In this document: positions 1 through 37,131 of the stretch, one piece after another
Numbering within the stretch: the stretch's first letter is position 1
How the letters are laid out: the number at the start of each line of letters is the position of its first letter
From: a virus
Direction: 5' to 3' (one strand)
DNA: 37,131 nucleotides
IMG/VR virus record: IMGVR_UViG_3300005527_000018
Coordinates: 1-37,131 of that record
Notes under the pieces: model-generated
Databases searched by the model: none
What the model was told of the DNA's origin: nothing
What the model saw: only the letters and a program-made list of their open reading frames with translations
Translations under genes and position numbers: made by a program

Positions 1-74
1 CGGAGAAGGCGCACAAGATTGCCCGCGAGGGCGCCGAAAAGATCAACCGCGAGCGGCGCTCGCAGGAGAAGTGA
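1..74 (+). CDS. Small charged head-region protein, 3' fragment (complete copy at 36939-37085)
   Basis: This is the last 24 codons of the 48-aa gene that is complete at the right end of the window; the TGA is at 72-74. It is truncated only by the contig boundary and is not a second gene. See the full copy for description. Confidence 0.9.
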   Translation, partial: EKAHKIAREGAEKINRERRSQEK

Positions 75-120
75 CCCGTGGCTATTCGCATCGCTGACAG
101 CGTCCGCACCAACCGCGTTG
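1..120. repeat. Terminal redundancy, left copy (circular contig overlap)
   Basis: Bases 1-120 are identical to 37012-37131. Both copies run through the 3' end of a 48-aa gene and the first codons of a 134-aa gene, so the ends lie inside coding DNA. This is the pattern of a circular or circularly permuted genome cut open by the assembler with a fixed-length overlap. A physical 120-bp direct terminal repeat is possible but less likely. The unit genome would be 37,011 bp. Confidence 0.95.
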
Positions 121-482
121 ACCAGATCCGCGCCGCCATCGACGCCGGTGCCGGCGCTGGCCTGGTCCGCATCTACAGCGGCAGCAAGCCGGCCAAGGGT
201 GGCGTGCCCTCGGGCTCGCTGCTCGCCGAAATCACCCTCGCCGACCCGTGCGGCACGTCGACGACCGGCGTTTTGACGTTCTCGTCGATGCCGCGCACCG
301 ACGCGAGCGCGAACAACACCGGAACCGCGGCGTTCTTCTATCTCGTCGACAGCACTGGCGCGTTCGTCTGCGATGGCGACATCGCCACGTCGGGCAGCGA
401 CCTCAACCTGACGACGACGTCGATCACGGCGGGCCAGCCTGTTGAGATTACCTCGTTCACGATCACCGACGGCAACAATTGA
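78..482 (+). CDS. Small virion-associated protein (MAIRIAD-type), near capsid gene
   Basis: 134 aa, GTG start three bases after the upstream stop. The protein starts MAIRIADSVRTNRVDQIRAA, a helix rich in alternating charges, followed by a Gly/Ala linker and a beta-rich, Thr/Ser-rich body. Proteins with this opening are common just downstream of major capsid genes in siphoviruses and are usually left as hypothetical; a head decoration or accessory role is inferred from position only. The stop (480-482) shares its last base with the ATG of the next gene (TGATG), which implies translational coupling. The first 43 bases recur at 37089-37131 because of the circular overlap. Confidence 0.75.
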   Translation: MAIRIADSVRTNRVDQIRAAIDAGAGAGLVRIYSGSKPAKGGVPSGSLLAEITLADPCGTSTTGVLTFSSMPRTDASANNTGTAAFFYLVDSTGAFVCDGDIATSGSDLNLTTTSITAGQPVEITSFTITDGNN

Positions 483-706
483 TGTCGCAGGCTGTCGATC
501 CGTCGCAAAACCTCGGGCACGCAGCGTGGTCGCCTGTGGCGGCCCCTGCGGGCGAGGATGGGGCCACGCACGTCTTTTGGGCGTGCGACGCCTGCGGGGC
601 CATCGTGGGCTTCTGGCGCCCCGGTCACGGGAGCGAGCCCACATCCACCGAGGACGAACCGCCAACCGATGTCGGGGCGTATGCTGGCCGAGTCTGCGGA
701 ACCTGA
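482..706 (+). CDS. Hypothetical 74-aa protein with one CxxC knuckle
   Basis: Begins at the ATG overlapping the previous stop (TGATG, 480-484) and has no Shine-Dalgarno site of its own, so translation probably relies on coupling. It contains ACDACGAIVGFWRPG around residues 34-48, a single CxxC in an aromatic context that resembles half a zinc ribbon. The C-terminal third is acidic and low in complexity. It lies between two virion-type genes. I recognise no family; a small accessory head protein is possible. The tight packing favours a real gene, the unremarkable sequence lowers confidence. Confidence 0.5.
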   Translation: MSQAVDPSQNLGHAAWSPVAAPAGEDGATHVFWACDACGAIVGFWRPGHGSEPTSTEDEPPTDVGAYAGRVCGT

Positions 707-713
707 GGAACCA

Positions 714-1838
714 ATGGCGAACATCGTCAAGACCCGCAGCACGAACGCAAGCAAGCTGGAACGCTGGCTGGGCAAAGAGCAAGTCGAGGGCATTTCGTCG
801 TCGATGCGCGGATGGTACGGGAAGCGTCCGATCCTTATCGGCGGCGTGCCCGGCGCGGGCGGCGTGTGGTGCGGCCGCGGCGGCGACTTCGTGGGCAAGA
901 TCGATGGCGGCGACTTCGTCGGCCTCGCTGAACGCTGCGTCGAGCGCGTCGATCACGCCGTCGCCAAGATCGCCGGGCGTCATCGGATGCACGGGTTCTC
1001 GTCGCTGTCGGACCTCATCAACGAGGTGTCGAACTTCGGCAAGCGCAGGGACTTCACGTTCAACAAAGCAGGCACGACTGCCGTCGTTGGCGGAACCAAT
1101 TCGCTGTGGCGCGTCGGCGCCTATCCGGCAGCGGCGAACGCGGCGAGCAACGCGCCCGGCGGCAACGTGCCCACCGACGCGACGCAGGGCGCGTTCTTCT
1201 TCGTCAATCCGACCTCGCCGGACACGCAGCATTTCGTCCGCGCCGACGTGATGTCATCGGTCGCGCCGCGAAATCTGCTGCTGTACGATCGCATTTTCGA
1301 GGTGAACAAGACGATGTCGTCGACGACGACGGAGGCCGTTAGCGGCACGCCGACGCGCTACCAGAACACCGCCGACGACCAGCCCGATTCCGCCGATGGC
1401 AACTTCCTTGGCATCGAGATTCAAGCGGCGCTCGGAGCTACGGCGCACAACTGGACCGTCTGCACCTACACCGATCACAACGGCAACGCGGCAACGCTGC
1501 CGTCGGTGACGGGCAACGCGAGCGGCATCGTCAACCGCCTCGATCACCCGCTCAATCAATGGTTCTGCCCGCTGGCGACGGGTGACAACGGGATTCGCAC
1601 GTTGACGCAGATGCAGTGTTCGGCATCGGTGACGGGAACGGTCGCGTTCTTCATCGGGCACCCGATCGCGTGGCTGCCGTGCGTCGTGGCGAACATGATC
1701 ACGATCGTCGACGGCATCAACACGGCTTTCAATCTGACGCGCATCTTCGACGACGCTGCGCTTTCGTTCCTCGACGTCAACTGCGCGGCGACGACCGCGC
1801 CCACGTTCAACGGGATGTTCGCCACGGCGTCGGGCTGA
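714..1838 (+). CDS. Hypothetical virion structural protein, 374 aa
   Basis: The ATG at 714 is chosen because TGAGGAA at about 702-708 gives a good ribosome site; the frame stays open upstream but without one. The N-terminal ~45 residues are basic. The rest is Thr/Ala/Ser-rich with beta-strand character and no transmembrane segment, and includes TFNKAGTTAVVGGTNSLWRV near residues 117-136. Large proteins of this kind occur after the capsid gene in several high-GC phages and look like abundant virion components (head fibre, decoration or a second shell protein), but no function is established that I can name. Placement between capsid and lysis genes supports a structural role. Confidence 0.7.
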   Translation: MANIVKTRSTNASKLERWLGKEQVEGISSSMRGWYGKRPILIGGVPGAGGVWCGRGGDFVGKIDGGDFVGLAERCVERVDHAVAKIAGRHRMHGFSSLSDLINEVSNFGKRRDFTFNKAGTTAVVGGTNSLWRVGAYPAAANAASNAPGGNVPTDATQGAFFFVNPTSPDTQHFVRADVMSSVAPRNLLLYDRIFEVNKTMSSTTTEAVSGTPTRYQNTADDQPDSADGNFLGIEIQAALGATAHNWTVCTYTDHNGNAATLPSVTGNASGIVNRLDHPLNQWFCPLATGDNGIRTLTQMQCSASVTGTVAFFIGHPIAWLPCVVANMITIVDGINTAFNLTRIFDDAALSFLDVNCAATTAPTFNGMFATASG

Positions 1839-1861
1839 ATAGACGATAGGGGGTCGCTGCC

Positions 1862-3067
1862 GTGCATAAAATTTCCGGCAACGGCCTCGTCGTCCAATCG
1901 TGGGCGCAGACGCAGTGGGCGCCCACGCTCACTGCGCACGATCCCGACCCGCCGATCACGCTGGAAGATCCGCTCGGTGCCACAGGCACCGCGGCGATCA
2001 CCCTCGCCACGGTCGTCTCGGCGGCTTCTGGCTCGCCGGTCGTCACGTCCTCGGGTGCGCCCACGCTGGCCACCGTCGTATCGGCTGGCGCAGGTTCGCC
2101 AAAGGTCACATCCTCGGGCTCGCCCACCCTCGACAGCGTCACCGTAGCGGGCGCAGGCGGGCCGCTGGCGGCCATCACGGGCACCGCGGCGGTCACCCTC
2201 GCCACGGTCGTCTCGGCGGCTTCTGGCTCGCCACGGGTCAATGGCAGCGGCGTCCCCACGCTGGCCACCGTGGTCAGCGCCGCCGCAGGGTCGCCGCGCA
2301 TCGTCGGCACTGCCGCGCCCACGCTGGCCACGGTCACGAGCGCGGCCGCCGGCAGCCCGAGGATCGTCAGCACCGCGGCGATCACGCTGGCCACGGTCAC
2401 GTCATCGGCGACGGGTAGCCCGCGCGTCACGTCCTCGGGTGCCGTCACCCTGGCATCCGTGGTGGTGGCGGCCGACGGCAACGTGGGCGCCGCAGCCCCC
2501 ACGGGCACCGCCGCGATCGTCCTCGCCGACGTCGTCGCCGCAGCCGTCGGCACGCCGATCGTGGTCGGCAGCGTGGCCGCGACGCTGGGTGATGCCACGT
2601 CCTCGGCAGCGGGCACACCTGTCGTCAGCGGCACGCTGGTCCGCACCCTCGACACGGTCGCCATCGCCGCGGCGGGCGGGCAGAAGATCACGGGCGCCGC
2701 CGCGCCCACGCTGGCGTCGGTCACGGTCGCCGCCTCGGGTATCGTCGCCACCTACGCCAGCGGGGCGCCCACGTTGGCGGACGTCATCCCGCAGGGCATC
2801 GGCAGCGCGGTTGAGGCAGCGTCGGGCGCCGTCGTCCTCGACGACACGGTGGCGCTCGGCGCGGGTCAGACGATCTACCCGGTGGGCGCCGCCACCATCG
2901 CCCTCGCCGATGCACTGGCCGCAGCGACGGGCACCGTGCGCACGCTCGGCACGGCGTCGATTGTCCTTGGTGGCGTCGTCAGCGATGGCGCCGTCGAGGT
3001 AGTGCGCGAGCAGAAATACCGGCGCACCAAGTCTCTCTTGGTGACGGTCGCCAACCGCTACCGATAG
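1862..3067 (+). CDS. Repetitive surface/fibre-like protein, ~21-aa beta repeats
   Basis: 401 aa, GTG start preceded by AGGGGGT at 1848-1854. After about 35 residues (including WAQTQWAPTL) the protein is almost wholly a chain of roughly 15 imperfect repeats with the core PTLATVVSAAAGSPRVTSSG, then a short basic tail (YRRTKSLLVTVANRYR). Each repeat should give two to three beta strands, as in fibrous or solenoid phage appendages. It is extremely low in charged and aromatic residues except at the ends. One 53-bp stretch recurs 195 bp later with a single mismatch (1985-2037 and 2180-2232), so repeats are duplicating at DNA level. A head fibre or decoration role is inferred from position and composition. 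Confidence 0.7.
   Translation: MHKISGNGLVVQSWAQTQWAPTLTAHDPDPPITLEDPLGATGTAAITLATVVSAASGSPVVTSSGAPTLATVVSAGAGSPKVTSSGSPTLDSVTVAGAGGPLAAITGTAAVTLATVVSAASGSPRVNGSGVPTLATVVSAAAGSPRIVGTAAPTLATVTSAAAGSPRIVSTAAITLATVTSSATGSPRVTSSGAVTLASVVVAADGNVGAAAPTGTAAIVLADVVAAAVGTPIVVGSVAATLGDATSSAAGTPVVSGTLVRTLDTVAIAAAGGQKITGAAAPTLASVTVAASGIVATYASGAPTLADVIPQGIGSAVEAASGAVVLDDTVALGAGQTIYPVGAATIALADALAAATGTVRTLGTASIVLGGVVSDGAVEVVREQKYRRTKSLLVTVANRYR
1985..2037 (+). repeat. 53-bp direct repeat within fibre-like gene, copy 1
   Basis: 52 of 53 bases match 2180-2232. The spacing of 195 bp is 65 codons, so frame is kept. It encodes the TAAxTLATVVSAASGSP unit. Near-identity in a gene whose other repeats have drifted suggests recent duplication or gene conversion. 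Confidence 0.9.
2180..2232 (+). repeat. 53-bp direct repeat within fibre-like gene, copy 2
   Basis: Second copy of 1985-2037, differing at one base (an Ile versus Val codon). Confidence 0.9.
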
Positions 3068-3070
3068 GGC

Positions 3071-3098
3071 TGCACAGCGCATCCGGGCGTGCTATGCT
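3071..3098 (+). promoter_or_regulatory. Candidate promoter of the lysis cassette (extended -10)
   Basis: TGCACA (3071-3076), a 16-base spacer, then TATGCT (3093-3098) preceded by TGC, giving the extended -10 TGCTATGCT. The same GGCGTG-S-TA core occurs before the portal gene and the 29-kb leader. It lies between the fibre-like gene stop at 3067 and the first lysis-cassette start at 3175, where a new transcript would make sense. Confidence 0.5.
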
Positions 3099-3102
3099 GT
3101 GC
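3072..3102. repeat. Inverted repeat spanning the lysis-cassette promoter
   Basis: GCACAGC (3072-3078) pairs perfectly with GCTGTGC (3096-3102) across a 17-base interval. GCGCATCC also occurs twice directly (3077-3084 and 3101-3108). The arms overlap the proposed -35 and -10, so this could be an operator controlling lysis timing. The start of the cassette lies 70 bases downstream. Confidence 0.5.
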
Positions 3103-3174
3103 GCATCCCGCTTCGGCGGCGTCTCCCTTGGCATCCACCAAGGCGCTTACGCAGACCGTTTCGGGGGCTCGCAA

Positions 3175-3411
3175 ATGGAGCAGATCGCCGCCGCTGTGCT
3201 GTCCGCTGTCGCTGGCGCTGCCGCCGCGTGGGCGACGACGCAAAGCAGGATCAAGCGGCTGGAAGAAGTCTCTGCCGAATTGAAGGCCGACAAGGCAAGT
3301 AAGGAATCCCTCGACGCTGTGCGCACCGCTGTCGACCGCTTGCGGGAGGACCTCGACAAGCGGTTCGACCGTCTCGAGGACGCCATCCGGAACATCAAGG
3401 GGAAGCCATGA
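3175..3411 (+). CDS. Small membrane-anchored coiled-coil protein, lysis cassette
   Basis: 78 aa from ATG 3175; the longer frame from 3094 lacks a ribosome site and would put charged residues before the membrane segment. Residues 4-21 (IAAAVLSAVAGAAAAWAT) form a short hydrophobic segment, and residues 24-75 form a charged heptad coiled coil ending GKP. This N-in membrane plus periplasmic coiled-coil design resembles i-spanins or holin-associated proteins. It overlaps the next gene by ATGA. The role in lysis is inferred from topology and from the cysteine peptidase two genes downstream. Confidence 0.65.
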   Translation: MEQIAAAVLSAVAGAAAAWATTQSRIKRLEEVSAELKADKASKESLDAVRTAVDRLREDLDKRFDRLEDAIRNIKGKP

Positions 3412-3629
3412 TCGAGAAGATGATTGAGGACGTCGCCACGCCCAACGCGCTCGTTAACATCGTTGCCGTGCTGCTGGCACTGTTCGCGCGTGACATCGTC
3501 GTCGGCGCACTGCGAGCCATCGCAAAGCGCGTGAAAGAGGACCGCGACTCGTCCAACGATTGGATTGCGGACGCTGCCCTGGTGATCGTCGGCGCCGTCG
3601 AGAAGGTGCGCGTCCCGGGCCGCAAGTGA
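3408..3629 (+). CDS. Holin-like small membrane protein
   Basis: 73 aa, ATG overlapping the previous stop (ATGA). One clear hydrophobic stretch at about residues 12-27 (ALVNIVAVLLALFARD) and a second weaker one near 54-65 (IADAALVIVGAV), separated by a basic helix (AKRVKEDRD). The C-terminus is basic (VRVPGRK). Size, one or two membrane segments and position directly before a peptidoglycan-hydrolase-like gene fit a holin. No holin family is recognisable by sequence, so the call rests on architecture and context. GTG of the next gene overlaps the stop (GTGA). Confidence 0.55.
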   Translation: MIEKMIEDVATPNALVNIVAVLLALFARDIVVGALRAIAKRVKEDRDSSNDWIADAALVIVGAVEKVRVPGRK

Positions 3630-4165
3630 GCACCCCGCGCTACAAGCAAGCCGACCAGCGGTGGTCGCAGGCGACGTTGGGCTTTGGCCCGTCGACGATC
3701 GGCCGATCGGGCTGCCTGCTGGTCTGTCTCTGCGAGGCGGCCCGCGTGCTGCGCGGCGTGGAGATGCCGCCGCCGCTGCTCAACTCGGCAGGCATCGACC
3801 GCAAAGCGTTTTTGCACAGCATGGCGATCACCGCGCAACTCGGCGGCCTCGCTGGCCTCGTCGTCAGCGAGAAGATCACGGGCGATGCCTCGCAACTTCG
3901 CGGCGCGATCGGCGAGGCGTTCCGCGGGGGCGGCTTGACCATCGCGCACGTTGACCACACTGGCGACGTGTTCGGCGACCATTTCGTGCTGCTGCTGGGC
4001 GAGGGCCATGACGCCAGCGGCAACAAGCGAATCACCTACGCAGACCCGGCGACGGGGCGCGAGGCCGAGCTAGACGCGGTCAACCTGTGCGGCATCACCG
4101 TCTGGGGCACGCGCCCAAAGCAGTACCGCGTCATCAGCGTGCGCACGGTGACAGCCGCTACCTGA
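3626..4165 (+). CDS. C39-like cysteine peptidase, putative endolysin/lysis enzyme
   Basis: 179 aa from GTG 3626, which overlaps the holin-like stop (GTGA). The N-terminus reads YKQADQRW then TIGRSGCLLVCLCEAARVL, the signature of C39-like papain-fold peptidases: Gln8 for the oxyanion hole, nucleophile Cys30, His119 in GDHFVLLLG and Asp140 in YADPATG. Enzymes of this fold cut peptide bonds, and in phage lysis cassettes they are candidates for cleaving peptidoglycan cross-bridges or stems. There is no signal peptide, so export would depend on a holin. It is shorter than many endolysins and has no visible cell-wall-binding domain. A virion maturation protease is an alternative, but location favours lysis. 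Confidence 0.75.
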   Translation: MSTPRYKQADQRWSQATLGFGPSTIGRSGCLLVCLCEAARVLRGVEMPPPLLNSAGIDRKAFLHSMAITAQLGGLAGLVVSEKITGDASQLRGAIGEAFRGGGLTIAHVDHTGDVFGDHFVLLLGEGHDASGNKRITYADPATGREAELDAVNLCGITVWGTRPKQYRVISVRTVTAAT

Positions 4166-4178
4166 CGACGGGGGCGAC

Positions 4179-4958
4179 GTGACCAAGCCAAAGAAGAAGC
4201 ACAAGACGCGCGAGGACGTCGAGCACATCCTAGTGTGCTCGGACGTCCACGTCCCCTACCATGACCCGTTCGCCTGGCGTGCGTTCCTCGCACGCCTCGA
4301 CGACGTGCGGCCCGATCGGCTGGTCATCAATGGCGATTTCGCTGACTTCCTTTCCGTCTCGCTGCACGAGGACGGACAGCCAGCGCCCGAATTCGCTGCC
4401 GAGGTCGAGGCCGTGAAAAACGAACTCGCGCGGCTGCGGGCGTCGATGGGACAGCGCCCCATCCACTACGTCGAGGGCAACCACGAGCACCGATACGTCA
4501 GGTACGTCGCCAAAAGGGCGCCAGTGCTGCGCGGGCGCGAGACGTGGCAATCGGCCCTCGGCCTCGTCGACCTCGGCATCACGTCGACGTCATACGGCAA
4601 GGTCCACAAAATCGGACATCTTGGATTCACCCACGGGGTGTACGCGGGCGACGCCTACGCGAAGCAGCACCTCCTGCGGTACGGGATGTCCCTCGTTATC
4701 GGGCACTGCCACCGCGCACAGATCCACACGATGCCCGTCGCTGGCGCCGATGGCTCGCAGCACGTCCGCGGAGGCTTCGGGATTCCTTGCCTCGCCCCCG
4801 TCGACGAGGCGCCCTATCTGAAAGGCCCGACCGGATGGACGCAGGGGCATGGAGAATTCTGGGTCGAGCGCGAGTCTGGGCGTTTTACCGCCGACGTCGT
4901 CATCTACACCGGGCAACGCTTCTGGCGGGACGGCAAGTGCTACGACGGGAGGGCGTGA
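4179..4958 (+). CDS. Calcineurin-like metallophosphoesterase
   Basis: 259 aa, GTG start 13 bases after the previous stop with a GGGGG ribosome site. All metal-binding motifs are present in order: CSDVH (Asp22, His24), NGDFAD (Asp53, Asp56), EGNHEHR (Asn101, His102), FTHG (His152) and GHCHRA (His176, His178). The enzyme should bind two divalent metals and hydrolyse phosphodiesters or phosphomonoesters; the substrate cannot be told. Phage members act on nucleic-acid ends or nucleotides, but this one sits between lysis and connector genes rather than with DNA metabolism, which is unusual. The N-terminal MTKPKKKHKTRED is strongly basic. The stop overlaps the next ATG (TGATG). Confidence 0.9.
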   Translation: MTKPKKKHKTREDVEHILVCSDVHVPYHDPFAWRAFLARLDDVRPDRLVINGDFADFLSVSLHEDGQPAPEFAAEVEAVKNELARLRASMGQRPIHYVEGNHEHRYVRYVAKRAPVLRGRETWQSALGLVDLGITSTSYGKVHKIGHLGFTHGVYAGDAYAKQHLLRYGMSLVIGHCHRAQIHTMPVAGADGSQHVRGGFGIPCLAPVDEAPYLKGPTGWTQGHGEFWVERESGRFTADVVIYTGQRFWRDGKCYDGRA

Positions 4959-5209
4959 TGGACCTGCTGGACCTGATCGTGATCATTGTCGAATGCGTCG
5001 CCATCGGATTCGGGATGGAGGTCGGCGCGTTCGTCGCAAAATCGCTTGCCGTTCGCCTGCTGAATTCGTCCGCGGTGGCGCATGATGCCGAGGACGAGGC
5101 CGAGGAAGAAGCCGAGGAAGAAGAAGAAAAGACCAAGCGACGACGACGAGGCAAGGCCAGCCGCGGGCAGGGGGGTCCGTCGACATCGGCCGCCGTGCGT
5201 GTTATTTAA
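4958..5209 (+). CDS. Small membrane protein with acidic then basic tail
   Basis: 83 aa from ATG 4958, coupled to the upstream stop by TGATG. The first 34 residues are hydrophobic (LLDLIVIIVECVAIGFGMEV, then GAFVAKSLAVRLL), giving one or two membrane helices. They are followed by a run of Glu/Asp (AHDAEDEAEEEAEEEEEK) and an Arg/Lys block (TKRRRRGKASRGQ). It may be a second holin, a pinholin-like regulator or an antiholin for the cassette starting at 3175. No family is recognised. Confidence 0.55.
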   Translation: MDLLDLIVIIVECVAIGFGMEVGAFVAKSLAVRLLNSSAVAHDAEDEAEEEAEEEEEKTKRRRRGKASRGQGGPSTSAAVRVI

Positions 5210-6121
5210 GTGGCTATGCTGCGCGTCCTCCTTGGGTCGACCGAGACGATCACGACCTATCCGCGCCTCGCGGCCGATGGCGTGCTGACGTCGCACGTCG
5301 CTACGTCGGCGACGGCGCGACGTATCGGCACGGGGTCCAGCGACGCGGCAGACGCCTACGTCGCGGCGACCATCGACCCGCTGTCGGCGACGACGCAGGG
5401 CGCCCATCAAGAGGGCGACGATTCGATCACCATGCAGGCCGCGCAGACGTGGGTAGCAGGCCGGCGGTACCTGATCACGGACGCCACCGCCGGACGGGAG
5501 ATCGTCGTCGTCGCGTCGAAGTCTGGCCTATCCACTGAGCTGTGGCTGGCCGAGCCTCTGGTCAGCGACGTCGGGAACAACAGCACCGTGCGCGGGATTG
5601 CCGTGTCAGTGGCGCTCACGGCGCAGCAGACGTCGCTGGCGGGTGCTGGCTATGTCCTTTTCCGCTCCACGATCGACGGCGTCACGCGAGAGTGGGAGGA
5701 GCCCTTCCGCGTCGTCCGGCGCATCACCTCGGTCGCGCTCACGCCCACGCATTTGACGCAGGCCTATCCCGTCGTGCGCAAGCTGGCGTCGGCGACCGAT
5801 ACGACGCTCGAAGAAGCGATCAACGCAGCTTGGCACCATCTCGTCACGCCTGCGCTCGCCGCGCGTGGCGTGCTCGACGAGGACATCATGACCGACGACG
5901 TGGTGGAGCCGATGCACGCCGCGGCGTGCGTGCTGCACCTCGCGCGGCAGTGGCCGCAGGCATCGTCCGAGTACGTTGCGCGTCTTGAACAGACCTACGA
6001 GCAGATCAAGGCGACGACGTGGGACCGGATCGATTTCCTGACGGCGTCGCAAAACGACGTCACGCCTGACGCGCCCATGCCTGGATCGCAGGGCCCGCGC
6101 TACGTCGGGATCACGCGATGA
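5210..6121 (+). CDS. Head-tail connector-type protein
   Basis: 303 aa if GTG 5210 (directly after TAA 5207-5209) is used; ATG 5216 is equally possible and neither has a clear ribosome site. The N-terminal half is beta-rich (an Ig-like or beta-barrel fold is possible). The C-terminal half from about residue 190 is helical (TLEEAINAAWHHLVTPALAARG, HAAACVLHLARQW), the style of gp6/gp15-like connector helices. It begins the usual connector, tail terminator, tail tube series. The assignment is by order and secondary-structure impression, not a recognised domain. Overlaps the next gene by ATGA. Confidence 0.6.
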   Translation: MAMLRVLLGSTETITTYPRLAADGVLTSHVATSATARRIGTGSSDAADAYVAATIDPLSATTQGAHQEGDDSITMQAAQTWVAGRRYLITDATAGREIVVVASKSGLSTELWLAEPLVSDVGNNSTVRGIAVSVALTAQQTSLAGAGYVLFRSTIDGVTREWEEPFRVVRRITSVALTPTHLTQAYPVVRKLASATDTTLEEAINAAWHHLVTPALAARGVLDEDIMTDDVVEPMHAAACVLHLARQWPQASSEYVARLEQTYEQIKATTWDRIDFLTASQNDVTPDAPMPGSQGPRYVGITR

Positions 6122-6567
6122 GCTGGGCCGCCGTGCGCCCTATCCTCGTCGGCATCGTCGCCGGTGTCGCGCCCATCGTGCGCAAGCAAGGGCTGCCGTC
6201 GAAATTCAAGCACGACGACAACGGCAGCGAGGGCGAGCCCATCGGCGACAGCCGGCGCTTCTGGCTGTCGGCGAAGTCGGGCAACGCGATCGGCCACGTC
6301 CAGCCGACGGCGACGCGCTACCGCACCTCCGTCGACGTCGTCGTCGAGTATGTGATGGACGCCGACAGCGCGACGATGGACACCGCAATCGTCGAGGACG
6401 CGGTGGAGATCATCCGGGCGCTCGCCACGTCGACGAATTGGGGTCGACCCGCATCAACGATCGTCGCTGTCTCGCCGGCCGGGGACAGCCTTGGGCCCTT
6501 CGTCGTCGAGGACGTCGACGGGGGCAAGCGGCTGCGCATCACCCTTGACGTGGAGTTCACGCGATGA
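6118..6567 (+). CDS. Putative tail terminator protein
   Basis: 149 aa. Starts with a helix (WAAVRPILVGIVAGVAP) then strands, ending with a DVEFTR strand, consistent with the small alpha/beta fold of tail terminators (lambda gpU / HK97-type). It overlaps its neighbours by ATGA on both sides and directly precedes the tail-tube-like gene, exactly where siphoviruses encode this protein. It would cap the tail tube and join it to the head. The call is mainly positional. Confidence 0.6.
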   Translation: MSWAAVRPILVGIVAGVAPIVRKQGLPSKFKHDDNGSEGEPIGDSRRFWLSAKSGNAIGHVQPTATRYRTSVDVVVEYVMDADSATMDTAIVEDAVEIIRALATSTNWGRPASTIVAVSPAGDSLGPFVVEDVDGGKRLRITLDVEFTR

Positions 6568-7814
6568 CCGACATCCTCCGACTGCAGACCCTGCGCTATG
6601 CGCTGCACGCTGACGCGATCACCTTTGCCGGCACGCCTGGCACGCTGGTCCCGCTTCAGCTTACCGACGACGGCGCGTCGTTCCTCCCGCGCAATCGGAC
6701 GCCCATTGATCGCAACCTGCGGTCGCTGTCGGGCCGCCGATTCCCGCACGTCCGCGGTGCGCAGGACGTCGCTGACATCACGGTGGCGACCGAATTCAAG
6801 GGCGTGAATTCAAACACGGGCGCGGCTGTCACCGATTGGGAAGCGAAGATGGAGCAGGGCTACCTGCTCGCCTCGCTGTTCGGCGCGGTGGCGCCCGCGA
6901 CGACGGGCGCGGCCCCGACCATCGCCGCTGCTGGTCACACGCCCGCGTCGGGGCTCCTGGCGTTCACCTCCGCCGCGAACGTGCAGAACGGCGCCGTAAT
7001 TGGATTCGCCACCTCCTCGGGCTTTCAGGTTGGGCGCGTGGCTTCGGGCGGCGGCGCGTCGACGACGACTGTCACGCTGGACCACCCCTACAGCGGCACG
7101 CCGACGAATGCCGCGACGGTGTTCCGGTTCGCTGTCTATTCGGTCAGCGACAGCGTGACGCAGCACGTCCACGGGTTCTTCTCGGCCGAGGGCGACAACT
7201 GGCGCCGCGATTACTTCGGCTGTGCCCCCATGTCGATGGACCTTGCGATCCCCAACACGGGGATCCTCGGCATGTCGTCGGTGTTCTCGCCGACGTCCTT
7301 TGCCGACGTGGCCGAGGCGAACCCGGCCTACGCCGACCCGACGGCGGGCAGCCCGATCGTGTCCGACGGTGGGATCTTCCGCCTCGACGGAGCCGAATTC
7401 CTGCTGCGCAATTGCTCGATCACCTACAACTGCGCGACGGCTGTGCGCGAGACGGCGAGCCGCGCGAACGGCCGCCTGGGCGGTGTCTGCGGCACCGGCG
7501 ACGGAAAATCGTTCATGGTCGAAGGCGAGCTCTACCTTGGCGCCTCGGCGGGCGCGACGGCGCTGGCCGAACTCGTCGACAGCAGCGGCACGCCGTCGAT
7601 CAATCAGCTCCTCGGCGACAGCGACAGCGCGGGTGACGTGTCGACGGTGCGCGAAGTGGCGTTGCAGGTCGGCACCGAGGCCGGGGCTTGCGTGTATGCG
7701 CTGCTGCCCACCGCGGATTTTCGCGCGTCGGTACAGGCCGGCGGCGCGTTCCCCGTCGTGCGTTTTCAGGCGATGGGCACGGGGGCGTTGCCTGCGGTGC
7801 TGGCCGTCGGGTAG
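6564..7814 (+). CDS. Putative major tail tube protein
   Basis: 416 aa. Beta-rich throughout with Gly/Thr/Ser-rich strands, no membrane segment, and features such as DVADITVATEFKGVN near the N-terminus and a repeated GASAGATALAELVDSSG-like surface loop. Position between tail terminator and the frameshifting tail chaperone pair is the classic place for the tube protein. It is about twice the length of a minimal tube protein, so an extra surface domain is likely (residues ~110-200 contain HTPASGLLAFTSAANV, an Ig-like candidate). It has a short 9-base gap to the chaperone. Confidence 0.65.
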   Translation: MTDILRLQTLRYALHADAITFAGTPGTLVPLQLTDDGASFLPRNRTPIDRNLRSLSGRRFPHVRGAQDVADITVATEFKGVNSNTGAAVTDWEAKMEQGYLLASLFGAVAPATTGAAPTIAAAGHTPASGLLAFTSAANVQNGAVIGFATSSGFQVGRVASGGGASTTTVTLDHPYSGTPTNAATVFRFAVYSVSDSVTQHVHGFFSAEGDNWRRDYFGCAPMSMDLAIPNTGILGMSSVFSPTSFADVAEANPAYADPTAGSPIVSDGGIFRLDGAEFLLRNCSITYNCATAVRETASRANGRLGGVCGTGDGKSFMVEGELYLGASAGATALAELVDSSGTPSINQLLGDSDSAGDVSTVREVALQVGTEAGACVYALLPTADFRASVQAGGAFPVVRFQAMGTGALPAVLAVG

Positions 7815-7823
7815 CGTCGGCGG

Positions 7824-8474
7824 ATGCCAGCCATCCTCATCTATCCCGGACAGCAGGGCGACCCAGTCGCCCTGCTGTCCGTTTTGCGCGAGGCCCATGA
7901 GGCCGCGCGTGCCGCACGCCAGACCGAGATCGACGCACGCCGCAAGGCCCGCGTCCCCCTCGACGACGCGACCAACTGGCAGGAGGTCGCCGAGGCGGTG
8001 GCCCGTGCCAGCCTCGCCCACGGCGAACGTGACAGCGGCAAGGTCGCTGCGGCTGCGCGTGACCTGCTGGCGCACACCGACGGCAACGCGCTGGAGCCGC
8101 TGGGCGAGTACCAGCCCGACCCCGACCTCGACGGGATCGTGGTGACGATGCGGATCGTCGACGACGCCACCCGTCGCCTGTGGTCCGCGCAGACGCAAGC
8201 GGCGTGGATTGCGATCCGCAACAGCATCAAGTCGGACGACGTCGTGGCCCGCCGCGACGCCTACTCCCGTCTCGAGGCCGTGTATGAAACGGTCATCGTA
8301 GGCGTCGTGGCGAAGCTAGACGGGCTGGAGGGCATGAAGGCTACCGTGGCCGAGTCCATGCCCGCCCTGCGCCTCGCTGGGCTTCTGGTGCCGCTACACG
8401 TCGCCGCGCGACACTTCCTTGAGCTTCCCCCGGGAAAAGCACTGCGCTGTGGGCAGCAACCGCCGTCGACCTGA
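7824..8474 (+). CDS. Tail assembly chaperone, short form (gpG-like)
   Basis: 216 aa, helical, with no recognisable enzyme motif. It lies between tail tube and tape measure and carries a perfect -1 slippery heptamer in frame near its end (8432-8438), so most ribosomes would stop at 8474 and a minority would enter the -1 frame. In lambda-like tails the short form and the extended form coat the tape measure and recruit tube subunits and are absent from the mature virion. The family is very diverse, so identification rests on order and the slip site. Confidence 0.8.
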   Translation: MPAILIYPGQQGDPVALLSVLREAHEAARAARQTEIDARRKARVPLDDATNWQEVAEAVARASLAHGERDSGKVAAAARDLLAHTDGNALEPLGEYQPDPDLDGIVVTMRIVDDATRRLWSAQTQAAWIAIRNSIKSDDVVARRDAYSRLEAVYETVIVGVVAKLDGLEGMKATVAESMPALRLAGLLVPLHVAARHFLELPPGKALRCGQQPPST

Positions 8475-8809
8475 GCGAATTTGACTGCTCGCGCTGCCCT
8501 GGGGCGCGGCGGCAGGCGTTCGGGTGCCACGGTGGGGCGTCCATGTCCTTCTTCGCCGCCACCGAGCACGAGACGCGGACCTGTCCACGGCGCCATCTGC
8601 TCAATCACCCCGACGTGACGGGGCCGCTGTCCCTGTGGCGGGCCTGCGAAGGCAGGCCGGGGATCGAGGCCCTGCGCGTGCTGTCGACGCACGCTGTCGA
8701 TGCTTTTGCCGTCATCGACCGCGGGCGAAGTGCTAAGATGGCCGACGACGCACGGCAGGCCGAGGCGGCGCGAAGCAGCGCCACGGCGGCCCCACCGCGG
8801 AGGCGATGA
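7824..8809 (+). CDS. Tail assembly chaperone, -1 frameshift product (gpGT-like)
   Basis: Joined product: frame 7824-8438, then -1 slip and continuation from 8438 to the stop at 8807-8809, giving about 328 aa. The -1 frame is open without a stop from the slip site. The extension of 123 aa contains FDCSRCPG, FGCHGG and RTCPRRH, a set of four to five cysteines that could bind one zinc, and ends in a basic tail (TAAPPRRR). It has no good independent start; the internal ATG at 8543 lacks a ribosome site. The stop overlaps the tape-measure ATG (ATGATG). Confidence 0.75.
8432..8438 (+). promoter_or_regulatory. Programmed -1 frameshift slippery site GGGAAAA
   Basis: Reading frame places it as CCG GGA AAA, i.e. 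G_GGA_AAA, the X_XXY_YYZ form; lambda uses GGGAAAG at the same gene junction. A short pairing CTGC/GCAG follows (about 8442-8457), which could act as a weak stimulator. Confidence 0.85.
8731..8740 (+). promoter_or_regulatory. Extended -10-like element TGCTAAGATG before the tape measure
   Basis: TG-C-TAAGAT-G lies inside the chaperone extension, 65 bases before the tape-measure ATG. It fits the TG-S-TA-N4-G pattern seen at 29007, 29731 and 31673. No matching -35 is visible, so it could be chance or coding constraint. Confidence 0.3.
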
Positions 8810-10686
8810 TGGCGGGCCAGACGATCGAGACAGTCATCACCGTCGACGCGAACCAAGCAATCGCCGAGCTTGCCAAATTCGATCATGAGACAAAGGCGGC
8901 CGAAAAGGCCCTGCGCGACGCTGACGCTGCGACAAAGGCGTTTGAGAAGACGCAGCGCGAAGCCGTCGCCGCAGTCACTGCGATCGACACGCGGGTCGAG
9001 AAATATCAGCGCGACATCGTGGCGCTGGCGACTGCCATGGCTTCCGGCACGGGCAACACCAAGGCCTACGAAGCCGAAATGCGGCAACTAAACGCCGAGC
9101 TTGATCGGCTGAACGGCAAGACACGCACGCTGAAACCTTCCATCGCTTCGGTTGCGACCGAAATGCGGAAGGTAGAAAGCTCGGGCAATCAAGCTGCGCT
9201 GAAATTAATGACCCTGTCGCAAGCGGCAGACGATGCGCAGTATGGGCTTCGCGGCATGTTGAACAACATCCCGCAAGTCGTGCAGGCGTTCGGCGGCGGC
9301 ATGGGCCTCGCTGGCGGCATCAGCATCGCCGCCACCGCGCTTTTTCAGGTCTATGACCGCTTCATCGACGTCGGCGATGCCGCCAAGACAGGGACGGAAA
9401 CTGCCGGGTCATACGTCGACGATCTGCGCAAAGAGATTTCCGACCTGTCGAAAGAACTGACGGACTTACAAGGCACCGCGACGCGCGTTGCGATGGAGGA
9501 GCAGGGCAAGCGCATCGAGATCGCGGCCAAGGAAGCGCAGGCGATGATCGACGCCGTCGGCGGGCGGGCGCGCCTTGGCGTGCTGGAAGCAGCGACGAAG
9601 GGCGGGGCGCAGATGGAGAATCTGCAATCACGCGCTGAATACATGGCCCGGGACATCGTGTACCGGACGCGAAATCCATTCGTCTCGCCTGAGATGCTGA
9701 AGCAAGCGATCGACGCCCGCGAAAAGCTCGATCTTGAAATGGCCAAGATGGCTGCGATGGCCCGCATCGAGCAGGAGAAGGAAGATCAAAAGAGGATCGA
9801 TCAAGCTGTCGACGCTGCGAACGCCATCACCGAGGCCGAGGCCAAGGGAAGCAAGCAGCGGATCGACAACGCCAAGAAGGAGGCGGACGCCAAGTTTGCC
9901 ATCTTCGTCTCCAGCATGGAGGAGGAGGAGCGGCAGCTAAAGGAAGTAGCCAAGATGCGCCGCGAGGCGGCCGCGGAGCGAGAGAAGCTGGAATTGGAGC
10001 GCATGTCCCTGTCCCTGTCCGGCGGTTTCGTCAACAACGAAATCCGCGGCGCTGGCGCAGGCACGCAGGGTGCGGCCGCGACTACCGAGATGCAAGCGAT
10101 GGCCGTCGAGGCGGCCAAGAATGCCGCTATGGCCGAGGATTGGTCGTTGGCGTGGATCAAGGCTGGCCGCGATGTCGCCGATTCGTTCGGCGACCTGCAA
10201 TCGGTGGCGACCGGCACGCTGTCCACGCTGACGGCAGGGACGCAGCAATACCTCGACGACGTGATCACCGGACAGGAAAACGCTGAGGCGGCGCTTGCGA
10301 CGATGCTTATGCGCACCGCTGGGCAAGCCTTGATCGGCAGCGGCATCGACCTCGGCGGCCGCGCTGTGGTGTCTGCTTTCACTGGTCTGCAACCACTGGC
10401 AGCGGCGCAGGGCGCAGCAGCGGCGGGCCTGATTGCGTCTGGTGTCGCGCTGGGCGGCACGGCGACGGGCATCGAGCACATGGCGGCCGGCGGCCAGATC
10501 GGCAGGCCGCTGCCAGACAAGTCCGCCACCGACCGAGGCGCGTCCCCACGCTCGTCCCGCGGCGGCGGAGACGGTGGGCCCCTCGTGATTAATATCAGCT
10601 ATGGTGTCGGCGGGCCGCTGCCCGAGGACACCGCACGCGAAATCGCCCGCGTCCAGCGCACGGGTAATCGGAGGTCCGGAGCATGA
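8806..10686 (+). CDS. Tape measure protein
   Basis: 626 aa; ATG 8806 or 8809, both following CGGAGG at 8798-8803. A long coiled coil (residues ~15-125: AELAKFDHETKAAEKALRDA onward) is followed by a Gly/Ala hydrophobic patch (GGGMGLAGGISIAATALFQV), more charged helix (residues ~190-400), and a second Gly/Ala-rich region near 500-570. This is the usual tape-measure design. If the common rule of about 0.15 nm per residue holds, the tail would be near 90-95 nm, short for a siphovirus. It sits directly after the frameshifting chaperones and before the distal tail genes. Ends overlap the next ATG (ATGA). Confidence 0.9.
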   Translation: MMAGQTIETVITVDANQAIAELAKFDHETKAAEKALRDADAATKAFEKTQREAVAAVTAIDTRVEKYQRDIVALATAMASGTGNTKAYEAEMRQLNAELDRLNGKTRTLKPSIASVATEMRKVESSGNQAALKLMTLSQAADDAQYGLRGMLNNIPQVVQAFGGGMGLAGGISIAATALFQVYDRFIDVGDAAKTGTETAGSYVDDLRKEISDLSKELTDLQGTATRVAMEEQGKRIEIAAKEAQAMIDAVGGRARLGVLEAATKGGAQMENLQSRAEYMARDIVYRTRNPFVSPEMLKQAIDAREKLDLEMAKMAAMARIEQEKEDQKRIDQAVDAANAITEAEAKGSKQRIDNAKKEADAKFAIFVSSMEEEERQLKEVAKMRREAAAEREKLELERMSLSLSGGFVNNEIRGAGAGTQGAAATTEMQAMAVEAAKNAAMAEDWSLAWIKAGRDVADSFGDLQSVATGTLSTLTAGTQQYLDDVITGQENAEAALATMLMRTAGQALIGSGIDLGGRAVVSAFTGLQPLAAAQGAAAAGLIASGVALGGTATGIEHMAAGGQIGRPLPDKSATDRGASPRSSRGGGDGGPLVINISYGVGGPLPEDTAREIARVQRTGNRRSGA

Positions 10687-12041
10687 CCTATCCTGTCCTC
10701 CTGCCCGCGATCGTCCTGACGAGCGCGAACAATTCGATCCGATTCAGCGAAGGTGTCACGACGGCGACAGCGGTCATCCCGGCCGGGACCTACTACTTGC
10801 GCGGCAACTACACGAGCAACCTTATTTGGCCATCGGAGGATTTTTCCGTATGGACGACGGCTGCCACGGTGGGCGCGGTGCCTGGATACGGCGTCGCGCC
10901 AAATGGCGCGTCGTCGTTCATGATCTACAAGATCACTGCCGCGACGTCGCAATTCATCACGCGGGCAATTACGTCGATTTCCGCCACGTCCACAGTGTCG
11001 GCGTTCGTCCGCAAGGCGACAGCGAACCTCACCGACCTCAATTTGTACGACGTGACGGCCAACGTCGATCGGCATCTCGTGCGAATCGCGTGGTCGTCCA
11101 CCGGTGTCCCGACGCTGTCGACGGTGTCGGGGAGCGGGACGCTGTTCCCGCCGCAGATTTGCGGGAACGGCTGGTGGCGGATCGCGTTTAGCGTGACGGG
11201 CATTGTGACGGGCAACAGCAATTCGCTGTTCCTTTACCCCGCCAGCACCGGACCAGCCGAGGGCAGCGTCGAGGCGTGGGGCGTGCAGGTCGAAACCGGC
11301 GCAGCCGCGCGCGACTACGTCAGGACGACGACGGCGTCCGCCGTCGGCCCATCCGATGACTTTTGCCTTGCGCTAAAACAGGCCATGGAGTCGGCCACGG
11401 CGTCGACGAACATCTATGACATCGACGTCACGCGCAGCATTTCCCCCTCTGCGCCGCACACGATACTGACCATCACCCGAAACGCAGGATTCGGATCGGA
11501 TGCTTTCGGGATTCAGTGGCCCAACGCACTGACGACGTTTGACGAACGTCTTATCGGATTCAGCGCAAACAGCAGCAGCGACTTCCCGCCCGGCGGCGCG
11601 CTCAAGACGTCGACGCAGGCGTGTGCGGCATCGTGGGTTAGCAACGACATCCCGCGCGAAATCGAGCCCGTCAGCGAGCGCGTCGTTTCCGTCCCCCGCG
11701 CAGCCTCGGGGCGCGTGCAAGGCGTGTCGCGCTCGGCGCGGATGCAGTCGTGGCGCATGGGCCTCGCCTTCGTCGACGAGCGGCGGATGCTGGTTGAGCG
11801 TGGCCTCACTGGCCCATGGGACACGTTAGAGGGGTTCCTTGAGCGATTCGGTGCTGGCGCCGCGTTTGATTTGCACCTTGCCGACATCGCCAGCGGCACC
11901 ACGCTGGCGCCCCTGTCGCTCGCCACGCGCGTCGACGCCATGCACTTCGCCGAGGACACCCTGTCGGGCTTCGCGCCAACGCGCCTCGGCCCTGGTGTGC
12001 CGCTCTACTCGCTGGATATGCGCTTGCACGCTAAGGTGTGA
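10683..12041 (+). CDS. Distal-tail-like protein with inserted beta-sandwich domain
   Basis: 452 aa. The first ~41 residues end VIPAGTYYLRG, and residues ~223 onward resume with GPSDDFCLALKQAMESATAS, reading as one interrupted unit. Between them, residues ~42-222, lies a self-contained beta-rich domain that starts NLIWPSEDFSVW and ends SVEAWGVQVETGAAARDYVR, the hallmark of jelly-roll domains widespread in phage tail proteins and suspected to bind carbohydrate. Evolved distal tail proteins are known to carry inserted binding domains. The C-terminal ~110 residues (RMQSWRMGLAFVDERRM) include the conserved last part. The assignment as distal tail (Dit-like) is inferred from the position after the tape measure. 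Confidence 0.65.
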   Translation: MTYPVLLPAIVLTSANNSIRFSEGVTTATAVIPAGTYYLRGNYTSNLIWPSEDFSVWTTAATVGAVPGYGVAPNGASSFMIYKITAATSQFITRAITSISATSTVSAFVRKATANLTDLNLYDVTANVDRHLVRIAWSSTGVPTLSTVSGSGTLFPPQICGNGWWRIAFSVTGIVTGNSNSLFLYPASTGPAEGSVEAWGVQVETGAAARDYVRTTTASAVGPSDDFCLALKQAMESATASTNIYDIDVTRSISPSAPHTILTITRNAGFGSDAFGIQWPNALTTFDERLIGFSANSSSDFPPGGALKTSTQACAASWVSNDIPREIEPVSERVVSVPRAASGRVQGVSRSARMQSWRMGLAFVDERRMLVERGLTGPWDTLEGFLERFGAGAAFDLHLADIASGTTLAPLSLATRVDAMHFAEDTLSGFAPTRLGPGVPLYSLDMRLHAKV

Positions 12042-12044
12042 TTC

Positions 12045-14315
12045 GTGACGTTCTACTCGACGATCGCCAGCCCTGACCGCCACGTCGATCTTGTCCTCGC
12101 CCTGCGTGTCGAGGGCATCCCCGTGGCGTTCGTGGAGCGCACCGTCCCGTCCGCCGTGGCGACGGCCCTGACGGGCTACACGCAATTCGCGGGGCTCACC
12201 CGCGTCGACGAGGGGGAAGCGGTCCTCGACATGCAGGAGCGACGGGAAATGGCCGCCACGCTGGCGGTCGAGCTGCTCGACGACAGCACCCGCACGCTGG
12301 CCGCGCTTTTCGCGGTCAACCGACGTGCAGTCGCGTATGCCCGCACCGACAGGACCACGGCAGACACCACGATCACCTTCGATCCGACCGGGGTCGCCGC
12401 GTTGTCAACGGGGCAGGTCATCTACTCTGACCGAGAAACGATCACGCTCGGCACCGTGACGTCATCGCCAGCACAGGCGACGGGATGCACGCGCGGAGCA
12501 TTCGGGTCAACAGCCGTCGCCATATATGGCGACACGGCGGGGTCCGCCGCCGACGGTGAGCCGTTTTACGTCGTGCCGCCCAATTGGACGGGACGCAGGG
12601 CGTACCTGTACGGGTACACGCTAGACGCTGCCGGTGGCGGGTTTGAGCAACTTCTAGGAACATGGATTATCGACGAGCCGCCGCGGCACAAGGGCGACGA
12701 CACCTGGTCGCTGACGATGGCCAGCGTCGCGCAAGAATACTACGAGCGCACGGTGGGCTTCGGCTTGCGCACGGAGACGGTCAAGCCGACGTCGGGCTAT
12801 CCGCTTTTCGGCACGTCGGGCGGGCGCGGCACGATTGAATTCCAACTGCACAGCGGCGGCGCGTCTGCTTTCCGGATGGGATCTAGTTATCCCACCTACG
12901 TCGTCGCGTCGTCGGAAGACGGCGAAAGGGCGTGCATCTTCGAATTGTCGTCGGTCAACACCGCCACCGATCGGATTGTCGTCTTTGGGTCCATTTCGGA
13001 ATCGTTCTTCGGGACCCGTCTTTTCCCGTTCATCGCAAACTTTCGCCCCCTCGCCATTTTGCCAAGCCGGCGGGCGCCGCTTTACGCGCTGCGGTCAAGC
13101 GAGGGGCAGGCTGGCGGGTATGACGCGCTGCCCGGCCGGGCGGCGGTATCGCTGACGAATCCGGGCTGGCGTCTCGGTGCAGGCTTCCCGGCGGCGGACG
13201 TTGATGTCACGTCATGGGAGGCCATCGAGACGCCGGACCTGACGCTGATCATTGACGACCAGATGTCCGTCGCGGACCTGCTGCGGGAGTGGTGCCTGTT
13301 GTCCGACACGGCGACCCGTGTCGACTCGCAGGGCCGGTTGTCGGTGTTCTCCATCTCCACGCCGCGCTTCACGTCGACGACCACGCTGGATGCGTCCAGC
13401 GTCGTCCCCGACAGCCGCGTCGAGGTATTCGCCGACGAGGGCAGCATCTTCCCACTGGCCGAGGTGCAGGCCGGATATTCGCCGCTGACGCGCGAATTCG
13501 CTGTGCAGACATCGCTGGTCGACACGGTGGCGATCCGCCGATACGCGCGGGCCCCGCAGACGCTCGACCTTGAGCTCCGTTCCATCGGCGTTTCGGACGC
13601 GCCTGCGACGAACCTGGATGCCCCGCCATTCACCCATCCATCGACGGTCCCGCTGGCCATGCTGCCGACGCTGCTGGCCAACGTCCAGCGCGGCGACGGG
13701 GGGCTGGCGCGACGGCTGATCCGCCTGTCGCTGACCCTGCGTCACCTCGACCTGCGCATCGGCGACGCCGTCACCCTTACGGTGATGCCTGAGGCATTCT
13801 CCACCCTGCCCGACATGCAGGGCGGCACGCTGGAAGGCGTGCGGGCCCGCGTCGTCGCGCGGCGTCCCCGCTACGACGATGGCCGGGTCGACGTGCAACT
13901 GGTCATCCTTGACCCGCTGGTGGTCGTCTGCCCCGCGTGCGTCATCGACAGCATCGCGGGAACGACGCTGACGCTGTCGACGACAGACCCAGCGAGCACG
14001 TCGACGCCTGCAAACGACTTCATCGTCGGCGTTGGCGTGCGCATCTTCGATCGCAGCGCCAACACGTCGCACACAACCAGTGTGTCAAGCATCCCTGCGA
14101 CGAACCAACTTGTGATCGGATCGGCGCCCGGCTTCACGATCGAGAACGGGGTCGACTATGTCGTGCTGTCGCCGTACCACGGCAGCACGTCGACCGGCGC
14201 CGCGTCGTCGACGGGCTACACGCTGTCGGAGATGGCGATCACAGTGCCGAACATCACAGGCAGCCTTGTCGCGCCAGCCAGCGGCGTGATCAACAACCAA
14301 CCACGGTGGCGATAA
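12045..14315 (+). CDS. Tail hub / baseplate-like protein
   Basis: 756 aa, GTG start just after the Dit-like stop. The N-terminal ~230 residues are beta-rich with CTRGAFGSTAVAIYGDTAG near residue 150, a loop typical of phage hub proteins. The middle contains DDQMSVADLLREWCLLSDTA near 405-424, resembling the helical element of gp27-like hubs. The C-terminal region (FIVGVGVRIFDRSA, ENGVDYVVLSPY) looks like an added Ig-like domain. Position after tape measure and Dit supports the central hub or tail-associated-protein role. There is no lysin domain. Confidence 0.65.
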   Translation: MTFYSTIASPDRHVDLVLALRVEGIPVAFVERTVPSAVATALTGYTQFAGLTRVDEGEAVLDMQERREMAATLAVELLDDSTRTLAALFAVNRRAVAYARTDRTTADTTITFDPTGVAALSTGQVIYSDRETITLGTVTSSPAQATGCTRGAFGSTAVAIYGDTAGSAADGEPFYVVPPNWTGRRAYLYGYTLDAAGGGFEQLLGTWIIDEPPRHKGDDTWSLTMASVAQEYYERTVGFGLRTETVKPTSGYPLFGTSGGRGTIEFQLHSGGASAFRMGSSYPTYVVASSEDGERACIFELSSVNTATDRIVVFGSISESFFGTRLFPFIANFRPLAILPSRRAPLYALRSSEGQAGGYDALPGRAAVSLTNPGWRLGAGFPAADVDVTSWEAIETPDLTLIIDDQMSVADLLREWCLLSDTATRVDSQGRLSVFSISTPRFTSTTTLDASSVVPDSRVEVFADEGSIFPLAEVQAGYSPLTREFAVQTSLVDTVAIRRYARAPQTLDLELRSIGVSDAPATNLDAPPFTHPSTVPLAMLPTLLANVQRGDGGLARRLIRLSLTLRHLDLRIGDAVTLTVMPEAFSTLPDMQGGTLEGVRARVVARRPRYDDGRVDVQLVILDPLVVVCPACVIDSIAGTTLTLSTTDPASTSTPANDFIVGVGVRIFDRSANTSHTTSVSSIPATNQLVIGSAPGFTIENGVDYVVLSPYHGSTSTGAASSTGYTLSEMAITVPNITGSLVAPASGVINNQPRWR

Positions 14316-14316
14316 C

Positions 14317-15657
14317 ATGCCCCTCGGATCACGGACACGCGAAGTCGCCAAGGACGCGATCATCACCGAGCGATGGCAAGACAACTTGCGGCAGGACGTC
14401 ATCGAGGTGCAGGACCGACTGACCAACGTCAACGGCTTGTTCACGTCGACGACTATCAATCACACGGGCGGCGGCCGCGGGTGTCCTTTGCACCTGCCGA
14501 TGACCTCGCAGCGCATTGGCCGTTCTATTGAGCTGACGTCGACGGACACCGCGGATACGTTTTACATCCTCGCCCTGCCGATCTTTATCCCGGCCGGCAG
14601 CCAGCAACAGCACATCCTCGAGGTCGACTGCCTGCGACGTGGCGACGCTGTCAGCGATGCGGTGTTTGTCGAGGTCCGCAACACATCGTGGACGCTGACC
14701 GCGGGCCCTACGCCGATGGTCACCGCGACGGACACGGGCACTGTCTCTGGCGTGCAGCGGCTTTCGCTGACGCTCGGGACGGGCTGGCAATATCTCCTCG
14801 TCTATCGCCGGCTGCTGCCAGGTGCGCAGACCCTCGACACGCTGGTGGGCTGGCGCCTGTATCCCGATTACGCCTTCGCAGGCGAGTCCAATGGGCTGCT
14901 TCCCGTGACAACGACGGCCGGCGGATCGCCATATCCTGCACTGACGACACTGACGCCGACGACAGTGGCGCAAAACCAGATCGGCAGCGGCGAGACACAA
15001 GAAGGCGTGGGGTCGTTCGCCCGGCCGCTGAATGCGTTTGTTTTGACGCGGATCAACCGCATGATCGGCACGCTGTGGGAATTTATGACCGGCGCCCCGG
15101 TGCCGGGAAACAGTGCGCTAACGACGACGACGACGCGCGATCTGAATCAAGCAAATTTCACCACCGAGCCGTCGATCGACTTCCCGATCGCGTGCGTCGC
15201 CCTCGGGTCCTACCCGACGACGGGGACGGCAAAAGGCGGCTGGCTTGGCACTTATGGTGCGTCCCCGACGCAGGGGCCGACGCAGTGGGTGCGCTACCCG
15301 CTGACGCAGAACACAGCCACAACGATCAACCTGACGTATCTGCGTCAGTGGATGCCGCCCTTCGCCACAGGCGCGTCAAGCAAACTGCGATGCGAGATCC
15401 TGTGCGCCAAGTATCAGGCGGCGGACACGCTCACCAATTGGCGCTTTACCGTGAACGAAGCGACGGCGGGCAATTCGTCGACGGTGGCGCTGACGCAGAT
15501 CGGGGCCACGGACTACTTCGTCGCCAGCATCACCGACGTACGCTTCACTGCGGGCGCAGAAAACTACTTCACGCTCCTGTTGACGTCGACGACGACAGCG
15601 GCCCCACTGACGCAAGAGCTGATCGTCCTTGGCTTCACGCTCGCCTTTGATCCTTGA
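14317..15657 (+). CDS. Tail tip/fibre-type structural protein
   Basis: 446 aa, ATG two bases after the hub stop. The N-terminus is helical and charged (RTREVAKDAIITERWQDNLRQD), probably the attachment segment. The body is beta-rich and Thr-rich and splits into two similar halves of about 140 residues (each ending in strands such as LVYRRLLPG and FTLLLTSTTT), suggesting tandem receptor-binding-type domains. The location at the end of the tail operon is where receptor-binding proteins usually sit. I recognise no family. Confidence 0.55.
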   Translation: MPLGSRTREVAKDAIITERWQDNLRQDVIEVQDRLTNVNGLFTSTTINHTGGGRGCPLHLPMTSQRIGRSIELTSTDTADTFYILALPIFIPAGSQQQHILEVDCLRRGDAVSDAVFVEVRNTSWTLTAGPTPMVTATDTGTVSGVQRLSLTLGTGWQYLLVYRRLLPGAQTLDTLVGWRLYPDYAFAGESNGLLPVTTTAGGSPYPALTTLTPTTVAQNQIGSGETQEGVGSFARPLNAFVLTRINRMIGTLWEFMTGAPVPGNSALTTTTTRDLNQANFTTEPSIDFPIACVALGSYPTTGTAKGGWLGTYGASPTQGPTQWVRYPLTQNTATTINLTYLRQWMPPFATGASSKLRCEILCAKYQAADTLTNWRFTVNEATAGNSSTVALTQIGATDYFVASITDVRFTAGAENYFTLLLTSTTTAAPLTQELIVLGFTLAFDP

Positions 15658-15664
15658 GGTCACG

Positions 15665-16366
15665 ATGCCGCCACTGCAAAAGATCGTGTCGTCCGAATGG
15701 CTGACGCAGGCGCAGGTCAAAGGGACAGCGCCGGCCAAGGCGCAGATCGCGGCGTCGCTGGCTGGGCGCGTGCGCTACCTGTACGAGCTCGCCACGGGCG
15801 AGCCCTTCTTCGTCGACGGTCCTGCCACGCCGCTAAACCCGCAAGGACTCATGGGCATCGACCACAGCGGGCCACCGTGGGGCAACGCCTTCCCGCATCC
15901 TATCTGGACCGCCGACGGCCACCTCGGCGGCAGCGCGGACATCTATGGCGAGTCGGTGGTGGTCTCTGTCCCGTCCTCGTCGACAGTGACCATCATCGCC
16001 CGCTTCGTTGTGCGTCCGTTCCAACTGTCCCCACTGGTCCCCTATTCCCGCGCCCGCCTGGCGGCCGTCGGTCGCACGGCGGGGGGCGCCGCTGTCACCA
16101 CGTCGGCGACCTTCCGCGTGTACGACGGCGTCGGTACGGATTCACCATCGCGCACCACAACGATGACGTCGACGGCGGGGGCAATCGCTGGGCTGGCGGG
16201 CAACGTGTACGCCAACATCGAATGGATCAAGCGGCGCGACCCCGAGCCCACGGAGGCGCGGTGGGTGACGCTGGAGCGCCGCATTGAGATCACCGAGACG
16301 AGCGGCGCGGGCAGCATCGACATCATAGCGATATCGCTCAACCAGACGGTCCGTCGCGGTCACTGA
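15665..16366 (+). CDS. Last tail-operon gene, hypothetical tail protein
   Basis: 233 aa from ATG 15665, with TTGAGGT at 15654-15660 as ribosome site. A short helical start (SEWLTQAQVKGTAPAKAQIA) is followed by beta-rich sequence with Arg-rich edges (RFVVRPF, RRIEITETSG). The domain is of single-fold size. It closes the rightward late operon and its 3' end overlaps by 29 bases the 3' end of the leftward early operon. Probable tail-tip accessory or receptor-binding partner of the gene at 14317. The call is by position. Confidence 0.55.
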   Translation: MPPLQKIVSSEWLTQAQVKGTAPAKAQIAASLAGRVRYLYELATGEPFFVDGPATPLNPQGLMGIDHSGPPWGNAFPHPIWTADGHLGGSADIYGESVVVSVPSSSTVTIIARFVVRPFQLSPLVPYSRARLAAVGRTAGGAAVTTSATFRVYDGVGTDSPSRTTTMTSTAGAIAGLAGNVYANIEWIKRRDPEPTEARWVTLERRIEITETSGAGSIDIIAISLNQTVRRGH

Positions 16367-16565
16367 CGGCGTCCGACACAATGCGCAGCAACCTGCGCAG
16401 GCGTGCGACCTCACGTCGCAGCGCCGCGGCTTGCGCCTTCTCGTCGTCCAGCATCCCGACGAGGGTGGCGACCCGTTGGCGTGCTTGGGTCAGATGGTAC
16501 CGCGCCTGGGCGGCGGTCATCGTGCGCACGTCAGCGGTCGCCGTCCGTTCCGTGGTGCTACTCAC
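16338..16565 (-). CDS. Small coiled-coil protein, end of early operon
   Basis: 75 aa if the GTG at 16563-16565, overlapping the previous stop (GTGAGTAG), is the start; an ATG at 16518-16520 would give 60 aa. The core HLTQARQRVATLVGMLDDEK then AALRREVARLRRLLRIVSDA is a strong heptad coiled coil. With the upstream membrane microprotein (16558-16701) it may form a two-component unit, for example a spanin-like or membrane-anchored pair. The function is unknown. The 3' end overlaps the tail operon end. Confidence 0.5.
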   Translation of the reverse strand: MSSTTERTATADVRTMTAAQARYHLTQARQRVATLVGMLDDEKAQAAALRREVARLRRLLRIVSDAVSDRDGPSG

Positions 16566-16701
16566 CGCGATTGTCCCACCACTCGTCCATTTGCCGCTGC
16601 CTCCGTCGTTCGCTGGCCGTGTCCTGCGCGTACACACCGAGCACACCGAGGGCGAACGCCACGACGATGATCGACAGGATAATCAGGATCTCGCTAACCA
16701 T
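16558..16701 (-). CDS. 47-aa membrane microprotein
   Basis: Starts MVSEILIILSIIVVAFALGV: one transmembrane helix at about residues 4-25, then a charged tail (ASERRRQRQMDEWWDNRGE). It has a perfect ribosome site GGAGG eight to twelve bases upstream of the ATG, and overlaps both neighbours (8 bases with the upstream stop; GTGAGTAG downstream), which argues strongly for a real gene. In an early operon it could act at the host membrane (superinfection exclusion, host takeover) or serve lysis. No family is recognised. Confidence 0.6.
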   Translation of the reverse strand: MVSEILIILSIIVVAFALGVLGVYAQDTASERRRQRQMDEWWDNRGE

Positions 16702-17110
16702 AAGACGCCTCCACAACAATCACGCGGTCGTCGCCGACGCCGTGCCGCGCACGGTCACGCGCGGTTGCGATCCTTGCGTACCCCTCGCGGATCAACTCGT
16801 CGACGGTGACGGCGTTTTGCTTAGTTTTCGCCAACCATCCGACGGTGCGCAGGTGCTCCAGCGCCTTCGCTACAGCGTGGCGGCGCTTGGATGCCTTTCC
16901 TTTTGCGGCACACATCATATCACGACGACACGCGGCGCAGTGCGCGATGCAGTCGCTTGCTGGGGATAGCTTGCATCGTTCACAGAGTCGATGCGTGACG
17001 ACGACCTTGGGCAACAGCTCGTCCTCGTAGCACTTCACCTGCGCGGGCCTGTGTTGCTTCGGGCGTTCGTCGTCGACGATCACGCCACAGGAAAAAAGGA
17101 AATCAGCCAT
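16694..17110 (-). CDS. Cysteine-rich zinc-binding protein, 138 aa
   Basis: ATG 17110 is chosen because GGAG lies eight bases upstream and the start overlaps the previous gene's stop (ATGGCTGA). Cysteines at 8, 27, 43, 46, 54, 58, 61 and 67 and histidines at 40 and 57 form a dense cluster, HRLCERCKLSP then CIAHCAACRRDMMC, enough for two zinc sites. The C-terminal half is helical with a winged-helix look (LEHLRTVGWLAKTKQNAVTV). Likely a DNA- or RNA-binding regulator or adaptor. The family is not recognised. Confidence 0.65.
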   Translation of the reverse strand: MADFLFSCGVIVDDERPKQHRPAQVKCYEDELLPKVVVTHRLCERCKLSPASDCIAHCAACRRDMMCAAKGKASKRRHAVAKALEHLRTVGWLAKTKQNAVTVDELIREGYARIATARDRARHGVGDDRVIVVEASYG

Positions 17111-17465
17111 TGCGCACGCTCCACAGGTCGAGGTCGTCGGTGCCATCCCATCCATCGATCGGCCACGCAGGAGGCGGCACGCCAGAGGCGCGGAACACCT
17201 CGACGGCAGCGAGGACGCGCCATCGTTGCATGGGGACGATATTGCGCTCCCACCGCATCAGCGTCGTCGGCCGCACCGACAGCGCAAGGGACAGGTCACG
17301 CTGCGACCACTGCGCCACTTTGCGAGCGAAGACAAGGGCCTCGCCACCGCCGCGCATCACCGGATCGCGGCGCTTGACGAAGTTTCGTTGTCGTAGCTTT
17401 TCCCTGTTCTCGAGGTCGCGGAGGCGCCTCCGCATGTCGTCGATCTGCTGCTGTAGCGTGTCCAC
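17103..17465 (-). CDS. Coiled-coil plus helix-turn-helix DNA-binding protein
   Basis: 120 aa from GTG 17465, with GGAG seven bases upstream; the longer TTG start at 17480 has no such site. Residues 1-35 form a coiled coil (LQQQIDDMRRRLRDLENREK), probably for dimerisation. Residues ~43-92 (ALVFARKVAQWSQRDLSLAL then SVRPTTLMRWERNIVPMQRW) match a Cro/C1-type helix-turn-helix, with RDLSLALSVRPTTLMRWERN as the turn and recognition helix. It lies immediately after the methyltransferase in the operon and may regulate it or the early-to-late switch. Confidence 0.7.
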   Translation of the reverse strand: MDTLQQQIDDMRRRLRDLENREKLRQRNFVKRRDPVMRGGGEALVFARKVAQWSQRDLSLALSVRPTTLMRWERNIVPMQRWRVLAAVEVFRASGVPPPAWPIDGWDGTDDLDLWSVRNG

Positions 17466-17469
17466 GTCG

Positions 17470-18162
17470 TCACTCCGCAAACATGGTGGGGGTGTAGCCG
17501 TTCGCCAACCGCTTGGTTGCGATGTCGTAGTGCTCGCGCTTCTGCTCGCTGCCCACGCATCGTCGGCCTTCGATCATCGCCGCAAGCGCCGTCGTGCCTG
17601 ACCCGATGAAGGGGTCGCAGACGAGGTCACCGGGGCGACTGTAATCGCGCACGATGGAGCGCATCAGGTCGAGGGGCTTGGCGCCTGCGATGCCGACGCC
17701 CTTTTCTGTCGGTGCTTCGTACGCGCCTGGGAGGCACCCCCACGTCGAGAATTCGCGCGTCCGCGGCCTGCTGACCATCGCATACACCGCCCACGACGAC
17801 GGGCCATCCCCGACAAGGCGCGGGCGCTTCTGGATGATTGGCACAGGCGCGAACGTGGCGCGTCCTGCGTTTCGGAATGCTTGTTCGTACGCGCCAATCA
17901 GATCGTGCGACGTCATGGCAAGCATCCACCCGCGACACCGTGGCGCCCACGATTCGACAAATGCGATGACCTCGCTGGGCGTCATCGCGTCGTAGGCGAT
18001 GGCGGTCCGCTCGGCGCCGTCGGGCAATTCGCTGCCTGCGATGTGGGCGTTGGTCGCCTCGTGCGTCCGGGCCCCGTAGGGTGGGTCGGTGATCACCGCA
18101 TCGACACGATCGATCTGCGCCAGCGCGTCCTGCCAGCGTCCGAGATACAATTGTGCTGTCAT
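17470..18162 (-). CDS. DNA methyltransferase, N6-adenine/N4-cytosine type, beta order
   Basis: 230 aa, ATG 18162 preceded by GAGGGAGAG. Catalytic motif IV is TDPPYG (Asp26-Tyr29) and the AdoMet-binding motif I is DPFIGSGTT (Phe185-Gly189) near the C-terminus, so motif IV precedes motif I with the target-recognition region between them: the beta-class arrangement of PF01555 enzymes. It transfers a methyl group from S-adenosylmethionine to an exocyclic amino group in a specific DNA sequence; the site cannot be predicted here. No restriction endonuclease is nearby, so it is an orphan enzyme, probably protecting phage DNA from host restriction or altering regulation. Confidence 0.9.
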   Translation of the reverse strand: MTAQLYLGRWQDALAQIDRVDAVITDPPYGARTHEATNAHIAGSELPDGAERTAIAYDAMTPSEVIAFVESWAPRCRGWMLAMTSHDLIGAYEQAFRNAGRATFAPVPIIQKRPRLVGDGPSSWAVYAMVSRPRTREFSTWGCLPGAYEAPTEKGVGIAGAKPLDLMRSIVRDYSRPGDLVCDPFIGSGTTALAAMIEGRRCVGSEQKREHYDIATKRLANGYTPTMFAE

Positions 18163-18185
18163 ACTCTCCCTCGTCGACGTGGGCG

Positions 18186-18326
18186 TCAGGTGCCGCCCAT
18201 CTCCTTATAGATTTTCTGCACCAAGCCCCAATCGCGGTCGGTGAACGCGCTTTCGGGCTTGCCCTTGCTTTCGCTCACGGCCCGCTTTGCGCGGGCCCAC
18301 TTCGCCTCGTCACGTTGGCCGGGCAC
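18186..18326 (-). CDS. 46-aa hypothetical protein
   Basis: GTG 18326 lies four bases after a strong AGGAGGGG ribosome site and overlaps the 3' end of the preceding gene. The sequence starts MPGQRDEAKWARAKRAVSES and ends with a helical YKEMGGT; it is basic in the first half and amphipathic in the second. Compact charged proteins of this type are frequent in phage early operons. The function is unknown. The frame is open further upstream, but translation from there would run antisense-like through the neighbour. Confidence 0.55.
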   Translation of the reverse strand: MPGQRDEAKWARAKRAVSESKGKPESAFTDRDWGLVQKIYKEMGGT

Positions 18327-18525
18327 GGGGCCCCTCCTGTCGCGGGAACATCGCCCGGTGCTGCTCCACCATCCGCAGATAGCTGGCGACCAGCGCCCGT
18401 TCCGCGTCGCCGAATTCTGCCTCAAGCTTGTTCAATGAACCCTCGGCGAACATCACCGCGGACAGCGCATGGATCTCGTCCTCGGTCATCGCCGCAAGCT
18501 CGTCCGGCGTCGGTCGTTGTCGCAT
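18310..18525 (-). CDS. 71-aa hypothetical acidic helical protein
   Basis: ATG 18525 directly follows GGAGGATAT, a near-perfect ribosome site. The sequence opens MRQRPTPDELAAMTEDEIHA and continues as two to three helices (SLNKLEAEFGDAERALVASY), ending in a basic PRARPT tail that overlaps the next gene. No family is recognised. It sits 33 bases after the MazG-like gene in the early operon. Confidence 0.6.
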   Translation of the reverse strand: MRQRPTPDELAAMTEDEIHALSAVMFAEGSLNKLEAEFGDAERALVASYLRMVEQHRAMFPRQEGPRARPT

Positions 18526-18558
18526 ATATCCTCCACCCTTGAGAGTACCACGGACAGG

Positions 18559-18900
18559 TCAGGTCGGACCCTCGGTGTCGTGAAGTGCAATCACATCGGC
18601 ATAGCGCCGCTCCTGCTTCACTTGCTGCGCCGCCGCGCATTCCTCAAGCGTCAGGCCGAGCAAGGTCGCGCACTCGCTGAGGCACCACAAGACGTCCCCG
18701 AGCTCGTCCCGCACCTCGGCCAGCGTGATTGTGTCGCCCTCGGTCAGCGACCACCGTCGCACGGCGTCCGCGACCTCGCCCGCCTCCGCACACAGCCACA
18801 GGGCTGCCATCGCCTGCCGGTCGGTCTGGGGCGCCCACGGCTGCGTCTTGCGCAGGCTCGACCGCGCACACCGGGCCTGTAGGTCATCCAGCGTCGTCAT
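18559..18900 (-). CDS. MazG-like nucleotide pyrophosphohydrolase
   Basis: 113 aa, all-alpha. The metal-binding pattern is present: CAEAGEVADAV (Glu39, Glu42) and, 24 residues on, RDELGDVLW (Glu66, Asp69), the ExxE-spacer-ExxD of the all-alpha NTP pyrophosphatases (MazG/dUTPase-like). These hydrolyse NTPs, dNTPs or alarmones to monophosphates, and phage versions are thought to clean nucleotide pools or alter the host stringent response. Length matches single-domain MazG-like proteins. The start overlaps the nuclease gene by 17 bases. Confidence 0.85.
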   Translation of the reverse strand: MTTLDDLQARCARSSLRKTQPWAPQTDRQAMAALWLCAEAGEVADAVRRWSLTEGDTITLAEVRDELGDVLWCLSECATLLGLTLEECAAAQQVKQERRYADVIALHDTEGPT

Positions 18901-19633
18901 GGGCCTCCCTGGGCAGCTTCGCGCTGCCGCGTGCGTGGTACACGATCAAGGCCCCGCAGAACACACGCCAACCCGCGTCCAGCGTCTCGCTGTCGATGGC
19001 AATTTCGTTGACGTTCTCGCCGTCGATCGGGACGTGAAACACAAGCCCCCCGTCGATGTCCGTCCCGTCCGGATGGCGAATCCATAGGTGCCGATACGCG
19101 GCAAGCTGCGGGACCACCTCGTCGTGTGCGTGCTTGCCCGTCTTGAGATCGGCGACGAACCACCGCCCGCCGCGCTCCACGATCATGTCGAGCGTCCCGC
19201 CGTAGCCGGGCAGGTCGCCCATGCGCCACGGCACGCTGTCGACGCTGTGGGCGACCTCGACAGCGACGACGCGGTCGCAGGTTGCTTCGATGTGGGCGAT
19301 GGCCCGCTGCGCACACTCGGCCACCTTCGCCGACTCGGGGTCGGACACGTCGACCACGACGGCCTCGCCGCGGAAGTGCGCCTCGACCATGGCGTGCGCT
19401 CTCGTCCCGAGGTCTGCTGCCTTGTCGCGGCGAGCGAATACCGCAGCCCTGCCGAGGATCCTCGCCTGGTCAGGCGGCAGCCCGTTGGCGCACGCATCGG
19501 CCGTCGCTTCCGCGGCCACCGTCGCGGCCCATCCAATCAGTGCGGGCTTTTCCAGCACCCCGAGGACGGTGGTGACGCCCGGCAGGCGCTTGCCGTTGGC
19601 GTCTTTGTATTGTCGTCGTGGCTTCTTCGTCAT
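18884..19633 (-). CDS. PD-(D/E)XK nuclease, RecB/Cas4-like phage exonuclease
   Basis: 249 aa. Residues in order: GTRAHAMVE (His80), EVAHS (Glu126), GTLDMI (Asp149), ADLKTGK (Asp162, Lys164) and QLAAYR (Gln176, Tyr180). This is the RecB-type nuclease core with the downstream QxxxY motif. Together with the Sak4-like and DUF669-like genes it would provide 5'-3' resection for recombination and genome processing. I see no iron-sulfur cysteine cluster. ATG at 19633 overlaps the preceding HTH gene's stop. Confidence 0.88.
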   Translation of the reverse strand: MTKKPRRQYKDANGKRLPGVTTVLGVLEKPALIGWAATVAAEATADACANGLPPDQARILGRAAVFARRDKAADLGTRAHAMVEAHFRGEAVVVDVSDPESAKVAECAQRAIAHIEATCDRVVAVEVAHSVDSVPWRMGDLPGYGGTLDMIVERGGRWFVADLKTGKHAHDEVVPQLAAYRHLWIRHPDGTDIDGGLVFHVPIDGENVNEIAIDSETLDAGWRVFCGALIVYHARGSAKLPREAHDDAG

Positions 19634-19782
19634 GGTGTCTGCCCCTTCATCTCTTTTCGCACTTGGTGGACAAGGTCTTTGTGACAGCCGAGTCGTGTAA
19701 CGATGGCCGTCGTTTCGACGCCCTTGCGCAGCAGATCAGCAATGCGCTCGCGCTTGGCGGTGTCTGGTTTACGGCCGGTCAC
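19630..19782 (-). CDS. 50-aa helix-turn-helix microprotein
   Basis: GTG 19782 overlaps the previous stop (GTGA), with GGGGAG five to six bases upstream. Residues 8-45 (TAKRERIADLLRKGVETTAI then LGCHKDLVHQVRKEM) form a homeodomain-like or Hin-type helix-turn-helix. A similar 52-aa protein is encoded at 20999-21157, so the operon carries two mini DNA-binding proteins. They may be regulators, or remnants related to terminase small-subunit or recombinase HTH domains. Confidence 0.6.
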   Translation of the reverse strand: MTGRKPDTAKRERIADLLRKGVETTAIVTRLGCHKDLVHQVRKEMKGQTP

Positions 19783-20102
19783 GTCGTCTCCCCTTGCGCT
19801 TTGGCGATGGCCGCGCGCAGCACGGCCACGTCGTCGGGGGCGAAGTCGACGGTGATGAACTTTGCGAACGGCGGGACGTTCACCCTGTTCTCCCGCTCCA
19901 TGATGCGAAGCGCGAGCGTGCAGGCCGCACGCAGACGTTCGATCTCCTCTTGCGCCGCGTCCAGTCGCTTTGCCTCGACGCGGGCCGCCAACAGGCGCAG
20001 GGCTTCGTCGCGTTCTTCGATGGCGGCGTCTCGCTGCTCGACAATCTTCGCCGTCAGTTCGGCGTCGATGCAAACATGGCAGACAAATTGGGCGCGCTTC
20101 AC
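19779..20102 (-). CDS. 107-aa early protein, CxxC plus coiled coil
   Basis: GTG 20102 overlaps the previous stop, with GGGAGA upstream. The N-terminus has FVCHVC, a single CxxC, then a long charged coiled coil (AAIEERDEALRLLAARVEAK onward), then a short beta segment (FAKFITVDFAPDDVAV). It ends LRAAIAKAQGETT, the same tail as the two upstream genes, whose DNA also supplies the ribosome site of the next gene. The function is unknown. Confidence 0.6.
   Translation of the reverse strand: MKRAQFVCHVCIDAELTAKIVEQRDAAIEERDEALRLLAARVEAKRLDAAQEEIERLRAACTLALRIMERENRVNVPPFAKFITVDFAPDDVAVLRAAIAKAQGETT
19780..19819 (-). repeat. Gene-junction repeat A (encodes AxAKA-G-TT end plus ribosome site)
   Basis: About 40 bases closely similar to 20100-20139 and 20381-20418. 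The core on the + strand, TTTGGCGATGGCCGCGCGCA, is identical in copies A and C. It encodes the C-terminus of one gene and the ribosome site and start codon of the next. Confidence 0.75.
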
Positions 20103-20383
20103 GTCGTCTCTCCCTTCGCCTTGGCGATGGCGGCGACAGCTGCGTGCATTTCCTGCGTCCACGCGGCATATGCCACCGCACTGAAACTGCGAGCCAGAAC
20201 CTCCAATGCCGCCAGCAGATCAGGCGCGGCGGCGATGAGGTGGGCGTGCTCGGCTCCGCTCGGGTCAGGTTCGACGCCTGCGTGGACGTCGCAGATACAG
20301 GCGATGCCGGCGTCATCCCATACGCACCAGCGGCCATCGACAGCTTCGGCAAACCACGGTCCCGGTGTGTGCTTCGTCGTCAT
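20099..20383 (-). CDS. Early protein with LIAAAPDLLAALE tail family signature
   Basis: 94 aa, ATG 20383 after GGGGG. Starts TTKHTPGPWFAEAVDGRWCV and contains AHLIAAAPDLLAALEVLARS, a combination seen in very many phage early proteins of unknown function (HTPGPW...LIAAAPDLLAAL). Two Cys (CICDVH) lie between. It ends with the shared AIAKAKGETT tail. The downstream part aligns with the 85-aa neighbour at 20380-20637, so the two are likely paralogues. Confidence 0.65.
   Translation of the reverse strand: MTTKHTPGPWFAEAVDGRWCVWDDAGIACICDVHAGVEPDPSGAEHAHLIAAAPDLLAALEVLARSFSAVAYAAWTQEMHAAVAAIAKAKGETT
20100..20139 (-). repeat. Gene-junction repeat B
   Basis: Second member of the junction repeat family; shares CACGTCGTCTC with copy A and CTTGGCGATGGC with copies A and C (one base changed). 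It joins the 94-aa gene's end to the 107-aa gene's GTG start. Confidence 0.7.
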
Positions 20384-20637
20384 GTCGCCCCCTTCGCTTT
20401 GGCGATGGCCGCGCGCACCTGCTCGCCGATGATCGTCGCAGTGTTTCTGCTCCATGTCGTCGCAGCTACCGCCTCGCACGCTGCCAGCAGGTCAGGCGCG
20501 GCGGCGATGAGGTGCAAAGCCTCGCGATCGCTGTGACTGTTTTGTCCGACGTCGCAGATGTGCGCGCCACAGTAACATGTAATCGTCCAATCAAGATTGC
20601 TTGTGTGCCATCCTTTTGAACAAACATGCGCCGTCAT
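20380..20637 (-). CDS. 85-aa paralogue of the HTPGPW/LIAAAPDLLAA family
   Basis: ATG 20637 overlaps the RusA-like stop (ATGA) with GGGGAGA upstream. The N-terminus has three cysteines (HVCSKGW, CYCGAHICD), possibly metal-binding, and the C-terminal part is LHLIAAAPDLLAACEAVAAT followed by RAAIAKAKGAT. It shares its second half with the next gene but has a different N-terminal domain, suggesting domain shuffling. The function is unknown. Confidence 0.62.
   Translation of the reverse strand: MTAHVCSKGWHTSNLDWTITCYCGAHICDVGQNSHSDREALHLIAAAPDLLAACEAVAATTWSRNTATIIGEQVRAAIAKAKGAT
20381..20418 (-). repeat. Gene-junction repeat C
   Basis: Third member, joining the 85-aa gene's end to the 94-aa gene's ATG start. 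It is nearly identical to copy A over 27 bases. Confidence 0.75.
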
Positions 20638-21002
20638 GCGTCTCCCCATGTCAACGCGATCTGCACCGCGTACTGTTTCGGCTCACCCTTGCGTTGTTCG
20701 TACCGCCACGCGATCGGGCCGCGCGGCCCATCATCGACGCCGAAGAACGCGGCGACCTCGTCGCGGATCGACTTGAACGCGCCCGCAAGGTTGTCGTCGT
20801 CGAGCATGCGCGGCGCGATGCGCGCCAGCGTGCATGTCGTCGGCGGCCTCGACAGGATCGGGCGACGGTGCGCGTGCATCGCCCACCCCACCGTGGCCCG
20901 TTCCTTCTTCGCGCGTGCTGCCCTGCGGGTCCAGTGAACGCGCGCGTTGAGCGCGGCGCCGAGGCGCAAGCCTTCGATCGGGATCACTGCTGTGATGATC
21001 AC
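20634..21002 (-). CDS. RusA-like Holliday junction resolvase
   Basis: 122 aa from GTG 21002 (ribosome site GGGAGGG). LNARVHWTRRAARAKKERA gives the basic N-terminal strand-helix, and RMLDDDNLAGAFKSIRDEVA followed by FGVDDG carries the RusA pattern: Asp68/Asp70 with Asn71, Lys77, and Asp90/Asp91. E. coli RusA uses Asp70, Asp72, Lys76 and Asp91. The length matches RusA (120 aa). It would act as a homodimer resolving four-way junctions made by the Sak4-like recombinase, and would debranch DNA before packaging. GTG overlaps the upstream 52-aa gene's stop. Confidence 0.78.
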   Translation of the reverse strand: MIITAVIPIEGLRLGAALNARVHWTRRAARAKKERATVGWAMHAHRRPILSRPPTTCTLARIAPRMLDDDNLAGAFKSIRDEVAAFFGVDDGPRGPIAWRYEQRKGEPKQYAVQIALTWGDA

Positions 21003-21157
21003 GACTTGCCCTCCCGTACCTGGCGCCTGATTTTGCGGACCATCGTCAGCCCGCATCCTGCACGTTCGGCAATCACTGTCTCGGTTAGACCGAGCGCGAT
21101 TAGGCGCAGGATGACCTCGCGCTTACGCTGCTTTTCCATCGACGCTGGGCTCGTCAT
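20999..21157 (-). CDS. 52-aa helix-turn-helix microprotein
   Basis: ATG 21157 overlaps the stop of the XRE-type gene (ATGA) and its own stop overlaps the RusA GTG (GTGA), so it fills the gap exactly. Residues 10-45 (KREVILRLIALGLTETVIAE then CGLTMVRKIRRQVREG) form a Hin-like helix-turn-helix resembling the 50-aa protein at 19630-19782. The ribosome site is weak (GTGTGGGA), so translation is probably coupled. Confidence 0.6.
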   Translation of the reverse strand: MTSPASMEKQRKREVILRLIALGLTETVIAERAGCGLTMVRKIRRQVREGKS

Positions 21158-21393
21158 TCCCACACCCGTACGCTAAGGGCCGGCGCAAGGTCGCCGCCGA
21201 AAAGGGCCGCCAGCCGGTCGCAGCAGTAGTCATCGGGGACGGCGCGTTCCTGTTCCCACAGGCAGACCGCTTGGCGCGTCACGCCGCACACGGTGGCGAC
21301 GTGCGACAAGCTGTAGTTTCTCGCGACCCGCAACGCCGCCAGTCGCTCGCCGTTGAGCCTGATTCGCTTCGGTCCCCTGTACCTGTCGATCAC
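21154..21393 (-). CDS. XRE/Cro-type transcriptional regulator
   Basis: 79 aa from GTG 21393 with CGAGGTG upstream. LAALRVARNYSLSHVATVCG then VTRQAVCLWEQERAVPDDYC is a textbook Cro/C1 helix-turn-helix with VTRQAVCLWEQ as recognition helix. A single-domain regulator of this size may repress the early promoters (23197-23262) or its own region, where an 8-bp inverted repeat lies just upstream (21438-21458). There is no partner repressor or integrase, so control of timing is more likely than lysogeny. Confidence 0.8.
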   Translation of the reverse strand: MIDRYRGPKRIRLNGERLAALRVARNYSLSHVATVCGVTRQAVCLWEQERAVPDDYCCDRLAALFGGDLAPALSVRVWE

Positions 21394-21437
21394 GTCACAC
21401 CTCGGAAAAAGCGCCCCGACCTTCCGACCGACAGAGC

Positions 21438-21458
21438 CCGACGACGGAATGTCGTCGG
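21438..21458. repeat. Perfect inverted repeat upstream of the XRE gene
   Basis: CCGACGAC (21438-21445), loop GGAAT, GTCGTCGG (21451-21458). It lies in the 98-base gap between the DUF669-like stop and the XRE start. It could be a binding site for the XRE protein or an RNA hairpin attenuating the operon. No U-run follows in the transcribed (-) direction. Confidence 0.55.
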
Positions 21459-21491
21459 TTTGCCGCGCTCGGGGCCACACGCGGCGGGATG

Positions 21492-22055
21492 TCACTCGCC
21501 CTGCGCGACCTTGCGCCGGGCAAGGAACGCCGGGGCATTCGCCGCAGGCTTCGCCGCAGGCTTCGCCGCAGCGGAACCGCCGACGGTGGGCGCCGCGGGC
21601 TTCGGCGCGGTGGGTGCCTGACCGGCGACGGCCTCGCGCCGCTTGATTTTGTTCTTCGCCTCCCACTCGCCCTTGGCTGCCTCGACGTCGACGGCGGCGA
21701 CGCACTCGCGCTCAAGCATCGGCGCGAGGCTCGACCCGCCCACGCCGTAGGCTGCGAGCATGCGCACGACGTCAGCGCGACCGCGTGCCATGACCTTTCC
21801 GTCGGCGTGGGCCACGACGTAGCGCGACCAGATCTTGCGCCCGCGGTACTGCGACTCGTCGTCGCAGATCGTCTCTTCGATGCTCGCCATGATCGTCGTC
21901 GGGTTGTTCTTCGACGGCGCCACCTTCGCCGACGTGCACGTCACGCGGTACCGGCCTGGCGGCAAGAGATCGAAGGACGGCGCCTCGACCGTTGCGGTGT
22001 CGAACCCAAGATCCATGTCGTCGGTGCCATTGTTGTCGTCGTTCCAGTCGCTCAC
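21492..22055 (-). CDS. DUF669-like ssDNA-binding/recombination partner
   Basis: 187 aa from GTG 22055, ribosome site GAGGTA. The N-terminus is acidic (NDDNNGTDDMD), then the core FDLLPPGRYRVTCTSAKVAP, IMASIEETICDDESQYRGRK and WSRYVVAHADGKV, the layout of DUF669 proteins, an OB-like family encoded next to Sak4-type ATPases and proposed to bind single-stranded DNA. The C-terminal 45 residues are Ala/Pro/Lys-rich (VGGSAAAKPAAKPAANAPAF), encoded by a 12-base tandem repeat near 21540-21575. Adjacent to the Sak4-like gene, it probably loads or stimulates it. Confidence 0.72.
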   Translation of the reverse strand: MSDWNDDNNGTDDMDLGFDTATVEAPSFDLLPPGRYRVTCTSAKVAPSKNNPTTIMASIEETICDDESQYRGRKIWSRYVVAHADGKVMARGRADVVRMLAAYGVGGSSLAPMLERECVAAVDVEAAKGEWEAKNKIKRREAVAGQAPTAPKPAAPTVGGSAAAKPAAKPAANAPAFLARRKVAQGE

Positions 22056-22104
22056 GTCGTACCTCTGTCGTGTTGGCGCGTGCCTATCTCGCGCGTTCGG
22101 CTGG

Positions 22105-22123
22105 TGGCCCGTGACGTGGGCCA
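22105..22123. repeat. Inverted repeat between Sak4-like and DUF669-like genes
   Basis: TGGCCC (22105-22110) and GGGCCA (22118-22123) with a 7-base loop, in the 73-base gap between the two genes. No U-run follows on the - strand, so an RNA processing or attenuation hairpin is more likely than a terminator. Nothing else is visible in this gap. Confidence 0.4.
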
Positions 22124-22128
22124 GTCGT

Positions 22129-22818
22129 TCAACCCGTGATCTTCGCGACGACCGCGCCCAAGTCGGCCGGTTCGTACGCGTCAAGCTTGCCGCTGCGGTC
22201 CTTCGCTACCGACTTCCCGTCGGTGGCGGTCAGCAAGTAGCGGCTCGCCACCTTGCCCCCGCTCCCGTCGTCCTCGTCGATGACGACAAGGCGAAAGACC
22301 TCGTCGAAGAGATAGGGCAGCGCCTCGCCAAGTTTGGCGCCTGGCATGCCGATGCTGTGGCTGACCCTGCTCGTCGCCTCGTCCTTCGTGCTCGCCAACT
22401 TCGCGGAGAAGTACACGCCGCAGGAAAGGTCGCGGAAGGCGCGCATGATCTTGACCATCTCGTCGGACAAGGCGCCGTACGCCTGTCGCGGATCCTTGGT
22501 CTTCGCCTTCTCGCTCGACAGCACGACTTCTGCGATCTCGCTCACGCTGTCGAGCACGACCCACGCGTAGCCGTGGTCGCCAGCGCGCAGTTCGGCGTAG
22601 ACGGCGCGCAGGGCTTCGATGGAGGTCACCTCGACCACGTCGGCGTCGATGTCGGCGCCTGCGAGGGACAGCAGCCCGGCTTCCGCGGAGATGATCAGGA
22701 TCTTCCCGGTGAGCGACGCGATCAGCGTGGTCTTACCGACGCCAGCGTTTCCGTACACGAGGATCTTTGGTGCGCGGGCATCAATCGCCTCGCGCAGACG
22801 AATCTTGAGCGACTGCAT
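22129..22818 (-). CDS. Sak4-like RecA-fold recombinase/annealing ATPase
   Basis: 229 aa, ATG 22818 with a perfect GGAGG site. Walker A is VYGNAGVGKTT (Gly23-Thr31) and Walker B is WVVLD (86-90), followed by SEIAEVV and a conserved AYGALSDEMVKIMRAFRDLS segment typical of Sak4/AAA_24 phage ATPases. Sak4 proteins are short RecA-like enzymes that promote single-strand annealing with a phage SSB-type partner. The co-operonic DUF669-like, exonuclease and RusA-like genes complete a recombination module. The gene follows the 34-aa microprotein after one base. Confidence 0.87.
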   Translation of the reverse strand: MQSLKIRLREAIDARAPKILVYGNAGVGKTTLIASLTGKILIISAEAGLLSLAGADIDADVVEVTSIEALRAVYAELRAGDHGYAWVVLDSVSEIAEVVLSSEKAKTKDPRQAYGALSDEMVKIMRAFRDLSCGVYFSAKLASTKDEATSRVSHSIGMPGAKLGEALPYLFDEVFRLVVIDEDDGSGGKVASRYLLTATDGKSVAKDRSGKLDAYEPADLGAVVAKITG

Positions 22819-22819
22819 G

Positions 22820-22924
22820 TCAGCCTCCGATCTGGGCAAAGTAGATGTCGACGGGGATGCCGCGTCGGACGGCCTCTCGCATGATGGCGCGACGAAAAGC
22901 GGGGCGGAGTGTGGTCCACGACAT
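22820..22924 (-). CDS. 34-aa microprotein at the head of the early operon
   Basis: ATG 22924, GGGAGA about seven to eight bases upstream, stop one base before the Sak4-like ATG. The sequence MSWTTLRPAFRRAIMREAVR continues RGIPVDIYFAQIGG, a basic amphipathic helix with a hydrophobic end. The last codons also encode the Sak4 ribosome site, so it may be mainly a coupling leader. Its reality is plausible, its function unknown. Confidence 0.45.
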   Translation of the reverse strand: MSWTTLRPAFRRAIMREAVRRGIPVDIYFAQIGG

Positions 22925-22960
22925 GATGTGATCTCCCTGTGTTGCTGTGTGTGTCGGTGC

Positions 22961-23152
22961 TCAGATGCGGGCGGCGAGGGCGACGGCGTCACGCTCGGCG
23001 GCGTCGACGGCGAATGCCGGGCGGACTGTGTCGCACTCGGCGACAATGCGGCCGTTGCGGGCGACGAGCGCGCCGTGGCACGTCGTGGCGCCGCGGATGA
23101 TGCGGATGCGGAGGGTCTTGCCGGACTTCGTGGTGATGGTCGTGGTCTGCAT
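22961..23152 (-). CDS. 63-aa first gene of the leftward early operon
   Basis: ATG 23152 with GGGAGA seven to eight bases upstream, 45 bases downstream of the proposed -10. The protein is strand-rich and basic at the start (MQTTTITTKSGKTLRIRIIR), then ATTCHGALVARNGRIVAECD and an acidic/Ala end. Being first after the promoter it is likely expressed earliest. It could be a host-takeover or anti-defence protein, but no family is recognised. Confidence 0.6.
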   Translation of the reverse strand: MQTTTITTKSGKTLRIRIIRGATTCHGALVARNGRIVAECDTVRPAFAVDAAERDAVALAARI

Positions 23153-23196
23153 GTCTGCGTCTCCCTGCTTTGCGGCATCGCCGCGTTGGTGAAGTC

Positions 23197-23225
23197 ATCC
23201 TAGCGGTGATCTGTTGCCGTGTCAA
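23197..23225 (-). promoter_or_regulatory. Early leftward sigma70 promoter
   Basis: Read on the - strand: TTGACA (23220-23225), 17-base spacer, TAGGAT (23197-23202). The -35 is consensus and the -10 differs at two bases. It would start transcription near 23190, ahead of the ATG at 23152, and drive the whole leftward operon. Confidence 0.8.
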
Positions 23226-23238
23226 GCGCTCGCTTGAC
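23221..23238. promoter_or_regulatory. Palindromic operator overlapping both divergent -35 boxes
   Basis: GTCAAGCG (23221-23228), two bases, CGCTTGAC (23231-23238): perfect 8-bp arms. Each arm contains most of one -35 element, so a dimeric protein bound here would silence both promoters at once. The XRE regulator (21154-21393) or the HTH protein (17103-17465) are candidates. Part of the symmetry is an inevitable result of two facing TTGAC elements, but the GCG extension on each side is not. Confidence 0.6.
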
Positions 23239-23262
23239 GAAAATGCAGATCAAGGCTAAGGT
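23234..23262 (+). promoter_or_regulatory. Early rightward promoter for the SF2 helicase
   Basis: TTGACG (23234-23239), 17-base spacer, TAAGGT (23257-23262), 52 bases before the GTG at 23315. It is the divergent partner of the leftward promoter; the two -35 boxes are separated by only eight bases. Confidence 0.7.
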
Positions 23263-23314
23263 GGCGTCACAACGCGGCGCGGGATGGATCTGCGCGTGAT
23301 CGGGAGGTGATCGG

Positions 23315-25051
23315 GTGAAGCTACGGGACTACCAACAAGCCGCGGTCGACGCGGTGCTCAAGTATTGGGAGCGCGGCGGAATGCACCCGCTCGTCGAGGT
23401 GCCCACGGGCGGGGGCAAATCTGCGATCCTCGGCGAGCTTGCCCGCGTCGTCGTGCAGGACTGCGGCGGGCGTGTGGTGATCGCCACGCATCGCGCCGAG
23501 TTGATCGAGCAGGACGCCGCGGCGTGTCGGTGGATCTGGGGGGAGCGTGCTCCGGTGGCGATCTGGTCCGCGTCGCTGGGCCAGCGAGGCACAGCACCGA
23601 TCACCGTCTGCGGCGTGCAGACCGTGGCGAAGAAGGCGCGCGACTTGGGCGTGGTCGACGTGCTGATTGTCGACGAGGCGCACCTCATCCCCCCGGATGG
23701 GGACGGGCAGTATCAGACGCTCGTGCGTGGCCTGCGCGAGATCAATCCCGCGCTACGGGTCGTGGGGCTGACTGCCACGCCGTACAGGCTGTCACAGGGC
23801 TACCTTACCCAAGGCGACGGGGCGCTATTCACGTCGATCGCCTACCGTGTCGACGTGGCGAGCCTGATTGCGCAGGGGTATCTCGCGCCGCTGGTGACGG
23901 GTGCGGTCGGGGCGCAGATCGACACCGACGCCCTGTCCGTGCGGGCGGGGGAATTCGCCGCGCGAGACCTCGAGCTTGCCGCGGACGTGGCCACCGTGAC
24001 CGAGCGCGTGGCCGATGACGTCACGGCGGCGCTCGACAGTGGGCGCACGTCGGCGTTGCTTTTCGCGTGCAGCGTGCAGCACGCGCACCATCTGGCCGCG
24101 GCGGTGCAGGCCCGAGGACGTGAGGCGCTTGTCATCACGGGCGACACCGAGCCTGTGGTGCGATCTGCGATCATCGGTCGTTTCCGTCGGCGTGCCCTGC
24201 CGTGCCTCGTCTCCTGCGACGTGCTGACGACGGGATTCGATGCGCCCGTCGTCGACGTGCTCGCGATAGTGCGCGCCACCTTGTCGCCGTCGCTGTACGT
24301 CCAAATTGTCGGGCGCGGAATGCGCCCCGCCGAAGGGAAGACCGACTGTCTGGTGCTTGACTACGGCGGGAACATCGCAAGGCACGGTCCCGTCGACGAG
24401 GTCAGGATCAAGCCCAAGACGGGCAAGGGTGGCGGCGAGGCGCCCGTGAAGACGTGCGCCAACTGTGCCGCCGAGCAACCGGCGTCGGCGCGGATGTGTA
24501 GCGAGTGTGATTGCGAGTTTCGCCCACCGGAGAAGCGGGCGAACGAGCAGGCGTCGTCTCTGCCCGTGCTGTCGACAGGAGCGATTGACGGCAGGCGCGC
24601 CACGTCGGCGAGGCACGCGGTGGGGAACGTGGAATTCTTCGTCCACAAGAAGCGCACGGGTGGCGGGCCACCTACGGTGCGCGTCGACTACTACGCGGCC
24701 GAGCCGCCGGATGCGTCGTCGGCGTGGGTGCCGACGAAGATCGCAAGCGAGTGGATCTGCGTCGAGCACGAGGGCTTCGCCGCCGCGAAAGCCTCGACGT
24801 GGTGGGCGCGGCACGTCGGGACGAAGATGCCTTCGACGGTGGCCGAAGCCGTCGAGCGACTGAAAGCGGGCGAGATGCGGCGCGTGGTGTCGATTGAGAC
24901 CAAGCCCGATGGCGACTACACGCGCGTCGTGCGGCTAGTGCAGGAGGCAGGGCGGCAGCCTGGCGCAGATGACGACGCGGGCGATGCGCCTGCGACGACG
25001 GAGACGGAAAAGCTAGCCGACCCGTTCAATGGCGACGATCTGCCCTTCTGA
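23315..25051 (+). CDS. SF2 DEAH helicase with zinc ribbon and SSB-like C-tail
   Basis: 578 aa, GTG 23315 after GGGAGGTGATC. Helicase motifs: LRDYQQAA (Q-like), VPTGGGKS (30-36), VDEAH (119-123), LTATPYR (152-158), LTTGFDAP (304-311) and QIVGRGMRP (330-338), so both RecA domains are complete. A zinc ribbon follows (Cys381, Cys384, Cys395, Cys398). Residues ~430-545 form an extra domain of unknown fold. The last residues are DPFNGDDLPF, very like the acidic tip of bacterial SSB (DDDIPF). It would unwind or remodel DNA in replication or recombination. It is related to phage helicases usually annotated as type III restriction-like. Confidence 0.9.
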   Translation: MKLRDYQQAAVDAVLKYWERGGMHPLVEVPTGGGKSAILGELARVVVQDCGGRVVIATHRAELIEQDAAACRWIWGERAPVAIWSASLGQRGTAPITVCGVQTVAKKARDLGVVDVLIVDEAHLIPPDGDGQYQTLVRGLREINPALRVVGLTATPYRLSQGYLTQGDGALFTSIAYRVDVASLIAQGYLAPLVTGAVGAQIDTDALSVRAGEFAARDLELAADVATVTERVADDVTAALDSGRTSALLFACSVQHAHHLAAAVQARGREALVITGDTEPVVRSAIIGRFRRRALPCLVSCDVLTTGFDAPVVDVLAIVRATLSPSLYVQIVGRGMRPAEGKTDCLVLDYGGNIARHGPVDEVRIKPKTGKGGGEAPVKTCANCAAEQPASARMCSECDCEFRPPEKRANEQASSLPVLSTGAIDGRRATSARHAVGNVEFFVHKKRTGGGPPTVRVDYYAAEPPDASSAWVPTKIASEWICVEHEGFAAAKASTWWARHVGTKMPSTVAEAVERLKAGEMRRVVSIETKPDGDYTRVVRLVQEAGRQPGADDDAGDAPATTETEKLADPFNGDDLPF

Positions 25052-25079
25052 AAAGAAAAAAGCCCGGCGTGAGCCGGGC
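25051..25079 (-). terminator. Rho-independent terminator oriented leftward
   Basis: GCCCGGC (25062-25068), loop GTGA, GCCGGGC (25073-25079), with an A-rich run (AAAAGAAAAAA, 25051-25061) on the left. On the - strand this is a GC hairpin followed by U-rich sequence. In the rightward direction no U-run follows, so it would be weak for the helicase transcript. It would stop antisense transcripts entering the helicase gene. Confidence 0.75.
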
Positions 25080-25127
25080 GCATCGACGAGGGAGAGACGG
25101 CGACGCGTGACGAGCATAGCGCATGGC

Positions 25128-25156
25128 GTGACAGCCGCAAGGGTGCGCGGTAGGAT
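25128..25156 (+). promoter_or_regulatory. Promoter of the primase/RecD operon
   Basis: GTGACA (25128-25133), 17-base spacer, TAGGAT (25151-25156), the same -10 hexamer as the leftward early promoter. The start codon GTG 25195 follows AAGGAGG at 25184-25190. Confidence 0.65.
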
Positions 25157-25194
25157 GCGATTCGGAAGCGGTGGGGACGCCGCAAGGAGGATAG

Positions 25195-27756
25195 GTGAAA
25201 ATCAGCGAATTCAAGAACGCGAAGGCCGTTCGGCCTGAGCTTGTCTCTATTTCCGTCGACGACTTTGAGGCGCGCTGCCGTGCGTTCGTCGAAAAGCCCT
25301 TGGTGCGGTCGCCCGTCGAGGACGAGGTCAAAGATCGACCGGGCGAGGCGGAAAACATCTACCGGCACGCCGAGACAAAAGAGCGTGGCGCGGCGTTCGC
25401 CCCTGTCGTGCTCAAGGCAGGCACGACGCGCAAGGCAGCCAACGTGGTCGAGGTCCACGCATTCGTCGCCGACCTCGACGACGTAGGCGACGACGTGGTG
25501 GATGGCATCCTGCGCACACTGGAATCGGCTGGGGTGCGGCACTGGGGCTGGACCACGTTCGGGCATGGCTGGAAGCACCCGCGCGGCGCATGGCGCATCG
25601 TGGTGCCTTTTGCGGCGCCCGTCGTCGTCGAGGATACGCCCGGCCTGTGGTTGGCCGTCTGGTCGCGCATCGGCGAGGCGCTCTTTCGTGGTGCCGTCGA
25701 CGGCTCGACGAAAGACGCCTGCCGGCTGCACTTCTACGCAGGCGCGCCGCTGATCGTGGGCACACTTGAGCGCGGTTGGTGGGAGAATGACGCGCCGCTG
25801 TGGACCTCCGGCGGCGTCGAGGTGCTCGACCCGACGGCAATCGTCGAGGACGCGCGCGCGAGCCTTGCCGCGACGGTGGCGGCGAACGCAGCGCGACCGA
25901 AGACGTCAATCGCAGCGGAGGCGATGACCGAGGCCGAAGCCGTGCGCCAGTGGGGCGCGGCGACGCTCGCGCGCGAGCTTGGCAAGCTCGGCGCCGTGCC
26001 CGACAAACAAAAGCACGACGCGCTGCTGCGCACGGCGCGCCTGCTCGGTGGATACGTCCCCCACGCGCTGTCAGAGGGCGAGGTTTTTTCCTCGCTCGTG
26101 GGCGTGCTGGGCGTGTGGCGGGCGCAGGGAAAAAGGGTGGGGCCGCAGGCGAAAGACGAGGCCACGATCCGCGACGGGATCAACCACGGCAAGGGCGATC
26201 CGATCTGGCCGAAGTCGCGCGAGCTTGACCGCTACCTCTACACGCTCGACGACGTCGACGAAGAGATCCTCGCGCGCGTCAACGAGTGGGCCGATAGGGC
26301 GGCGGCGGGAGAAGATGTCAACGCGGACGACGTCGAGGGCGAGGACGTCAACGACGCCGAGGGCGAGGACGAAAAGAAAACCCCGGCGGGGGACGACGCC
26401 GGGGTCAGGTTGCGTCTTGTCCAAGGAGGACCGGACACGGCGCGAACGGTGGAAAAGGTATCACCCGACATCGTGGCGGACAAGCTATGGGCGCGCTTTG
26501 CGGCACTTCCGGGGATACCGGGGCTTTTTGCGCGCGAGATGGAAGCGCGCGTCGACTATCGACAGCCTGGATTGATGCTCGGCGGCGGGCTCGCGCTTTG
26601 CTCGATTCTCGGCATGCGTCGATTCGTCTTCGAGGGCCTGACGTCTGGCATCGTGGTGTGCTCCGTAGCAGGCACGTCGACGGGCAAGGGCGCGCCGCAG
26701 GATCTCGTTGTCGCGGTGCTGAAGCAGACATGGGGCGCCATTCTTGGACCCGATGATTTCGTGTCGTCGGCGTCTTTCCTCGCCGGGCTCGAAGAGGCGG
26801 TCAAGGCGCAGATCGGGCAAGCCTACGTCGTCGACGAATACGGGCCGCAATTGAAAGTGATGCTGAACGACCACAACGTCGCGATGGGCGCACTGCGCGG
26901 CGCGTTGCTCAAGATCACGTCGGCGAACACGAAGACGCTGTCTTTCGCGAAGCCGCAGGGGCAGGGCGGCGGAAAGCGCGAGATGATTGCGCCCACGATT
27001 GTGCTCTACGGGTCGACGACGCCGGAGGCGTTGCATGATGCGCTGTCATCGCTGTCGACGCGCGATGGATACATGGGCCGGCATGTGTGGTTCACCGATC
27101 TATCGGTGCTGCCGCGATTCAATCGCGCGGTGAAGCGCGGGCCGATCGATCCGGCGTTGGTGGCTGCGGTCGACAAGGCGCGCGAAGCGCACCAAGCGTG
27201 GATCTCGCGTGTGCCGTCCGATGGCGTGTCACTGTACGTCCCCGACGAAGTCACGATCGATCCGGCGGCGGCTGAATTCCTGCTCAACTTTCGCGAGGCA
27301 TGCGACGAACGGCGGCGGAAGCAGACCGACGAGATGGTCGAGGGCAGCACGGGCCGCACGGCGGAGCAAGCGAAGCGCATCGCGCTTGCGCTTGCCGTCG
27401 CCAGCGACACGCGCGGCGGCATCCCACGGATCGATCTCACGATCATCCGGCTGGCCTGCGACATCGCGGAGCACAGCGCGACCGTGATCGAAAAGCACCT
27501 GGCGTCGCAGGCGGGAGGCGCCGACCCGTGGGAACGCAAGGTAGCGAAGGTGCGCCGCGCGGTGGCGCGCCTGAGCGACCGCGGCGAGGCGTTGACGCGG
27601 TCAAACCTCATGCGGTCGGCCAACCTCGGCGCCGACGGCGTGCAAGACGTGCTGATCTTCTGGAAGGAGAGCGGGCAAGAGGAGCGGTACGGCACGGCTG
27701 GCTTGCTCAAGGTGAAGACGAAGGCGCCGGCCGGGGCGAGGGACGGTGAGGGATGA
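25195..27756 (+). CDS. Primase-polymerase / DUF3987-type ATPase replication protein
   Basis: 853 aa, GTG with a strong AAGGAGG site. The N-terminal ~210 residues resemble an archaeo-eukaryotic primase (PrimPol): FVADLDD (Asp93, Asp95), TTFGHGWKHPRGAWRIVVPF with His124 and Arg134, and STKDACRLHFYAGAP. A helical linker and an acidic spacer (residues ~366-400) follow. The C-terminal half has a P-loop of the DUF3987 kind (VAGTSTGKGAPQD, 491-503) and AYVVDEYG as Walker B (543-550), then a helical tail. It would prime and help unwind at the phage origin. No separate DNA polymerase gene is present. Confidence 0.8.
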   Translation: MKISEFKNAKAVRPELVSISVDDFEARCRAFVEKPLVRSPVEDEVKDRPGEAENIYRHAETKERGAAFAPVVLKAGTTRKAANVVEVHAFVADLDDVGDDVVDGILRTLESAGVRHWGWTTFGHGWKHPRGAWRIVVPFAAPVVVEDTPGLWLAVWSRIGEALFRGAVDGSTKDACRLHFYAGAPLIVGTLERGWWENDAPLWTSGGVEVLDPTAIVEDARASLAATVAANAARPKTSIAAEAMTEAEAVRQWGAATLARELGKLGAVPDKQKHDALLRTARLLGGYVPHALSEGEVFSSLVGVLGVWRAQGKRVGPQAKDEATIRDGINHGKGDPIWPKSRELDRYLYTLDDVDEEILARVNEWADRAAAGEDVNADDVEGEDVNDAEGEDEKKTPAGDDAGVRLRLVQGGPDTARTVEKVSPDIVADKLWARFAALPGIPGLFAREMEARVDYRQPGLMLGGGLALCSILGMRRFVFEGLTSGIVVCSVAGTSTGKGAPQDLVVAVLKQTWGAILGPDDFVSSASFLAGLEEAVKAQIGQAYVVDEYGPQLKVMLNDHNVAMGALRGALLKITSANTKTLSFAKPQGQGGGKREMIAPTIVLYGSTTPEALHDALSSLSTRDGYMGRHVWFTDLSVLPRFNRAVKRGPIDPALVAAVDKAREAHQAWISRVPSDGVSLYVPDEVTIDPAAAEFLLNFREACDERRRKQTDEMVEGSTGRTAEQAKRIALALAVASDTRGGIPRIDLTIIRLACDIAEHSATVIEKHLASQAGGADPWERKVAKVRRAVARLSDRGEALTRSNLMRSANLGADGVQDVLIFWKESGQEERYGTAGLLKVKTKAPAGARDGEG

Positions 27757-29012
27757 GCGCCACGATGTCGCCCGATCAACGGCGGGCATACGATGGGATC
27801 TTGGCGTGGTCGATCGACAAGGGCAGCGACGAAGACGCCACGCTTGCGGGCTATGCCGGGTGTGGAAAGACGTTCACGCTTGCGCAAGTGGCGCAGGAGT
27901 GGCGGCGACGCGGCGTGCGCGTGGCGTGGGTGGCACCGACCGGAAAGGCGGCGCTCGTGCTACGCGACACGCTGGCGCGCTACGGCGTCGACGCCGAAGT
28001 GTCGACGATCCATCGGGCATTTCTTCATCCGGTCAAGGACGATGAAGGCAAGTTGCGATGGAGGCAAAAGGTTGACGCGGATGTGCCCGATGTCGTCGTC
28101 GTCGACGAGGCGTCGATGCTCACAGAAGACGTCTGGTTGCTCGTCAAGGCGCGCGCGGCCGGCGCAAAGTTTCTTTACGTTGGGGACCATTTCCAGCTTC
28201 CCGCAATCGGCAGAAGCGCGGGCGTCATGGCGCATCCGACGTGGAAGCTTGAGACAATTCACCGTCAAGAAGAAGAAAGCCCGATCCTGCGCTTTGCGTC
28301 GCTTGTCCGCACCGACTCAATCGGCGCGGCGCTGTCCTACGCCATGAGTCTCGGTGGCGAACCAGAAAGCTCGGCGCCGCTGGTTTGCCTTCGCGGCGGG
28401 CAGATGCATGCCAAAGGGTCCGAAGCGGCCGTGCGCTGGACCTACGGCGACGGCGACGGGATGATCATAGTCGGGACGAATCGGCAGCGCGTGCACATCA
28501 ACCGGCTTGCGCGGCGCGTATTGCGGGCCAGCGGGCGCGATGACGTCATGCCCGAAGCGGGCGACGTGATGATGGTTTTGATGAACAGCCCGAAGCATGG
28601 CGTGGTCAACGGCGAGCTTGTGCGCGTGGATCGGTTTCGCGACTTCGATCCTGGTCACGTTTGCGTGGTTAGCTATGCACGAACACCGCTGGCGCTCGTC
28701 GACGAAACCGACAAAGCGGTGCTCGACAACTACAGAGATCAGATCATCGAAGACGACCGCATGGCCATGCGGCTACGCGCGGCGGGCACGCCGCCTGGAT
28801 GGGATGACTGCAAGAAGCGCGACGACCTGATCATGACCTACGGGTGGGCGCTGACGTGCCACAAGTCGCAGGGATCACAGGCCCGGCGGGTGCTCGTCGA
28901 CCATGACCGCATTATCGGCAAGACCGACGAGGAGCAGCGACGGTGGCTCTACACCGCAGCGACGCGGGCGCAGGCTTGTCTGCGCCTTGTGCGCGGCCTG
29001 CGGGCGTGGTAG
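27753..29012 (+). CDS. RecD/Dda-like SF1B helicase
   Basis: 419 aa, ATGA overlap with the primase gene and GGTGAGGG upstream. Motif I GYAGCGKT (33-40), Ia APTGKAA (61-67), STIHRAF, motif II VDEASM (117-122), motif III GDHFQLPAIG (144-153), motif V LTCHKSQGSQ and motif VI YTAATRA near the C-terminus: a full SF1B set in the compact Dda/RecD2 form. It translocates 5'-3' on single-stranded DNA and clears proteins and forks; in the T4 system Dda supports origin initiation. Its TAG stop overlaps the extended -10 at 29007-29016. Confidence 0.92.
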   Translation: MSATMSPDQRRAYDGILAWSIDKGSDEDATLAGYAGCGKTFTLAQVAQEWRRRGVRVAWVAPTGKAALVLRDTLARYGVDAEVSTIHRAFLHPVKDDEGKLRWRQKVDADVPDVVVVDEASMLTEDVWLLVKARAAGAKFLYVGDHFQLPAIGRSAGVMAHPTWKLETIHRQEEESPILRFASLVRTDSIGAALSYAMSLGGEPESSAPLVCLRGGQMHAKGSEAAVRWTYGDGDGMIIVGTNRQRVHINRLARRVLRASGRDDVMPEAGDVMMVLMNSPKHGVVNGELVRVDRFRDFDPGHVCVVSYARTPLALVDETDKAVLDNYRDQIIEDDRMAMRLRAAGTPPGWDDCKKRDDLIMTYGWALTCHKSQGSQARRVLVDHDRIIGKTDEEQRRWLYTAATRAQACLRLVRGLRAW

Positions 29013-29016
29013 AATG
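28987..29016 (+). promoter_or_regulatory. Extended -10 promoter reading into the 29-kb leader
   Basis: TTGTGC (28987-28992), 17-base spacer, TAGAAT (29010-29015) preceded by TGG. TGGTAGAAT is the best match in the window to an extended -10. Surrounding GGGCGTGGTAG matches the portal promoter. It would start a transcript at about 29022 through the structured region toward the terminase genes. Confidence 0.6.
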
Positions 29017-29117
29017 CTCGCCATGTGTCCCCTCCTCATGCCTAAGACTGTTGTCAAGGGCGAAGATTGTCGGCGGTCCTCACCCCAGTAGGGGGTGCGG
29101 CAAAAAACCGCCTTCAT

Positions 29118-29174
29118 CTTCATATGGGGGGTACATGTTGGTGGCGGGGTATAACCCCCACTATGAATATGAAG
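29118..29174 (+). repeat. Long imperfect inverted repeat in the AT-rich patch
   Basis: CTTCATAT (29118-29125) pairs with ATATGAAG (29167-29174), and inside it TGGGGG (29125-29130) pairs with CCCCCA (29155-29160), leaving a bulge of about six bases on the right arm. It could extrude as a cruciform or form a stable RNA stem. Confidence 0.6.
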
Positions 29175-29182
29175 AATTTTCT

Positions 29183-29216
29183 TCTTGGATATATCCGAGA
29201 GGGTAGGTCTTTTTTT
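29183..29216 (+). terminator. Weak terminator-like hairpin with T7 tract
   Basis: TCTTGG (29183-29188), loop ATATAT, CCGAGA (29195-29200; one G-T pair), then GGGTAGGTC and seven T residues (29210-29216). The nine bases between stem and T-run make a standard intrinsic terminator unlikely but not impossible. The T-tract may instead be part of an origin. Confidence 0.35.
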
Positions 29217-29416
29217 CAACCTGAGATCAAGTAGAAAAGACGCCCTCTTGCCCGGCCTGCGCGCCCTCGGGCGCAGCTTGCCGGCCACGCTGTGCAGCCC
29301 GTGGCGCATTCTGGCGTGCGCTGGCCTGCGGGACGGGCAAGCGGGCAGGTGGGCGGCTGGCGGGGCCTGCGGGGCGGCTGGCGCGCCCTCCCGGTGATCC
29401 CTGGTCACGCCCGCGT

Positions 29417-29449
29417 GCCTTGCGTGATCTGCAAGGCAAAACGTTTTGC
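29417..29449. repeat. Overlapping inverted repeats (possible RNA switch or operator)
   Basis: GCCTTGC (29417-29423) and GCAAGGC (29431-29437) form a perfect 7-bp stem with a 7-base loop. The 14-base perfect palindrome GCAAAACGTTTTGC (29436-29449) begins in the last two bases of that stem, so the two structures compete. In the rightward transcript the first hairpin is followed by AAAACGTTTTGCTTT. Confidence 0.6.
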
Positions 29450-29513
29450 TTTAGCGCCTGATCTGCTCTTTCGTGGCTTTGCATAGACGCGCGGCGCACT
29501 GGAAGCAGGCACC

Positions 29514-29642
29514 ATGGCTCTGGTGCTCAACGCCGCAGCGAAGGTGCGAGCGGAAGCGGAAGCAGCGCACGAAGCAAGCTTGACGAGCGAAAACGAGCTG
29601 CGCGCTGCGGCACTTGAAGTTCGCAGGCTCACAAGGGTCTGA
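29514..29642 (+). CDS. Possible 42-aa coiled-coil microprotein
   Basis: ATG 29514 to TGA 29640-29642, MALVLNAAAKVRAEAEAAHE continuing as one charged helix to RRLTRV. The only upstream ribosome-site candidate is GCAGG at 29505-29509. It is the most protein-like frame in the 29-kb region, has heptad character and lies upstream of the small terminase. It could be a small early gene or chance. Confidence 0.35.
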   Translation: MALVLNAAAKVRAEAEAAHEASLTSENELRAAALEVRRLTRV

Positions 29643-29701
29643 CTTGCGCGCTACGCAGCGCCGCGCTACACCTCGACGGCAAGCGCGGTTCACGGATGGC
29701 G

Positions 29702-29730
29702 GCGGGGGCATGGTGCCCCCGTCGTCGTTT
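29702..29730 (+). terminator. Terminator-like GC hairpin upstream of terminase
   Basis: CGGGGGCA (29702-29709), loop TGG, TGCCCCCG (29713-29720), followed by TCGTCGTTTG. The stem is perfect but the T content after it is modest, so it may attenuate rather than fully stop transcription from 29007. Confidence 0.5.
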
Positions 29731-29740
29731 GTGGTAGGCT
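29731..29740 (+). promoter_or_regulatory. Extended -10 element TGGTAGGCTG before terminase
   Basis: TG-G-TAGGCT-G, 38 bases before the small-terminase GTG and directly after the hairpin at 29702-29720. It matches the elements at 29007 and 31673 at all fixed positions. No convincing -35. Confidence 0.5.
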
Positions 29741-29777
29741 GGTTTTCAGGTCAACGAAAAACAAGGAACGTGCCAGC

Positions 29778-30074
29778 GTGGCTTTCGTCAAAGGCAAATC
29801 CGGCAATCCCGGCGGTCGGCCGAAGCTTCCGGCTGGCGTGATGACGCGCGCCGAAGCCCTCGCGGCGTTCGCCTCGCTTGTGCCCGACGCGTTCGAGGCG
29901 CTGCGGGGGTGCCTGAAAAGCGACGACGAGAAGGTGCGCCTTCGGGCCGCCGAGCTTGTCCTTGAGCGTCACTTGGGCAAGGTCGCCGAGGCGCAGCCGG
30001 TGCAGGATGACGCGGGCAAGGTCGACACGGTTGATTTTGTGCCGGCGGTCGTGACGACGACGGCGGCGGAATGA
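29778..30074 (+). CDS. terS: Terminase small subunit
   Basis: 98 aa, GTG start. The N-terminus AFVKGKSGNPGGRPKLPAGV is the GNPGGRPK signature of DUF5681-like small terminase proteins, followed by a helical region (AFASLVPDAFEALRGCLKSD and VRLRAAELVLERHLGK). The small subunit recognises the packaging site and oligomerises to recruit the large subunit. Position two genes before the large terminase supports this. AAGGA lies ten bases upstream. Overlaps the next gene by ATGA. Confidence 0.78.
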   Translation: MAFVKGKSGNPGGRPKLPAGVMTRAEALAAFASLVPDAFEALRGCLKSDDEKVRLRAAELVLERHLGKVAEAQPVQDDAGKVDTVDFVPAVVTTTAAE

Positions 30075-30280
30075 GGCAGCCTGTCGAAGACGGGATCGGG
30101 ACCATCGTGCGCGGCGACGTGGTCGTGCTCGTGCTCGGGTCGACGCGCACCGAGATGAGCGCCGATGCCGCGCGCGCGGTGGCGACGCTGCTGCTGACGA
30201 GCGCGGACCTCGCCGAGGGGCACGAGGCCAGCGAGGTCGACGCAGACGAGCCGACGACCTACGACCGAGGCGATGCGTGA
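30071..30280 (+). CDS. 69-aa hypothetical protein between terminase genes
   Basis: ATG overlaps the small-terminase stop and its own stop overlaps the large-terminase GTG (GTGA), so it is tightly coupled to both. It is beta-rich at first (IVRGDVVVLVLGSTRTEMSA), then a helix (DAARAVATLLLTSADLAEGH) and an acidic tail. The opening resembles small beta-alpha proteins often seen in early phage regions. A packaging accessory role is guessed from position only. Confidence 0.6.
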   Translation: MRQPVEDGIGTIVRGDVVVLVLGSTRTEMSADAARAVATLLLTSADLAEGHEASEVDADEPTTYDRGDA

Positions 30281-31611
30281 CTGCCCGTGGCGTCGCGCAA
30301 TTCGGTCAGCGGCACCTCGAGGTGCTGGCCGACCGAGGGCCGGGCATCCGCGTGGTGTCGGGCGGGTATGGATCGGGCAAGACCAGCCTGGGCGTGGCGT
30401 TTTTGCTTGACTTGGGGTTGCGCGAGGGCCACGCGGGCCCGATCCTCGGGTGTGAGCCGACCTATCCGATGGTCCGCGACGTGATGGAACGGTCGATCGC
30501 GGAGAACCTTGACCGCTGGGGCGTTCCCTATCGGCACTGGAAGCAGGCCCACATTTTCGAGGTGGGCAGGGCGCGCAAGTTTGAGGTGTGGTGCCGCAGC
30601 CTCGACAGGCCGCGCTCGACGGAAGGGATCAACGCCGTCGGGGCGTGGATCGACGAATGGGAGCTTTGCGACGTCGAGGCGCTTGTACCCGCCATGCAGC
30701 GCGTGCGCGTAGGTGGCGCACTGGAGACGCTGCTCACCGGCACGCCCGAGGGCTACGGCCCGGCGTACGAGCTCGTGCTGGCGAAGCCGGCGCCGACGAC
30801 GCGGGCGTACATCATCCGCACGCGCGACAACCCGTTCCTGCCGCCGTCGTACATCGACGACAGCCGCGCGCGCTTGGGCACCGACGAGGCCATCGCCGAA
30901 AAACTGGAAGGCCAGCGCACCGCGCGTGGTGGGCGGGTCTATGCCCGGTTCGCCCGGCAGACGCACGCCGTCGCGCCCGCGGTGGTCAAGCCTGGACGCG
31001 GGCGCCTCGCCGTCGGCTGTGACTTCAACGTGCGCGCGATGCAGTGGATCATCGCCGAGATCGACGACGAGCGCCGCGTTGCCCACGTCGTGGGTGAAGT
31101 GATCAAAGACGGCGGGACGACGACAGACGAGCACGCCGAGCGCGTGGCCGCGTGGATCGGGCGCTACATGGAGCGCACGCGCGGGCGGCGGTACTCGCGC
31201 GACGAAATCGCCAAGATGAAGATCAGCGCCTACGTCGACGCATCAGGCACCGCGCTCAAGTCGACGTCGTCGCTGTCCGATGTCCACCTGCTGCTACAGG
31301 CGGGATTCCGCCCTGTGCATGGCAGCCGCAACCCGCCCGTGCGCGACCGCGTCAACACCCTGAACGTGCTCTTTCGTGACCGGCGGATCACCGTCGACGG
31401 CGACACCTGCCCGACCTTGGTCAAGGCGCTTGAAACGCAGGCCTACGACCGCAGTGGCGAGCCGGAGAAGAAGACCGGCGCGGCCGACGTGTCGCACATC
31501 GTCGACGCGCTCGGGTACCTGGCGCACTGGCAGTGGCCCGTCGACCGGCCGGGCGCGTCGTCGACGGTGCGTGCGTCGACCGCGCTCGACGAGTGGGGCG
31601 CCGTCGGCTGA
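30277..31611 (+). CDS. terL: Terminase large subunit
   Basis: 444 aa, GTG start. ATPase: Walker A SGGYGSGKT (28-36), Walker B GAWIDE (122-127) with catalytic Glu127, coupling motif LLTGTPEGYG (153-161). RNase H-like nuclease: VGCDFN (Asp249), AYVDASG (Asp321) and DVSHIVDALGY (Asp404/Asp410). This is the complete motor-nuclease that drives DNA into the prohead and cuts it. Length is typical. Headful versus cos packaging cannot be told from sequence alone, though the permuted assembly suggests headful. Confidence 0.95.
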   Translation: MTARGVAQFGQRHLEVLADRGPGIRVVSGGYGSGKTSLGVAFLLDLGLREGHAGPILGCEPTYPMVRDVMERSIAENLDRWGVPYRHWKQAHIFEVGRARKFEVWCRSLDRPRSTEGINAVGAWIDEWELCDVEALVPAMQRVRVGGALETLLTGTPEGYGPAYELVLAKPAPTTRAYIIRTRDNPFLPPSYIDDSRARLGTDEAIAEKLEGQRTARGGRVYARFARQTHAVAPAVVKPGRGRLAVGCDFNVRAMQWIIAEIDDERRVAHVVGEVIKDGGTTTDEHAERVAAWIGRYMERTRGRRYSRDEIAKMKISAYVDASGTALKSTSSLSDVHLLLQAGFRPVHGSRNPPVRDRVNTLNVLFRDRRITVDGDTCPTLVKALETQAYDRSGEPEKKTGAADVSHIVDALGYLAHWQWPVDRPGASSTVRASTALDEWGAVG

Positions 31612-31649
31612 GGTGGACGGTAAGTTTGGAAATTCCATGCTTACGGGCT

Positions 31650-31665
31650 GCGCTTACATAAGCGC
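31650..31665. repeat. Perfect palindrome GCGCTTACATAAGCGC upstream of portal
   Basis: Sixteen bases, arms GCGCTTA/TAAGCGC around CA. Its left part, TGCGCTTACATAA (31649-31661), is repeated exactly at 34654-34666 before the scaffold gene. It overlaps the proposed -35, so it is a candidate operator for a late regulator. Confidence 0.7.
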
Positions 31666-31681
31666 CCCGGCGTGGTAGTGT
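31653..31681 (+). promoter_or_regulatory. Portal promoter (extended -10), possible leaderless start
   Basis: CTTACA (31653-31658), 17-base spacer, TAGTGT (31676-31681) with TGG before it. The portal ATG is at 31688, so transcription from this -10 would begin at or next to the A of the ATG. No Shine-Dalgarno site precedes the gene. Confidence 0.55.
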
Positions 31682-31687
31682 GGGCGC

Positions 31688-33235
31688 ATGATTCCCTTGA
31701 CTTCCGCCGCTAGCGACGCCGTCATCGCACAGATCCGCAAGGACGCGGGGGTGTGGTCGCCCGACCAGCTGCGCGACCTGCTGACCGTCGGACGACGTCA
31801 GCGGCCGTCGGACTACGACAGCGTCATCAAGGGCCTCGCCATCCGGTACAGCGGCGACCAGCAGAGTGTGGTCAGGCAAGCCCTGCGCCGTGCGTATCCG
31901 CGCACGGGCGAGCGGATGCCGATCGATCCGGTCAATTGGCTGCGCTTCTTCGCAAGGCAGGACAGCGGGGTCTACACCACCCCGGCGCAGCGGTCCCTCG
32001 TCGACGATGATGGAGCACCACTGCCGGCGGACGACCCTCGGGCCGAGGAATTCGCCGACGCCCTCGACGAAATGGGCATCGACGTCATGCTGCCTGAGGT
32101 CGAGCGCCGCGCCGCGACGGGTGCGCGGGCTGCTGCGATCGTCGTCGGGTATCGACAGATCGCAGGCGAGGACGACGGGCGGATGGTCGCCCACGTCTAT
32201 TGGCCCCACGACGTCGTGACCATCACGCACTCGTCTGCCCCCGACGACGTCAACGCACTTTGGTTCGTCGCGCTTCGACAGGCGACGGAGACGGGCGCGT
32301 CGGAGCAGTGGTGGGTGTGGTCGCGCGAATTCGTCGAGGACGAGATGGGCAACCTCGTCTCGTTCGGCGCGTGGTCGCATCGGCGCGTCAGCGAGGACGG
32401 GCACAAGGCGACGGCGTCGGAGGCATACGAGGGGCGCCTGCCCGTCGCCTTCCTGCGCACCGAGGCGCCGCAGGGCGGATTCTGGCCCGACCCCGATCGC
32501 GATGCCTCGGTCAACGTCGACACGCTGAACGTGGCGCGTTCCAATCGGCAGCACGTCGTCAATCTGCAAGCGCACGCACAGGCCGTCTATTCGGGCACCA
32601 TGCGCGAGACGAGCGAGCTTGTCGGCGGCCCCGACGCCGTGCTGCACATCGCCTCGGGCGAGTCGCTGCAATACCTCACGCCGTCGGCAGACCATGCCGC
32701 GATCGAGGCAAGCGCCTCGCGCGACCTGTCGGAGCTTGGCGTCAGCCGCGGCAATAGCCCCGACGCCTACGCTGTCGAGCCTGGCGCCCCGCAGTCGGGC
32801 GTGTCGAGATTGATCGCGAACGCGCCGCACGACCAGCGCATCGCCGAGATGCGTCCGATCTTCCAGCGATTCGAGGAACAGCAACTCTTGCCGATCGTTC
32901 TCGACGTGCTCGCGCGGTTCGATCCCGATGCGCCCGCGTCATTCGATGGCGTCTATCCGTCGGTGACGTTGGGCACGGCCAAGGTGTTTGAGGACGACGC
33001 GGCGCGAACGCAGCGCACGCTTGACCTGCTGGCGGCCAAGGTCATCGACGAGGCCGATGCGCGGGTGATGTTGGGCCTGTCGGCGACGCGAGACGAGGCC
33101 GTTGCCTACCTCGGGCAGCGTGTCGCCGAGGCCCCGCCCGCCGTGCGTCTCGCTGGCGTGGGCGTCAGCGGCTCGCCTTTTACGTCGACGCGCGAAACCA
33201 GCGCGGGCGCGGCGGTCACTGAGGACGAGGAATGA
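31688..33235 (+). CDS. Portal protein
   Basis: 515 aa. The architecture matches SPP1/HK97-type portals: a mixed N-terminal wing, a central helical stem region (LNVARSNRQHVVNLQAHAQA, VLHIASGESLQYLTPSADHA) and a C-terminal clip/crown with QPIFQRFEEQQLLPIVLDVL-like helices (MRPIFQRFEEQQL). Twelve copies would form the ring through which the terminase loads DNA. Position between large terminase and the MuF-like gene is canonical. Overlaps the next gene by ATGA. Confidence 0.85.
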   Translation: MIPLTSAASDAVIAQIRKDAGVWSPDQLRDLLTVGRRQRPSDYDSVIKGLAIRYSGDQQSVVRQALRRAYPRTGERMPIDPVNWLRFFARQDSGVYTTPAQRSLVDDDGAPLPADDPRAEEFADALDEMGIDVMLPEVERRAATGARAAAIVVGYRQIAGEDDGRMVAHVYWPHDVVTITHSSAPDDVNALWFVALRQATETGASEQWWVWSREFVEDEMGNLVSFGAWSHRRVSEDGHKATASEAYEGRLPVAFLRTEAPQGGFWPDPDRDASVNVDTLNVARSNRQHVVNLQAHAQAVYSGTMRETSELVGGPDAVLHIASGESLQYLTPSADHAAIEASASRDLSELGVSRGNSPDAYAVEPGAPQSGVSRLIANAPHDQRIAEMRPIFQRFEEQQLLPIVLDVLARFDPDAPASFDGVYPSVTLGTAKVFEDDAARTQRTLDLLAAKVIDEADARVMLGLSATRDEAVAYLGQRVAEAPPAVRLAGVGVSGSPFTSTRETSAGAAVTEDEE

Positions 33236-34056
33236 GCGGCGCCGACGCGGCCGGGCCCATCGCCGATGCCGCGATCGGCGACTTGCGCGCACTCGCCGAC
33301 GCGCTTGAGCGCGACATGCTGCGCGCCATGCTGCGGCTCAACACCGAATCGGGCGAGGACAGTCTTGTGCGCCGGCAGGGGCAGACGGCCGTTGCGGTCT
33401 ATCGGCAGGTCGAGGACAGGTTGCGTCTCGCAGGCGATGACGTGGCGCAACGTGCAGGCGCACGCGCTGTCGAGGCCGTCGCCGCGGTGGCGGGTGTGCC
33501 CCCTGCGTCGCTGCCGCTAAGTGTGCGCGAAGAACTCGACATGATCGTCAACGGGCAAACCGACGACGTCGCCGCGATTTTCAACGAGGCTGCGGGCGTC
33601 ATCCGCCAAGGGATCGCGCGCGGCATCGCCTCGGGCGGCAGCCTTGGCGACGTCGTCGCCGACGTGGCGGATCTGCTGGATACGACGTGGCGGCGCGCGC
33701 AGGCTGCCGTTGACGCCGCGGTGATGGCCGCGGGCCGTCGCGCGGTCATGGCGGCCGCCGCTGAGATCGGTCATGAATTCGATCTGGTCTATGTCTATGT
33801 CGGACCCAAGGATGGGAAGAATCGGCCCTTCTGCGCGAAGTGGGTAGGCAAGGCGGCAACGGAGCCCGCGCGCCTGGACAACGAGCAGGGCCTACCCGTC
33901 GACGACTTCTGCGGAGGCTACAATTGCAGGCATTCATGGGCGCCCACGCTCGTCGAGGAAGCCTTGCGCGAGGGCTATCGCATCTACGATACGTCCGCAG
34001 GCGGCGACGGTGTCGACGTCACTGAAAGCCTGCGCCAACAAGCCGAGGTGGAATGA
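33232..34056 (+). CDS. MuF-like minor head morphogenesis protein
   Basis: 274 aa. The N-terminal two-thirds are helical. The C-terminal part has RPFCAKWVGK (Cys201) and PVDDFCGGYNCRHSWAP (Cys227, Cys232, His234), the cysteine pattern of the MuF C-terminal domain family, likely a zinc-binding or former toxin-like fold. MuF proteins enter the prohead near the portal and may be injected with DNA. ATGA overlap with portal and with the next gene. Confidence 0.78.
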   Translation: MSGADAAGPIADAAIGDLRALADALERDMLRAMLRLNTESGEDSLVRRQGQTAVAVYRQVEDRLRLAGDDVAQRAGARAVEAVAAVAGVPPASLPLSVREELDMIVNGQTDDVAAIFNEAAGVIRQGIARGIASGGSLGDVVADVADLLDTTWRRAQAAVDAAVMAAGRRAVMAAAAEIGHEFDLVYVYVGPKDGKNRPFCAKWVGKAATEPARLDNEQGLPVDDFCGGYNCRHSWAPTLVEEALREGYRIYDTSAGGDGVDVTESLRQQAEVE

Positions 34057-34643
34057 TGGGCATCAAAGTCACCCGCCGCGGGCAGCAACTCACCTTCAGC
34101 GGTGAGCGCATCGCAAAGACAATCGCCGGCCTTGTGCCCGGCATGATTCTGGAGCGGACGAACAAGGGCATTGATGCCAACGGGCAGCAATTCGCGCCTT
34201 ACAGCAAGCGACACCTGCAATTCCTGCGGCGCGGCGGCGAGGATACGAAGGTTGACCTTCGCCTGTCGGGCGGGCTTATGAATTCGATCAAGGCACGCAG
34301 CATTGAGATCCTAAAGGAATCCGTGCGTGTCGTCGTGGCTCCCGATGCCGGCACGTCGCCGGTGTGGGCGCCGAAAGCCGGCGGGGAAAAGCGGTATGCG
34401 CGAGCCGAGCGCAAATTCAAGCGGCTGTCTGACGCGGGCGATTACTCCACACACGTCGCCGGGCGGCAGATGTCACGCGCCTACCGGATGCAGCGCACGG
34501 GCAAGCAATCGCCGCCGCACAACGTCGTCGGGTACTGGCTGCACCACGGCACGCCGACGATGAAGGCGCGGCCGTTTATGGGGCTCACCGACGAGCAGTG
34601 GCGCACACTGCGGGCGGCAATCGCCAAGGTGATGTGGAAGTGA
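34053..34643 (+). CDS. gpG/HK97 gp10-like neck or tail-completion protein
   Basis: 196 aa, ATG overlapping the MuF stop. Contains RTNKGIDANGQQFAPYS and VDLRLSGGLMNSIKARSI, the motif pair of Mu gpG (phage virion morphogenesis) and related tail-completion proteins, with a beta-hairpin VVVAPDAGTSP between. It usually finishes the neck or joins head to tail. Here it lies before the scaffold, as in Mu-like gene order. Confidence 0.72.
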   Translation: MMGIKVTRRGQQLTFSGERIAKTIAGLVPGMILERTNKGIDANGQQFAPYSKRHLQFLRRGGEDTKVDLRLSGGLMNSIKARSIEILKESVRVVVAPDAGTSPVWAPKAGGEKRYARAERKFKRLSDAGDYSTHVAGRQMSRAYRMQRTGKQSPPHNVVGYWLHHGTPTMKARPFMGLTDEQWRTLRAAIAKVMWK

Positions 34644-34652
34644 CGTCGTGCG

Positions 34653-34681
34653 TTGCGCTTACATAACCAGTCAAGTAGGAT
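34653..34681 (+). promoter_or_regulatory. Candidate scaffold promoter sharing the TGCGCTTACATAA element
   Basis: TTGCGC (34653-34658), 17-base spacer, TAGGAT (34676-34681). The 13-base TGCGCTTACATAA at 34654-34666 is identical to that before portal. TAGGAT also contains AGGA, eight bases before the ATG at 34689, so it could instead be the ribosome site; the two readings are not exclusive. Confidence 0.45.
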
Positions 34682-34688
34682 CGATGAC

Positions 34689-35363
34689 ATGACGACCACC
34701 ACCGCCCCCGAGGGCGCGCCTTCCGCACCCGCGCCGGCCGATGCCGGCACCAACGCCGCGCCGGCCGACGCCGTCGAGGACCTTGCCGCACTCCGCGCCG
34801 CTGCCGCCGAATTGGCCGCGCTGAAGGCCGAGGGCGCCGCCGCGCGCAAGGCCGATAGGGACGCGCGCAAGCGTGCGCAGGAGGAGGCAGAGAAGGCCGG
34901 CGAGCTCGCCAAGGCCCTCGACGCGGCGAAGTCTCGCCTCGCCGAGCTCGAGGCCGTCGAGCCCCTGGCGCAGCGGTGGCGTGCGCACGAGGAGAGCGAG
35001 GCCAAGCGCCTGGACGCCGAGGCCGCCGCGCTGCCCGAGGCCGTGCGTGCGCTGTACGCCGACGCGCAAGGGATCGACGCGAAATCGAAGGTCCTTGCCG
35101 CTTTTCGCGCCGCGGGTGCGCCACCCGCGGCGACAAAGACTGTGGGCACTGCTCCTGCGATCGGTGCGCCGCCATCCGTGACCGCCGTTGACGTCGAGGC
35201 GGCCCTTGCCGATCCGACGGGCAAGAAGCTCGCCGAGATCAAGGCCCGCGACCCCGGCGCCGTCGCTCAATTCTTTTCTTCGCTGCTCGGCAAGCGTGCT
35301 GGCAGCAATTCCCTTGGCGTCGGGCGGTTCTCTGCCCGCCCGACCAAGGCGCCCAACGCATAA
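34689..35363 (+). CDS. Scaffolding protein
   Basis: 224 aa. Pro/Ala/Thr-rich start, then a long charged coiled coil (AAELAALKAEGAAARKADRD through LAKALDAAKSRLAELEAVEP), then a helical C-terminus ending QFFSSLLGKRAGSNSLGVGR, the basic end expected to contact capsid. No cysteine and extreme Ala/Glu/Arg content are typical of scaffolds. It sits directly before the major capsid gene. No protease signature is seen, so maturation would be by scaffold exit rather than self-cleavage. Confidence 0.85.
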   Translation: MTTTTAPEGAPSAPAPADAGTNAAPADAVEDLAALRAAAAELAALKAEGAAARKADRDARKRAQEEAEKAGELAKALDAAKSRLAELEAVEPLAQRWRAHEESEAKRLDAEAAALPEAVRALYADAQGIDAKSKVLAAFRAAGAPPAATKTVGTAPAIGAPPSVTAVDVEAALADPTGKKLAEIKARDPGAVAQFFSSLLGKRAGSNSLGVGRFSARPTKAPNA

Positions 35364-35392
35364 GCGCCACGAGCGCCTGAGAGGACCACACC

Positions 35393-36406
35393 ATGGCACA
35401 GACCACTTCCACCACCGTCGCCAATTGGCTGCTTACCGAGGTCATGTCGCAGATTGCGCTTGACCCCCTCCGCGGCAAGTACGCGCTGCTGCCCTTCTTG
35501 AACATGGCCGACATCTCGGGCCGCGCGACGAAGAACCGCAAGATCCGTAAGAAGAATGCGATCGCCGCCGCTGTCGACGACAGCGAGGGCGTCGACTTCA
35601 CCGCGTCCGCTGTCGCGCTCGGTGTCGCCAGCAACGTCACGATCACGCCCACCACCAAGGTGCAGGGCGTCGAGTTGACCACCGATGCGATCGAGCTCGC
35701 CCTGCCGGGCGTTGCGCGTTCGCAGGTCGTCGCCGCCATCCAGTCCGGCAGCCCCGCGGCCCTGCCGCTCGTGCGCGACGCGATGACGGAAATCCTCGAG
35801 GCGCACTACCTCCGCGCCGAGACGGACGCCCTGGCGCTGTTCTCGGGCCTGTCGGAGTCGGCGTCGTCCAGCGGTGCCAACCCCACCGCCGCGCCGCTGA
35901 GTTTCGCCACGCTGCTTGAAGCGATGCTCAAGCTGCTCGACAACAACCCGGCGAGCGAGGACCTGGTCTTCGTCCTCGACGAGGTTGGCGTCGCCGACCT
36001 GCGCACGCTGGCGGCCTCTGGTGCTGGCGCGGCCCTGTCGTCGATCTTCACTGGCGGCGGCGCGGGTGACCTCGCGTTCTTCAACCACCGCCCCGACGTG
36101 TCGCGCAACGGGTTCCGCGGTTCGTTCGCCGGGATTCCGATCTACGCGGCGAACAAGGCGATCATGGCCACGGCGAACACCGGCGCCGCCGACCGCGTCG
36201 GTGCCCTGATTGTCGCTGGCCGCGGCGAGACTGGCGCTCCGGGCAGCGTGCGCGGCTTCGCCGAGCTGACCGAGCGGTACGAGCCCTCGCTCGGCTTCGA
36301 ATACGATCTGGGCAAGGATTCGCTCCTCGCCGTGGGTCGTTGGTGCTGGGCTGTTGCCGAGCACACCGACGAGCACGGGGTCAAGATCATCTACGATAAG
36401 ACCTGA
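35393..36406 (+). CDS. Major capsid protein (HK97 fold)
   Basis: 337 aa, ribosome site GAGAGG. N-terminal helix, E-loop region (TKNRKIRKKNAIAAAVDDSE), spine helix near LVRDAMTEILEAHYLRAETD, P-domain and A-domain with FVLDEVGVADLRTLAASGAG and GFRGSFAGIPIYAANKAIMA (the pre-A-loop pattern of HK97 shells). The end ERYEPSLGFEYDLGKDSLLA matches the C-terminal strand. Abundant product expected; followed at once by a strong terminator. Confidence 0.9.
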   Translation: MAQTTSTTVANWLLTEVMSQIALDPLRGKYALLPFLNMADISGRATKNRKIRKKNAIAAAVDDSEGVDFTASAVALGVASNVTITPTTKVQGVELTTDAIELALPGVARSQVVAAIQSGSPAALPLVRDAMTEILEAHYLRAETDALALFSGLSESASSSGANPTAAPLSFATLLEAMLKLLDNNPASEDLVFVLDEVGVADLRTLAASGAGAALSSIFTGGGAGDLAFFNHRPDVSRNGFRGSFAGIPIYAANKAIMATANTGAADRVGALIVAGRGETGAPGSVRGFAELTERYEPSLGFEYDLGKDSLLAVGRWCWAVAEHTDEHGVKIIYDKT

Positions 36407-36416
36407 GATTGACGAC

Positions 36417-36449
36417 GAGGAAGGGGGCCACCCGGCCCCCTTCCTCTTT
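36417..36449 (+). terminator. Strong Rho-independent terminator after major capsid gene
   Basis: GAGGAAGGGGGCC (36417-36429), loop ACCC, GGCCCCCTTCCTC (36434-36446), then TTT. A perfect 13-bp stem. It would sharply reduce downstream expression and keep capsid mRNA stable. Confidence 0.9.
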
Positions 36450-36472
36450 CCCTCCTACGAGGCGCACGACCG

Positions 36473-36946
36473 ATGAAGCGAACGATCCGACTGAAAAGCA
36501 TCAAGGACACCCACCTCGTCGACTTCGTCGACGGCGGCATCGACCGCGAGGGCGAGCCCACATCGCAGCGTCAGGCATTGACGCGCGTACTGGGAAAGCG
36601 CGTGACCGCAACGGTCGACGGGAAGGAGCACGTCCTTCCGGTGTTCCTCGTCGTCGACGTGGGCGAGTGGCGCCTGGCGCATAACGAGCGTCTGCCGATG
36701 GGCGACGAATTCATCGCCTACGACCAAGATGTCGTCCGGCGCGAGCATCCCGAGCGGCTGCTTTCCGTTTGGGAGAAGGCCCGCGCACAATTCCTCTCTG
36801 CCTCGTCCGAGCGGCGGCGGTATGCTGAACAGCAGGCCGAGCAGGCGCAGTCGCAGGACGTGGCGAAGGTCATTTCCCAGATGGTCCGCACCATCTCGAC
36901 GCAGACTGCGGCGCCGGCCATGCGGAAGGGAGGCCCGAATGTCTGA
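36473..36946 (+). CDS. 157-aa head-associated hypothetical protein
   Basis: ATG 36473 with GAGG ten bases upstream. Beta-rich N-terminal half (RTIRLKSIKDTHLVDFVDGG, EHVLPVFLVVDVGEW), then a long helix (ERLLSVWEKARAQFLSASSE followed by a Gln/Ala coiled segment). It resembles small capsid-adjacent proteins of unknown role. It overlaps the next ATG by eight bases. A decoration or connector-adaptor role is possible from position; nothing stronger. Confidence 0.65.
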   Translation: MKRTIRLKSIKDTHLVDFVDGGIDREGEPTSQRQALTRVLGKRVTATVDGKEHVLPVFLVVDVGEWRLAHNERLPMGDEFIAYDQDVVRREHPERLLSVWEKARAQFLSASSERRRYAEQQAEQAQSQDVAKVISQMVRTISTQTAAPAMRKGGPNV

Positions 36947-37085
36947 CGTCAAGCGATCCACCGTCGAGAAGGCGGCCGAGCAGTTGAAGAAGTCCAATCC
37001 TTCGATGTCGTCGGAGAAGGCGCACAAGATTGCCCGCGAGGGCGCCGAAAAGATCAACCGCGAGCGGCGCTCGCAGGAGAAGTGA
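36939..37085 (+). CDS. 48-aa basic helical protein
   Basis: ATG 36939 within the previous gene's end (ATGTCTGA), ribosome site GGGAGG at 36927-36932. Sequence MSDVKRSTVEKAAEQLKKSN then a second helix ending REGAEKINRERRSQEK: highly charged, helix-turn-helix-like in size. It is conserved across the contig ends (its 3' half is repeated at 1-74). The role in the virion is unknown. Confidence 0.65.
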   Translation: MSDVKRSTVEKAAEQLKKSNPSMSSEKAHKIAREGAEKINRERRSQEK

Positions 37086-37131
37086 CCCGTGGCTATTCGC
37101 ATCGCTGACAGCGTCCGCACCAACCGCGTTG
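37012..37131. repeat. Terminal redundancy, right copy
   Basis: Exact second copy of bases 1-120. Joining the two copies restores continuous reading of the 48-aa gene (36939-37085) and the 134-aa gene beginning at 37089, which supports circular closure. Confidence 0.95.
37089..37131 (+). CDS. 5' fragment of the MAIRIAD-type protein (complete at 78-482)
   Basis: First 14 codons of the 134-aa gene, cut by the contig end. It is the same gene as 78-482, not a duplicate. Confidence 0.9.
   Translation, partial: MAIRIADSVRTNRV

Follow-up and report, generated by a model that had tools for sequence, protein, structure and literature searches.

The window analysed here is a 37,131-nt stretch of viral DNA (IMG/VR record IMGVR_UViG_3300005527_000018, positions 1–37,131), the minus strand of which carries a run of small overlapping genes, A, B, C and D (ORF coordinates in Table 1), with two repeated elements, J1 inside genes and J2 at gene ends. 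In profile searches gene B matched phrog_1273 as a whole protein (residues 1–93, E=5.5e-18), the match of gene A (E=2.8e-9) was carried by J1 onward, and the C-terminal half of gene C resembled the same family weakly (E=0.036). The N-terminus of gene C was predicted by a single-sequence model to form one long helix, and the match of gene D to HTH_23 (E=2.4e-4) was below the curated cut-off. Two HTH genes were also found upstream of the array, and small HTH_23-like proteins on either side of it (19630–19782 and 20999–21163) may be paralogues. Elsewhere in the early region, a short 12-nt tandem repeat of the CGCCGCAGGCTT type lies at 21528–21571. Of four large plus-strand ORFs tested between 558 and 15657, three had no PHROG match and the fourth weakly matched a family without known function, which gives the contig the look of a little-studied phage.

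Table 1. Genes and joint elements of the small-gene array and its surroundings (window coordinates).
Feature	Position	Strand	Description
Sak4-like annealing ATPase	22129–23178	minus	candidate recombinase, upstream of array; profile matches
RusA-like resolvase	20634–21056		upstream of gene A; weak match
Gene A	20380–20637	minus	MTAHVCSKGW...RAAIAKAKGAT; N-part unclassified, with Cys, followed by J1, cassette and J2
J1 in gene A	20472–20514	minus	encodes HLIAAAPDLLAA
J1-to-J2 cassette of gene A	20414–20471	minus	unrelated to gene B cassette (40% nt identity)
J2 copy 1	20377–20413	minus	end of A, Shine-Dalgarno (SD) + start of B
Gene B	20099–20383	minus	MTTKHTPGPW...AAIAKAKGETT; phrog_1273 / HTPGPW protein
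J1 in gene B	20200–20242	minus	encodes HLIAAAPDLLAA
J1-to-J2 cassette of gene B	20136–20199	minus	
J2 copy 2	20099–20135	minus	end of B, SD + start of C
Gene C	19779–20102	minus	MKRAQFVCHVC...RAAIAKAQGETT; N-part predicted one long helix
J2 copy 3	19779–19815	minus	end of C, SD + start of D
Gene D	19630–19782	minus	small HTH_23-like protein; start inside third J2 joint
PD-(D/E)XK exonuclease	18884–19633	minus	adjoins gene D on downstream side; profile matches
MazG-like protein	18559–18900		downstream of array

The sequence-only reading had described three repeats in this array, each encoding the tail of one gene together with the SD and overlapping start of the next, and we found both this structure and their positions to be correct. 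The J2 copies are 37 nt long, copies 2 and 1 being 86% and 78% identical, respectively, to copy 3. The C-termini encoded by them follow the pattern AAIAKA[KQ]Gx(T)T, the SD-like runs within the three tails are AAGGGGG, AAGGGAGAG and AAGGGGAGA, and at every junction stop and following start share 4 nt (ATGA at 20380–20383, GTGA at 20099–20102 and GTGA at 19779–19782). Within the 3.5-kb region the top ungapped alignment of 37 nt reached 34/37, far above chance: 60 first-order Markov simulations gave at most 27/37. At the junction before gene A, where the RusA-like gene ends, the sequence GGGGAGACGCATGACG (20629–20647) resembles the 3′ part of J2 and lacks the AIAKA part.

Comparison of genes A and B revealed a second repeat, overlooked in the sequence-only reading: J1, 43 nt long, 88% identical between the two genes and encoding LIAAAPDLLAA. 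Gene C has no J1. The J1 of gene B is also 89–93% identical over 40–44 nt to sequences of unrelated phages. In a codon alignment of A and B, nucleotide identity was 88% in J1 and 83% in the J2 tail, with 42% in the N-terminal part and 40% between J1 and J2, so that outside the two elements the DNA is at background. The N-terminal parts of A and B gave no BLASTP alignment at E≤100, and no link of the gene C N-terminus to either was detected, in agreement with the earlier claim that the upstream domains differ. Used alone, the N-part of gene B matches phrog_1273, whereas those of A and C do not at E≤1. After removal of just the tail, A and B still aligned at E=1e-6, evidently owing to the shared J1. 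With identity confined to J1 and J2 and N-parts that do not align, ordinary whole-gene duplication, which would have undone the earlier proposal as the sole source of the repeats, is insufficient to explain them. In the P0002 structure model (mean pLDDT 70.5), J1 sits where a predicted beta part gives way to a helical one. The best match of this model in a PDB fold search had an E-value of 1.6, and its top matches in BFVD were all phage proteins with no assigned function.

J2 is a true gene-end element in other phages. Among the matches listed, AIAKAEG lay within 7 codons of a stop at 95 of 100 viral sites vs. 9 of 111 sites in bacterial or archaeal genome contigs, and most of these nine look phage-type. 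The AIAKA-x-G DNA pattern was found at no fewer than 122 viral sites, 100 of 122 being within 16 codons of the stop, mostly 8–9, as counted from the start of the motif. Within 10 codons of the stop, again among the matches listed, AAIAKA occurred at 64 of 130 sites, a figure that takes in loci chosen by the AIAKA-x-G pattern, compared with 8 of 108 for the same codons permuted (AKAIAA). Tailed genes overlapped the next start by ATGA or GTGA in 145 of 211 cases and carried an SD match of at least 5 nt in 120 of 214, vs. 623 and 380, respectively, of the 2133 other genes of the same loci. The commonest tail is AIAKAEG followed by two residues. As the loci were collected largely by joint searches, with gene starts in the relatives set by rule, these counts describe structure and not abundance. 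In nine bacterial genomes the J2 pattern gave three single sites and no arrays, and a literature search on the HTPGPW and AIAKA peptides found nothing. A tblastn search of 50,697 phage records with P0002, P0003 and three related queries gave no match, the queries being probably too short or divergent. The idea that J1 and J2 DNA is conserved across genomes beyond protein needs was rejected: codon conservation of the joints between genomes was no higher than that of other shared peptides, the codon excess of which was equal or larger.

The proteins that bear the tail differ in their fronts, which are not related to one another. Among 214 distinct tailed proteins there are HTPGPW, QPEALRLA/LRRLH, Cys-rich TEQHKCC, LGITK..RDGHL, MIRL and other fronts. 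The RDGHL family offers the simplest case: the joint SPRAAIAKAEGQ[TA]* closes two of its members, while two others stop just after RDGH[LM], with no joint. The check proposed earlier, for a common 3′ cassette on unrelated genes, was thus positive. A Sak SSAP ending in RAAIKKAKG (L492) was not counted as a tailed gene, since this may be that family's own end. Single phages can carry arrays of two to four tailed genes from different families (L511, L486, L548, L058), and near-identical joint repeats of 20–68 nt occur inside single phages. Between tails of unrelated genes in one genome, same-amino-acid codon agreement was 0.75 vs. 0.62 for shuffled partners (13 loci), and 2 of 2000 partner shuffles among loci came out as high as the observed 0.75; the codon-usage expectation was used solely beside this control, because the first loci had been chosen with fixed codons. 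Genes of L090, L182, L199 and L036 have both an HTP-type start (MSKHTP or MSAQHTP; bare HTPG in L036) and the tail, but what lies between is unrelated or very short, so the start of the gene may itself be a third joint. A different joint, CGAAGGAGGTTAGCCATGAGTGA, forms a perfect repeat before and after one gene of L636 (2986–3008 and 3353–3375); other sequences may thus be used in the same way.

Exchange of the segment between the joints is visible at the DNA level. In five gene pairs the J1-to-J2 segments are 86–99% identical over 99–140 nt, with background identity immediately outside: L019 (HTPGPW) with L486 (TEQHKCC), L060 (LRRLH) with L567 (HTPGPW), L006 with L110, L080 with L491, and L104 with L548. 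An automated screen recovered four of the five, together with weaker pairs, and missed L060/L567 through its J1 rule. In the reciprocal case, four TEQHKCC genes on four contigs have N-domains 88–95% identical over 243 nt and carry four unrelated cassettes and four different downstream genes; the remoter TEQHKCC relatives L636 and L637 are without J2. These cases show that cassettes have been exchanged between relatives in both directions. Exchanged cassettes differ at 12 of 90 synonymous and 3 of 294 non-synonymous sites, and are therefore under purifying selection. L006 and L110 are contigs _000002 and _000003 of source 2608642102, a type of IMG number that we take to denote single genomes and not metagenomes, and they appear to be two prophage contigs of one isolate genome. 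Over the 11.2 and 9.7 kb compared, their common DNA comprises the 132-nt cassette with J2 (95%), a 51-nt perfect match at the gene start and one 159-nt stretch (77%).

The window itself, sister contigs aside, matched the other loci, which were mostly chosen by J1 or J2, at J1 (20204–20247, 89–93%), at J2 with the start of gene B (20354–20415, 85%) and in the Sak4 gene, and nowhere else. Three sister contigs from three other samples are 99.99–100% identical to the window with the array unchanged, so that no exchange or recent insertion is visible across them within its own lineage. The earlier proposal of a modular unit that lets small genes be spliced in with coupling intact is supported in part. 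A modular unit that takes the coupling along is well supported in the relatives, where unrelated domains bear the tail, the tail can be present or absent, and tail-bounded cassettes occur in unrelated genes. The unit seen moving most clearly is, however, the J1-to-J2 half gene and not only a whole gene, and in most cases the tail closes a phrog_1273-type C-terminal helical module, being a bare 3′ cassette only sometimes.

We consider it probable (roughly 0.7) that the genes are modular and recombine at two short joints, both in frame, with J2 keeping the following gene translated. J2 combines in one stretch the last ~10 residues (ARAAIAKAEGxx), the following gene's SD and the stop/start overlap, and J1 is a second in-frame joint, encoding LIAAAPxLLEAL or NxELLEAL. 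Together they split small early genes into a front module, drawn from several unrelated N-domains, a back cassette of ~15–35 residues from J1 to J2, and the joint, and on this reading the modules and cassettes have been reassorted, with breakpoints in or beside J1 and J2. Because J2 carries the ribosome site of the next gene, a segment bounded by it could be swapped without harming downstream translation, and breakpoints of this type presumably survive selection through the preserved coupling. The joints may provide the short homology used by annealing recombinases of phages, in the window Sak4 together with the exonuclease encoded on the same strand; ~30 bp has been taken as the Red beta minimum (PMC3945230).

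The least improbable competitor is illegitimate recombination followed by selection. On this view breakpoints fall anywhere, and the survivors are those at domain borders or gene ends where frame and downstream translation stay intact; protein or ribosome constraints would conserve the joints, which would not act as substrates of recombination. The location of J1 at a predicted beta/helical border is in line with this, and it is the view favoured for most phage mosaic borders in PMC3029335. Breakpoints in conserved stretches fit this process and homology-driven recombination alike, so they do not separate the two; we nevertheless hold it to be unlikely, as both short sequences recur at borders in unrelated genes, near-identical repeats recur within single phages, and the tails of one genome are more homogenised than shuffled partners. 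Tandem duplication of one phrog_1273 gene, then divergence, with the tail and LIAAAP as the most strongly selected residues, would agree with A and B being adjacent, both matching phrog_1273 and aligning weakly along their length. Yet their N-parts do not align, gene C has just the end in common, and divergence cannot yield both near-identical cassettes behind unrelated N-domains and near-identical N-domains before unrelated cassettes. Duplication is contradicted as the sole cause, which we judge improbable, and could still account for A and B alone.

Convergence, in which the tail peptide is simply the translation of an embedded SD and overlapping start, gains from the commonest tail, which sets GGAGG ~7 nt before the ATGA start. 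We give it very little weight, because ARAAIA lies upstream of the SD, where its conservation is not needed for SD function, yet the tails seen share ARAAIAKA too, and because blocks of 99–140 nt of DNA are common up to the tail. Assembly chimeras could have been joined at the joints, which are 20–40-nt repeats in loci that mostly come from metagenomic contigs; this is just as hard to sustain, given that the exchanged pairs come from different samples, that shared cassettes have since diverged mainly at synonymous sites, and that three other samples contain the identical window array. L006 and L110 also bear a source number that, by the IMG numbering convention, is not metagenomic.

Recombination at joints of this kind has partial parallels. 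In lambdoid phages, conserved boundary sequences at module borders have been proposed as homologous recombination sites (PMC3029335, citing Susskind & Botstein 1978 and Clark et al. 2001 for HK620), and the joints are likewise short conserved sequences exactly at the borders of exchanged modules. By comparison with that account, J2 is coding: it forms the end of the upstream protein and contains the ribosome-binding site of the gene that follows. A second joint lies inside the gene, and J2 is found on unrelated genes of many phages. Start-associated sequences (SAS) of Cluster K mycobacteriophages, 13 nt long and placed at the ribosome-binding site (GGGATAGGAGCCC), sometimes with inverted repeats (PMC3203893), similarly repeat an SD ahead of unrelated small genes, but J2 exceeds them in length, codes for a protein tail and is partnered by J1, and the SAS consensus is absent from the joint sequences of the window. 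Lambdoid Ea22 proteins are mosaic, with a shared front, unrelated backs and a constant last tripeptide (+GE; PMC7093339, PMC10834534), given without explanation in PMC7093339. Like the tailed genes they are early phage proteins with a constant end and an SD-like tail: lambda ea22 (L639 548–600, J02459, minus) ends in AAAGGAGAGTGA, and its +GE terminus is encoded by an SD-like run beside a GTGA overlap, at which, in contrast to J2, no sizeable gene starts. No sequence link of Ea22 to the joints was found, and genes A–C had no Ead_Ea22 Pfam match at E≤0.1; as a lead, the +GE end could be a similar SD-bearing tail, a possible reading of this constant end in lambda. Fragments common to otherwise unrelated phage proteins, as also seen here, were surveyed as protein domain mosaicism by Smug et al. 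2023 (PMC10684548). Their sequence-based measure had a lower limit of 50 aa per fragment, which would miss most of the present units because they are shorter. Gene B belongs to phrog_1273 and the end of that profile is the AIAKA tail, but the tail is also found on proteins with fronts from outside that family. New relative to known boundary mosaicism is a coding joint that doubles as a ribosome-binding site and recurs on unrelated genes.

Whether phage mosaic junctions form by short-homology or random recombination is an old question, most borders having no common sequence. Here common-sequence borders recur in one operon and in many phages, and both reciprocal products are visible, which makes the question directly testable. 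The joints also suggest a reason for the AIAKAEG-like ends of many unannotated small phage proteins, and for annotation it follows that similarity in the tail only should not count as whole-protein homology. The three genes of the window are a local example of small early genes built from interchangeable front and back halves. Extended further, and here we are doubtful, early operons might share a common pool of N-domains and C-cassettes recombined via the two joints by the phages' own annealing recombinases. If true, such decentralised diversification would supply combinatorial small proteins, for instance anti-defence or host-takeover factors, from an operon that remains translatable.
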